Origin: Apostichopus japonicus
Taxonomy: Eukaryota; Echinodermata; Holothuroidea; Aspidochirotida; Stichopodidae
Assembly (NCBI RefSeq): GCF_037975245.1
Contig: NC_092576.1
Coordinates: 11,229,111-11,293,110 of the forward strand
Length of the DNA: 64,000 nt
Direction of reading: 5' to 3'
Shown here: in pieces, positions 1 through 64,000 of the stretch
Numbering within the stretch: the stretch's first letter is position 1
Layout of the letters: every line of letters begins with the position of its first letter
Notes under the pieces: model-generated
Seen by the model: the letters and a program-made list of their open reading frames with translations, nothing else
The model's database searches: none
Told to the model about the DNA's origin: nothing
Translations under genes and position numbers: made by a program

Positions 1-1937
1 AAAGGAAGCTCAGTTAAAAGTCATGGGAGAATAAACATTCGATTTTAAGAGCCATTCCCAATCCCACATGTGGCAAAGTGGGTCCTGATATGGTGAAATT
101 AGAGTTCAGAACTATTTCAGCACTTTACTAAGTTTTTTTTATTTTCAAAGACAAAGCATAAAGGGAAATTACTTTAATTTCTGTTGCACTTTTGTTGAGT
201 TTAAATCATTCTCAAGTTTTAAAATGTTTTTACAGACACACACCTTAAATATTTAGGGCAAGTCCAAGCACTGTCCCCTGTGAACCTAAGATTTCAAAAT
301 CCTTAAAATATTGAATCGTTGGACATTGGTATCCTTGTACAGGTAAAGAGTCTGAATTTTTTTCATCAATTGACCGCCATCCTTTAGCTTGTGACAAAAT
401 TTGCTTAAAGATTGTGAATTAATTTAATTATACTAATTAAATCTCATTTCCAATTGATGCTAAATGTCCCACACGTCACATTTTGTTTGTAGTAGGTGTT
501 GTTAAGTTTTGATAAGGATGTAATTGATATATTTATTTAAAGATATTATGTAAAGAACATCAATTGAAGGTTATCAATACAAATACAATTTGTTTTGCAA
601 TTATGATTTCATACTAATTCATAATTAATTTCAAAAATTGACGTACATGGTGACGTATGGGATCATATATATCGTCTCTTAATCCTTCTCTGCCTTTTGG
701 CTAAGATCATGTGTAGTATCTGTTCCCTTTAGAGGGATAGTTACGTCAAACATTAATTTTCATGGAAAACTTCCTTATATTTCAAAACTGTCCCATGCGT
801 CCCATGTCCGATATATACATCACAGTTTTTTTTTTTTTTATATATTTCATGAAATTTACGTAGCAAGAACTAAATAATGATTTTTTGTTGATACTGTGCC
901 AAATGATGGCATGATAGTGTTATTTAGCTAGAAATATGAGATTGGTTGGCTAATCTCTTCTTATTTTTTTTTTTTAAAGAGAAACATACAACGTTACGGG
1001 CAAAATATTCATTTTTTGTCCATTTATTGCACTAAAAACATGCACACCTTTAATCTCAATGATCCATAAATGCACTAAAGTAATTACATTGTGTTTCTTT
1101 ACACAAAACATTCTTATTTGACAAAAAAATTTAGACAAAAACATTACTTTCCAAGGCAAATATGCTTGTGGAAGAAATGTCCCATATTTCACATGTCTCA
1201 TACATCCTTTTTTTTATATTTCATAACAACTAATATTTTGTTGATACTGTGCCACATGATAGGTATGTATGTAGTATGTTCTGCTGCATATGTATTCAGA
1301 GAGGTTTTTTTGCACAATGTATTTTTTTCTTAATTTTAGCATCTTATCTGGTCCCATGTAAGTCAGTGTATATTAATAAGGATACTAACTCATTAATAAA
1401 AGTGGCAAAATTTTTATCTGCATACAATACAGTGTTACCTGTAACAATTACAAAAAGCAAAGAAGATTCATCAACTTTGTATTTCTTGTCATTGGGAGAA
1501 TCAATTAAAACCTCTGAAATGACCCATTACATCACAATACCAACACCGATGATCCCAAGGGGCGGGAGGGGGGGGTAAGGGTGGAGAGAACATGCATGTA
1601 GTGGGTCAGAATTTAGAATTTAGTCATTTGGAATACTTTTTAATAATAATAATAATAATAATTTTTGTCTTTGAGCTAATATTTTTTTCTATTGTTATAA
1701 AGTTGAGGCGAATGGGGGGGGGGGGGGGGGAGAGGAAAGGAGGGGGAGTGGATGGGGAAGATTAGTATCTGTTTTAGGCCAAAACTATGGAAGCCTTAGA
1801 TCTCATTATCTACTTGAATTAAAATTAAACAGGTTAAAGAAAATGCCTCCTAGCATATAAGGTGTAAATGATCATATTTTTTGCCCTTGTTCTACATCTT
1901 AAATTTGCAATCATTTCATTTGTTTTGTCTCTTACAG
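1..1937. other. RIPOR intron, 3' part
   Basis: AT-rich intron with poly(T) runs and no coding signal. About 780-930 and 1150-1260 share diverged text (tttgttgatactgtgccacatgat-type), suggesting an old local duplication. It also holds the U2-like fragment at 682-740 and a 17-base G run at 1714-1730. Confidence 0.5.
682..740 (+). pseudogene. U2 snRNA-like 5' domain fragment
   Basis: GCCTTTTGGCTAAGATCA followed by GTGTAGTATCTGTTC matches the 5' 45 nt of U2 snRNA, including the branch-point-pairing GTAGTA. After this the expected stem-loop IIa sequence is missing; a TCCCT-TTAG-AGGGA hairpin takes its place. No Sm site or later U2 domains follow. This is a U2-derived repeat head or truncated pseudogene, not a working U2 gene. 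Confidence 0.75.
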
Positions 1938-4900
1938 AAACTGCATAGAACTGCAAAAACAGAAACTTGAGGCTATGAAGCAACAGCTAATGGATGGTCA
2001 TGCACATGGTCGATCAAGTCAGGTGAGATAAAGACTCAGTAATCACGGTAGAATCAAGTTCCAACCCTCCCAGCCAACCTCACCCCTACCCCTCCCCAGG
2101 CCACACACCATACCATACTACATATTTGTTTGAGTCAGACACCTCTGGATTCTATGGGTCACTTATATACTCATTTCATTTATAGTTCTTGGAGCAAGTC
2201 TATAATTTTCCCAGTTACAGTAGATAGTTCCATTTATTTAGTAGGATTGTACATCAATCAAATTTGTGGCCCCTTTGGCATATCACCTGGCTACTGTAAA
2301 TAATTAAAACTCAGATTACTAAAATTAATTCAAGACTCTCTTACTATACATTAATTCATATTAATAAAAATCAGCAGAGAATGTGGAAGTGCTGTTTCTC
2401 CAAATGATCTAAGAAAGTCTAACAAGTCTTTTTTTTTTTGCTGTAAAATACCTCTGATAAATAATGGAACAATCCAACCTGGGAAATAAAGAGACATGAT
2501 CCAACATATCGTCTTCTACTTTTGGTCCATCAAAAGTCATGATTGGAATCTTACATTAACTGCAAAGGGTTGGTAGATAAAAGGAAGAAAAAAATGTCAC
2601 AACTAAAATTGTGACATGAAAGTGGATGAAACAGTTTAATGGCTTTAACATACATTGTTGCAAAATTTTAGGAACATTCAAGGGATTATAAGTATGTATC
2701 AATCTTTCATTTATCAAATCTATGAAGATTTTTCTTACTCCCATTGTGAGTTGACTGCTCCGTTACTTGTCTAACGGAGTCATTTTGACGCTATGAACCG
2801 TCCAGGTGTACTTTGGAATATTGTCTCAGTAATCCAGGAACTCATGGCTCCTAGGCCCCTGAGCTCTCTTCTCCACCATTTACTGGAGATGCCAAAGTCT
2901 ACAAATTGTATTTTATGTGTGTTACATTAAAGTAAAAAAATTTAAATTTGACCATTTCTATAGGAAGAATCTTCTCTTTTAGGGTTGGTTGAGACTTTAG
3001 TACAAGTACAAGAATTGAAATGCGCATAAATCCTAGAATTCTCCTTGTGGTGTTTTAATTTGGAAACAATGTACCTCTTTGAGATCTTGTCATTGTGATG
3101 TAATTTACCTGTGTGTATATGTATATTACACCGAGACATTAAAAATGTAATTTATTTTTGATTTCCCCGCAGGGTCTGCAGTATAACCTAGAAAAGGTAA
3201 GTGGGGAGCACTTCCTGAACAGTTTATTTCTTGACCAAAAACGACCATTCACATTTTACCGCTTTTTCAAACTCGAAAACATCCTAATTCGAGCAAAACG
3301 TCTCAAACATATATATGCTGTGATAGCTCTTCGAAGTCTCAAAATACATCATAACATAATTGTTAATATGTAAAACTAAACAACATTCCCCTTGTTGGTA
3401 GTTATATTGAATTCACAAAGTCATTGTCCGCAGGGGAGGAAATATGAATTTAGTCTGATGCATGTTATCTGTGGACAGCAGCAGTGCATGACAGGCTCAA
3501 CAGATGTTCAAATGTTCAAATCATGGTTGTCTGTGATCTCTAGAATAAACAGTCAAACTGTAATACCTGTGTGTGTGTGGGGGGGTAAATGATAACTGAT
3601 CTATATATATATCTGTACGTAGTACACAACAAACTGGCACATTTCAACACATTCCAGCTGGTGTAATGTGCATATTTTGAGAAAGAATATTACGTGATTC
3701 GTGGAGGGTTAATTTTAGTTTGTTTAAGCCCACCCAGAAGACGCACCACATTTGGGAGGTGGTTTAACAGCAGCAGACGGCATTCCCACGTATCGTAGAC
3801 CGACTCGTTAAATCGAGATCTCTACCTGTCATGTGACAGCCATCACATGACAGCCATTTTGTAGTGTTATAATACAGTGTTATATTTGTAGTGTTGACTT
3901 GTCATTTAGCCTCTGAAGAAGATCCTGCTAGGAACGAAACGTCAGGCCAACTTACTTTTACACATGTATGTTATATTACAGAAGGAATGACATTACTATC
4001 TGCACAACATGTTTTTCATAATTTATTATCCAAATGGCTTTCCATAAAATCGTTCTTTATGGGATATTAATACATTGCAAGATATATATAAATTGGTCAT
4101 TATCTATCCGTTCATTGAAATCTAGATCAAATTACGACCCAAAAAAAGACTATTATTCTGTTTTCTTCTTTTCCTCTTGCAGCACATGAAAACAACAGAG
4201 AGACTGTTGAGGTGAGTGCACTTTATTCTAGCTGCATAAACAGAGAGGACGAAGAAATCGGGGTTATTTTAAATGAAGGTTGGATTGTCACCTGACAGAC
4301 AGCAGGCTTGTATTTCCTGCATAATTGCAAGCATCGATATTAGACTCACCTTGAATGTCGGGGAATAATTTAGCGTTTGGATTTTGTATAGCTGTTTTGA
4401 AGGCAAATACTATGGTTCCTGTGTAACAAAACACTGCTATATGTATACAACTTTGCACAGTTTGTATAGCAGTTTGCCAGTTTTACATAGCATTGTGTGA
4501 TACCTTACGGCAGGGGTGGGCAACCTTTTTGAATGAATGGGCCAGATATTAGGAGTGAAAAATTGACTGGGCCGCACCTTACCAACGACCTGCTGTTGAT
4601 TTCAAACCTTTGATTCTGAGGACTTTCAAGCAATAGGTGTGTGTACTTAATCTGTATTCACAAAAACATAATGTCAATACAGTACAGTTGATAATTAACA
4701 GGATAGTAGGCCTAACTGACAGCATCATTAGTGCCGATAAATTCTAAGCAGCTAGCTCGTTTTTTGTGATAATGTAAAATAGATTGATTTTTTTTTTCTT
4801 TTTCTTGAGACATCCTACGGGTCGTAAAAAATTCACAGAGGGGCCGCATGTGGCCCGCGGGCAGTAGGTTACCCACCCCTGCCTTACGGGATATATTATT

Positions 4901-7900
4901 CCCTGCCGATGGATTTGCACTAGTTCTTGGGGTATTGTGAAAGTCTAATGTAGACAGAGTGGTGGGGCAAGGGTTAGTCTGGCTTAGGAAGAGAGAAAGA
5001 TTGGGTGGCAATTCTCAAGAAGGACCTCAAAATCAGATCTGTTTCAAGTTAAGTGATGATGTAGAGGGGGGGGGGGGGCGGGGGAGTGTCAGAATATATG
5101 AATCAAGACAGCCAATATCCTATTGAAACAGCCTGCTACGTTACAAAAAGACAGACCCTGGGGGAAAGCTGGCATGGTCCTGGCACTCTCAGTTTTGCTA
5201 TGACCATGTGTTTGATGGATGCGCTACAAGCAAAGGATATTTGAGCAATAGAATTCCTATAGATGTGCACATCATGTCACTGTCAAAATCTCTGATACGT
5301 GCATTCCTGTGAAGGTGTAAAAATATCATCGGTTTGAAAGCCGGTGGTGCAACATAGGTGAGATAGTTGACAGGGCTGTTTGCCTTTATTATGAGAGTCA
5401 GAGTGAAACAAGAAGAATGAGAGTTTATGTATGAGTATTGTCTGTGAGTTTACTAAATGTTTGGACAAATTGAGACAAGTGATGGTCGTGTGTTTGTGTT
5501 TTAGGCAGTATGGTGAGGTATGTGATGTTGGATGTTGTATCCTCATACAACCTATAGAAGATAGTCAAAAGTAGTCAGCCACAGAATGAGTTGAGTAAGG
5601 GGGGAGGGATGGGAGGGGTAAGAGGGTGGGTTGGGGAGGTGATGGATACTTCATGATTTAGAGCAGGAATCATCAGAAGTTTTCACTCATCTTGAAGAAT
5701 AAAGGCAAACAAATTTGCATTATCAGTGTTAGCGTAAACAGTGTTAGCATAATCAGTGTTAGCAGTATCGTACAGGGATGTATAGCTAATGACATACATT
5801 TTACAGAGCAAGTGCATCATGGCACAGATCATCAGTGTTAGAGGGTTCTGTTACATTTATTAAGGGATCCACAGGCTCAGAATGACTTCAAACTCCTCCT
5901 TAGTAAGCTATACATGTAATGATATTATACAGTATGCGCAGTTGCACAAGGCTGTAACCGAGTGCAAAAAGCCACTGCTGCTCCACTTCCACAGTAACCA
6001 TTCATCATATTCTGTGTGTTTTTATAAATCTGCCATAATTAGCTGTATGTTTTGACTTTAATTTAACATTACACTTCCTTAATATTTCAGACCACCCAGA
6101 AAGATAATCTCTTTCTATTTGCCCTTGTAAAAATAATTTTGAAATGAATTTTGAGCAAATTTTATTAGCGACCAAAAGACAGAACGTCATTCCCCTTTCA
6201 TATTTTCCTCTAAAACTGGTGACCGAATCTTGTATCGTTCCCTGACAATGGTCTTTGTATATATTAGACAGTGCAATGTTTTATATCTGTTGTTCTTTCG
6301 ACACTTGGAAACCTTCATATTTTTTTGTTATCAAATTAATCATTAACCTGTTAAATATTGATTTACGCCTTTTTTGTGACATGGTTTTTCGTAGGTGCTG
6401 CTTAGGTTAGTTATAACTTTCACTTTCCATGTTAGGGGATGACCTGTTATTACCAAATTTTAATGTTTTATCGCGCTCATAAAGTCAGAAGGAGTTTAGG
6501 CACGAAATGTACATGTGCAATAGTCCGAGTACTGTTTAAATAACTTTTCAATATCTTACATGTTGTTGACAATTTTGTATTCTCTTAGAATTAATAATAA
6601 ATAATACAGCGTTTCAAAGCGCTTTACAAAGTAGGAAAGAGACAAAGGAAACCGAGGAAGAACAAAAAGAAACTATAGGAATCAAACAGAAATGTTTTAA
6701 GTTGTCTCTTGAAAATACAAAGGGAGGGAGAGTCACAAACTTGAAATGGGAGTTCGTTCCAAAGAGAAGGCGCAGCGACAGAAAAGGCACAATTGCCATA
6801 GCGAGTGCGGGTATGTGGACTAGAATTCTTGTTATCACCCAATTTTCATGATTGTCCAGTGTCTATCCATATGCAAAACTCAAAATGGAAATAGTTGAAC
6901 AAAATTTTTGTTTTAACCAGTCAAGCGAGTGAAGTGCATTTTAGAAATTTTTACTTCAGACTATAAAGTAAATACTTGAAAAATTAAACAAAGGCTGCTG
7001 AAATATTATACTAAATAAAGTATAATATTAGCAACAGTACTAAATTTAACCTCGAAAATAATACTGCAGTGAACAGTATTTTCATTGTGGTTTTTTCATG
7101 TTTATATTTCAAGGAAGTATAAAACACCGAGTTCAACAGCAGGATGATTTGAAACATGATAATAGTGAAACAGCAAAATCCATTTAAAATTGTGCCGTTC
7201 CATTCTCACAAAATTGCTACCGGTGCCAGAAGAAAAAAGACAAATTGCTTGTAAAATATACGATAACGACCCGACTGGGTAAAATTACCTGTCGGAAGTA
7301 AATGTGACCTTTCAAAATTAGGTAAAGGCGTAAACTAATATAGCACTGTTTGGTATAATTTCCTGTATCATAATTGTGGGTTTGCAATTTCCAACGGACG
7401 ATGTGAGTTTGAAAAGTGGGTTATACAATTTAGAACTGCCATTGGCACGGATCTGTTTGGACGCTTAATCTATATAAGTCGCAATAACAAGTCATTTCCT
7501 TCTCAATCTACCGGAGTGACTTCCTTCCATGTCGTAGGAGGTCAAAGGTCATCGCATGACAGTCATTTCCATCGATTAATCCCGATTCTGACTCCTGTGT
7601 TTTAACTTTTGCCAATACTGAGTGCTGGTACAGAAATTTATACTGTAAGAACATATATGCTTATATGTCATATGTATGGGTTGCCTCCATTTCTGCCCAA
7701 TGTTTCAGCCGGCCCTAATAGCGTCCTCCTCACCCCTCTCACACCCCATCCAAACACACAAACACCCTCCCCAACAAGTATGGTGTTGCTGGTGCCCCTT
7801 CAGTTGTTGATTTTTAACATGTTGTGCACAAAGCTGCATGCATTCCTAATGTGATATTTTTTATTGTAATTTCACAATCATGTGTAATGTCACATGCACT

Positions 7901-10900
7901 TTAGTGGTATTGATTCAGTCTTGAATGTGTCCTGCACATACTACACATACATACACATGTACTACATATGTACTGAATCTTGACTCTCGTACCCGTCCTC
8001 AAGACAATTTGAACAAACCATAGCCTACGCAAAGAACAATATCTTCCAAGTGCTGTAAGCTACAATGACTCTGTGTCTATGTACATGTCCCTAGATTGCT
8101 AATTCTGTTACCATGGTTACAGTAACCGCTTCAAAATTAGTATTTGTGTTTGTTCAAACGGTTACCGAAGGCAACCATGTGGGATCCCTTGGTAAACAGT
8201 ATAATATATATATATATATATGTACTGTAGTTATTGATCTCGTTGGATATATATGACTCCTTCAGTTGCTTATGCTGGTTCTGATGCTGGTATTATGTTT
8301 CTTCCAAGTTCCGACCCACTTTGGGGGAATTCAGCTGTCACAAGTGTCCAACTGGTATCATTCAATAACTAATAACAGATTTAATAGTATGCAACAGCTG
8401 CAATAATTGTAAAAAAGGGACCGATGTATGAAAAGGAAAGAAACTCAGGGGAAAAAAAAGAAAACAAAATGTGAAAAAGAAATTCTGGCCTAAATATTTC
8501 ATTTAACTACCTATGAATTTGAAAAATATTTTTAGAAAGGAGTTTAAAAAAGCTTAACAGAACGATAAAGGAAAAGAAGAGTTAAACATATGATGTAACT
8601 GGTAAAAGGTTTGATAATTTTAAAGCTTACTAGTTACAATACAAGTCGCCGCATCTTTGGATTTTTGACCCTTATTTTATTGTTCCTGGAGAGAGAGCTT
8701 GGTGGACAAAAGTAAGAGATTATGTCTTCATTACTGATAACTTTTTCTGTTTTGGTGGAGAATATAGTGTTGTTCATCCAACTCTAACCTTGTAGGAAAT
8801 TCCAAGACAGGAATGAAAGCTTTTAAGAGACATCATGATTGTCCCTCAAATGTTAGCATGTTAAGAATTCTTAAAAGATTAAAAAAAAAAAAGGGGGAAC
8901 TTTCTGATAGGATCTGACCTTTGAAGTTATCACCAGACATTGAGTCATGTTCAATAACACAATTAAAAGTCTCCTTCCGGAAGAATGTTCAGCTTCAGTG
9001 GCAGTCAAAAGCTTGTAGAAATGTTTTAGCATGATCAACTGACCATTATTGTACTTTCTAGCATATTTTGGGGTGGGGGTGTGGGGGGGGGTGACCATAC
9101 TCATGATAATTTAGATACTAGGATTATAACAAAATACAATGTTTTGGTGGAAGGCAGAGAGAAAGAATAACAACAGTAGATATGCTGGCTGGGTTTTTGT
9201 TCACTTCCTTAATAGATGTTTTCTTACTCTGGAGATAAATTAATTCCTGTTTGAACTGAAATAACCCCGCTGTGACAGGAAACACAGACTTCCCCTATGA
9301 TGTCACCAGATATCAAAGAGTCAAATAACTGGCTTTGATTTAAAGCAGCATTTTGCATCCTTTTCTATGATTTTTCTCAACCTCACTGACTCCACTATGC
9401 CATAACGACATACATAACTAGCTTATCTATTTAAATCTTACTTCAAATGGTGGCATAAAAGTCTAAAAATGTGCAACTTTCAACTTTGTTGTTCTCCAAG
9501 ATATTTTCTGTTGGGATCCCAATAAACATCGCCCATAATATGAATATTTAAACACTACAAACGTCATTGACCAATACGTAATACAACACCATGCTTGATT
9601 TGTGTATAGTCTATATGGCAGTTGTACCGGGGAGTTCCATAACAACTCCCTGGTTGTACCAATGCAAAGTCTTGGATCTATTTTTAGTAACAGCCCATAA
9701 CTAAACCTGCATCTCTGATTGGTTGAATTCAAACTAGTGGGTTTGGGGGAACTGTATGCGATTAATTTTAAATGTGGAATTTGTCATGGACACTTTACTC
9801 GCCAATTAACGTTTCTGGCAGGGAAAAAAACTTGGCTAATATCTTAGTTTGCTGTTTTGTGATTGATGTAAAACACTTGATGGACATGTCAAAAAAGTAG
9901 AAAACGGCGACCAAATGCAAAATGCTGCTTTAAAAGACTCATTCCAGAGGTTTCTGTCAATAATCTCTGTGTTAGAATGCTCCCTCCCCCTTTGAATCAA
10001 AATATTACCTTACTGTATATGAGACATTGGTCAAAAACATGGTTACATAAATTTGATTAACAACTTGATTTATTGTGTCTTCATGTTAGGTTACCTTTGT
10101 TTTTGTTTAACTGTTTCATTGTTTCTGTTTTTTTTTTTCTATGGGGGGGGGTGATTTAATTATCAATTAGGTCAAATGTGTTCGCAACAAAGTTGAACTT
10201 GATATAGAAATATATTGTTAGGTGCAAAGTGGTTTAAATAATTTTGACAAACTGTGTGAACTGCTCTCCTTGTTTTTCAATGAGTGGTTGTTGCAGAGGG
10301 TGGTAAAGGGAGGAGGGGGATGGGGGGCAAGGGGAGTCAGATTTTTCAAACAGATTTTAACATTGTTATGTGATTTCTTTACTTTAACTCCTGGCCCATT
10401 TCCAAGTTGATTGGATGAAAGTGAAATAGCTTCTAGAGGTGGTGAAGTTCATGATGTTTGTTTCCATTGTTTCAAACTAAGTAGACAAGAGGTGAAACTG
10501 TGATAGGTTTGATCAACTAACTGATTTGAACCATCCACACAATAACACAGTAACTTTAAGGTCATGTAGAAGGTTAGTGTTTTTGTTATTTGTTTATTAT
10601 TGTAAAGATAGAGAATTGAAACCCTACCTGAGTAGGAAACATGTTATGGTTACCATGTGATCTGGAGAGCAAATTGAAAAATAGAAGAAGAACCTTGTGT
10701 AGGTTTTCAGTCTAAGTCATGTTTCATTAGCATATAGTTATATTAGACATTGATAAGTGAAGATTGAGAATGAGGAAAGGGGTGGGGGAGGGTTGGGTGA
10801 GGGTTATTGCAAAGGGAGGGAAGAACTGGGTTTAATATATATATAAATAATTGAAAATCGTAATGAGTTGGAAAGTCAAGAACAGTGAAAAAACTTCCAG

Positions 10901-13900
10901 CCTCCACCGGGATTCGAACCCGGGCCTCCCGCTCTGTACGCGGACACCCTAACCACTAGGCTATGGACGCTGATTGTATGTCCAGAGGTTTGAAACCGGT
11001 AAGGAAGGACATAATTCCACTGTAGGCGTTTGTCACCTGTATCGAACAATACTAGTTCTGTTTTTGGTGACATATTTTGCCTTACTCTAGAGATCAAACC
11101 TGATGCTAACCAACACAAATATATACTGTATCAGTGCCTCTCCCTTTCCCTTGTGGCCTACTGAGTCATCACTACGGTGATATCCTGTTAGAAATCAAAA
11201 GTGAAAATACATTCTTGTAATTACAGCTGAACAAACAAATAACAGCTAAACAAACAAATAACTGTTGCATGTAAATGAATGTCTTCCCCTCCCACGTTAG
11301 TTTCTTATTTAGGAGGGGAGAGGGGGGTTGGGGGGGTCAACTGACATGGTTATATTATCTCATTTGCCATTTTATCTGTTCATCTCTTCTTTCCTTGCTT
11401 GGTTGTTTTCCTCACTTTAGGATGTAAACTTTGGCCTTTTGTAATTTAGCACTACTAATTACTTGTGCCAAGAACAGTTTTTTTTAAATTTTTTTTTAGC
11501 TGAATTGCAGGTAGTAAATGATGTGAGTCAGCTCTGTTTATTTAGTTATCGTTGATGTAAGGATGTTATTTAAGGAATCATCTCTTTGATGTAGAGTTCT
11601 TTTCTCATCCACTGTTTGTTTATTCTACATTCGTCTCACTCCCTGTTTTACCCCTTCCTTCCGTTCTGCTTCTTATTTTGCAGGAAGCTCGAGTTTCATT
11701 TAGCTAAAGTCGAGGAGCTCCAGGAACAGTATGACAAGGAACTGAAAGTTAGAGACGGTAAGGTCTTACTCATTTCTTCTGTCGGTGCCAAACGTTGACG
11801 TAAAAAGGTGTAAAGGGTAGACCAGCCGGGGGGGGGGGGGGGCTGGGGCTCGCTTTTCTGTAATTTTGTAGCTGTAGTGAATCTCTGTTTGAACCAGTGT
11901 GACGTGTTTCAAAGTGAAGCATTGAACAGTTAACCAGACTTAATGTAGGCTTCTGATATGAGCATGTTGACGTAAAAAGGTGTAAAGGGTAGAGCAACCA
12001 GGGGGGGGGGGATGGGGGGGTCGCTAGGGCTCGCTTTCTGTAGTTGTGTAGCTGCAGTAAATGTCTGTTTGAACCAGTGTGACGTGTTTCAAGTGAAGCA
12101 TTGAACACAGTTAACCAGACTTAATGTAGGCTTCTGATATGAGCTTGCACAGAGCATTAAGAGGAATAATTATAATATATATATATATAATTTTTAAATT
12201 ATTTAATTTTTTTTTTTTTTTTTTTAATTTATGATAATTTTTAATCAGGGAATAATTTAGTATTTAACTACAGTTAACTAAAGTAGCTTTGAATTCTGAT
12301 TTCTGTTGTCTCCTATAAACTAATATAGTTCCCATGTTAAAAAAGAAAGGGGGGGGGGGGGGAGGAAGCTGCCTTCTGATCAATTTTCATTATTGTTGCA
12401 ATTGCTGCCTGTTGTGGCACCAAACCTGCTTGAAAATAACTCAGGGATTTTCTAGAAAACGAGTATTTCATGACAGATATAACCTAAGATATGACCTTTA
12501 TCAGAATTAATATTTTTATTGTTTATTTTTTTCCATTTTTTACCCATTTTTCTAAGCGTCCGCCATATAGGTTACTGTACTTATTGTACCTGTACTGGTG
12601 TGATGTTGTTACTTGTGTACAAACTTATATGAGAAATAAATTTAAGTTGTCTGTGAATATTCTTACAGCTAACTATCCCCATTTTCTTGATCATATGCCA
12701 AAATCATCTCCTGAGCTCTCCTTGGGTGTGGTAGATTCGCTTTATTTGCAGACTTCCCCCTTAACAGCTCATAATGGCTTCTTGGTTAATATTCAGAGGA
12801 AGGCCAAAAAACATCAGAAATTTGTAAACTGTCTCCAACTTCCTGTAGCGTTAAAAACAATGATCATCCTTACAAAAGTTGTTTCATAAACTCTCTCCCT
12901 CGGTAGGTTGTTATTCTGCCCGTAAAGTCGGATAACGGGTAGTACTTCTGATGGATTAAACGTTAATTAGAACACAGATAGCTTCCTAGAGGATGTTTGA
13001 TGAGATATTTTGTTAAATTTTAATATCACTTTGTATCATCCCATTATACTGCAGAGAGAAAGCGACCACCTAAACAATCGGTCAGGGAGAAAAAGAAAAA
13101 GTAACGATATTCTTATTCCAAAATGTGAAAGCATTATTACGATATTAGTAGTACACCCATTTTCAGTGTTCAATTTTTTTTTTTTTCAGGTGCTGAGAAC
13201 ATTTTACGGGCCTTCTCGGAAGCCAATTCTTCCAAGGCCAAGGGTTCAGTGAGTGAAGCGAAGCAACAGGTCAAAGACTGTACGCAAAATATGTGTCATT
13301 TAGAGGCGGAGCTTGAGGTTAATCTGGGGGTGTTTATAATGAAGATAGAAGGTGATGATTATTGATGCATTTGATGTTTACTATATACACCCAGTTGGAT
13401 TTTTTTTTTTGTGTAGCAGGTACTTGCAAGTTACCATTCTGTGTAGAAAGAGTCAAGTTTGAGCTTCTAGATGACAATAAACATACACAGGTGCATGGCT
13501 TATATGCTTAGTAATTACAACAATATGAATATCAATACTCTCATTTGTAAAAGGAACAGTCATATATTGTTAGTACCTCTACTCCTCTAGGTATATCTTT
13601 GTGATTAAAATGGCCTGTTGAATATTCATATTAACAAAAGTGTGTACAGATTAAGTAGAATCAGTGTGTCTGTGTAGTTTCATTGTGTTTATCAGGCATG
13701 AGCTTTTTCCGCGAATTCGCGGAATATCTGTGATTTCTTTTCTACCACGGGGACAAAAATTATTATCCTAACACACTGTAGCATACGCAAACTGGAGCCT
13801 ATATCGCAATTTTTGCAAAATTCTGTGAGTTTTTGTTTACCCATGCAGGCTCATCCTTGGTTTATGAGGGTGCTTGTTGTCTAAGTTTGTATTGCTTGCT

Positions 13901-16900
13901 CACGTCGGATTGATAAGTTGCATGCACCCTGACTGTATAGGGCAGTATGTAGTAGTATTTAGTAAGTCTTTGCTAGGGACATGATTACTTGCTGAGATTT
14001 CCAGAGTGAACAGGAAGCTTAGAATAACAAGATGTGAATATTGTGGGTTTGCTTAGATAAGATTCCTATCTGTGGTAACATTGATGTCTCATTGTTCTTA
14101 TAAACAGGTACTGAATATTCATGGCAAAGTATAGGAAATCTCTCATTGTTATTATAAACAGAACTGAATATTCATGGCAAAGTATAGGAAATCTAGTGAT
14201 AAGTTGTATGATGTAATGTCTCATGATAAAACATCCTAAAGATTATACCTATGAGTCATCTGTTTGTAGTAATCCCGATGACATTATGAAACCAGCAATC
14301 GCTGAATGTTCTCAACTTTGTCGTGACCAAACCAGTTGCAGTGTATATATATCAGTTGATCGGTTTTTTTGTGGTTCCAAATATGTCCCAGTGAAAGGGA
14401 TATGTTTCATACACCTAGTTTGGGAAATGCTTTAATATTATTATAGAATTTAAGGTGATGGATCAATTGTCTAAAATTTCTTCTTTCTCCCTTTAAATTG
14501 TTACAGGTATCGCTGGATTTGCGAGGGTATGTCGAGGAGACGTCTTTGAAGTAAGTCCAAGATCTGATTTCTGTAACATTTGTCACTTCCCCCGAACCCT
14601 TCGAAGAAGCATCCATCCCTGCTTCTTTCCTTCCTTCCAAGATCTTGAAATTATCAAGTGGCTCTTCATTTGTCATCTGTACCATTACGAACCGTGGTGA
14701 CGGAATGGCCGAGATTTGATCAAATTGGTCAGAAATAGCTCGCTAAAGATTATTGAGGTGAAAGCATTAAAGCTTTGCTTTGGTCATTTTGGTCTTCGAG
14801 TCATACTTGTGGTATAATTTTTAGCAGAGTTTGTTGAGAGACTCACAAAGAGCTGATGTAAATCCTTTAACTTGTAAAAATAATTCATTTTGGTTTCATC
14901 TCTTTTGTCTTCTGTTGCAGATTTCTTTCAAGTATGGTTTCCAGAAGTGGAAGTCTAAGTGTAAAGTTGAGAAAGACCTCAGTCAGACCTGGGAGAATGC
15001 AGAAGTTATGTTCTATCCAATGTTAGCAGACTATCTTCAAATCAAGGTAAGGTCACTGGTGTTTACACAGGTCAACATGGTAGCCTAACACCACACTAAG
15101 TCAATGGGGTAATCTAGCCTAACCATCTGTTTATTAGCTGAAATCGTGACGCAGTTATAAGATATCCATGGCATACTTTCGTTATTGCTGTTATCTTTGA
15201 CCACATGGTAGCCTAACACCACACTAAGTCAATGGGGTAAGCTAGCCTAACCATCTGTTTATTAGCTGAATTGTGACGCAGTTATAAGATATCCATGGAA
15301 TACTTTCGTTATTGCTGTTATCTTCGACCACATGGTAGCCTAACACCACACTAAGTCAATGGGAAATCTACCTAACCAGCGGTTTGCAAAAATTTGTTTA
15401 AATCACACTTTGCGTAGGGTTCGGGTAATAAATTAGGAACCGGGTAGTATCACTTAGGGCGGGTCCCAGGATACCCCGTGCAAACACTGAAGGTCACATT
15501 TCAGGTTGACATTTTTCGAAATTTTCACCCCCTATGCACGAACGGCTTGTTACGGCTACTTACTCTTCACGTTGGATGGCTATATCCACTTAAATTATTT
15601 AGATTTTTTTTCCAATTTAGAAGACCCATTTCAGATGGGGAAGACCATGGATTTCTCCTGCATGACAAATTCATGTTGGGAGGGGGGGGGGGTTTAAAAT
15701 AAAGGATATCTTGAATGACTGGATTTGATACAACTCAAACTGGCAATACCCAGAAACATCTTGAGATTTCTTGGTATTATTCAAGAAAACCAGGAAGTTT
15801 TTGACTAACCAACAAAACTGAAGAATACCCAAGAATATTAAAGTTACAGAGTTCTTTCTAAAGAATTTTTACATGTCCAAGTCGGTTCTTTGTAGAGGAG
15901 TGTCAAACCTAGCTTAAATATGTCTTTAGTGACTTTTATTGATTGACTGTATTCGAGTGTTTTTCTTCGATTTCATTTGTCGTAGGTCACAGAAATTCGA
16001 GGCATCGCCAGATCGAATATCATCATCGGTAGTTTGGAGTTTGATTCGTCGGACTTCTACCAAGCAGAACCGCAGAATCTCACCATCGATGTAAATGAGG
16101 CTGGAACTATTAAACTCAATGTTGTCGTTTCATGGAGGTAAGGTTCCCTCCCCTCCAACTCCCCACCCCCCCCCACCGTCCCACCTGTCCCAAGGCATCC
16201 TCAGGGATATGCCTGTTGTGTTTCTTACTACTTACTCCAAGTGGCATTCACCCACACAGTACCATTAGCTGTGGGATTGGAATGAATCCCTTATATATCA
16301 TGAGAGCAGCCTGTGGCATTTTGACAGAAGGTCCAGCTGCCCGAGGATTACTTTTAATTTGATATTACTACTTGGACAGCTTCAGTTTTTCTTGAAAACA
16401 TTGAAAGGAATCAACAGGACGTTGTTGCCGTCCTTGTACTTTGAAAATATAAATTTGTGATACCTTGCCCATAATTTTACTTATATTGTGTCATCTGTGA
16501 CCTCTCCCACCCTGCTCCCTCCCCACACCCCCCTTTCCTGAAATTGCTAGACACCTGGGATATTTCAGAGGTACACTCTTTGCCCTTTGAAAATATAAGT
16601 TTGTGACACCGTGCTCTTTAATGTTACTTATATAGTGCCATCAGTGTCTCCCACCTCCCCTCCCCCTCTCCCACTCAAATTGCTATACAACGGGCAGAGA
16701 TGCCAACCAGTACGATTTTATTGTATTTAGTACTATAAAACAAGTGAAATACGATAATACGATATTGCCTCTTGAAAAATACGATTTTTCATCTTTCCAA
16801 AAAAAACAAAAAAACAACAACATTTTTTTTTTTTTAAAGGAAGCGGAATCGCATAGAAACATGTACAAGTAACCCCTCAAACCCCGACAAACACGTTGAA

Positions 16901-17591
16901 CAACGAGCCTACATGGGCGGGAAATACACCGAATCGGCAGCTTTACAATTTTCTCATTAAATGTTAATGAAAAAGCAAACATTTTACCTGCCCGTTCTTA
17001 CCAGTAAAACATTTTACTGGCCCGGGGCCAACGGGCCAGTGGTAGTGTCGAGTTTTCGTGAAAATCTGATTTTTCTCTCCAAAATCTGATTTTTAGGATA
17101 TTCAGTCTGTTTTTTTGTGTCAAGAGGTTGGCATCTCTGAATGGGGTTATTTCAAAGCAACATATAGCCCTGAAATGCTATCTCAATTCTTCTCTTCGTT
17201 GTCTCAGCTATCCTTAGGCCTTGGTAAACAAAAACTGGGGGTTATTGTGATTATGCAAGGGTTCATAGCTTTGTCGGTATCAGGTATCCACCCGGACAAC
17301 AGAACCGAAGACCTTGTAAACAAGGGCTGCCTCATGGATCTAAAATGCCTTACCTCAAAAACTTTGCCTTCCTCTTTCAGTGTCTACTTTTATACACTTG
17401 AATCCTCTTACTTGACAAATGCCTTTTGCTGTCTCAAAACATTTTCTGGATAGATTTATATAAATATAATCTTCTGTCCTTCTTCTCATCGCAGTCCATT
17501 CCAAATCGTTGAAGAAGACCTGAAAGCTTTCAACAAGAATTCCTACGGCCGAAGAGAGAGGTCCTTCACCGAATCATCCGTTCCAAATTAT
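1938..17591 (+). CDS. RIPOR: RIPOR exons 1-9: N-terminal coiled-coil and Rho-binding (PL48) part
   Basis: These exons encode in-window residues 1-264. Residues 1-70 are a charged helical stretch (QKQKLEAMKQQ, then TERLLRKLEFHLAKVEELQ) matching the family's antiparallel helices. Residues 71-139 hold the helical NMCHLEAELE and IAGFARV motifs. Residues 140-232 are a beta-rich C2-like part (GFQKWK, YLQIK, IIIGSLEFDS, GTIKLNVVVSWR). Residues 233-264 start a basic, Ser-rich linker (NSYGRRERSFTES) with possible phosphosites. Exon 2 is a 24-nt microexon. Exon 5 runs past GAG GTT AAT to 13351, where the donor is gtgatg; this gives the continuous reading MKIEGIAGFARV. Confidence 0.93.
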
Positions 17592-20500
17592 GTAAGATAT
17601 TGATTCTTGTCTGTTTTCTACAGCTAGATCTACGTCAAAACATACATACATAGGTTTTGTCAAAACATACATACAAACATACATAATACATACATACATA
17701 CAAAATGGACAAAACTTGTAAAATCTCTTTGAAACAAACTAATAACTATTCCCAGGTAGGCTACGTTATATATTTCACTAAAAAAAAAATGTAAATTGTT
17801 AACAAAACTAGTACTTGTGTATGTGCTTAAAAAGCTACACAAGTGCCAGCATTTGGCATCTGAGCACCTTCAAAGATCAAAAAATTTCTCAAAGGGGAGG
17901 GGGACACCCCTCTCCCTCTTAGACCCCTCCCCAAGGACGGTGATCAGTATACCCGGCACACAGGAAATCCTGGGCACATCCCTGTGATATTTAAGGTTAT
18001 TGTTTCAGTATTCAATAATGGATATAAACAGTTAGTGGGTATTTCCATATTTAAAGGCAAGAATCAAAGTTCAATGCAATTTAAGGAGTCCGACGTAAGG
18101 AAACTTGTCGCAATATTAAAAATGTTAAACATAACAAAACATAAACAGTCAGGGGTATTTCCATATTTAAAGGCAAGAATAAAAATTAATTGCAATTTAA
18201 GGAGTCATACCTTAGTGAAAACTTGTCGCAATTTAATGAAAGTGTTAAACATAACAAAACATAATGAAAACGAAACTACAGGTAATAAAAGTGAATGAAC
18301 AGTCTTAACATCCTTGACAAAATCTTTTGATGATACAAAGGAAAATTATAAGAAATTGACAAGTATACTTTATGTTTTGCAAGAAAAATGATATTGTACT
18401 GTTTTGAAGTAAGTCTATTGTCAGTTCACAATATGTATAAAACAGAATCAGTTGAAAAAAAAAAGGTTGTGTTTTATTGTTTTGGTACTTTGTGACTGAC
18501 TACACCTAATATTTTACGATATAAGTTAGTGTTAATATAGTGTTAATGATGTATATGACAGTGATATTAATAATCTATATGATAGTGTTAATGGAATCTA
18601 TATGGCAGTGTTAATAATAATCTATATGATAGTGTTAATATTAATCTATATCATAGTGTTTATGCAATCTATATGATAGTGTTAATGGAATCTATATGAT
18701 ATTGTTAATAATAATATGTATGATTGTGTTAATGGAATCTATCTGAAAGTGTTAATGATGTATATGATAGTGTTAATAATAATCTATATGATAGTGTTAA
18801 TGGAATCTATCTGAAAGTGTTAATGATGTATATGATAGTGTTAATAATAATCTATATGATAGTGTTAATGGAATCTATCTGATAGTGTTAATGATGTATA
18901 TGATAGTGTTAATAATAATCTATATGATAGTGTTAATGGAATATATATGATAGTGTTAATGATGTATATGATAGTGTTAATAATAATCTATATGATAGTG
19001 TTAATGGAATCTATCTGATAGTGTTAATAATGCATATGATAGTGTTAATAATAATCTATATGATAGTGTTAAGAAAAATCTAAATGATAGTGTTTATGGA
19101 ATCTATTTGATAGTGTTAATGGACTATATGATAGTGTTAATAATAATCTTTATGATAGTGTTATTAATAATCAATATCATAGTGTTAATATATGACAGTG
19201 TTTATGGAATCTATATGATAACTAGTGTTAATGGAATCTATATCATAGTGTTAATAATAATCTATATCATAATAATCTATATCATGTTAATGATAGTGTT
19301 AATGAAAGTGTTAATGTTAAGTTTTATATTTGATAACATGTATTACGCTCTTGTCCCTTTTTTTCGCTCTTTTATCTTTCCCTCTTTCGTTTTTACAAGT
19401 TTTTGCCTTCATTTTACCTCAAGTCTACCTAACATATTAAGTAGATTTTGGGTCATCCAAATAGTATCTGCAACATTTTCATTTTATCATTTTCTATGAT
19501 CTTTGTTTTTTTTTCTTCTACAGAGACCACAATCCATGGTTTCACCTCCAATAAGCAGCAAACCTGATCCCCCTCCTAGCGTCACCATGTTACCATCGTC
19601 GGGCTCTCTGGACCTGGACGACGTACCCATGCTGACCCTAGCCGAGTCCCTCCACAACGTCAACAGGTTATTAGAAATACTCCACGGTCAGTACGTAGAG
19701 CTCAGGACGCTAGAGAAACAGGTCAGCAGCTTAGAGAATTACTTGAGGGTGAGTTTATTTATTCGTTCTTTTTACTCATGATTCAAATCTCTTTAAATAT
19801 TGACTCTTATTTTTTGGGGAGGTTCATTTCAAGTCCTCTGTGATGTTGTGACCCACAAACGGGTCAACAGCAAATTTGATCCGAGTGAAAAATCAAGTCA
19901 GTTGAACCAGGGACCTTATGATTGGAAGGCACCAGAGTTAACCACTGAGCTAACACTCCTTGTAAACTACCACTTGTACGATAAATTGCTATTTATTGTA
20001 AAAGCTTTTAGGACAATCGACAAACTATAATAGAATACTGAACAAACCCAACTTATAAAAGGCAAATATTCATATATTTTGTCATTTTTTGCAGAAAAAG
20101 TCCAACATGGACCGAGACGTCTCCACGTCTAGTCTTTCCATAAAGAATGCCCTCGATAGTTTTAACTTCCTCGACGAAGTCGACGAAGGCCTTAGCGATG
20201 ACGGAGGCGACGGTACAGAAGAGTAAGTGACCTCATCATCTCTGGCTTTACGTGTGTTTCTGTCTGTTAATATATTTTTATATAAACTAACACTTGTAAG
20301 AGTGTTAATCCTCTCTTTCCTTCCCTTAATCCTCTCTTTGTCCCTCCACTGTTTATCTCCTACCTCTCCTCTTCCCCTGTTGGTTTCTTTCTTTCTTCTC
20401 TCCATCCCTTGTCTACTAATCCTCTTACATCTATCTCTTTGTGTTCACTATGCTCATTAACCTGTCTGTATTCTGTGCGTGTTTTTGTCCCTTCTGTTAC

Positions 20501-23500
20501 TATTACTTGTCATTTAGCCTTTGAAGAAGATCCTGCTAGGATCGAGACGTCAGGCCAACTTACTTTTACACATTCTCCTACACAGGCTCTCTAGTGGATA
20601 AGCAGTTTGCTAACAGTTTTATTTTATTTTTATTTCATTTTGTTAATATATTTATGGAAATCAATAACCAAAAACTGACTGGCAAAATGAAAGAAAAATA
20701 TTTGTTTTTGGTTGTTAATTTTGTGATTTCATTCTGCTTGTATTAACTCATCTAACAGTACAGAAAAAGTAAGTGACATCATTTTTGTCTATCAATTTGT
20801 CTGTCGGTGAATATATTTAAGTAAATCTAGATTGTGATGGATGGCTCCTTGCCATATCTTTACAGAGAGAACCAAACAATTAATCTACTGCCAAAGCATA
20901 TGTAGGTCTTTTGTATGTTAAACGTTTCTTGATTACTTTCACAAACACAGGTTACATTGAACCCTTTCATATTAGCAAATGTCTTCTTCATTACTTGACA
21001 AACTTAGTGTGTACTCAACCATTTTAATGTTTACTCAACCCTCTTAATGTTTACTCAACCCTCTCAGAGTGAACTCAGCCCTGTTATGTGTATACTAAAC
21101 CCACTTAATATGTACTTAGCCCTCTTAATGTGTACTATACCCTCTTAGTTTGTACTCAACCTTCTCAATGTGTACTCAACCCTACTAGTGTGCACTCAAC
21201 CCTCCTAGGGTAAACTCAACCCTCCGAGGGTGTACTTAACCTTCTTAATGTCTACTCAACCCTCTTAGTGTGCACTCAGCCCTCTTAGTGTATACTCAAC
21301 CCCTCTTAATGTGTACTCAACCCTCATAGGAGGTACTCAACCCTCTTAGTGTTCACTCAGCCTGTTTGTGTGTACTCAACCCTCTTAATGTGTACTCAAC
21401 CCTCTTAGTGTATACTCAACCCTCCCAATCTGTACTCAACCCTCCCAATCTGTACTCAACCCTCCCAATCTGTACTCAACCACTCCTAGGGTGTACTCAA
21501 TCCTCTAAATACTCAACCCTCTTAGTGTGCACTCTACCCTCTTAGTGTGCACTCAACCCTCTTAGTGTATGCTCAACCCCTTTTGTATTATAGAACATGC
21601 TCTCAATATCCTGCACCAAAGTCAGTCCTAATTGAATTGTGAACCCTCTCATATTTACAGAACCAACAAACAGAATCTCGCCGAGAAGAGTACCTCAGTC
21701 CCAAAATCAAAATCATTAGACCACCTTCAAATCGCAGCTTCCAAAGTCGAAAAGGACGGCAGCATCTCGGCATCCAGACCGGACCTAAGGCTAGCCAACA
21801 GGCAGGACAGGCCCTCTGCTAAGAGGAGCAGTCGTTTCTTAGACCTCAGCGAGAAACGGGAGAGCCGAATGTTGGAGGTCAACGAACAGAGAAGCAGTGG
21901 AATCCTGGACTCTCCCACGGTGGATAGTTCCTTCGGCAGTCTGGGGAGGTCAAGCATAGAGTCCGAATCAGAGCCACTGTCCACGGGGTCAGAACCTATA
22001 GACATGGTCTTAGTGCAACATTTGATGTACACAGAGTATCAGCTTAGTGTAAGTAGATGGTTAGACCTCTTACCCTCTATGGTATGCAGTGACATTGGGG
22101 GAATGGGTGATGCTGGTTAACTTTCAGACTTCTTTTAAAGCAGCATTTTGCATTTTGTCGCCGTTTTCCACTTTTTTGACAAGTCCATCAAGTTTTTACA
22201 TATATAAAACCAGTAAACTAAGATATCAGCCAAGTTTTTTCCCTGCCAAAAGCATTAATTGGCGAGTAATTAAGGACATTTGCAGATAATGAGAAAAGTG
22301 TCCTCCGACAAATTACACATTTAATATTAATCGCATACAATTCCCCCAACCCACTAGTTTGAATTCGACCAATCAGAGATGCAGGTTTAGTTTTGAGCCG
22401 TTGCTAAAATTCAAGGCTTCTTTTAAAATTACACTGTGTTGGTAAGGTCAGGAAGCTATAGATGTGGTCTTAGGGCAACACCGATGTACACAAAGACATA
22501 GACATTTAGCGTTTTAATTGATGTTTCTTTGTGTGATAATCGTATAATGCAACAGAAAATCTCTCAACCTCTTATAATATTTGTCTTCTTTTTCATCGGA
22601 CAGCATTTGGGCGCATTCGGTCCTCTTAAACTGAAGGAGACGTTAGCTCTTGATAAACTACAGAAGCAAGCAGTCATCATCGAACAGCTGGTGGTGCTGT
22701 CCTCGTCGGGCGAAGAAAACTTCAGAGCAGATGATAGTGAGTACAGAGGATTAGTTGTAGCCGTTGGAGTACACAAATGTCTGAGGGGAGGGGGAGGGGA
22801 GAAATGGGGCGGGGGAAGTCCTGGCAGTCTTCAAAATCAATTAGTTCATGAGATTGAAGATTAGGTGAAGATACTTTTCATATTAGGTCACTTTTTCACC
22901 GGCCTGATTAACGAAACCTGATAACCTACTAAGCAATACTCAAAATGAAATTACTGGTGGACGGACTGAAATGCCTGCGTGGCTTTTTGGACATAGATTT
23001 TATAGTTATTAGTGTTTAATAAATATGCTTGATCCTTAAACAAATGTGTCAATCAAACAGACATTTCTTCATATGTCAAAAAGCAAAGCTGAAAATCCCC
23101 ATCAGCAAGGCTGAAACAGTAGAGATTATCTTGCTTATCTAGAGATTAGCTGGGCTGCATTGCGCTGCAGCCCATTCAGCTTTCTACATTTGACAAGATT
23201 GCCTGAAAGAATTTCAAAATTTCAAATTCATTTCATTTATGTTTTTTGATAATTGGAAAGAAGTATTGATAAGTCAAGCAAAACTGTAGTATTATGGGAT
23301 TCAAACAAATGAGTTTCAATTAGTTTAAACAATTGAACAGAAATCAGCTCAAATAATTTCTAATATCATATTTGAAAGTTCAAGAGTACCATTTTAACCC
23401 CAGCAACCCTGAAACAAAAGTGTGTTGAAGTGTTTCTGATGCTTCCACACTTAAGTCAGTTAAGGGGTTTCTGACACTTCCACACTAAAGTGTACCCCTT

Positions 23501-26500
23501 CACTACGCAAGGAACACTTCTTCTTGGTATTCCATTTTGCTCTGTAACAACAGAAACTGTTGCATTTATCATAATGCTTAGAACTTTAATTCTTGCCTTC
23601 TTTTTATGTTCAAGCAGTTAAAGGCATTGAAGACTCGCCCCAAACTGTGTGCCGCCCTCTGAAAAAGTTAACTTTCCGTTGCTTGCAAGTGAAGTTTTCT
23701 GCTTGTCGCTACAAAATGCAAACAGTAATGAAACATGATACCTTGTTATCTTTAGCTGAACCTGAGATGTCCATTGCTGTATCGTTTGTACACTGTGCTG
23801 TGGGTATTGACCCCAGCTGTACGTACTGACTGTACACTAGTGTCTAATTACCGAAGGTAGCAAGCTGTGTGCGTATTTTATGGGATCGATGGTGGTGTCT
23901 AACACTTCTGTTACACCTCATTGGAAACTAGGTCAGATTACCGGCATTAGACGTTTCTTTTTGCGCGAGTCTTCACACCCTTTAAATGAACCCTGTGCAG
24001 TATAACCTGCCCCTGTGTAGACTTTTGACAGAACAGAAAACTACTTATGTGACATTGTTTTTATATAATACCTTTTGTTTACTATCCTGTTCTTCATTTA
24101 CCTCCCATTGCAGTACTACCAGAGTTGAAGCTAAACCCAACACTTTTGGAGTTTTGGCAACAATGTTCAGAGAAGCACGCCCTCTATGTGAGCGCAGACT
24201 TATTCCTTCTGCAGCTGGACGTAAAGTTTGGAGTGAAATTACGCACGAACCACCCCGATATAGCAGACGATGGTAGGGAACAAAATAATAAAAAAAAAAA
24301 AATTAAAAGAATGTTGTGATCATTTGGACACATGACTTTTGGGGGGGGTGTGGAGTGGGGGTGGAGGGGGGGCAGACAGCGAAACAGCTTTCAGGTTGCT
24401 TAGATCATAACTTTGCTACACGGTCATTGCTTCACTGGTTTGAACTCTGTCCTCACCAAAGTGTACTTTGCTAGTTGTAAAAAACCAGAAAGTCACACCA
24501 GAAGAGAGTGATCCTAAGGTAAACACTGGTTCGTAGTTGAACATATTTTAGTGATAATTTTGACCCGAAGTTTGGAACCATTGAGAGTATGTAGTCTACC
24601 GTTTAATGGGATTTAGATGTGTTTATCCAATATCCAGTTTAACACAGATCTTGGTATAGTGCAGGGCTTTAATCCTCTCAAATGCACTTTGTTCTCAAAT
24701 TCTATTCAAAGACTAAAAACTTGGCTTTTTGCTCTATTGGTAATTAAAGTAAGAGCAATGTATCCATAATGGCTCTACATTATGTATTTTAGTTAATTAT
24801 AAACAGTTGATGCTATTGTTTTAGTCTGTAAGATATCAGATTTCCTCATTTATGGAAGTCTTGTTTTGTTTTGTCCTCTCGTAAGCAGCAAAAATTCATT
24901 CCATTTATATCGGTCATTGAGCTCAGTCTAAGCTGTAGTAGAACAATATTAATATTATTCAACCGTTTATGGACTTCAGGCTACCTACTGTACAATGCAG
25001 TGGTTTTAACCAAGAGTTTGTTAATAGTAAGAAACTAAAAGACTTTAATCGCGGTATCACTTTCACACATGTAAACATATTGTTTACTATTTCACTTCTG
25101 CTGTCGGTTAAATTCACAGGAATTGGTTAATAAATTTTGTCCACGTTTGATTTTGTAGTTTTCCAGAGTCTCGGACACCGAATTATAGAGCGACCGATTG
25201 ATCTGCTGGACCCCAAGGCAATAATAACACTCTTCCAGTACATAACCTTCTTTGCTCATGAAGATCGCAAGAATCCAGAGAGATTTATCAACGACCTCAC
25301 CAACGAATGTAAGTGAAATGTTTTGACATCCTCACGTCTCCAGGACTTTTATTCTCTTCTCCCCTTGGACACTGTACGATTAGATCTTGTTTTAGATTTC
25401 CAACAAAGAAGTGGTTCTAAAGAGATTACCACCAACTACAAACCCTGGGTAGCTCAGTTAGAAGTTGTGACCATGATGTCACTGGATCAAACCTCTCAAA
25501 TTCCTCTGCACATTGATTTTCCTGCCATTGAGTCAGGAAGGAGTTAACTTTTGAAAAGCTTCAAATTACATCGCTAGGCTGGATTGTAGTGTTTCATCCA
25601 GCATTTACGCTGAGGACGATATTGTATTTCTGCACCATACCGTCCCTGGTTTTACATGTCAATCATACTTGGGACACTATTGTTATCCCTTTATACTCAC
25701 CAGAATTATAATTGGGACACTATTTTTAGCCTTTATACTCTGCAGTATCATACTTGGGACACTATTGTTATCCCTTTATGCTCAGTAGTATCATACTTGG
25801 GACACTATTGTTATCCCTTTATACTCACCAGAATTATAATTGGGACACTATTTTTAGCCTTTATACTCTGCAGTATCATACTTGGGACACTATTGTTATC
25901 CCTTTATGCTCAGTTGTATCATACTTGGGACACTATTGTTATCCCTTTATACTCAGCAGTATCATACTTGGGACACTATTGTTATCCTCTATACTCAGTA
26001 GTTTAACAAGGAGCTTTGTACAGGTTTTATTTTCAGGTTTTGCATATTTCACTTATTCATCTGCCATATTTAAAGAAGTAATTTTTCCAAAAAAGAAAAA
26101 AAAAGGGAGAAGAATAAGAAGACATTACCCTCACCTCACCACCATAATTTCTTTAGTTGTTTTATTTTCTGATTTTGCTTCTAAATTTTATCCAAATTTT
26201 TATCAACTCAGTGATTCCTGTCTTTCTTGAACTTCATTTCAAATTGATTTTGTTCCTTCAGTTGAGCTCACTGCCAGCCTTGAGCCAGGAGACGTAGACT
26301 TGCCAAAGATAGTGAAGAAGCTGCCGAGAGGTGTGTTGCTTCCGACGGGTAACCTGAGGGCGCTGGGCCTGTTACTGTTGGAGGAGTCGGATACCATCAA
26401 GAACGGTGTCAGGAGTTACTTAGAATCAATATGTAACAACCCAAAAACAAGGCAAAAGGTAAATTGGTGTAGTGGTTGATGAAGTCTTGGTCAATAGGTG

Positions 26501-29025
26501 TCTGCAATAGTGGTAAATGTACCCTGCTGCAGATTGCAATACGATGTATTACAATGCTAAGACTACAGTGTAAGTCAGTGTCCAGGACAGGACAGGGACA
26601 TGATAGGACAGAATAGGACAAAGCTGGACTGAATTGGAAGTTTACGAGAGAGGACAATACTGGACTGGACAATGCGTGGCTGTATGGTGTTGACCTGAAC
26701 AGAACTGACATGGACAGGATTGGACTGTAGCAGACAGGATTGGACTGATGCGAACAGGATTGGACTGTAGCGGACAGGATTGGACTGTAGAGGACAGGAT
26801 TGGACTGTAGAGGACAGGATTGGACCGTAGAGGACAGGATTGGACCGTAGAGGACAGGATTGGACCGTAGCGGACAGGATTGGACTGTAGCGGACAGGAT
26901 TGGACCGTAGCAGACAGGATTGGGCTGAAGAGGACAGGATTGGACTTTAGAGGACAGGATTGGACTACAGAGGACAGCATTGGACTGTAGAGGACAGCAT
27001 TGGACTGTAGAGGACAGGACAGGATTGGACTTGAAAGGAAAGGATTGGACTTGAAAGAAAAAGAAAGGATGGACATAACAGGACAGGAAAGGATTGGACT
27101 GCAGAGGACAGGACAGGTTGGACTACAGATATGCTAAAACAACTGTTCCTTTGTAGTCATATTTTGTGAACATTAGAAGTCTTGTTAGCTAATTCTTCTT
27201 GTAATCTTTTTGGTATGGCCGTTTTCAGTAATTATTTAGTTGTCTTGTCTATTTGTTTCAATCTTTTGTTCATTACATTTAATTACAGTCAAATAAGTTC
27301 AGGACTTGATTATTTTCTCTGCCATCTCTCCTGTAGGCAATCCACGTGTATGCAGAATGTCTCGAGGAAAGAGATCTTTCCCTGAGGCAGGCAGGGTGCG
27401 TCGCTCTGGCCGCTATGAAGGTAAGTTCCAGAAGGGGCTGAGGCAAGAAAACCTCTTTGGCTTCATTCTTTTAAGATCTTTAAAATAGAACACCCTACTA
27501 ATATCCAACCTCACAGCAATCACCTATGGTACCCTGGTTTAGTTTCTCTGGATGGTCATGTTACCCATTTCTATGCCTAACTTAAGAATAATTTTTGTCA
27601 AATACTTTGTTTTTATCACACACACATTCAATCACTCATAAAACTCATACCAAATATTTGTGCAAAACCTGTGTGTAATATTTTGAGAATATAGAAAAAT
27701 TAGAAGAAATAGCTTGAAGCTTTGTGATTTGCTTGTTACTGTCGCTGCTTGCCTCCACGTGATCAAAGACTGCTCCCTAGTGTCACGGCCATTCACCCTA
27801 ATTTTCAGCAGTGATTCTTTTGAAGTTGGGGCGGTAAAGAAGTCTTCCAGAATCGCATTCCTATGATTAAAAATACTGGACATGCTTGCATTCTTTCATT
27901 AAGGATCTCATTCCTTACTTACATACTTGAAACGATTCACACCTTACAGAACTGCAGGGATGTGCCCACTATTTTCATCTAAAGTCCCGACATTCCTAAC
28001 AATATATTTAACATAAATTGGACCAAAATCATACAGACTAATAATGCATCAGTTACGCATGCGAGAAACATTACTTACGGCTCTCAATCGGTCCTTTGTA
28101 AAATTTCTTTGAAACAAACTAATAACTTTTACCAGGTACGTTATATATTTCACTAAAAAAAAATTTAAAAATGTAAATTGTTAGCAAAACTAGTACTTGT
28201 GTATGTGCTTAAAAAGCTACATAAGTGCCAGCATTTGGCATCTGAGGACCTTCAAACATCAAAAAATTTCTCAAAGGGGAGGGGACACCCCCTCCCCCTT
28301 AGCCCCTTCCCCCATGACAGCAATCAGTATACCCAGCACTCAGGAAATCCTGGGCACATCCCTGGAACTGTCCAACAAATATGTAAGGAAAAGAAATGCT
28401 TACCCCGTGAGTCATAACGAGTTGCTCTCTCTTTGTTATTCTTCAGGCGAGAGAAACTTTAGATCAGTTGGTCTACCTCCTACGATGTGACATGGACGAC
28501 GTCAAGCAAACGGTGAAGGAAGCTCTGATGACTTTCGGTAAGTCCAGATGTGTTTTGATGCCATTTTTTGTAGTGGCAGAATTTCTAGTGGCAGAAGGAA
28601 GGACAGTTGTAAAATGTCAGTATGTCTTTACTTCAATTATCTTAAAGGAGACGCAATGTAACTGCCATGGTTAGCTTATGTAAGCTAACCATGGCAGTTG
28701 TATTGCGTCTCCTTTAAGCAGGGACGAGCCTGGGGTAAAAAAAAAAAATCACAGAACTTTGCAAAAATTGCGGTATAGGCTCCAGTTTGTTTTATTTAAT
28801 ATTAATATATTTTTATTTTTTTTTTTATTTATATTTAATATTTAATTAAAATATTAAAATATTTCATCTCCACTTGAGAAAAATTAAATACGACTTTTTA
28901 TTTTGCGTTTTCGTTTCGCAGGAGAAGAAGGCAGGCAGGCCTACCAGTCATTGTCAATACAGCCGTACACATACAGCTACACACAACAGAAAAGTGATGG
29001 CCCACTGTTGACGACAGAGCTGTAA
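1938..29025 (+). CDS. RIPOR: RIPOR/FAM65 family protein (Rho-interacting cell polarization regulator), 5'-partial
   Basis: RIPOR proteins bind active Rho GTPases and affect cell polarity, migration and cytokinesis. Nineteen coding exons join in one frame: 1938-2022, 3173-3196, 4183-4211, 11684-11757, 13190-13351, 14507-14550, 14921-15046, 15986-16137, 17495-17591, 19524-19748, 20095-20222, 21661-22048, 22604-22736, 24114-24272, 25159-25308, 26262-26458, 27337-27420, 28447-28537, 28922-29025 (stop TAA 29023-29025). All borders are AG/GT and all phases agree. They give 816 residues. Order and spacing follow vertebrate RIPOR2: KLEFHLAKVEELQ, CTQNMCHLEAELE, GIAGFARVCRGD, KYGFQKWKSKCKVE, GTIKLNVVVSW, then a Ser-rich middle and an Arm/HEAT-like C-terminus. 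About 80 N-terminal residues should lie upstream of the window. Vertebrates have three paralogues; which of them this single gene matches best cannot be told here. Confidence 0.95.
3740..3995 (+). mobile_element. Penelope-like element fragment with hammerhead-like motif
   Basis: The text from cttgtcatttagcctctgaa to gtcaggccaacttactttta recurs at 20505-20575, 47575-47640 (inverted) and 47900-47965. Such GAAGAAG-stem-CGAAACGTC tails are typical of Penelope-like retroelement terminal repeats. No reverse transcriptase ORF remains here. The left boundary is approximate. Confidence 0.55.
3909..3947 (+). ncRNA. Hammerhead-ribozyme-like motif
   Basis: GCCT and AGGC can form stem I. Between them lie CTGAAGA (consensus CTGATGA, one change), a stem II hairpin GATCC-TGCTA-GGAAC, and CGAAAC followed by GTC. 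This is the minimal type I layout reported for Penelope-like elements. The changed core base makes cleavage doubtful. Confidence 0.5.
4511..4881. mobile_element. Non-autonomous hAT-type element (371 bp)
   Basis: The termini CAGGGGTGGGCAACCT and AGGTTACCCACCCCTG are inverted repeats with one mismatch. The 8-bp target duplication CCTTACGG is exact on both sides (4503-4510 and 4882-4889). The termini are Charlie-like. No transposase is encoded. It lies in RIPOR intron 3. Confidence 0.9.
6596..6850 (-). mobile_element. LINE fragment, C-terminus of ORF2
   Basis: The minus-strand peptide TRYGNCAFSVAAPSLWNELP followed by FKRQLKTFLF matches the conserved C-terminal tail of L2/CR1-like reverse transcriptases (AFSVAAPxLWNxLP...FKxxLKTxLF). 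It ends in the gcgctttgaaacg / attatttatta type of tail. It is a truncated copy with no catalytic part. Confidence 0.75.
9340..9933. mobile_element. TTAA-flanked miniature transposon, full copy (594 bp)
   Basis: Both ends read TTAAAGCAGCATTTTGCAT inwards, giving 19-bp terminal inverted repeats bounded by TTAA, the piggyBac-type target. There is no transposase. A second, inverted and truncated copy lies at 22135-22430 in the same gene. Confidence 0.85.
10900..10970 (-). pseudogene. tRNA-like sequence (SINE head or tRNA pseudogene)
   Basis: The minus strand folds as a cloverleaf: acceptor GCGTCCA/TGGAGGC with 6 of 7 pairs, A box TAGCCTAGTGGTTAGG, and T arm CCGGGTTCGAATCCCGG with a perfect stem. 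The anticodon loop GTACAGA would give ACA, an unusual anticodon. A close relative at 44169 has a decayed acceptor stem, so a repeat family is more likely than a working tRNA gene. Confidence 0.65.
11794..12145. repeat. Two tandem copies of a 172-bp unit
   Basis: gttgacgtaaaaaggtgtaa begins at 11794 and again at 11966. The copies stay alike through the poly(G) run, gctcgctttctgta, gaaccagtgtgacgtgtttc and taatgtaggcttctgatatg. It starts 37 bp after the exon 4 donor. Confidence 0.85.
13695..13860. repeat. Interspersed repeat, copy 1
   Basis: The part 13785-13856 (aaactggagcctatatcgca, ttttgcaaaattctgtgag, caggctcat) recurs inverted at 28719-28798 in the last RIPOR intron. The ends AGGCATGAGC and GGCTCATCCT may be degraded inverted repeats. 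The family is not recognised. Confidence 0.55.
15076..15375. repeat. Tandem duplication, 127-128 bp, 2.3 copies
   Basis: catggtagcctaacaccaca starts at 15076, 15204 and 15331. Copies are nearly identical, so the duplication is recent. It starts 30 bp after the exon 7 donor. Confidence 0.9.
17720..17990. repeat. Interspersed repeat, copy 1
   Basis: aaatctctttgaaacaaact through cacaggaaatcctgggcaca recurs with about 90 percent identity by eye at 28100-28365, in another RIPOR intron and in the same direction. It includes acaagtgccagcatttggca and a G/C-rich ggggaggggacacccc stretch. No coding frame or clear termini are seen. Confidence 0.75.
18526..19320. repeat. Minisatellite, 22-24-bp units in a 68-bp higher-order repeat
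   Basis: Units are variants of gatagtgttaatggaatcta and gatagtgttaataataatct. The variant gatgtatatgatagtg recurs at 18757, 18825, 18893 and 18961, exactly 68 bp apart, so three units were amplified as a block. It lies about 200 bp upstream of RIPOR exon 10. Confidence 0.9.
19524..22048 (+). CDS. RIPOR: RIPOR exons 10-12: acidic and Ser-rich middle region
   Basis: Residues 265-511. Exon 10 (19524-19748) encodes a Pro-rich start, then a helix with TLAESLHNVNRLLEIL and LEKQVSSLENYLR. It corresponds to the family segment before the SLSL block. Exon 11 (20095-20222) encodes STSSLSIKNALDSFNFLDE followed by an acidic run, matching vertebrate SLSLTVESALESFDFL. Exon 12 (21661-22048) is the largest exon. 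It is probably mostly disordered, with repeated KR/ES stretches (RSSRFLDLSEKRESRML), and ends in IDMVLVQHLMYTEYQLS, like the vertebrate LDITIVRHLQYC. Introns on both sides hold tandem arrays (18526-19320 and 21001-21590). Confidence 0.93.
19893..19960 (-). mobile_element. tRNA-derived SINE head
   Basis: The minus strand reads GTTAGCTCAGTGGTTAACTC (A box), an anticodon-like arm, then GGTCCCTGGTTCAACTGA (B box). The body probably continues to about 19820. It is degenerate and lacks a proper acceptor stem. Confidence 0.6.
20272..20632 (+). mobile_element. Penelope-like element copy
   Basis: The stretch from cctctctttgtccctccact through tctactaatcctcttacatc, the hammerhead-like motif and ggctctctagtggataagca matches 47577-47905 in inverted orientation, and its 3' part matches 47899-48045. 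No reverse transcriptase frame is present. It lies in the intron after RIPOR exon 11. Confidence 0.65.
20517..20555 (+). ncRNA. Degenerate hammerhead-like motif
   Basis: The layout is the same as at 3909, but the core reads TTGAAGA and CGAGAC instead of CTGATGA and CGAAAC. Stem II GATCC-TGCTA-GGATC is perfect. Almost certainly inactive. Confidence 0.4.
21001..21590. repeat. Minisatellite, about 20-bp unit
   Basis: About 28 imperfect copies of tgtactcaaccctcttagtg. Three adjacent copies with cccaatctgtactcaac are identical (near 21425-21480). It ends about 70 bp before RIPOR exon 12. Confidence 0.9.
22135..22430. mobile_element. TTAA-flanked miniature transposon, truncated copy
   Basis: TTAAAGCAGCATTTTGCATT begins at 22135, and the sequence follows the reverse complement of the right half of 9340-9933 (gagtaattaaggacat, caattcccccaacccactag, gatgcaggtttag). 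The other terminus is missing. Confidence 0.75.
22604..29025 (+). CDS. RIPOR: RIPOR exons 13-19: C-terminal Arm/HEAT-like helical region and stop
   Basis: Residues 512-816. Exons 13-15 encode helices (KLKETLALDKLQKQAVIIEQL; LLEFWQQCSEKHALYVSAD; AIITLFQYITFFAHEDRKNP). The last corresponds to vertebrate VVTVFQYYSYFTSHG. Exons 16-18 encode HEAT-like repeats (LRALGLLLLEESDTIKNGV; YAECLEERDLSLRQAGCVAL; LVYLLRCDMDDVKQTVKEAL). Exon 19 gives GEEGRQAYQSL, matching GEDGRLAYEQL, and then about 22 family-unlike residues to TAA. The last intron contains a 76-bp hairpin element (28642-28717). Confidence 0.94.
23618..23985. mobile_element. TTAA-flanked miniature transposon, family 2, copy 1 (368 bp)
   Basis: It begins TTAAAGGCATTGAAGACTCG and ends CGAGTCTTCACACCCTTTAA, so the ends are roughly 22-bp inverted repeats inside TTAA. 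A copy about 90 percent alike over its full length lies at 51097-51463. Non-coding; RIPOR intron. Confidence 0.85.
25445..25510 (+). mobile_element. tRNA-like SINE remnant
   Basis: GGGTAGCTCAGTTAGAAGTT resembles a tRNA A box/D arm and GGATCAAACCTC a weak B box about 35 bp later. Too degenerate for a tRNA gene. Confidence 0.4.
25655..26005. repeat. Minisatellite, about 40-bp units with a 128-bp block duplication
   Basis: Units of cttgggacactattgttatc and cctttatactcag. The block starting ttatactcaccagaatta occurs at 25691 and 25819. It lies between RIPOR exons 15 and 16. Confidence 0.88.
26570..27125. repeat. Minisatellite, 20-bp unit
   Basis: More than 20 copies of ggacaggattggactgtaga with small changes, spreading into looser related text at both edges. 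It lies between RIPOR exons 16 and 17 and creates a long spurious frame on the minus strand. Confidence 0.92.
28100..28370. repeat. Interspersed repeat, copy 2 of the 17720 family
   Basis: Matches 17720-17990 in the same direction, including tagtacttgtgtatgtgctt and caggaaatcctgggcacatc. RIPOR intron between exons 17 and 18. Confidence 0.75.
28642..28717. mobile_element. 76-bp TTAA-bounded hairpin element
   Basis: The arms TTAAAGGAGACGCAAT and ATTGCGTCTCCTTTAA continue into GCCATGGTTAGCTTA/TAAGCTAACCATGGC, giving about 37-bp arms with two mismatches and almost no loop. It looks like a minimal TTAA-type element reduced to its two ends. Last RIPOR intron. Confidence 0.7.
28719..28798. repeat. 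Interspersed repeat, copy 2 of the 13695 family (inverted)
   Basis: gggacgagcctggggtaaa and gcggtataggctccagttt are the reverse complement of 13785-13856. Confidence 0.55.
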
Positions 29026-29289
29026 CCCCTTGCCCCCACCCCCTTCAGAGGCTGATCGTCACCTGACACCCCCTTATCCCCTCATGGGGCAGGGGGTGGT
29101 ACCAAAATGTGCAAAGAACCCAAGTGCTGCTTTCTATTGTTTTAAATCCTTCGTTAATTTTTCATGCTGATCCCAGCTGTCTTGACAGCTACGGCTAGAC
29201 CTAGCTACGACAGTCATGCTAAGAGTAACAAATTCTGTGGAAACACTACCTACCCAAAGATCGGTACAAATTATCACCAAAGCTGTGTT

Positions 29290-29460
29290 TGTTTTGACGT
29301 TGTGAGGTTGAGTTATAAATGCCATGATGTCGAGTTAAATGTCATGATGTGGTGTTAAATGCCACAGTGTTGTGTTAAATGCCATGATGTGGTGTTAAGT
29401 CTCATGATGTTGTGTTATGGCTTGTGATGTTGTGTTAAGGTTCATGATTTGTTGGCGATA
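29290..29460. repeat. Short minisatellite, about 20-21-bp unit
   Basis: About seven copies of catgatgtggtgttaaatgc, the later ones diverged. Inside the probable RIPOR 3' UTR. Confidence 0.75.
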
Positions 29461-30049
29461 TCATGGTGTGAAGTGCTACCTCACAGTTTCTACATATATG
29501 TTTACCATCTCTCTGGTAACTCACAACATACCGAAGGGCTTAGAAATTATCTTCTTGAAGTAGAGCTGGATAACAGATATGGGCATTTGTAAAAGGTTGG
29601 AGTTGAAAAGGATTCACCAAAGTGTGTTTGCTTTTGCTGTCTTGCTATCTTTAGCCGTATATCGTCGGTAATCTTATCAACACATGTCAGTGACAATTTA
29701 ATGGGAACACAATAATTTTGAATTGCTGCTCTGGGCTGTTTCGAGCCCTTACAAAAGTATGATCTGAAGTAGGTCTATATTGTAGTGTGTTGTTAATACT
29801 GGGCATTTCTTACTGAAAGGACAACTTAATTTCAGGATTACATCTACAAGATGCTACAAAATAGCAAGTTTTTTGTGTTGTAAATTGATTAAGTTAATCT
29901 GAAAAGGGGAAAGAGTTCTTACAAATCAGTAGCAATTGAAGGAAGAAAAATCTGAACAAAGTTTGAGAAATAAGTAAAGTTGAATAAATTATTAATGAAG
30001 ATAGAAGTGGATTGGTTAGTCAATGACAATATCAGTGCTAGTCAATATG

Positions 30050-30485
30050 ATGGTACTCCAGGCATTGTGCTGGTACTCAGGGCTCCATAATGGTACTCAA
30101 GGTTAAGTACTTGTACTCCATGCTTCGCACTGGTAGTACGGCTTCCTACTGGTGGTCTGGGCTTCCTACTGGTAATCGGGGCTTCGTACTGGAATGCCGG
30201 GCTTCGTAATGGTACTCCGGGCTGGTACTACGGCTTCGTACTGGTGGTCTGGGCTTTGTACTGGAACTTGGGGCTTCGTACTGGTGGTCCGGGCTTCGCA
30301 CTGGTACTCCAGTCTTCTCATGGTACACCGGGCTCCCTACTGGTATTGCGGGGCTTCGTACTGGTACTCAGGGCTTCGTACTGGTAGTCCAGGCTGGTTC
30401 TCATAGCTTTGTACTGGTGGTCTTGGCTTCCTACTGGTTAGCCGGGCTTCCAACTGGTACTTTGTACTTGTACTCTGGGCTTTGT
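30050..30485. repeat. Minisatellite, about 20-bp unit
   Basis: About 20 imperfect copies of gggcttcgtactggtactcc. G/C-rich compared with its surroundings. Confidence 0.85.
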
Positions 30486-33477
30486 ACACTCACTACCAGT
30501 CTGGCTGTTGGTAACATGTTACTGCAGCCTTAGATTTGATCAAAATGCATTGTCAAGAATTGTTGCCCATTTTGCTCGGAGGTATTGTAATAATAGAGAA
30601 TAAATTATTCTTTGAAGTCGTCGTGTTATAATTTGTGTCCAAAGTGTCAGGTAAACGATGTGTCAAACGAGCTGCATTTTTATTTTTATCATTTTTGAAA
30701 GGCTTTAAATCTAATTATGCAAGAATTTTTACGAGCTGGGCTCATACTGTAGCAAAACCTATTTGTAAAACGTTCGTTGTAATTGTATCGTTTTTCTTGT
30801 ACATGATGTGATATAATAAATACACATAGACTTATTAAAAGCAAACTCTACATGTTTTGCAATGATGAACTCGTATTAGATGATATTCCAGTATGTTTCA
30901 CGGTGTGTGTGTTGTAAATGTTATCCTCTTCTTGTAAATTCAGCCTGAATTAAAATGTTAATAAGGAACAGAAATAGACTCTACGATGATATAATTAACT
31001 TCACCAGGAATTAATCATTAAATTCCTGTGAGATTTATTTTAATTAGTAATTAGGCTAGGCTCAATAACCACTTGATATTTCAATGTGTTGCTGTTGACT
31101 GTAAAATAACAATAATAATAGAATGTGTATTAACAACTGTTGCCTGCCAAGTTTTAGTCTTAAAACAAATATGATTTCAAAAGTATTTCAAAAAATGTTG
31201 TCATAGGATACTAGATAAAAACGATAAGGACAAGTTTTCTCAGAAAACGGGTGAATTTGAAGACAAATTTTGTCATAAGATCTGACCAAAAGTGGATGTT
31301 GCCAGGTGACTATTATATCAGGACAGAAAAACCTGAAGTCTACTGTGATGAACAATAATATAAAATAAGATGGCTTTTCAGTTTATAAAGCTTAAGAAAG
31401 ATTTGTTTATTTAATCATGAATGTTTCACAGGGTATTATTGAAACCAAATTGTGACCTTTTGCAGATTGGCTTCACCTTCCAATGGGTATCAAGAAATTG
31501 TTCGTTGAATGTTCTTATATTAATGGTGGCATTATTTTCTGCACTCTATTTTTGTATGATGTTAAAGTAGCCAAATCGGGAATAATTTGTGATATTGCAT
31601 AGCAAAATGGCTGCATCACAAAATTCCAAATGTGATCATATGAAGCTGGGGGGGGGGGATGGTAGGATCACTGGTGCAATGTCTTGTCCTCCTAGTTCAG
31701 TTTAAATATGAAAGCTTATTATGAAAAAATAATAAATAACAAGTTAGCAAAAACAGAAATTATACAAATTTCAAGTATGTTTGTGTGACTCGAGAGGGAA
31801 AACTTGAGTAGCAAGGAAGATTGACTAATAGCCTTAAAAGCTAGTTAACTTCAAAGAGTAATTTCTGTATCTATATTTACAGGGGGTTTGGGGGGGGGGC
31901 AGATCCAGGATTTTGAAAATGAGGGGTTATGACTTTCATGTAGTGGGATATTGGAGTCATGCCTCAGAGAAAATTTCAGATGTGAAAAGGTGCAATGTGA
32001 GGCATATCATGTAGGCTATCAATAAGGTCTTTAATTAGGTTTATGCTCAAGGTTATGTTAATAACTACTTTCACTTCTTTGTGTGGGGTTGGAATCTTAC
32101 AACCCCCTCCCCTGCCCCCATTTGCCTCCCCCTGCCCCCATTTGATACGCACCTGAACTTACTCAGGAATCGATTTCAGCTTTGATATAAATCTTAAATT
32201 GTCGATGTGTATGCAGCAATTTTCTTTACATTGCTGGAAAATTTGAGGGTTAAAATCATACTTTTACTCTCTGTGTCGTTTTGTTGCATTTTTCCGGTCA
32301 TGTAAAACAATCTATGATTCAAGGTTTAATAATTCCATTAACTGAACAACTAATCAGGAGAAATTAAGTTATGAACACTTTATGGTGTTTTTGTTCTTTT
32401 TTGTTCATATGGAAGAGTATATAAATGAAGAAATAAAAGGCATAAAAGTAGTTTATTAGGATGGATTGGGAAGAAGAAACAATTCCAGAGTTTACAGAGG
32501 GCAGTCTGAGGAGAAATAATAAGAAACTTATTGTCTTAATTAATAGGAACAATTAAAACTAAGAGGATTGAGCCAAGTCTAGCCCTTGATATTCTTATGT
32601 CACCTAGCTAGCCATGTTTGCACTTTCCTCAAGTATATCATGAAAAGGAGAATGCAGTTCTTTATCCCGTATTTTTGTGGACCACTTCATTGACTCAAGG
32701 CCTGTATCCCGCACCCCTTTCACACCCCCCCCCCCTCGTCGGGGGCGAGCGGGGATGGTGTGTGTGGAAGTAGACCTATTGTGTTATATTTATTACGATA
32801 TGAGCCTTTTTGCTTCGTTCTTTATTTTTGTACCCTATACACATCACATGCCTTATCTTATTTTCATATAGGACGTTTCGATATCAGAGGTGAGGCAGTC
32901 GTTTACGAGACAGGACGGCCGTATCCTATACTGTACAACGTCTCTGAGCTTTAACTCGTTTTTATTCAATTTATCTCGGCTTTCTTATCAAAACAATGTG
33001 TAAAGTTGTGTTTTTCTCCTTTTTTTTTTAGTTTGTAAAGAATTATGAAAGTTTAATGTACAGAAAAAGATTAAGATTCGTCTATTAACCCACAGAACTA
33101 AGGTGCTTTTAAATGTAAGCTAAGTCATTACATGTCAATAAAATCCAAGTGATTACATGTTTAAAACTTGACATCTTTCTCTAAGTTTTTTTATTTCTTC
33201 CATCCCTTTGCCCGGGTCGAGGTATTTTATATACAGCAATACCCAACAGAAACAAACTTTGGCCTTTGTTTAGTTCATTCAGAGTACTCAGATGTCATAA
33301 AATCTGAAGCTCTTTGGAATTATCAGCATATGATTCCCCCCCCCCTCCCAACCCACTCTTCCCAACCCACTCTTCCCAACCCACTCTTCCAAATTTGGCC
33401 AGTGGTATGTAATAGCGTGGACACCACAAAGAGACCCAAAATTGCTAGTTATTCTGTAATGGTTGCAGTGGATTTAT

Positions 33478-34890
33478 AACCTCGGACATCAGTATTACAA
33501 ACCCTGTGCTCTGCCCACTGATATCAGTATTACAAACCCTGGGCTCAGCCCACTGATATCAGTATTACAAACCCTGTGCTCTGCCCACTGATATCAGTAT
33601 TACAAACCCTGGGCTCAGCCCACTGATATCAGTATTACAAACCCTGGGCTCAGCCCACTGATATCAGTATTACAAACCCTGGGCTCTGCCCACTGATATC
33701 AGTATTACAAACCCTGTGCTCTGCCCACTGATATCAGTATTACAAACCCTGTGCTCTGCCCACTGATATCAGTATTACAAACCCTGGGCTCAGCCCACTG
33801 ATATCAGTATAACAAGCCCTGGGCTCTGCCCACTGATATCAGTATTACAAACCCTGTGCTCTGCCCACTGATATCAGTATTACAAACCCTGGGCTCAGCC
33901 CACTGATATCAGTATTACAAACCCTGTGCTCTGCCCACTGATATCAGTATTACAAACCCTGTGCTCTGCCCACTGATATCAGTATTACAAACCCTGGGCT
34001 CAGCCCACTGATATCAGTATAACAAGCCCTGGGCTCTGCCCACTGATATCAGTATTACAAACCCTGGGCTCAGCCCACTGATATCAGTATTACAAACCCT
34101 GGGCTCAGCCCACTGATATCAGTATTACAAACCCTGTGCTCTGCCCACTGATATCAGTATTACAAACCCTGTGCTCTGCCCACTGATATCAGTATTACAA
34201 ACCCTGGGCTCAGCCCACTGATATCAGTATAACAAGCCCTGGGCTCTGCCCACTGATATCAGTATTACAAACCCTGGGCTCAGCCCACTGATATCAGTAT
34301 TACAAACCCTGGGCTCAGCCCACTGATATCAGTATTACAAACCCTGGGCTCAGCCCACTGATATCAGTATCACAAACCCTGGGCTCAGCCCACTGATATC
34401 AGTATCACAAACCCTGGGCTCTGCCCACTGATATCAGTATTACAAACCATGGCCTCTGTCCACTGATATCAGTATACCAAACCCTGGGCTCTGTCCACTG
34501 ATATCAGTATCACAAACCCTGGGCTCTGCCCACTGATATCAGTATAACAAGCCCTGGGCTCAGCCCACTGATATCAGTATCACAAACCCTGGGCTCTGCC
34601 CACTGATATCAGTATTACAAACCATGGCCTCTGTCCACTGATATCAGTATACCAAACCCTGGGCTCTGTCCACTGATATCAGTATCACAAACCCTGTGCT
34701 CTGCCCACTGATATCAGTATTACAAACCCCGGGCTCTGCCCACTGATATCAGTATACCAAACCCTGGGCTCTGTCCACTGACATCAGTATTACAAACCCT
34801 GGGCTCTGCCCACTGATATTAGTATTATAAACCCTGGACTCTGCCTACTGATATCAGTATAACAAATCCTGGGCCCTGCCCTACTGAGCC
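33478..34890. repeat. 35-bp satellite, about 40 copies, with a 210-bp higher-order repeat
   Basis: The unit is cccactgatatcagtat followed by tacaaaccctgggctctg (one period 35 bp, e.g. 33551 to 33586). It contains the palindrome CTGATATCAG. The variant aacaagccctgggctctg recurs at 33811, 34021 and 34231, 210 bp apart (six units), and again at 34546. On the minus strand each unit reads GATATCAGTGGGCAGAGCCC, like a tRNA A box/D arm. The flanks extend the tRNA-like reading in both directions (see findings). Confidence 0.95.
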
Positions 34891-35724
34891 ATCCAGTCCC
34901 TAATTGATGGTGAACGAATCATCAGGGCTGGGTTTCAAGAGAAAGTCGCACACACAAAAGAAGAAGAGACATCGTTTTATTTGCTTTTCTTGTATTAAAA
35001 TTCTTTTGTCAAGTGATATATTAACAGGAGTGTTTTAATAAATTGCTGTCTAAAATTTGTAATCACCACTGAAAATTATAACAGGTTGGAGGGGGCAAAC
35101 CAATACACCTGTAAACATAACCCTACTTCAACAGCAGAAACTTTAAATAAATTGAAGCAAATCGGAGTCTCGTCAGGAAGCTGGCAAAATTCCTCCCATG
35201 CAGGACAACCATGACCACCTCTCCCCTCCTCCCCCCTCATTTCCCCGACAAACCATGCCTATAAACCCTGTGCAATTCACCTTTAAAATAATCAGCACCA
35301 ACAGCATGGGAGAAATGAGCAAAAGTGTGCCCCGTGGTTAATCTTAATTCCTGACTACCTCTTCTGTTACCCTACCAATTCTCATCTTTGCAGAGAAGAT
35401 AAAAAGTTTGGAGCTATTACAAAGTAAAATATACAAAAACAGCGCATGCAGAGATGGCACCATCCCAACTTAAACTGCTTCCAATGAAGAAATATATACA
35501 ACTTAATCTATATCATCTTACATAATATATACAAATGTATTATGCAATGTTTGAAAATGCATAGGTGCTGGGGAAGGATGCAAAATTGGTGACTGGGTGA
35601 ACTACATTTTGGCATTTTGACAGGCTGGATCCTGTCTGTGTTTACAACATTTGCATCAATTTCCTAGTACTTACTCAAACACATGCTGGACCAGATGATT
35701 ATCAAAATGCATTAAGCCTATTGC

Positions 35725-35945
35725 AAGGTGAATGAGGTATCTAAACCATACATCCCCTGCAAGCATAAAGCCTATTGTGAGGTGGATGAGGTATCTAGAC
35801 CACACTTCCTCTGCATGCCTAAAGCCTATTGCAAGGTAGATGAGGTATCTACACTACACATCCTCTGCATGCATAAAGCCTATTGCGAGGTGGATGAGGT
35901 ATCTACACCACAAATCCTCTGCACACCCATGAGACCAGAAACAAT
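35725..35945. repeat. Tandem repeat, about 50-bp unit, 4 copies
   Basis: Units of aaagcctattgcgaggtgga and tgaggtatctacaccacac. Begins at about 35710 with a diverged copy. Confidence 0.85.
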
Positions 35946-36394
35946 GTAGGACGTGTTTGATCGGAACAAGACCTACACCAAACCTTTTGTGTGATTCTAA
36001 CTTAGCATAAAAGTTGAAAGTTTTTTCATTAATTATCTTTTGACAAACAAAATCAGGAGCCAAAACCAAATATCCAAAGACCAGCTATCATCGTTTTCAT
36101 TATTTGTGTCACGAGGAATCAAACTCCTTTCATGTTAGTTCCCGGTCGTCGGGATCTTTCCGGTAAATCTCGCTCCTGACAGCCACTTCAGAATGGATTT
36201 AGTTCACGTATGATCTTCATGTCTATGAAGAACGACAAGTATTTCTCCGCATGATCCCTAACGTTGGTAACCTTCCACAGCTCCTCTTCAATTGCCAGGG
36301 TCAGGAGTCACCTGATGACGACTTTCAAGATATGATGGGAGAAAAAGATATCGCTAAGCTTGTGGCTACAGCAGACCCAAAATGGATTCAAATA

Positions 36395-36790
36395 TCTCCC
36401 CAACTCCAGGTCAGGCTTGGTTCGAACCTTCCCACACCCATTCAGCTAAGGATTGATTCAAACCTCCTCATACTACTTTCAGCTAAGGTTGATTTGAACC
36501 ATCCCACACCCCTTTCAACTAAGGGTTGATTTAAACCTTCCCACAACCCTTCAGCTAAGGGTTCATTTGAACCTTCCCACACCCCTTTAGCTAAGGATTG
36601 ATTCAACCTCCCCATACCCCTTTCAACTAAGGGTTGATTTGAACATTCCCACACCCCTTCACCTAAGGATTGATTTGTACCTTCCCCTGCACCCTTCAGC
36701 TAAGGGTTGATTTGAACCATACCACACCCCTCAGCTAAGGGTTGTTTTGAAACCTTCCCACATCCACCAGCTCAGGATTTGAGTCCAACC
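36395..36790. repeat. Tandem repeat, about 36-bp unit, about 10 copies
   Basis: Units of cccacacccctttcagctaa and gggttgatttgaaccttc. Confidence 0.88.
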
Positions 36791-37020
36791 TCCCATTAAG
36801 GAAATCACATTCCAGAGAGTCTGAAATGCTGCTCGTTTACAGTACATTCGAATCACATGGAACAGGATTTGTTGCATATTAAACACTGTTGTGTCAAAGA
36901 CTATACACTAACATTGATATGATTGCCCAATATCAAAGATAAACATCGACAGCTTTATGTTACTTTTTTCTTCAAAGTAACTGACCAGTCCCAAACTAGA
37001 TATCAATGTCATCACTTTGC

Positions 37021-37390
37021 TTAATAATGATACCTGATATATTGTATCACCATGTAACCCAAAAATGATACCCGATATATTCTACCACCATATGACCCAC
37101 AAATGATACCCGATATATTGTACCACCATGTAACCCACAAATGATACCCTATATTGTACCGCCATGTAACCCACAAATGATACCCGATATATTGTACCGC
37201 CATGTAACCCAAAAATGATACCCTATATATTGTACCCCCATGTAACCCACAAATGATACCCGATATATTGTACCGCCATGTAACCCACAAATGATACCCT
37301 ATATATTGTACCGCCATGTAACCCACAAATGATACCCTATTGTACCACCATGTAACCCACAAATGATACCCCATATATTGTACCGCCTAC
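37021..37390. repeat. Tandem repeat, about 37-bp unit, 10 copies
   Basis: Units of catgtaacccacaaatgata and cccgatatattgtaccgc. It ends about 200 bp from the 3' end of MZT1 and forms a long spurious minus-strand frame. Confidence 0.9.
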
Positions 37391-37587
37391 GATCCTTGCT
37401 TTCTAAGCTTCCAATCAAATCTATTCATGACTTCTCGGTACTTTCTTTCTTTAAGAATGTTTAGTTCTTAACTATTTCCTTAATTGTGTCTTGAAGAAAA
37501 ATTGGTCCTTTGAATGCACATACTTAAAAGTCCCACCCCTTCCTCCTCCCCCCCCCCCCCCACCATCAGCAGTATAGAGGATATTTA

Positions 37588-39107
37588 TTATACCTGTAGG
37601 CCAGCAGCAGCACTCCTCAGTTCACGGATAACGGATGCCAGAGCCTCTGGGTTCACTCCAAGTTCACAGAGCTGAACTACAGTAGTCAGCACCTCTGGCG
37701 TCAGTCCAGTGTTAAGGAGTTCGGAAATCTGTTGTAGAGCTAATAATAAAACACACCAAAAATATAGATGAAAGTTTAGAGACTAGTCTAGATATAGGAC
37801 TATCACAAACTTGTTTACGTTTTTTAGCCTTCTTCCGATAAGAAAACAAACATGTGGTGAAGCCATGTAATAGATTGAATGTTAACAACCATTAGGTTCC
37901 CAGATCAAACATCCCATCAGGTACCACAATCCCCCGATATTCAAATTACTGCTCTGCATTGTTATTCCACAGCGTGTTTTGTGGATGACGGGATGTAGGC
38001 TTCTGCCAAAATTGTGCGTTTCTACCATGGTGGAAAGCACCCTACAGTAGTTGTGTACGTCGGAGACTACCAATTAATCAAAGGCAGATAATAATGGAAC
38101 ACTACGGCGGATTTGACATTTAGTGAATTTTGATATTGGGTGTGGTTCTCCTTTCGATGGTTTAGGAAGAACTGTTTATATCTATTTAATATGTGATGTG
38201 ATCATGACTAGAATACCAATTGAGATCCTTCACAGCCACGAGTTGAGGATGTGACCAGATGCTGGGGGTACACTCTCATCCATTAGAAGTGGATATTTAG
38301 TTGGTACTTTTGGCAGGAAATTAGGAATGTAGGATTGTGTTGTGACATGATTGCCTATAAACCCAACCTGTAGAGACACCTACAGTAACAGGACATAGAC
38401 ACTCTGATGGTCGGTGCTCTAACCATCTGGTCATTCTCTCTAATTTAATTCTAGATATTTACATGGCACCACTGGTCACATGACCCATTGGCAGTAGGCC
38501 TACCATATTACAATTAAAATGACTGGCGCGGTGTGTGAGCTACACATCCCTTCAATATAAGTTTGCTAACCAGATTAGAATTTACAGATTATAGCTGCAC
38601 AATACACTTAGGCCTAGAAATTACATACAGAATTTACACAGCCTTCCAACATTAAATAGAATTACACATTTAACTACGTCTAGGCTAGGCTGTATATTGG
38701 TAATAATACTAGGCCTAGCCCTTCAAACTTAACCCTAGGCTACGCTGCTGTTCATCCATGATCATCACATGAAGAGAGTTTCACATGGGCTTCGTCTGGA
38801 TTTCTACCCCTCAAGCTTGGGTAATATTTGACCGAACTAGGCTAGTCGCTGGCCATGTCTGCAGTAGAGTTAGGCTACCTAAACTTATGAGTAGGCATAA
38901 CGTTAGTCCAAAACATTCTAGCCTAACCTGTGTGTAACTGTAAGTAATGTAAGGCCAGCAAACTTTAATTTTGTTAGGCTTAGGCCTTGGACCCCTAAGC
39001 TATCTTCAAAACTTTATTCTATGGCATTCAAATAATTGACACATACTGTCCATAACCTCCCGTGTTTCAGCTACCGACATATTCTGTTGGTTGCCTTTGG
39101 CGCCCAT
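37588..39107 (-). CDS. MZT1: MZT1, mitotic-spindle organizing protein 1 (MOZART1)
   Basis: MZT1 is a very small partner of the gamma-tubulin ring complex, needed to recruit and activate it at spindle poles. Exon 1 is 39047-39107 (ATG 39107-39105, donor gtatgt); exon 2 is 37588-37739 (acceptor tattag). The split codon gives Thr, so MSVAETREVMDT joins LQQISELLNTGLTPEVL. The core LLNTGL...LCELGVNPEALASVIRELR matches human ILNTGL...LCEQGINPEALSSVIKELR almost residue for residue. The frame stops at GTA TAA, giving about 70 residues (human 82, mainly because of an Ala-rich N-terminus). CAG|gtataa before the stop is also a splice donor, so a short third exon with a different C-terminus is possible. 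I found no convincing one. AATAAA overlaps the stop (37584-37589, minus strand). Confidence 0.92.
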
Positions 39108-40562
39108 TACGACAAGTTTGTGTTATCAATTACGGTCAAATGCAGTCCTTTTTAAAGAGGCCCTACTACTATTTTGGTCCGCTGGAAAAGTTGTTAAACG
39201 AACACTACAACCTGTCTGTATGCTATAAGTTGGTACGAAATTTACATAAAAATATCATTAGATATGATTGGTAAATTAAAACAGTTTTTATGTAAAATTA
39301 GTCTATATTGTAATGAACTTTTCTTATGTATATTTTTTCTTGTTTGATATTCTTTTTCTTCACGAAGATTCATTTGAATTGTTAGACAGTCTGGCAAATT
39401 GCTAGGCCTGTCTAACACTGGCGGAAATTTCGAAGTTATGCTGATCACCCTCCCACCGTCCCAGCTGAAGATGAATGAATGACCACTGTTGAAAAGCCCA
39501 GGTAGGCCGCCTACATGATCCCAAGCTGGTTCATATTATTATCGATGTAAATATAAGCCGTTATTTGCAAAGTTAATCTCGCAGGAATATGTAATTATGT
39601 TGTAGGAATGTCGCTTAGACCTAGTAAAGCTGTACTGGCAGTAGGCCTAACGTTAGTCTAACTTTGGCAATAATGACATACAGTGTCAGTAGTGGAGGAA
39701 AAGTAGGTAGACCATTTACCAGTTTGGCTGTTCCAAACGATATATCATAATGTAAAGTCTGCAATGTAAGTTAGATAAAAGGACAAGTGCCTATGATAAT
39801 AAATCAGGACTAGACTAGGCCTACAGGTTATGAGCAACTCTACCATTAACTTTAGTCCTATCACACATTCACAGTAGCAGTTACACTAGCACAGTGCAGT
39901 AGCATTTGTGTTAGATGTCATGTCGGTCTTGCATGAAAGAAAAAAAAGTCTGATGTGACAATAATTTTATGGCTCTATCATTTTCAAAACTTGAGAGGAG
40001 TCATATAGATCTATGATATCTTGTTTAAAGATCTATCTGGACCAGTAGTACAAAGAGATGGCCAGATAATTAGCTATGCATAGTATATACTTAGTAGTAA
40101 CATACTTAAATTACCATACACACAACTAAAGCAGCGTGTAGCCGTGGCCAACCTTGGGATAAAAAGCATAGAAATGTGCTCAACCATGTGGTATACTTTG
40201 TGTTTGGGTTGACCTAGGGCTATACGATAGTTCTCATGTTGAGTTAAAAAACAAAGCTTGACTGAATTTATGGTACCATCAAGTGATGCAGGTCTGTTCG
40301 GATCCCTATAGTTGTCTGTGATTACTTGACGTACAGGCGCAGCCATTTTTATGTTCCCTATTAATGAGCAATACTTGTAGATAGAGCAAACAAGCCAGAA
40401 GAACCTTGTGGATCATGCACATGTATCTTCTTAGTCACACAAAACTGAGCATTTATAATCGTATTTGCCAACATCACACTGAACGTGTAAGAAACTTCTT
40501 CGTTTCATGTGAACATTTCTTGAATTTTATTTTAGTAGCTTTGAGTTCATTGACTTACCAGG
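39108..40562. promoter_or_regulatory. Shared 5' region between divergent MZT1 and BORA
   Basis: The start codons of MZT1 (minus) and BORA (plus) are 1.45 kb apart, head to head, so the transcription starts probably share a bidirectional promoter. I see no clear TATA box. BORA's ATG lies two bases after an acceptor-like acttaccag, and ttttattttag lies about 30 bp upstream, so the 5' UTR is probably spliced from an exon nearer MZT1. The region and the MZT1 intron beside it are rich in TAGGCCTA, CCTAGGC and AACGTTAG motifs (for example near 39641 and 39810). Confidence 0.5.
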
Positions 40563-43500
40563 ATGGAAGATGAAACGCCCTCCTCGTCAAACATCACCTT
40601 TAATCCGTTTGAAGCAGAAAGTTTGGACAGTCTTCATCTACCGACATTCAGTCCTTCGGTATTCTCCACCAAAGTTGGGACACCGTCTAATGCCAAGAAG
40701 GTAAAATATAGCTTGCCCAGGAAGCCCTCCATCATTAGCTATAAAGCCAACTTCTACTACTTACTGTGATTTTGCATAGATCTGTGTTAAACCCATGTAT
40801 TAAGCACAAGAAGTTTACAGGATATAATCTGAATAAAGTCACCATCTAATTTGGTACATGCCTTGCTCATGAAGCCATCCATGATTAATTACAAGCCCAT
40901 AAATACTGTAGAAAAATTACTCTTTTTGTCAGACTGTCAAATTATGTTTGTCTATTTATTCTGCAGAAGCCCCCTGAATTCCGCTGGTCCATCGACCAAC
41001 TGGCTTCCCTTTATCCAGCAGACATTGACGAGAATGTAGAGCAGGTAGAAGTCCCGCTGGATCATGAAATGGAAGCTAAAGTACAGAGCACCATCAGTAG
41101 GGTAAGACAGTCACTTAAACTATTAGTCACTATTGAAATTACTATTTTTGTCATTGGCTGATTTTGTTGCTTGTATGCTCTATACCAGGGTTTCCCTAAC
41201 TTTATCCCCCCCCCTCCCACGAACCCCCTGTGGATGTCAGAGTTGTCCACGAATCCCCCAACTTTTTGAGACACGATCTGAGTCATTATTATTATACGCA
41301 TAATAACCTGAGTCTGTTTCATAATTCAGTTATTATAAATCACATGCACAGTACTGTACTACTATGGCAACGTATGCGTATGGAACGCGAAAAGAGTTTG
41401 TCTATAGGTACTTTTGTGCATCACTTTTGTACATTACTAAATTATAGGATATTTCAGATTTTAGTTCAACAAAAAGTACTCTAGTATTGACTTTCAGAAA
41501 CAGCTCACGAACCCCCTGGGATGGACTCACACACCCTCTTGGGGTTCATGCATCCCAGTTAGGGAACCCCTGCTCTATACTATAGCATTGAGAAACACGA
41601 TTGAAAAGTGATGATCTAGACCTAGGGGACACCAAACTGCATTGAGTTTCAACGCCTTTTTTTAATTCTTAATCATGCATTGATCCCCCATCCCCCCCCC
41701 TCCCACCCACGTTTCTTGCTCTATACTTTGACGATCAAAATTCTTGGGAGTCATGAAACATGAATTAAAAGTTGACAGCGCGTACATATTCGGATATAAA
41801 CGTAAGTCGTGGAAATCATTTTTTAATTCAGTGTGACAATTATCTACTTTTTATGTTTATTGAATTGAATTTAAGCTTATTGAATCCCTGTCAATCTGTT
41901 GGATTGTCTTACGGGGAATGGGGAGGAGGGGTGGGGGGGCTAATATCAACCACTTTGAGGACCCCTAATCTGGTCTCATTGTCTCTCAATAGCGTGATTA
42001 TTGATACAGAGTATGTTGGAGAAACTCCATAAATTAAGGTTCTATATTGATTGTTAAATCCAAATGAGAATAAGTTGTCTTCAAACTGTTTATTTCTTTG
42101 TTCACACTGATTCGTCTTTCTGTTCAACAGTTTTTTGAGGAAAATCTTCACGTGCCATCTCCCTGGTCCAATCCTAGTCAGGCTGCAAAGAAAAAATTCA
42201 ATTCCTCAGGTCTTTCATGTAAGTTGTCAGTTGATTTTCTTTCATTTCTTTCTTTCTCAAAACGGTACATGTAGGAACACCAAATAAATTAGTGAATGGA
42301 CTAAAACATCACCTCACGGCAGTCCAACTTTCAGTCTGAGAAACGTCCGTTGTAATGAGATACAGACTGACTGAAAGTGACACAGGAGCATGTCGACTTC
42401 ATTTATTTATTTATTGATTTGAAGATCATCCTGCTCACATATAAAGCCCTGCATGGATTAGCACCAGAATAAATGAGTACCGTGATCAGTCGGAAGACCA
42501 CCACCCGATCTCTCAGATCCACAAATCAGCTACTGCTCCACGTACCTAAGTGGAAGCTCAAGTCATTTGGTCAACGATCGTTTTCTAATGCCGCTCCTAC
42601 TCTTTGGAACTCACTTCCACTGCACATCAAGTCGGCACCCAACGTTAACATTTTCAAAAACAGACTCAAAACTTCTCTATTTTTGACTGCCTTCCCTGAG
42701 CACTAGCGCCACTGAGCATTGGTTTTCCTCTGGATATTGGCACTATATAAATTTGCATTTATTATTATTATTATTATATTATTTTCTGATGTCGTGATTC
42801 GCACAATCCTTCAACAGGCTTCCTCCTCGTGTGTACATCTGCTTGGCATGTTCGAGTCTGTTCGAGAATTAATCGTAACCTATCGAGTAGTTTTCAAAAC
42901 AACAAATGTTTTAATCGAAGACACTCTCCTAGATTTCTTGACCGAATGAAAATTAATGAGCCAAAAAGTAACGAGTTATCCATTTATTAATTTTTTGCAC
43001 TTAAGTGTAATTAGCGTAAAAGGCAAGAGAAAATAATAGAAAAATAACTTAGGCATGGAAGGAGTACAGCGAGACCCCAAATTTCACCTTGATATAAATG
43101 TACCGTAACTGTGAGCTCACGGAAAGAAATAATAAGAATGGAACTACATAAAGTCAATTTTTTACCCTCAGAGCAATATCTAACCCTCATAATTAACCCC
43201 TCCTCCACCACCCTCCACCCACCTGTTATCCAACCCTGTAATTCCTTATACAATTCAGGTAGAAAATTTATAGCTAATGGGAACACAATAAAGACAACGT
43301 GCGTCAGAAGGAAGTAAGCAATGTTGTCACCTGGGTTCTCTCTTTTCATAGTTTTGCATCACACACGACTATTACAATCGCCAAGAAAATTGACAAATGC
43401 GTGACTTATACTTCATCTGAACCTGAACTGAAAGTTGACTAGTCAAGGGAATTTATGTCCTACAAATCTAATTTAAAAAACAAATATATGCAAAATAGCA

Positions 43501-46500
43501 TCAATGTCAGTGTTGCAATCAACTTTTAAAAACTGCATTGATGATTCTGGTCTCCTTTGACATAACTTTATTACACTTCCCATCTGATTGATGATTCTCG
43601 TCCCCTTTGACGCAACTATATTACACTTCCTAAACTATTTTACACTTCCCATAACTATATTACACTTCTCATAACTATATTACACTTCCCATAACTATAT
43701 TACACTTCTCATAACTATATTACGCTTCCCATAACTATATTACACTTCCTAAACTATTTTACACTTCCCATAACTATATTACACTTCTCATAACTATATT
43801 ACACTTCCCATAACTATATTACACTTCCCATCTGATTAGCTCATCCATTCACATCATTGTGGGCACGCTCATTGTGTGGCTGGCCTTATAAATATATATC
43901 ATCTGCACAACCTTCTTGTTGGTTTTTCAAATTGTAGTGTCCCAAAAGTTGTACAGCACCGAACAATCTTCTACGAAAGACAATAGCCCACAGGACCCAC
44001 CATCTCGAGGGGTTGATGGTGAGTAACTCTGCCTTGTGACATATTTATTTTTGCCTCTCTCTTTTTTTCATTTAAAGAGCTGGGAATTAAACACCTCAAT
44101 TTTTATTCAACCCAGAAAGCCACATGTATTTCAAGACAAGTTTGTTATGTGATATAGACATACAATCAGCGTCCATAGCCTAGTCGGTTAGGGTGCCCGC
44201 ATATGAAGCGGGAGGCCCCGGTTCGAATCCCGGTAGAGACAGGAATTTGTTCACTGATCTGGATTTTCCAAGGTTAAATTATTCCCTGATTAATTTGATC
44301 AAATTACATGTTTAACGATCTTATAATTACTGCATTGTTTTTCCACCAGCTGTATGCCAAACAGCCATTACTCTGCCTGTCAACTTTGACTTGATAGCAT
44401 TGCTAGGTAAGCAGTTTTTCTTTCTTCTTTTGGCTTTTATCAGTTATTTTCATCTTAAGCTGCCATTTTTTTATGAATTTTTTCTTTGAACCATGAATGG
44501 TAAAAGGCTGTTGGTTTCTAAAATCATCCAGACCACTTTAACAACATACATGAAAAAGAGGTTCGGTAATACATGACCTATTTTTGAGCACCCATATGGA
44601 CTAAATCAGCAACTTATTTGGTCTATGCAAATTCCAATTTTAGATGCCTATGCAAATTCCAATTTTAGATGCCTGCATTATGTATAATAGGACATCTCAC
44701 AAATCTTGCTTGATTTAGCATGAAATGACCCAACTGTAAAGTCTGTTGCCTTAGTGTCTCAATTTATAATTACAGAATTACAGTTGTTCTCTGCATTATT
44801 TTTAAGTTTTGTTTCATCTGGAGGTGTCATTCAGATGTTTCTTTTGTATCAAACTGAGGAGGTGAAAATAAATGAAGTTTATGGTAACCCTACAATTTGA
44901 CTATCTATCCTTACAATGTGTAGCAATAGTGACATATATAGCAATCCTTACCTCCTGAAATTCTTACTTTCTCCAGTTTCCATCATTGCAATATGAAAAA
45001 TTGAACCATGTTGTCTTCTCAAATTTTCACTTCTCTTTAAAATTTGTAAGAAATTGAACCAGCTTTTTCTTTGATTTCTTTGCATGTTAAGTATGTATCC
45101 CCTTGTAATTCTTATTCTATTACCAAAGTTTACTAGTAAAGTCATCAGAAGAAACTCATTAATGTGGCGCCTTGTTTTATCAGTGAATACGGGGAAACAA
45201 TTTTCTGTCAAACTTTAATATGAAGTTACATGACTGCGTGTCATCAATTTGAAACTTTTTCAGACTTGAGTGATATCTCTTAATCAGGTGATATCACAGA
45301 CAATCACCACCATGTCATTCAAACTGGGTCTTATATTGGAAAACACCAGTCTTATGTTCTAGTTGGAATTGTTATCCCCCTCTCTCCCTGGTGATTTTAA
45401 TACCTACAGACGATAAATGCAAACTCTACTCTGAGCCAGAGGAAGACCCGAACATTCTGTCCACGTCGCTGAGAAGGAAACTATTTTCTCACAGCGATAA
45501 CAGCCACTTCCTCTCCACCCCTGGTGCCGGTGGTAGCCTACTCAGAAACGGTACCCCTGCCTCTAACCAAGGTCTACCTTCCCCTCACCTCTCCCCTGTG
45601 GAAAAGGACGAGGATTGCCATGGAGAATCGTCGAAACCAAAAACACCAAACTCTGGTGGGGTAAGTAAAACACAAAATAATTTGCCATGCAAGTGCTTTT
45701 TTTTTTTTTTTTTTTTTTCACAGGAAAACATAGCACTTTAATAAGAGATAAAGTTCACAGCCTTGAAAGCTGCTTCGGTACTCGAATATATGAATACTAA
45801 ATTAGTCCCTATACTAGTACTCCAGACAATTTGGAGATCTAACCATATATACATCTAACTATAGTGCTGAGAGCTTTGTACTCATGAATACCAAGATGAT
45901 TGTCAAGTTTGTACTCAATCTGTTGTACTCATACATCAAAGTCTAGTAGTAACCATAAACATAACTATATACGCAGATCCTGTCTATGAGATCTGATGTA
46001 ACAGAAGTTCATTTGTGGTTGATTGTACTTCAATTTGTGTTTGAGTAACATCAACAGGGATTGTCACATTGAAATGTTCAATCTTGTGTTGTCGTTATAA
46101 TAGTTCAGGAAAATGTATATATGGATGAATGAATTATGTTATTTTTATTTAAACTTTATTTTAAGAGGGAAGCTCGTTTAGCAATAGCTAATCTTCCACG
46201 AGGCCCTCTAATAAGACATATAATAATATAAAATGTATGAAAATTTAAGAAAAAACAATGAAAATAAATGAAAGGAAGATGAATAAATGAATGGATAAAT
46301 TACTACAATGATAGCAGACTTTTTCTGTTGTCCTTCTATTCAAGTTGTTTTCATCTCTTCTCAACTTACAGAGCCAGTTTTCTTCTAGTCCTCTTGTACG
46401 GCTGCATGGACCCAGAGTCTGTACTCCATTCACCCCTAGAGGTCCTTCTCCTCTCACTAAAAACCTTGGCACGCCTCTTCTTTCGCCGATTTGTAAGGAT

Positions 46501-48842
46501 TCAGAAACGCCAAGAACAGGTCGGTACAGCCAATCGTTTCTTTGTAATTGGAAGACGAAGATGAAAATTATGTTTGTATTCTCTGTAATAAAATGTATGT
46601 TCCTGTGCTTTTGAAATCACACAGAGGGAGGCAAACCTTGAGTGAACACTAACAGATATTCTGCAACATTAGTTAGAGGGCGTTGTGGTTAAGGCAGTGG
46701 ACTTGTGATCTAAGGATTACAGGTTCGAGTCCTGGCCAGATCATTGCGTTGTGTCCTTGGGCAAGGCACTTTATCTCCATTGCCTCCTCTCTTCACCCAG
46801 GTGTATAAATGGGGACTTGCGAGATGACTGTAAATATAGTTGTGTGCGCCAGTTCGTGGCTGCACCCTATGGGAAGTCCCCCAGGGGACATGTGGCTGTG
46901 GTGCCCCAGGAGAGATTGTTTGAATTGTGCACACTTTGGTGTGTAGGTGTGACAAGTTACCAATAGGGATGCACCGGATCCAAATTTTTGGATTCGGCCG
47001 GAACCGGATTTTGCCGGATAGTACATGAAATCCGGCTGGATAAAATCTGGCCGGAACCGGATTTATTCATTATACAAAAGAAAATCATTAATAAGAAGTA
47101 GAAGTATGAAACAAGGAGCAAATCTTAGGTGAGGTATTCGCAAACAATCAGACCATTGAGAAAATTACATTAAACATGTTAAACCTAATTTTTCCTTACT
47201 TTGAATGTTTTTATTAACATTTGGAAATACAGTAGTTTACATTGATTTAAGTTAATACCAACACCTTTTTAAGGAATAATTCAGGCCAGATTTTGAAAGA
47301 GATCCGGCCAGATTTTTGAAAAACATCTGGCCGGATTTTGAAAAATATCCGGCCGGAACCGGATAATTGCTCACTATCCGGCCGGATAGTCCGGCCGGAC
47401 CGGATATCTGGTGCATGCCTAGTTACCAATGACCAGGGTTAAGTACAGCGCTATATAAGAACTGTTAATTATTATGATTATTAGACAGGAAGACAGGAAA
47501 GGGGAAGAGGTGCCCATGTGTATTTAGGACTGTGTAACACTGTCTGTATGTAATACCAAAGTATGATATGTGTAAAAGTAAGTTGGCCTGACGTTTCGAT
47601 CCTAGCAGGATCTTCTTCAGAGGCTAAATGACAAGTAACAGTAACAGAAGGGACAAAAACACGCACAGAATGCAGACGGGTTAATGAGCATGGTGAACAC
47701 AAAGAGATAGATGTAAGGGGATTAGTAGACAAGGGATGGAGAGAAGAAAGAAAGAAACCAACAGGGGAAGAGGAGAGGTGGGAGATAAACAGTGGAGGGA
47801 CAAAGAGATGATTAAGGGAAGGGTGTAGGGAATAAACTGGTGAAGGACAAAGACAGAAAGGTAAGGAGAAAAAATGGTGGAAGAGAGCTATGAGATTACT
47901 ACTTGTCATTTAGCCTTTGAGGAAGATCCTGCTAGGAACGAAACGTCAGGCCAACTTACTTTTACACATTCTCTTACACAGGCTCTCTAGTGGATAAGCA
48001 GTTTGCTATTAACAGTTTTATTTTATTTTGAAATGCAGCTTCAATCAAATCTTTCTTCTGTCATCATTGCAGGTAAACCTGATAAAAGAAACCACATCTC
48101 GAGTTTTGCCTCCAAGCTTTCATTCAGTTCCGACGTATCCAGCTCCTCTTCGCCCAGTCCCCTTCAGATCAGATCGTGGCAGCCCTCTTGTCAGAAGTCT
48201 TCCCCGGTCTCTGAACCCGTCATGGACGAAGACAATAGCAATGTCTCCATGGAAGTCAGCGCCCTGGCTGCCGAGAGCGAAACTCGCGGACCCGCCGCGG
48301 CAAAGAACGGCGTCAGAGGTCGTTCAGAACTCAATGACGATAAGCGTCCCTGCTCCCGCTTGGACTTTACTTCCTGTCTGTTTCCGGAGGGCGACAGAAA
48401 CTACGAGAACGACAAGCTCACCTCTACGCAGCTGGTGGAGGGAAATTCCGGTCATGATCTGACCTTTGACCTGACAATGAACGACGATGGCAATTTGACA
48501 GCGATGGAGATAAGTTCCGTGCATTCCACGGGGAATTCGATCCTGCCAACAGGCTCAGAACACAAACTGGTCCCGAACGGTGATCGTCCGGGGGAGTTAA
48601 CCGGACACGAACGGAGAGGGTTGGAGCGGGAAGGACCGGTACAGATGGGTGATATGGCACAGTCTGTATTAGTGAAGCACAACATTCAGGGTAGATTAGA
48701 CAGCGGTTATGGTACACATAGTCTACCTACCAGCACTGTAGGTACATTGGCTACGGTCTCTACCAGCAGCAGTGAAAGTACAGAGAGCTTGCCCGCACTG
48801 ACCCTCTCAAGTACGGGTAGTCCGACCTCGCTGAGTTTATAG
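40563..48842 (+). CDS. BORA: BORA, protein aurora borealis (Aurora A activator, Plk1 cofactor)
   Basis: Bora binds and activates Aurora A and lets it phosphorylate Plk1 at mitotic entry. Exons: 40563-40700, 40967-41101, 42131-42218, 43938-44018, 44350-44406, 45410-45660, 46372-46519, 48073-48842 (stop TAG). They give 555 residues (human 559). The N-terminal activating part is well kept: FNPFE (13-17), FSPSVF (29-34), FRWSIDQLA (51-59), FFEENLHVPSPW (92-103), CQTAITLPVNFDL (150-162), SLRRKLF (186-192). Many SP/TP sites follow (STPGAGG, FTPRGPSP, LLSPICK). The C-terminal DSGYGT (509-514) matches the beta-TrCP degron DSGYNT of vertebrate Bora. The exon 7 donor is a weak gtcggt, but phase requires it. 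The last exon holds nearly half the protein and is mostly low-complexity Ser/Thr. Introns contain SINE, hAT, LINE and Penelope-like insertions. Confidence 0.95.
41186..41572. mobile_element. Non-autonomous hAT-type element (387 bp)
   Basis: The termini CAGGGTTTCCCTAACT and AGTTAGGGAACCCCTG are inverted repeats with one mismatch. The exact 8-bp target duplication CTCTATAC lies at 41178-41185 and 41573-41580. Non-coding; BORA intron 2. Confidence 0.92.
42420..42780 (+). mobile_element. LINE fragment, C-terminus of ORF2
   Basis: The frame has LLTYKALHGLAPE, a stop, then RSFSNAAPTLWNSLP and FKNRLKTSLF, ending GCACTATATAAATTTGCATT and ATT repeats. This is the usual 3' end of L2/CR1-type LINEs. 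5'-truncated and broken. BORA intron 3. Confidence 0.8.
43560..43835. repeat. Minisatellite, 20-bp unit
   Basis: About 12 copies of cataactatattacacttcc. Ends about 100 bp before BORA exon 4. Confidence 0.9.
44169..44240 (+). pseudogene. tRNA-like sequence (SINE head)
   Basis: GCGTCCATAGCCTAGTCGG begins an A box and GGTTCGAATCC is a good B box. Anticodon stem CCCGC/GCGGG with loop ATATGAA. The acceptor stem has three mismatches and the T stem one, so it is not a working tRNA. It is related to 10900-10970. Confidence 0.65.
46674..47480 (+). mobile_element. tRNA-derived SINE, split by an hAT-type insertion
   Basis: It starts with a tRNA-like head (GTGGTTAAGGCAGTGG, then GGTTCGAGTCCTGG), continues with the body gtccttgggcaaggcacttt and cacccaggtgtataaatggg, and ends gcgctatataagaactgtta plus ATT-like repeats. 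The 458-bp insertion at 46964-47421 interrupts the body. BORA intron 7. Confidence 0.85.
46964..47421. mobile_element. Non-autonomous hAT-type element nested in a SINE (458 bp)
   Basis: The ends TAGGGATGCACCGGAT and ATCTGGTGCATGCCTA are inverted repeats matching at 14 of 16. The exact 8-bp duplication GTTACCAA is at 46956-46963 and 47422-47429. The subterminal parts carry repeated ccggccggaaccggat motifs. No transposase. Confidence 0.93.
47586..47624 (-). ncRNA. Hammerhead-ribozyme-like motif
   Basis: Minus strand: GCCT, CTGAAGA, GATCC-TGCTA-GGATC, CGAAAC, GTC, AGGC. Only the CTGAAGA core differs from consensus. The best preserved of the four copies. Confidence 0.5.
47913..47951 (+). ncRNA. 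Hammerhead-like motif, degenerate
   Basis: GCCT, TTGAGGA, GATCC-TGCTA-GGAAC, GAAAC, GTC, AGGC. Two core changes; probably inactive. Confidence 0.4.
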
Positions 48843-49441
48843 TCTATGAAAATATTACGAAAATAGCTGGTGGTGTTTTGTAGAAGAATACAGAAAGTCT
48901 CGGCTCTCACAAATGTATGAGTGAAAGTTTGTGTAGAGGAACAAGAGAAGGGTTAGATATGGAAAGGCTGTAATTATTCAAGACAAGAATTAATTCCAGA
49001 CAAGAATTAATTCAAGACAAGAAAAGCAAAATTCAAAAGTCAGTCTAAAAAAAGTCTGCAGCACCTCAAGGAAAATACACAATTATGGTAAAGCCTCATT
49101 TGCATAAAAGAATTGGGGCATAAAATGTTCACAACATACTTTGTTATTAGAAGTAGAAAAGGAGCTTTTGGACAATTTCAAGTGCTGCATTTCACATCAT
49201 GAAACAAAATGTACTCTTATATAGACCGTGGCAGTGGCAAACTACAGTAAAGTATACAAAACTTTGTCGCACAGCAACTTGGTGATAATGCACTAAAAGT
49301 CACACCTAATTTGCATAAAAAGAACTGAGGCAGAAAAGCTTCTCCAGTACTGCATTTCACATCACTAAAGAAATAGACCTGTATGATTATTATTATTATT
49401 AGTACTATGATATAAAATTACAATGTAAAACTACACTAGAG

Positions 49442-49788
49442 CAGGGACGTAGCCAGAAATTTGAAAAGGGGGGGGGGGGAGCAGAACTTTAAAAGGGGCG
49501 CTTCTCACAAAAGGGAGCATTATTACACTGAATAATGTAAAAATAAAATTTTCACCAAGAATGCCTCACACGTTGCAGGTAATGAACAATAATAAGAGTA
49601 TTGTATTACGTAGCAGACAAACTTTCAGGGGAAAGATTGAGAAAGGTCTCTTAGCTTCCTTCAACCTGTAAAGAGAGCTATCATGATATTTCCTGCTCTT
49701 ATTTAAATTTGATTTTTCAGGGTACTTAAAGGAGGTGGGGGGGGGAGTGATCGCTCCCATTGCTCCCCCTCCCCCGGCTACATCCCTG
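49442..49788. mobile_element. Non-autonomous hAT-type element (347 bp)
   Basis: The termini CAGGGACGTAGCC and GGCTACATCCCTG are inverted with one mismatch. Target duplications CACTAGAG (49434-49441) and CACTAGTG (49789-49796) differ at one base. Internal poly(G). Confidence 0.88.
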
Positions 49789-51096
49789 CACTAGTGTATG
49801 CAGTATTATTAGGTTGGTTTCATATCCAAAGTAAACTCCTGTCTCAAGAAGATCAAATCACTCAGATTTGACTGTACTATGGTTTTTTGTTTTATGGCAT
49901 AGCAAAAACACCAGTGTGTATTTCAAGTATTAAAATCAATTTAATGTAGCAATTTTTGTCACCCTGGGGAGGAGAAGGGGGAGAGGCCAGGCACCACCAC
50001 CTGTGGTTGTGAGACAGGACTTCAAAATGATATGTATGTTTTCTTGAGTACCAGTTTCAAGAAGACGTGGATTTAAGTTAATGCAGGTTGTCACGTTTGG
50101 TCACTATAATTTCACAAAAAAAAAACCACCGAATTTTGACTTAAAAATACAGATCGCCTTTTGATCAATCTAGGACAAACTGATAGATTTCTTGCACAAA
50201 ACTTGAAAATATTTCGATGCTTTAAGAATAAAAATTTAATGACAGTAAGAATCACATGCAAAATGCAAATTTTGAAACTTGAAGGTTTTCCAACCCTCGC
50301 CTCATTATCTGAACTAAACTTACAGTGATCGAGCCACATTAGTTTTTAGTATCGAAAACAATCAAGACTTTTATCAAAATCTACACAAACACAAAAAAAC
50401 AAAGCTGCATTGAATTTGCATGTGAAGCAATAGATGACACAACGTTTTGGTATGTTGTCATGACGACGTTATCGTATACTGATATGATGATAACACATAT
50501 TTTTATGTCTCTTATCATGAATAGTGGAATTTATTTACCCGCATATTCAGTAATTATATAGATGTAAGTTATAATGCCATTCTTGTTTGTCGTAGATAAG
50601 CAGCCTCAGTTTCCAATTTTTGGTTATCCTCATTTTGTTCATTTTCATACAATATATAGTATTTTTCAGTATAAATTTAGTTTTAATCTGAGCTATTTTT
50701 TTTTTCTTTCAATTTTACAGATATATTATTATTATTTCTGTTTTTCTTACCTTTCACTGTCATAAAGATATACTCTTGCTATATTATATTCATGTCAGAA
50801 CCACCTGCAGGAGTAGAGACATTGAATGGTGGAGGCAGGACGTGGGGAAGGGGGTGGGGGGTGGGGAGGAGTTGCCGCGAGGAGGATTTGGTGGCTACGA
50901 GAATGAGAGAGTAAAGTTTAGGTGGTTTGTTTCGACAAAGGAGAGTAGGATAATTCCTCTATACAGAGTTTCTTCTCTCTTGGCCTTCCTGTAATCTCGA
51001 ACAATTTTGTCTTCTAAGTGGGGGGGGGGGGGATGGGTACGGGATTGGGGTGGAGACCGAGGTACTGACTTTATCTTTGTATTTATGAGTAGGACA

Positions 51097-51463
51097 TTAA
51101 AGGCATTGAAGACTCGCCCCAAACCGCGTGCGGCCATCTGAAAAAGTTAACTTTCTGTTGCTTGCTAGTGACGCTTTGTTATGTCGCTACAAAATGCAGA
51201 CAGTAATGAAACGTGATACCTTGTTATCTTTAGCTGGACCTGAGATGTCCATCGCTGTATCGTTTGTTCACTGTGCTGTGGGTATTGACCGCAGCTGTAT
51301 GTACTGACTGTACACTAGTGTCTAATTGCCGACGGTAGCAAGCTGTGTGTATTATCTGGGATCGATGGTGGTGTCTAACACTTCTGTTACACCTCATTCG
51401 AAACTAGATTAGATTACCGGCATTAGACGTTTCCTTTTTGCGCGAGTCTTCACAACCCTTTAA
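51097..51463. mobile_element. TTAA-flanked miniature transposon, family 2, copy 2 (367 bp)
   Basis: TTAAAGGCATTGAAGACTCG to GAGTCTTCACAACCCTTTAA, alike over its full length to 23618-23985 and in the same direction. Confidence 0.87.
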
Positions 51464-52080
51464 TGCACACGTATCAAACTCCTGTTCATTACCTTTCGGG
51501 TCAGTCTGGTTATCTCACAGGTTGTTGTAAACAAACAAGACAACCTTCCCTTTAGCGAATATTAACTGACATGAAGTCTCACCTTGATACTATATACTAT
51601 ATGAATGCGATATTTTCATATAAATTTAGTAGAAAAAATATTCCGATAAATTTGTTTATGTTAATTTTTATGTCAGTAAGTTGTAAGACGTAAGATTGGA
51701 AGTGGTTTTCTGCAGCACTACCGCTAGGGTTGACATTGACTAGGTAATCAAACTTTTCATGAATTGTGCAAATTCGGATGCACGTGTTCCTCTACCCCTT
51801 CCTACCCACCCCCCTTACCTCACACTTCCCCCGCCCCTCTTCTCCCAAGAAATTGAAAACTTGTACTACACAAATGTAGGTAAAATGATAGAAATATTAG
51901 CACCTTTTTGCATCTAATCGCCTCTACCCTAACAATTTTTTTTTGATAGAAATAGAACTCCATCTGGCATCAGTGTGAATACAATGCCCCATGGTTGGTG
52001 AGAGTGATTAATCTTGCAGTATAATATTATACTCAGAGTGCGAGTATTAGGGAGAGAGTACGCTGCTGGGGAATGTTTTA

Positions 52081-52150
52081 TTCTCGGCCTCTTGGCTAAG
52101 ATCATACTTCGTAGTATGTTCCCCATTCGAGGGGAATCTTGATATACACA
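52081..52150 (+). pseudogene. U2 snRNA-like fragment, copy 2
   Basis: TTCTCGGCCTCTTGGCTAAG and ATCA match the 5' end of U2. Then CATACTTCGTAGTATG forms a small hairpin that includes the GTAGTAT segment, followed by TTCCCC-ATTCGA-GGGGAA. The second hairpin is analogous to that of the copy at 682, not to U2 stem IIa. Confidence 0.65.
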
Positions 52151-53910
52151 CATGACGATTATCACACTGTCGCAAACTCTATACAAGGACTGGGGTGGGG
52201 GAGGGGGTTGTGAGCGGATCAGTCGTTCGGATGTGTTTTTTTTTATTCGTGCCCAGATTCTTTCTTGGATGACTCTTCTTATAATGTAATTATGTTTAAT
52301 TACATCAATAAGAGGACGGACTTTGTTGACAACCAAATTCAAAAGGCAACTTTCAGTATTTGCATGGTGGATTGCAAAGCAGCACATCACTACTTACTGC
52401 ATGCAATAATCATGGAACATAATTCGATAAATATGGAAAATTTAAGATCCATGCGCGAATAGTCGTAGAAGTATAACTAAGTTTCCTGGGATGCGTGTAG
52501 CAGCCGGACCCGTAGGCGGGGGGGGGGGGGGTGAAGAGGCACGGTCCATGTGCCCGGCCTGACTACGGGCGAGGAGCAACTGGGCCCGTAACTAGCATTT
52601 TTGAGTTTGAAGGGTATCATCGAGAAGAGGCACCAACAATTTAAGGAGGAACAGAATAGGTTACCCGTGTTCTTAGCCTGTGACGTTTTCGTACACGTGA
52701 TGATGCCCCTTACAAAAGGGGGAGAGGTTGGAGATGCAGTAAATTAGATGAGGGAGGGGTGGAAGGGGAGTGTGCAGAGGCACGACCACTGTGCCTCGGC
52801 CTGAATACGGGCCTGGTAGCAGCATGGGCTCGATACAAATCTGACTGCCGATGCACAATGTAGGCTACATTATGGCCGATACAAATATTACTGAGTACAG
52901 CTGACTGTTGAACGGTAGCTGATAATTAAAACAAACACTATCACAGCTATCGGACTAGACATCTTAAATCTAACAGTTCTTTTTTAAATTTAATTATGCT
53001 TAGCTTGATGTTCATTATTAATTGGGTACCGACCTTTGAGCTTTGTATTCATTTATTAATCAACTGTACATATACTACTGGTTACTTGTGTGCGGTGCAT
53101 AGGCTATGTCTCAGTAGTATTTGAATCCACGTATTCGTTAGTGCACTATATACCGTGTTAGTCCAGAATTCAAAGAGTCTGTTCGTTCCGCACAAAACCG
53201 TCAAAATATCCTTATTATGGAAGGCCATAAATAGCATCTACTGCTAGATAAAGTATTAGACTTTAGATATCATCTTACTGTTACAAACGGTCATCGCAGG
53301 TAAGTTACTCGTTTAGGTTTATATAGTACATTACAGTAGATTGAACAGAGTAAGTAAATCACTAACGGATTATATTATTCAACGTAGTAGTTTTACATCA
53401 GTTTATTTTTAATGATATAAAAGGAATAAAGACAGAAACTTTTCCTTTTCTTTGCATCAGCTTTCATACAAATTAAAGTATTATACAAAAGTGGGAAATA
53501 TCAGGCAACATTCGTGCCCCCCTCCTCCCCCACCCACAAGAATATGACTTCCAAACAGCTTAAATTTTTATTAAATACACACAAAGTCATACACACTGGT
53601 AACATTCATCTTTGATTACTCAATGAATGATAAAACCATTTTGCATCTATGCCCCCCCCCCCCCTTGAAACCAACAAAATAAAATTTTCAACGGGAGGGA
53701 ACAACACTGAGGACGGACATCGGCCTATTAATGTGCCCCTCACCCCCACCCCCCGCCCCCCAATCTCCCGACTCTCCAACAATGTTCGGACTCGGGTTAG
53801 GAGCCTCATTCCATATAGGTTTGATAAAATATTGACCAGAGTTACGCCGAAACCCATAGGCGTACGAGGCGGGGGGGGGGGCAGACTGCCCCCCCCCCCA
53901 AATTTCCAGA

Positions 53911-54044
53911 GGACAAGAAATTCGGGCAAAAGTCCTGAAAAATTCGGGCGGCCTAAGAGGAGAAAAAAAATATATATATATATATATATTTTTTCTCCTC
54001 TTAGGCTGCCCGAATTTTTCAGGACTTTTGCCCGAATTTCTTGT

Positions 54045-54107
<63 letters not shown>
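53911..54107. repeat. Long palindrome with (TA)n centre, followed by a (TA)n tract
   Basis: ggacaagaaattcgggcaaa at 53911 is mirrored by tttgcccgaatttcttgtcc ending at 54046. Arms are about 58 bp with one or two mismatches, and the centre is (TA)n. A further (TA)n tract runs 54047-54107. It could form a cruciform or foldback RNA. Confidence 0.9.
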
Positions 54108-54110
<3 letters not shown>

Positions 54111-54304
54111 ATATATATATAAATATGCAGTAGCTTGCCCGAATCTTTTTCAAATTTTTGCCCGACAATTCCATGATTTTCTTTATTTAGCATCATGATG
54201 CCCGAAAATTTCCGTGTAACACCACCGTAAGCGCAGTTCATCTGGGCTTCCACGCTTTTTGCACGATCAATTTTTTTTCTAACTAGTCAATTGTTTACCT
54301 GGAC

Positions 54305-54969
54305 CAAGGGCGGCGGAACCGGGGGGCCCAGGGGGCACGTGCCCCTCCCCACTTTTCCTCAGGTTAAAAATGTGCCTTTTTTCTACATAAAAATTGAGGT
54401 GCCTCAAGTTAGCAAGAGGCCAGGGAACCAGAATGAACACTCGGGAAGGGCCGTTTCCGGCCATCTGAGGGGTTTGTAAAACCAAAAATTTTCTAGTACG
54501 CTCCGCGCCAACCGATGGTGGCGCTCCGCTCAGATAGTCGTGCATACAACTTTGCAAATCCTGGCTAAGCCCATGAATTTCAATGAATTTCTGTGGGTCA
54601 AACTCAAAGCTATTTCGAATAGAAAAAATTTGTTAAGATATTAACAAGAAAAAAAACTCTAATTCGGAAGATTCCTACATTAGCAACTAGCATGATTTCA
54701 CCTCATTTTGTCTCAAAAGAAAACTTGTTCCTTGTTTCCCAATTTGCGCATTGGATATTGCAGTGCTAGTAGTATGCATATTTTCCTTGAAGGGGGGGGG
54801 GGGCGTTGATGGAGTAATGTGTTATTGTGTATACACAAATAAGATAATACAATAAGAGTTATAAAGGGTACTAAATATAAGGCTGCATCAGTCCAATCGA
54901 ATTTCTGCAAAGTGCCCTTTGATGTCGGTGCCCCCCCCCCCCAGCTTGAAAGTGCTTCCGCCGCCCTTG
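54305..54969. mobile_element. Non-autonomous hAT-type element (665 bp)
   Basis: The ends CAAGGGCGGCGGAA and TTCCGCCGCCCTTG are perfect 14-bp inverted repeats. The exact 8-bp duplication ACCTGGAC is at 54297-54304 and 54970-54977. Its inner part 54449-54541 is related to 58291-58385. Confidence 0.93.
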
Positions 54970-56390
54970 ACCTGGACATCCCCGACATGAGTGTATAAAA
55001 GAAACATTTTCTTTTTCATGGATGGTGGGGGGGGGGGAGTGCCTACAAGCCTAGAAGTACAGGTTTATCATATTCTTTGTTATATTTTATACTTTTTTGT
55101 GAGACAAATTGCAGTCTCACCCGACACAGCGACATTATCCCGCCTACGTATCGTTGAACAATGTATGTTTTTGCGAGAGAGTATTCTCGAGCTTAGATGT
55201 TGGTCTCAGCTCTGTAGGGGGACAGAATTCCACGCCGTTTCGTTTATCTGTACATTATGTCACAATGTCGAATTTACTGAATCCTAAGAGCAGTGTCAAA
55301 AAATGAAGTTTAATAACGTATAAACTTCAGTTTTACGTATATATTATACTCCAGATAATAAGTATTTGTCGTAATTGGATCTACATGTAAAGAAAATGAC
55401 TGCAGTTTACATCATTTTTGGGCTAAGACTACGAGTTGTAGAAAAATGATGACGTCAAACCAAAAAGTTTGGCACGGAGCCATGGCCACAGAAAACGCTT
55501 CTGTGCGTATGCGCATCACGTATAATTCATTGCCGAGTTGACTTTGTTGTGTACGTAATGTCGTATGTCATATACGAACCATCAACAGACACCAATAGTA
55601 CTGCATCAACGGTACTATACATACTATACCTTTCGATATTCGGTAAAACTACTTGATGTAAACTCTCACTAATATTTCTTATACATTCTTGAAGTATTTC
55701 GCTTGAATGTTAGGCGTAGGTTAAGAAAAGAAGTGGCTCTGCGGGACGAAAGCAGTTTTGCTTAAATCACGATATCTTGGCCTATCGGGGTCTGGAATTT
55801 AAGGCACAAGTTGTTCTCAATACCGTGCGAGATTCACGAAAGTAGCCTAGCCGTAGCGTTACGTACTAAGACATAACGTTAACCTTACATTGCAATGTGA
55901 CATAGGCTAAGCTACATGGCAACCAGTTCGTCTCCTAAAATGTTTTGGGCGGAACTGAGACAATTGCTCTGACCAGAATCTCCATATAAAAATGTTGTTT
56001 GTCACCCCATTTGAAAACATTGGGTTATGAATGAATATAAATGGACCACTGTCACAATTTATGCTAGGCACGTAGGCCTACCCCAGTAACTAATTCTTGG
56101 TCATAGGCCTACTCAGCATGTTACTTGTACCTGTTAGTGTTACTGCCTAGGCTATGAACAGTAAGTTCTAACTCTAAAACTTAAAAGTAATAAGCTCAGT
56201 GGCAGTTACGCAAAACCTAGCTAAGATTGGTTTGGGGTGCATCGTGTACACCTAGCAAAATAGCCTAATGTTAGGTAGCCTACAAATATATATGTGTATA
56301 ACCTTTTTTTTTTAATTGCATGATTTGAATCTTGATTACGGCAGTGGTAAACCTGATGTAGACTATGACTAACAATATAGTTTAGTTTAG

Positions 56391-57085
56391 TAGAAAAAAG
56401 GGATCAGGAGGGACACTCAAGTCCCCATCAAGGACCCTATAGGAGAGAGAAAGACACAAACCCTCAGACCCGATTACAATGCAAAAAGTGCTTGTCCAAA
56501 GCATTCTTAAACCCATTGAAATTACTTGCAAGTACAACTTTCGCAGGCAAACGGTTCCACTCATTCACAACCCTATTAGAAAAAAAGTTATGCCGAATAT
56601 TAATCCTACTTTGTGACTTTTGGAGTTTAAGACAATGACCTCTGGTACAACTACTATTAGCAAACATGAAAAAGTCGGTAAAGGATAAATTGTCAAAACC
56701 ATACACTATCTTGAAAACCTGAATCAATTCCCCACGTAACCTCCTAAGCTCCAGTGTGGTGAGATTCAACAATTGTAACCGCCTATAATAAGGAACACTC
56801 TTTAAGGAACTAATCATTCTAGTAGCTCTCCTCTGGACCTTTTCAAGTACTTCCTTATCCTTAACAAAATATGGGTTCCAAGCCTGCACAGCATATTTCA
56901 GATGAGGCCTAATCAACTGCTATATAAAGCCTAACTACGATGTCCTCTTTCAGAAAACTGAAGTTCCTCTTGATCACTTAAACCCTATTACCTCTTTTAG
57001 CAGCTTCAAGACAATGTTTAGAAGGTTGCAGAGATGAGTCAATGTAGATACCTAGGTCTCTTTCAACAGAGACCTCCTGTTATGT
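56391..57085 (-). pseudogene. Broken LINE reverse transcriptase, C-terminal part
   Basis: The frame 56464-56916 encodes MIRPHLKYAVQAWNPYF, VLEKVQRRATRMI, LRRLRGELIQVFKI and NRVVNEWNRLP, hallmarks of the region after the catalytic domain in CR1/Rex-type LINEs. Upstream on the minus strand, LGIYIDSSLQPSKHCLEAA continues it with at least two frame breaks. The catalytic motif is absent. Dead copy. Confidence 0.85.
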
Positions 57086-58290
57086 TAGGCCTAATAAAAT
57101 TGAGGTGGCACTGAAGAAGTCATGGGACATTTAAAGTTGGGAAGGGACTTTCTCTAATACTTTCCCAGATTATTTTCTTCATCTCGGATTTGGTTTCCTA
57201 AAATTGCAGACGAACATACAATGTACATGTTTACAGGTGAAAAATAAAAGTTATTTCTGCACCTGATATTTGTGTGCAGAAAGTGATCAGCGAAAAGTAT
57301 GGGATGCCGAGAGTAACAGAAACTGCCTAGGCCTACCGTGTAGATTCAAATCGTAGTAAAAATACTACTAAAGACTTAAATTGAATTAGGGTAATAGCGT
57401 ATGAAATCAGTCTCACAAGTAAACTAATTCTGGCAGCAGCTGTACTCCCCAAACATAATGATGCATTACAGGATTAGCCTAATGAGTAATGGATGTTGCA
57501 TTTTTTGTAAGTTACACCAATGAATTATTCATGAGCAGCAAAACAATTTCTCTCACTGGGATTAGTGAAAATAAAGGTAGCCACCCACCTACTACATTTT
57601 CCAAATTCTGTCCTGTATACATTGGTTAATTGAGATTTTGCCATCACCCCATGTTAGAGGCCCACCAGAATATAGCCCAGGCTAGGCCTTAAACAGCCAC
57701 TGGTCCAATTTTGTATGTAGTATGTAATGTTGGTTCAATTTTACCTACTATGTGTACTGTATCACACAGTACTCTGCACCTGTACAATGCAGAATAAACC
57801 ACACGCTATGCCATAAACAGCCACTGGTCCAATTTTTATTTTGGTATGTAATTAATATTGGTTCGCTATTACCTACTGTGTTTACTGTATCAAACAGTAC
57901 TCTGCATCTATACACTGTGTACAGACACAATGCAATTAGCACATTGTATACATTTGGATGGGTTTTATGGGAGGGCATCTTTCGTACGCAGTTGCCATAA
58001 TTGACGTAAATCATCACAGTAGCACCGTAGTGGAACTCATATGATTATACGAACGAGTGGGAGGACGTAGTCTTCTGGTTCTGGAGGTAGCTGAGTACTG
58101 TGTTAAAATAATAAATAAGGTAACTAAATATAGGAGCTTAAAAAATATACTGTCCCATTTTTCCCCTTCAAAGTGATGTTACCATTTTTTCTTCTTCTAA
58201 TTTACCAAATTTTGGGGGAAGTGTAAATTTCTAAAACGTGAGATTATAAAATAAAGAATGTTTAGATGCAACTTGCAAGGCCTCAGAATT

Positions 58291-58385
58291 GCCGTTTCCG
58301 GCAATCTGAGAGGCATTGTGTGCCAAAAATTTTCTTGTGCGCTACGCGCCAACTGATGGTGGTGCTCCGCTTAGATAGTGTCACG
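58291..58385. repeat. Interspersed repeat related to 54449-54541
   Basis: Both share ccaaaaattttct, gctccgcgccaac/gctacgcgccaac, gatggtggcgctccgct and cagatagt. The copy at 54449 lies within the hAT-type element. Confidence 0.6.
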
Positions 58386-58436
58386 GGAACTTTCGGGCAC
58401 AAAAAGTTCTGCCCCCCCAAACTGAAACGGTCCCGT

Positions 58437-59332
58437 ACGCGAAATTATTTTTCCCACTTCGACGCGGCCATATTAGCATAATGGGCGTGGACTATCGGTC
58501 GTTGTTACGGCTTATTGGTCCACGTCACAGACTATGCAGTGATATCTCTCGGGTGTTTGTTTGGGTGCTGAAAGTTCTCAATTAAGTTACATGTCAGCGA
58601 TTCTAGTACACGTACCAGTATAATAAATAGTATAGTACAGAGGGACATTGCTATTTAGGCATAGTTATAGCAGGGAGCTGCTACTCTAACAGTAACAGCT
58701 CCCTGGTTATAGTTAATACAGACGCAAGTGACAACTGTTTAATAAAATGGGTAGAATATTTCAAGTCCGTAACAATACGAACTAATGATGAAAGCACGTA
58801 GGCTCCTTATTGCCGTTTAAAAGGGGGTTCATTTATAAATGAACAAATAATTTAGAATGATGGATAAAACAATATGGGGCACAATACAATACATGTATCT
58901 TTGTAGGTTTCTAGCATTGAAAGGTCAGTGGGCCTACCTGGTGTAATATGATGTGTAATAATCAATACCACGGGAGGTTCATTTATAACTTTTCCAGACC
59001 CTGCTGTCACGGGAGGTTCTTTTCCAAACTTTTCCAGACACGGGAGGTTCATAACACATCTAATAAACAAACACAGTTTGATTTTGTGGTGGAATTTACC
59101 TCAAGAGCTCCATAAGACCCGATTGACTGGGAGGAGCAGTCGCACATCATCATGGATCTCATGAAGTCATGTCATAGGCCTGAGTATATTAGGCCTGAGT
59201 ATATTAGCTGAGTATATTATTAAAGAGCTATACGTAAGAGCTCGAAGTCGAAGTCACAAACTTGCCGGCCTGTGACGTTTTCATAAGCCACGCCCATGTG
59301 GCCGCGTCGAAGTGGGAAAAATAATTTCGCGT
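58437..59332. mobile_element. Inverted-repeat element upstream of the coiled-coil gene
   Basis: acgcgaaattatttttccca...cgcggcca at 58437-58470 is the exact reverse complement of 59299-59332 (34 bp). Looser similarity (gggcgtgg/ccacgccc) extends inward. The inside has three cacgggaggttc motifs (near 58970-59050). No clear target duplication; perhaps a foldback or MITE-like element or two opposed copies of one repeat. Confidence 0.6.
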
Positions 59333-59648
59333 CCCGTACGCCTTTGCCGAAACCTGGTTTAAGTTCCAAAGTTTCAATGGAACATTTGCAGTATAGTTGT
59401 TAACCAGTGACTGCACAGCTTAAAAGTATTGCAACAAGTTAGTGGATGATTGTTTTAAGGTTTTTTTAATTTAAGTAATAAAAATGTATCCGGGATAAGT
59501 ACTACATCTCATGCTCTTTAAACACTCAGTACTTAAATGTTTGTTTCATCTCTACATCAAACCATAGATATGATTTATCTTGAAACTGTGTAGACTTGTA
59601 GATTTACTTTCAGAGTTTCAAAAGTAAAATCTTGTAGATAAACCAAAG

Positions 59649-63137
<3,489 letters not shown>

Positions 63138-63150
<13 letters not shown>

Positions 63151-63470
63151 TTTGTCGTAAGAAATGTTCCAGACTCGGCGTACATGGTGTCCTACAATTG
63201 CTGTTCAAGACAAACGTTAAACAGATCACAAAATTGACGCATCACTCTGGAAAATGAAATATTTCTCTTCATACGAATATTCGGTAACGGTACTGGTACC
63301 AGTAAATGAATTGTCGTTAGAAATACTACGGACTCGTCCTATTGGTGTCTTTCAAGTGTTGTTCAAGACAATCTTTCAAACTTCAGAGAGATTACAAGAT
63401 TGACGCATTTTGGTGACGTCATCAATATGGAAAATGAAATATTTCTCTTCAAGTCAATATTCCGCAGACA
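63138..63470. repeat. Imperfect duplication of the coiled-coil gene's stop codon and 3' flank
   Basis: 63138-63290 (taccagtgaatgatttgtcg, gttcaagacaa, aaaatgaaatatttctcttc) resembles 63297-63470 (taccagtaaatgaattgtcg, gttcaagacaa, aaaatgaaatatttctcttc). The first copy includes the last codons and stop of the gene. Confidence 0.85.
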
Positions 63471-64000
63471 GACAAATGTAGCACTTCCATGATAGAAAAA
63501 ACATATTTTGGCGCTGTTAATTTGAAAACTTTATCTGAATGTCTTGTTCCTAACTCAAGATATGGTTGATCGAGTGTAACCTAAAATTTTGATTGGCTAG
63601 CCTGTTCCCCAATACACCAGGAAGTGGATCGAAGTGTGTGGACTGTTATGACGTCATCGTGGTCATTCGGCTTGCCTTACTTTTCTTTGCTTAACTTTTT
63701 ATAATCTTCTTGTTGAATTATCCTTGAAATGCGATGAATTGCTGTCATTTTTCTCGGAATTAAGGACTTTAAAATCATTATACAATAGAATTATAACATT
63801 AATCTGCCATTGGCCAAAACCTTTAAAAGGAGCTTTATGGATTTGGACAACCGATTCTCATGGCTTTATCAGTTAAAACTGGTAAAGGTGAATATCCGTT
63901 AATCAGTTATAACTGATGTGTGTTATAATTTCTTAACATAAGTTGCATGTGTGACACGTTGCTACTGAGAAGGACTTACAAACAGAAAACACATAAAACA
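63471..64000. other. 3' flank of the coiled-coil gene
   Basis: No coding exon and no AATAAA seen up to the window end, so the poly(A) site is either non-canonical or further downstream. Confidence 0.5.

Follow-up and report, generated by a model that had tools for sequence, protein, structure and literature searches.

A 35-bp minisatellite in the sea cucumber Apostichopus japonicus with a probable origin inside a tRNA-headed SINE

SINE-derived tandem repeats in other animals and in A. japonicus

Squamate reptiles have SINE-derived satellites, termed sSats, and the authors consider it uncertain whether these are restricted to squamates (Vassetzky et al. 2023, PMC10702118). Minisatellites derived from Alu and B1 are described in human and mouse (PMC9659126; PMC3389668), and 300 of 7276 human tandem repeats derived from transposable elements are flanked by short direct repeats (PMC3389668). 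Amphibians have tandem families that contain a tRNA, i.e. OAX/satellite I, Hy/polIII, Rana/polIII and PolIII/TAN (PMC10702118, PMC9659126). All comparisons with these systems draw on parts of the cited papers.

The array analyzed here is found in a window of 64,000 nt of Apostichopus japonicus, about 11.26 Mb into a 46.0-Mb contig. It is a further case of the known SINE-derived satellite/minisatellite type, here in an echinoderm. The titles and abstract openings listed for open-licence PMC papers included no SINE-derived array from an echinoderm.

Like the squamate sSats (PMC10702118), the array consists of several tandem monomers that are part of a tRNA-headed SINE (40 units; a SINE profile matches single units) and its end unit continues into the SINE, at the right end here and at both ends of another array, on contig C20. 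Independent variants in one genome and alternating subvariants are also common to both. Unlike the sSats, which measure 67 to 215 nt, the unit is 35 bp in length and comprises the head only, four loci were found, the array is far from the contig end and the host is an echinoderm. As with the Alu and B1 minisatellites (PMC9659126, PMC3389668), the array is local, one SINE copy is the source and short direct repeats are one proposed seed. Unlike in those minisatellites, as far as the consulted parts of the two papers describe them, one head recurs in at least four arrays, and both sides can be read at one of these. The SINE head in A. japonicus is tRNA-like, unlike that of Alu, which is derived from 7SL. 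The amphibian families share tandem repeats with a tRNA-related part; their units, where a length is given, are about 200 nt or more, unlike the 35-bp unit. Their link to SINEs is inconclusive according to PMC10702118, whereas here the parent family is present in the same genome.

Structure of the array and its flanks

TRF reports a repeat at positions 33488–34887 with a period of 35, 40.0 copies, 93% matches and 0% indels. The preliminary description gave about 40 copies of a 35-bp unit and quoted the minus-strand letters correctly; 40 units in perfect phase are present over 1.4 kb. When cut in the TRF phase they fall into 14 distinct unit types. Where two units meet they form a perfect palindrome of 12 bp, and 18 of 500 shuffled units attain such an arm length. 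As DNA, none of 200 shuffles folds as well as either strand of a two-unit stretch; this is compatible with a unit prone to slippage and proves nothing. Coordinates of the features are given in Table 1.

Table 1. Features of the array and its surroundings, numbered by position in the window.
Feature	Position	Strand	Remarks
Second decayed SINE copy in the window	25424..25492	+	E 8.7e-8; 10-base deletion in head
Putative T arm/degenerate B box GGTTATAAATCC	33470..33486	-	In register after last unit; weak support
Tandem array, 40 units x 35 bp, edge unit 36 bp	33487..34887	-	Unit = D loop to variable loop of the SINE tRNA-like head
Three consecutive 210-bp (6-unit) higher-order blocks	33698..34327	-	Pairwise base differences in text
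Two consecutive 175-bp (5-unit) blocks	34398..34747	-	5 differences in 175 bp
Edge unit, SINE 5′ side	34852..34887	-	One extra base; with 34888-34891 forms the only complete A box
A box TGGCTCAGTAGG	34880..34891	-	12/12 vs canonical box
SINE 5′ leader and acceptor-stem side	34892..34913	-	Homologous to copies elsewhere, from profile position 4

The six-unit, 210-bp higher-order repeat noted earlier is borne out by three blocks, i.e. 33698–33907, 33908–34117 and 34118–34327, which show 2 differences between the first and second, 0 between the second and third and 2 between the first and third. Units six apart are identical in 11 of 33 pairs, a figure matched at any lag from 2 to 10 in 62 of 5000 shuffled unit orders.

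Searches of the species' own 671.6-Mb genome with the unit pattern at up to 3 mismatches give 38 matches, all within the array (reversed control 0); the two units outside this count have more than 3 mismatches to the pattern. Thus the other arrays of the 35-bp unit that a genome search was proposed to find are absent at this threshold. Given its size of 1.4 kb and its single locus, the array should be classed as a minisatellite and not as a satellite. Strictly defined satellite DNA has long arrays at many loci, and here one 1.4-kb locus is found at up to 3 mismatches. Tandem arrays are common in this DNA: the window has 12, and 90 kb of sequence sampled for comparison has 5.

The A box reported beyond the right end is confirmed. 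TGGCTCAGTAGG agrees at all positions with the canonical A-box consensus, and its score is attained by 6 of 2000 shuffles of the 80-nt right flank. The suggestion that each unit may keep a Pol III A box is not supported, since the full box is present in the edge unit only; 34 units have 9 of the 12 positions and five have 8. Upstream of the box the right flank is homologous to the SINE leader, which was absent from the first search motif and was tested by itself. None of 5000 shuffles and 4 of 5000 window 35-mers are as good, thus homology on the 5′ side of the array locus extends outside the tRNA motif. The SINE profile matches positions 34913–34850, edge unit included, with an E-value of 9.9e-10.

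On the opposite side the profile matches positions 33521–33477 (E 2.4e-9), mostly in unit sequence. The B box proposed beyond the left end is weak. The best ungapped match in this flank is 7 of 11, which 1614 of 2000 shuffles attain, and GGTTATAAATCC requires a one-base gap to match the B box; a score at least as high turns up in 91 of 600 stretches of 101 nt drawn at random from the window. At the register fixed by the array end, as scored against a T-arm consensus built from SINE copies, the sequence is rarer: 54 of 20000 random 18-mers are as good, or 104 of 7100 among those starting with TC. Local alignment of the 3′ part of the locus with SINE tails (copy L083 excluded) is at chance level, i.e. 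1610 of 5000 shuffles.

The Rfam tRNA model RF00005 has no match at E up to 10 in positions 33200–35200 and two short flank stretches, and ARAGORN reports no tRNA when the flanks are joined (both joins are one base off). BLAST of each flank against the whole genome returns its own locus only, which indicates that the SINE copy at the array is very diverged; a 28-mer from the right flank likewise matches only itself. When the array is collapsed to any one of its 40 units, the best cloverleaf is at one identical register spanning both flanks. This cloverleaf is marginal against 2000 shuffles, where 40, 154 and 50 are as good for units 0, 5 and 39, respectively.

Parent SINE family and related arrays

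Outside the array a 23-nt D-arm pattern recurs at eight places, each with 3 mismatches; the reversed control has no match. These places display a tRNA-like order, most have a common leader, the array flanks align with them and two are identical. Judged by sequence, they are to be regarded as old copies of a dispersed tRNA-headed SINE. With up to 3 mismatches allowed, a 26-mer that covers leader and D arm matches 431 times and its reversed control never; among the 100 matches listed, 31 are in three arrays and 69 elsewhere. BLAST with one SINE copy shows dispersed copies of 75%–83% identity on many contigs. The parent element thus has many dispersed copies and a tRNA-like head with A and B boxes, and presumably spread by retroposition. 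The best copy (L080) has 7, 4, 3 and 2 pairs in cloverleaf register, and the copy in the C20 array retains TAGCTCAGTTGG and GGTTCAAATCC. ARAGORN calls none of the eight copies a tRNA; several are poor.

The SINE profile was built from seven copies. L079, one of the two identical copies, was left out of it and of the leader, tail and spacing tests. Against the array locus collapsed to one unit the profile scores 49.3 bits (E 4.6e-14). Ten other collapsed arrays give no match, and 21 of 500 shuffles match, the best with 9.1 bits. Between the TC of the D loop and that of the T arm, four of nine copies have a distance of 35 bases, three have 34 and two have neither; the nine include the collapsed C20 array, which is one of the four. 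Solo copies that join both flanks with a single unit, as expected from the preliminary description, are therefore found. A relationship to the two clear tRNA-like elements in the window (10899–10970 and 44169–44241) is not favoured, as their heads differ from the array flank by eye.

The SINE head is also present in arrays on three other chromosomes, i.e. C20 (at about 19.96 of 35.5 Mb), C17 (about 14.9 of 37.2 Mb) and C5 (about 21.7 of 24.5 Mb), and appears to have grown into a separate array on each. The C20 array has 54-bp units and was read at both ends; the 5′ end runs into the leader and the 3′ end into GGTTCAAATCC and the acceptor strand. Some of the C20 units read retain TAGCTCAGTAGG. 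The C5 and C17 arrays have a 29-bp period as judged from match spacing. A subtelomeric preference, which is typical of sSats and not defining, is not seen in positions relative to contig ends.

Origin of the array

The array was, with a probability of roughly 0.88, amplified in tandem inside a tRNA-derived SINE copy and then block-amplified, and is a local minisatellite, most likely functionless. This agrees with the original proposal of growth from the A-box/D-arm segment of a tRNA-headed SINE; the copies with a single unit, the leader homology, the score of the collapsed locus and the three further arrays support it. The start would be an old SINE copy on the minus strand, with homology from about position 34913. 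A head segment spanning D loop, anticodon arm and variable loop would have been duplicated in tandem and raised to 40 copies by slippage or unequal exchange, the mechanism of duplication being conjectural. Blocks of six and of five units would have been amplified later, and each flank would still represent one side of the SINE head.

An ordinary minisatellite in unique DNA, with a tRNA likeness that arises by chance from a palindrome-rich unit (ACTGATATCAGT, GGGC..GCCC), would be consistent with the lack of a match to the tRNA model, the chance-level B-box similarity, the palindrome at the junction and the frequency of minisatellites in the window and the sampled sequence. However the flank matches the SINE leader, which is outside the tRNA motif, and neither the shuffles nor the ten other collapsed arrays approach the score of this locus. 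These two results speak strongly against chance likeness, which is rejected as very improbable. Just as improbable is growth inside a tRNA pseudogene or decayed tRNA gene with no SINE involved. Such an origin would explain the succession of A box, D arm and anticodon arm, and the SINE profile picks up tRNA-cluster loci too, with as much as 33.8 bits among the matches listed. Among these same matches, however, those of the tRNA-cluster loci begin at profile position 21 or beyond and do not include the leader, whereas that of the array locus begins at position 4, and the leader is common to dispersed copies on many contigs.

A further alternative concerns function, i.e. that the array has kept Pol III activity and that its many A boxes may recruit TFIIIC or yield small RNAs. 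The intact A box of the edge unit and the TAGCTCAGTAGG retained at C20 are in its favor, but 39 of 40 units have just 8 or 9 of the 12 positions and a good B box is absent, and this activity is slightly less probable still than the two alternatives above.

For amplification inside the SINE copy, a short direct repeat within the head is a candidate seed. In the C20 copy TCAGT (D loop) and TCACT (T arm) are 35 bases apart, and AGGGCT is found in both the leader and the anticodon stem, 29 apart, a spacing that fits the 29-bp arrays. Identity of 8-mers at spacing 35 reaches at most 6/8, in the C20 copy and, at a different place, in the second copy of the window near 25 kb. This is a short direct repeat, and in none of nine copies does spacing 35 rise above the best other spacing; the seed model is weak for 35 bp. 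Spacing 29 gives 7/8 in the C20 copy (AGGGCTGG/AGGGCTTG) and is the top spacing there; L081 also gives 7/8 at 29, but elsewhere within the copy. It is a tentative and rather doubtful idea that the SINE head is a recurrent nursery of minisatellites, in which direct repeats among leader, D loop, anticodon stem and T arm preset periods of 29, 35 and 54 bp, predictable on different chromosomes. A hotspot is not demonstrated, as by rough arithmetic a few arrays are expected anyway at 5 per 90 kb.

The locus displays satellite birth at a readable stage, with parent family, duplicated segment, array and block amplification within one genome. Arrays of the SINE head have been read in letters at two loci and are indicated by match spacing at two more. 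The some hundreds of matches to the 26-mer make it possible to study what in a copy leads to its amplification. The echinoderm case would also answer the point left open in the part of PMC10702118 drawn on here, i.e. SINE-derived satellites exist outside squamates.

Structure of the array and its likeness to tRNA

The array at window positions 33487–34887 (minus strand) is made up of 40 units of 35 bp that follow one another head to tail and stay in phase throughout; the count agrees with the approximately 40 copies of the preliminary description. The right-hand edge unit is the sole longer one, by one base. Cut in one phase, the units are of 14 types and their divergence is greater near the right edge. 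The 210-bp higher-order repeat described earlier is present as three mid-array blocks with pairwise differences of 2, 0 and 2 bases, and two 175-bp blocks in the right part differ at 5 bases. At up to three mismatches the unit pattern has 38 matches in the whole genome (671,581,487 bases, 35 contigs), all 38 inside the array (reversed control pattern, 0), i.e. the unit has no second genomic site at this threshold. The published Apostichopus japonicus assembly is given as 671.60 Mb in 23 chromosomes and 34 scaffolds (PMC10344927).

The array had been proposed to originate inside a tRNA-headed SINE from its A-box/D-arm segment, with a sequence close to a B box in the left flank and possibly an A box in every unit. 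The B box likeness is at chance level, the A box is lost in register in 39 of 40 units, Rfam models (E-value up to 10) give no tRNA match across the array region or short flanks, and whole-genome BLAST of each flank returns only its own locus. These results initially argued against the proposal. When the flanks are joined with one unit (the collapsed locus), the best tRNA cloverleaf is found at the identical register with each of the 40 units (acceptor pairs 4/7, D stem 2–4/4, anticodon stem 3–4/5, T stem 2/5). It is marginal relative to dinucleotide shuffles, which equal it in 40/2000 (unit 0), 154/2000 (unit 5) and 50/2000 (unit 39) cases.

The probable parent SINE family

A 23-nt D-arm pattern, combined from flank and unit pieces, has eight genome matches, each with three mismatches and all outside the array (control, 0). 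All were fetched (200 nt each) and look like decayed copies with the order leader (the stretch 5′ of the tRNA part), A box, anticodon arm and T arm. L078 and L079 are identical in sequence; L083 and L084 seem to be poor representatives. A BLAST search with one copy gives at least 56 matches, its own locus among them (of 188 candidates, 40 were scored), and the dispersed matches are on many contigs at 75%–83% identity. A leader plus D-arm 26-mer (up to three mismatches) has at least 431 matches (control, 0), pattern-search counts for repeats being lower bounds; among 100 matches listed, 31 are in three arrays (17 on contig C20, 9 on C5, 5 on C17) and 69 elsewhere. The SINE share of the genome is given as 0.02% in the genome paper (PMC10344927).

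Against a profile built on seven copies, the collapsed locus scores 49.3 bits (E-value = 4.6e-14, profile positions 4–74) and the right flank plus edge unit by itself gives an E-value of 9.9e-10. Ten other window arrays, collapsed, show no match to the profile, and 21 of 500 shuffled collapsed loci match it with a top score of 9.1 bits. Loci of a C3 tRNA cluster reach at most 33.8 bits and, among the rows listed, start at position 21 or beyond. The leader was absent from the first search motif; its similarity to nine leaders is equalled by 0/5000 shuffles and by 4/5000 window 35-mers, a set which may contain the window's second SINE copy. The 3′ part is at chance in local alignment to SINE copies (1610/5000 shuffles as good), and at fixed register 54/20000 are as good, the consensus there having been made from SINE copies by the same analysis. 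The proposed SINE origin thus stands on the 5′ side, where sequence likeness argues firmly for it; on the weaker 3′ side it is likely.

The C3 cluster (17760905–17776764 of genome G000) is dense, occupies both strands and has 57 of 61 reported genome tRNA matches (63 of 55204 candidates scored); the few tRNAs inspected are Lys-TTT by eye. A second, well preserved tRNA-like head type is found at window positions 10899–10970 (minus) and 44169–44241 (plus), with the near-identical start GCGTCCATAGCCTAGT. Both exceed the Rfam tRNA cut-off and may belong to another, younger family of SINEs that score as tRNAs.

Sister arrays and a possible origin by direct repeats

SINE-head arrays on other contigs
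Feature	Location	Period	Basis
SINE-head array	C20:19957369-19958318	54 bp	BLAST ladder, ends read
SINE-head array	C5:21700010-21700873	29 bp (inferred); 87-bp steps	match spacing
SINE-head array	C17:14939364-14940939	29 bp (inferred)	match spacing

The C20 copy appears in the SINE BLAST as a match ladder with 54-bp steps. Its ends (500 bases read) display the leader, 54-bp units, CACTGGTTCAAATCC and the acceptor strand in that order, and are the two sides of one SINE head. In whole-genome searches the 54-bp junction pattern is found at 16 places on C20 and one on C18 (control, 0), the 29-bp pattern at 15 places exclusively on C5 and C17 (control, 0), and the 35-bp pattern at 37 places in the window array and five scattered places (control, 4). 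The C20 ends and these junction results show that the SINE head is present in at least four arrays with three different periods. At G000 C2:30575926-31080900 the 35-bp junction pattern matches four times with one mismatch, in steps of ~130–190 kb; these may be due to chance or to an unrelated repeat of large size.

As a best guess, short direct repeats in the SINE head would seed slippage or unequal exchange and so give a tandem array, as in the model of Haber and Louis (cited in PMC3389668). The preliminary description required SINE copies elsewhere that join the flanks with one unit; the TC of the D loop and the TC of the T arm are 35 bases apart in 4/9 copies and 34 in 3/9. In the C20 copy AGGGCT of the leader is 29 from AGGGCT of the anticodon stem, and the 54-bp junction passes through a common ACT (by eye). 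Because the seeds are short and were picked with the periods already known, this seeding step is putative. The array is explicable without a function, and none is indicated.

Genomic setting and related systems

In the window (C16:11229111-11293110) the array is located between plus-strand frames matching FAM65/PL48 (window 13–17 kb) and BORA (40.9 kb). At lower coordinates it is preceded by a frame with a stop near 32951 and AATAAA near 33137 (by eye). A 14-bp tandem repeat (3.2 copies, 33346–33390) is ~100 bp from its left end. Ten arrays of at least five copies, with units unrelated by eye, are found within 25 kb (18537–43831), and five of them have period 20; arrays of at least four copies number 12 in the whole window versus 5 in 90 kb sampled elsewhere. 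An open frame at 56467–56919 (minus) resembles a LINE reverse transcriptase end by eye and has no match in a Pfam search (E-value up to 1). A Rfam U2 spliceosomal RNA match at 681–774 (plus; 52.9 bits, 94 bases versus a 192-position model) may be a pseudogene of U2 or a repeat derived from it.

SINE-derived satellites are reported in squamates by authors who regard restriction to squamates as uncertain (PMC10702118), and minisatellites derived from Alu and B1 are published (PMC9659126, PMC3389668). Like these, the present array is a SINE-derived tandem repeat. It adds an echinoderm example for which the same genome holds the parent family and the sister arrays.
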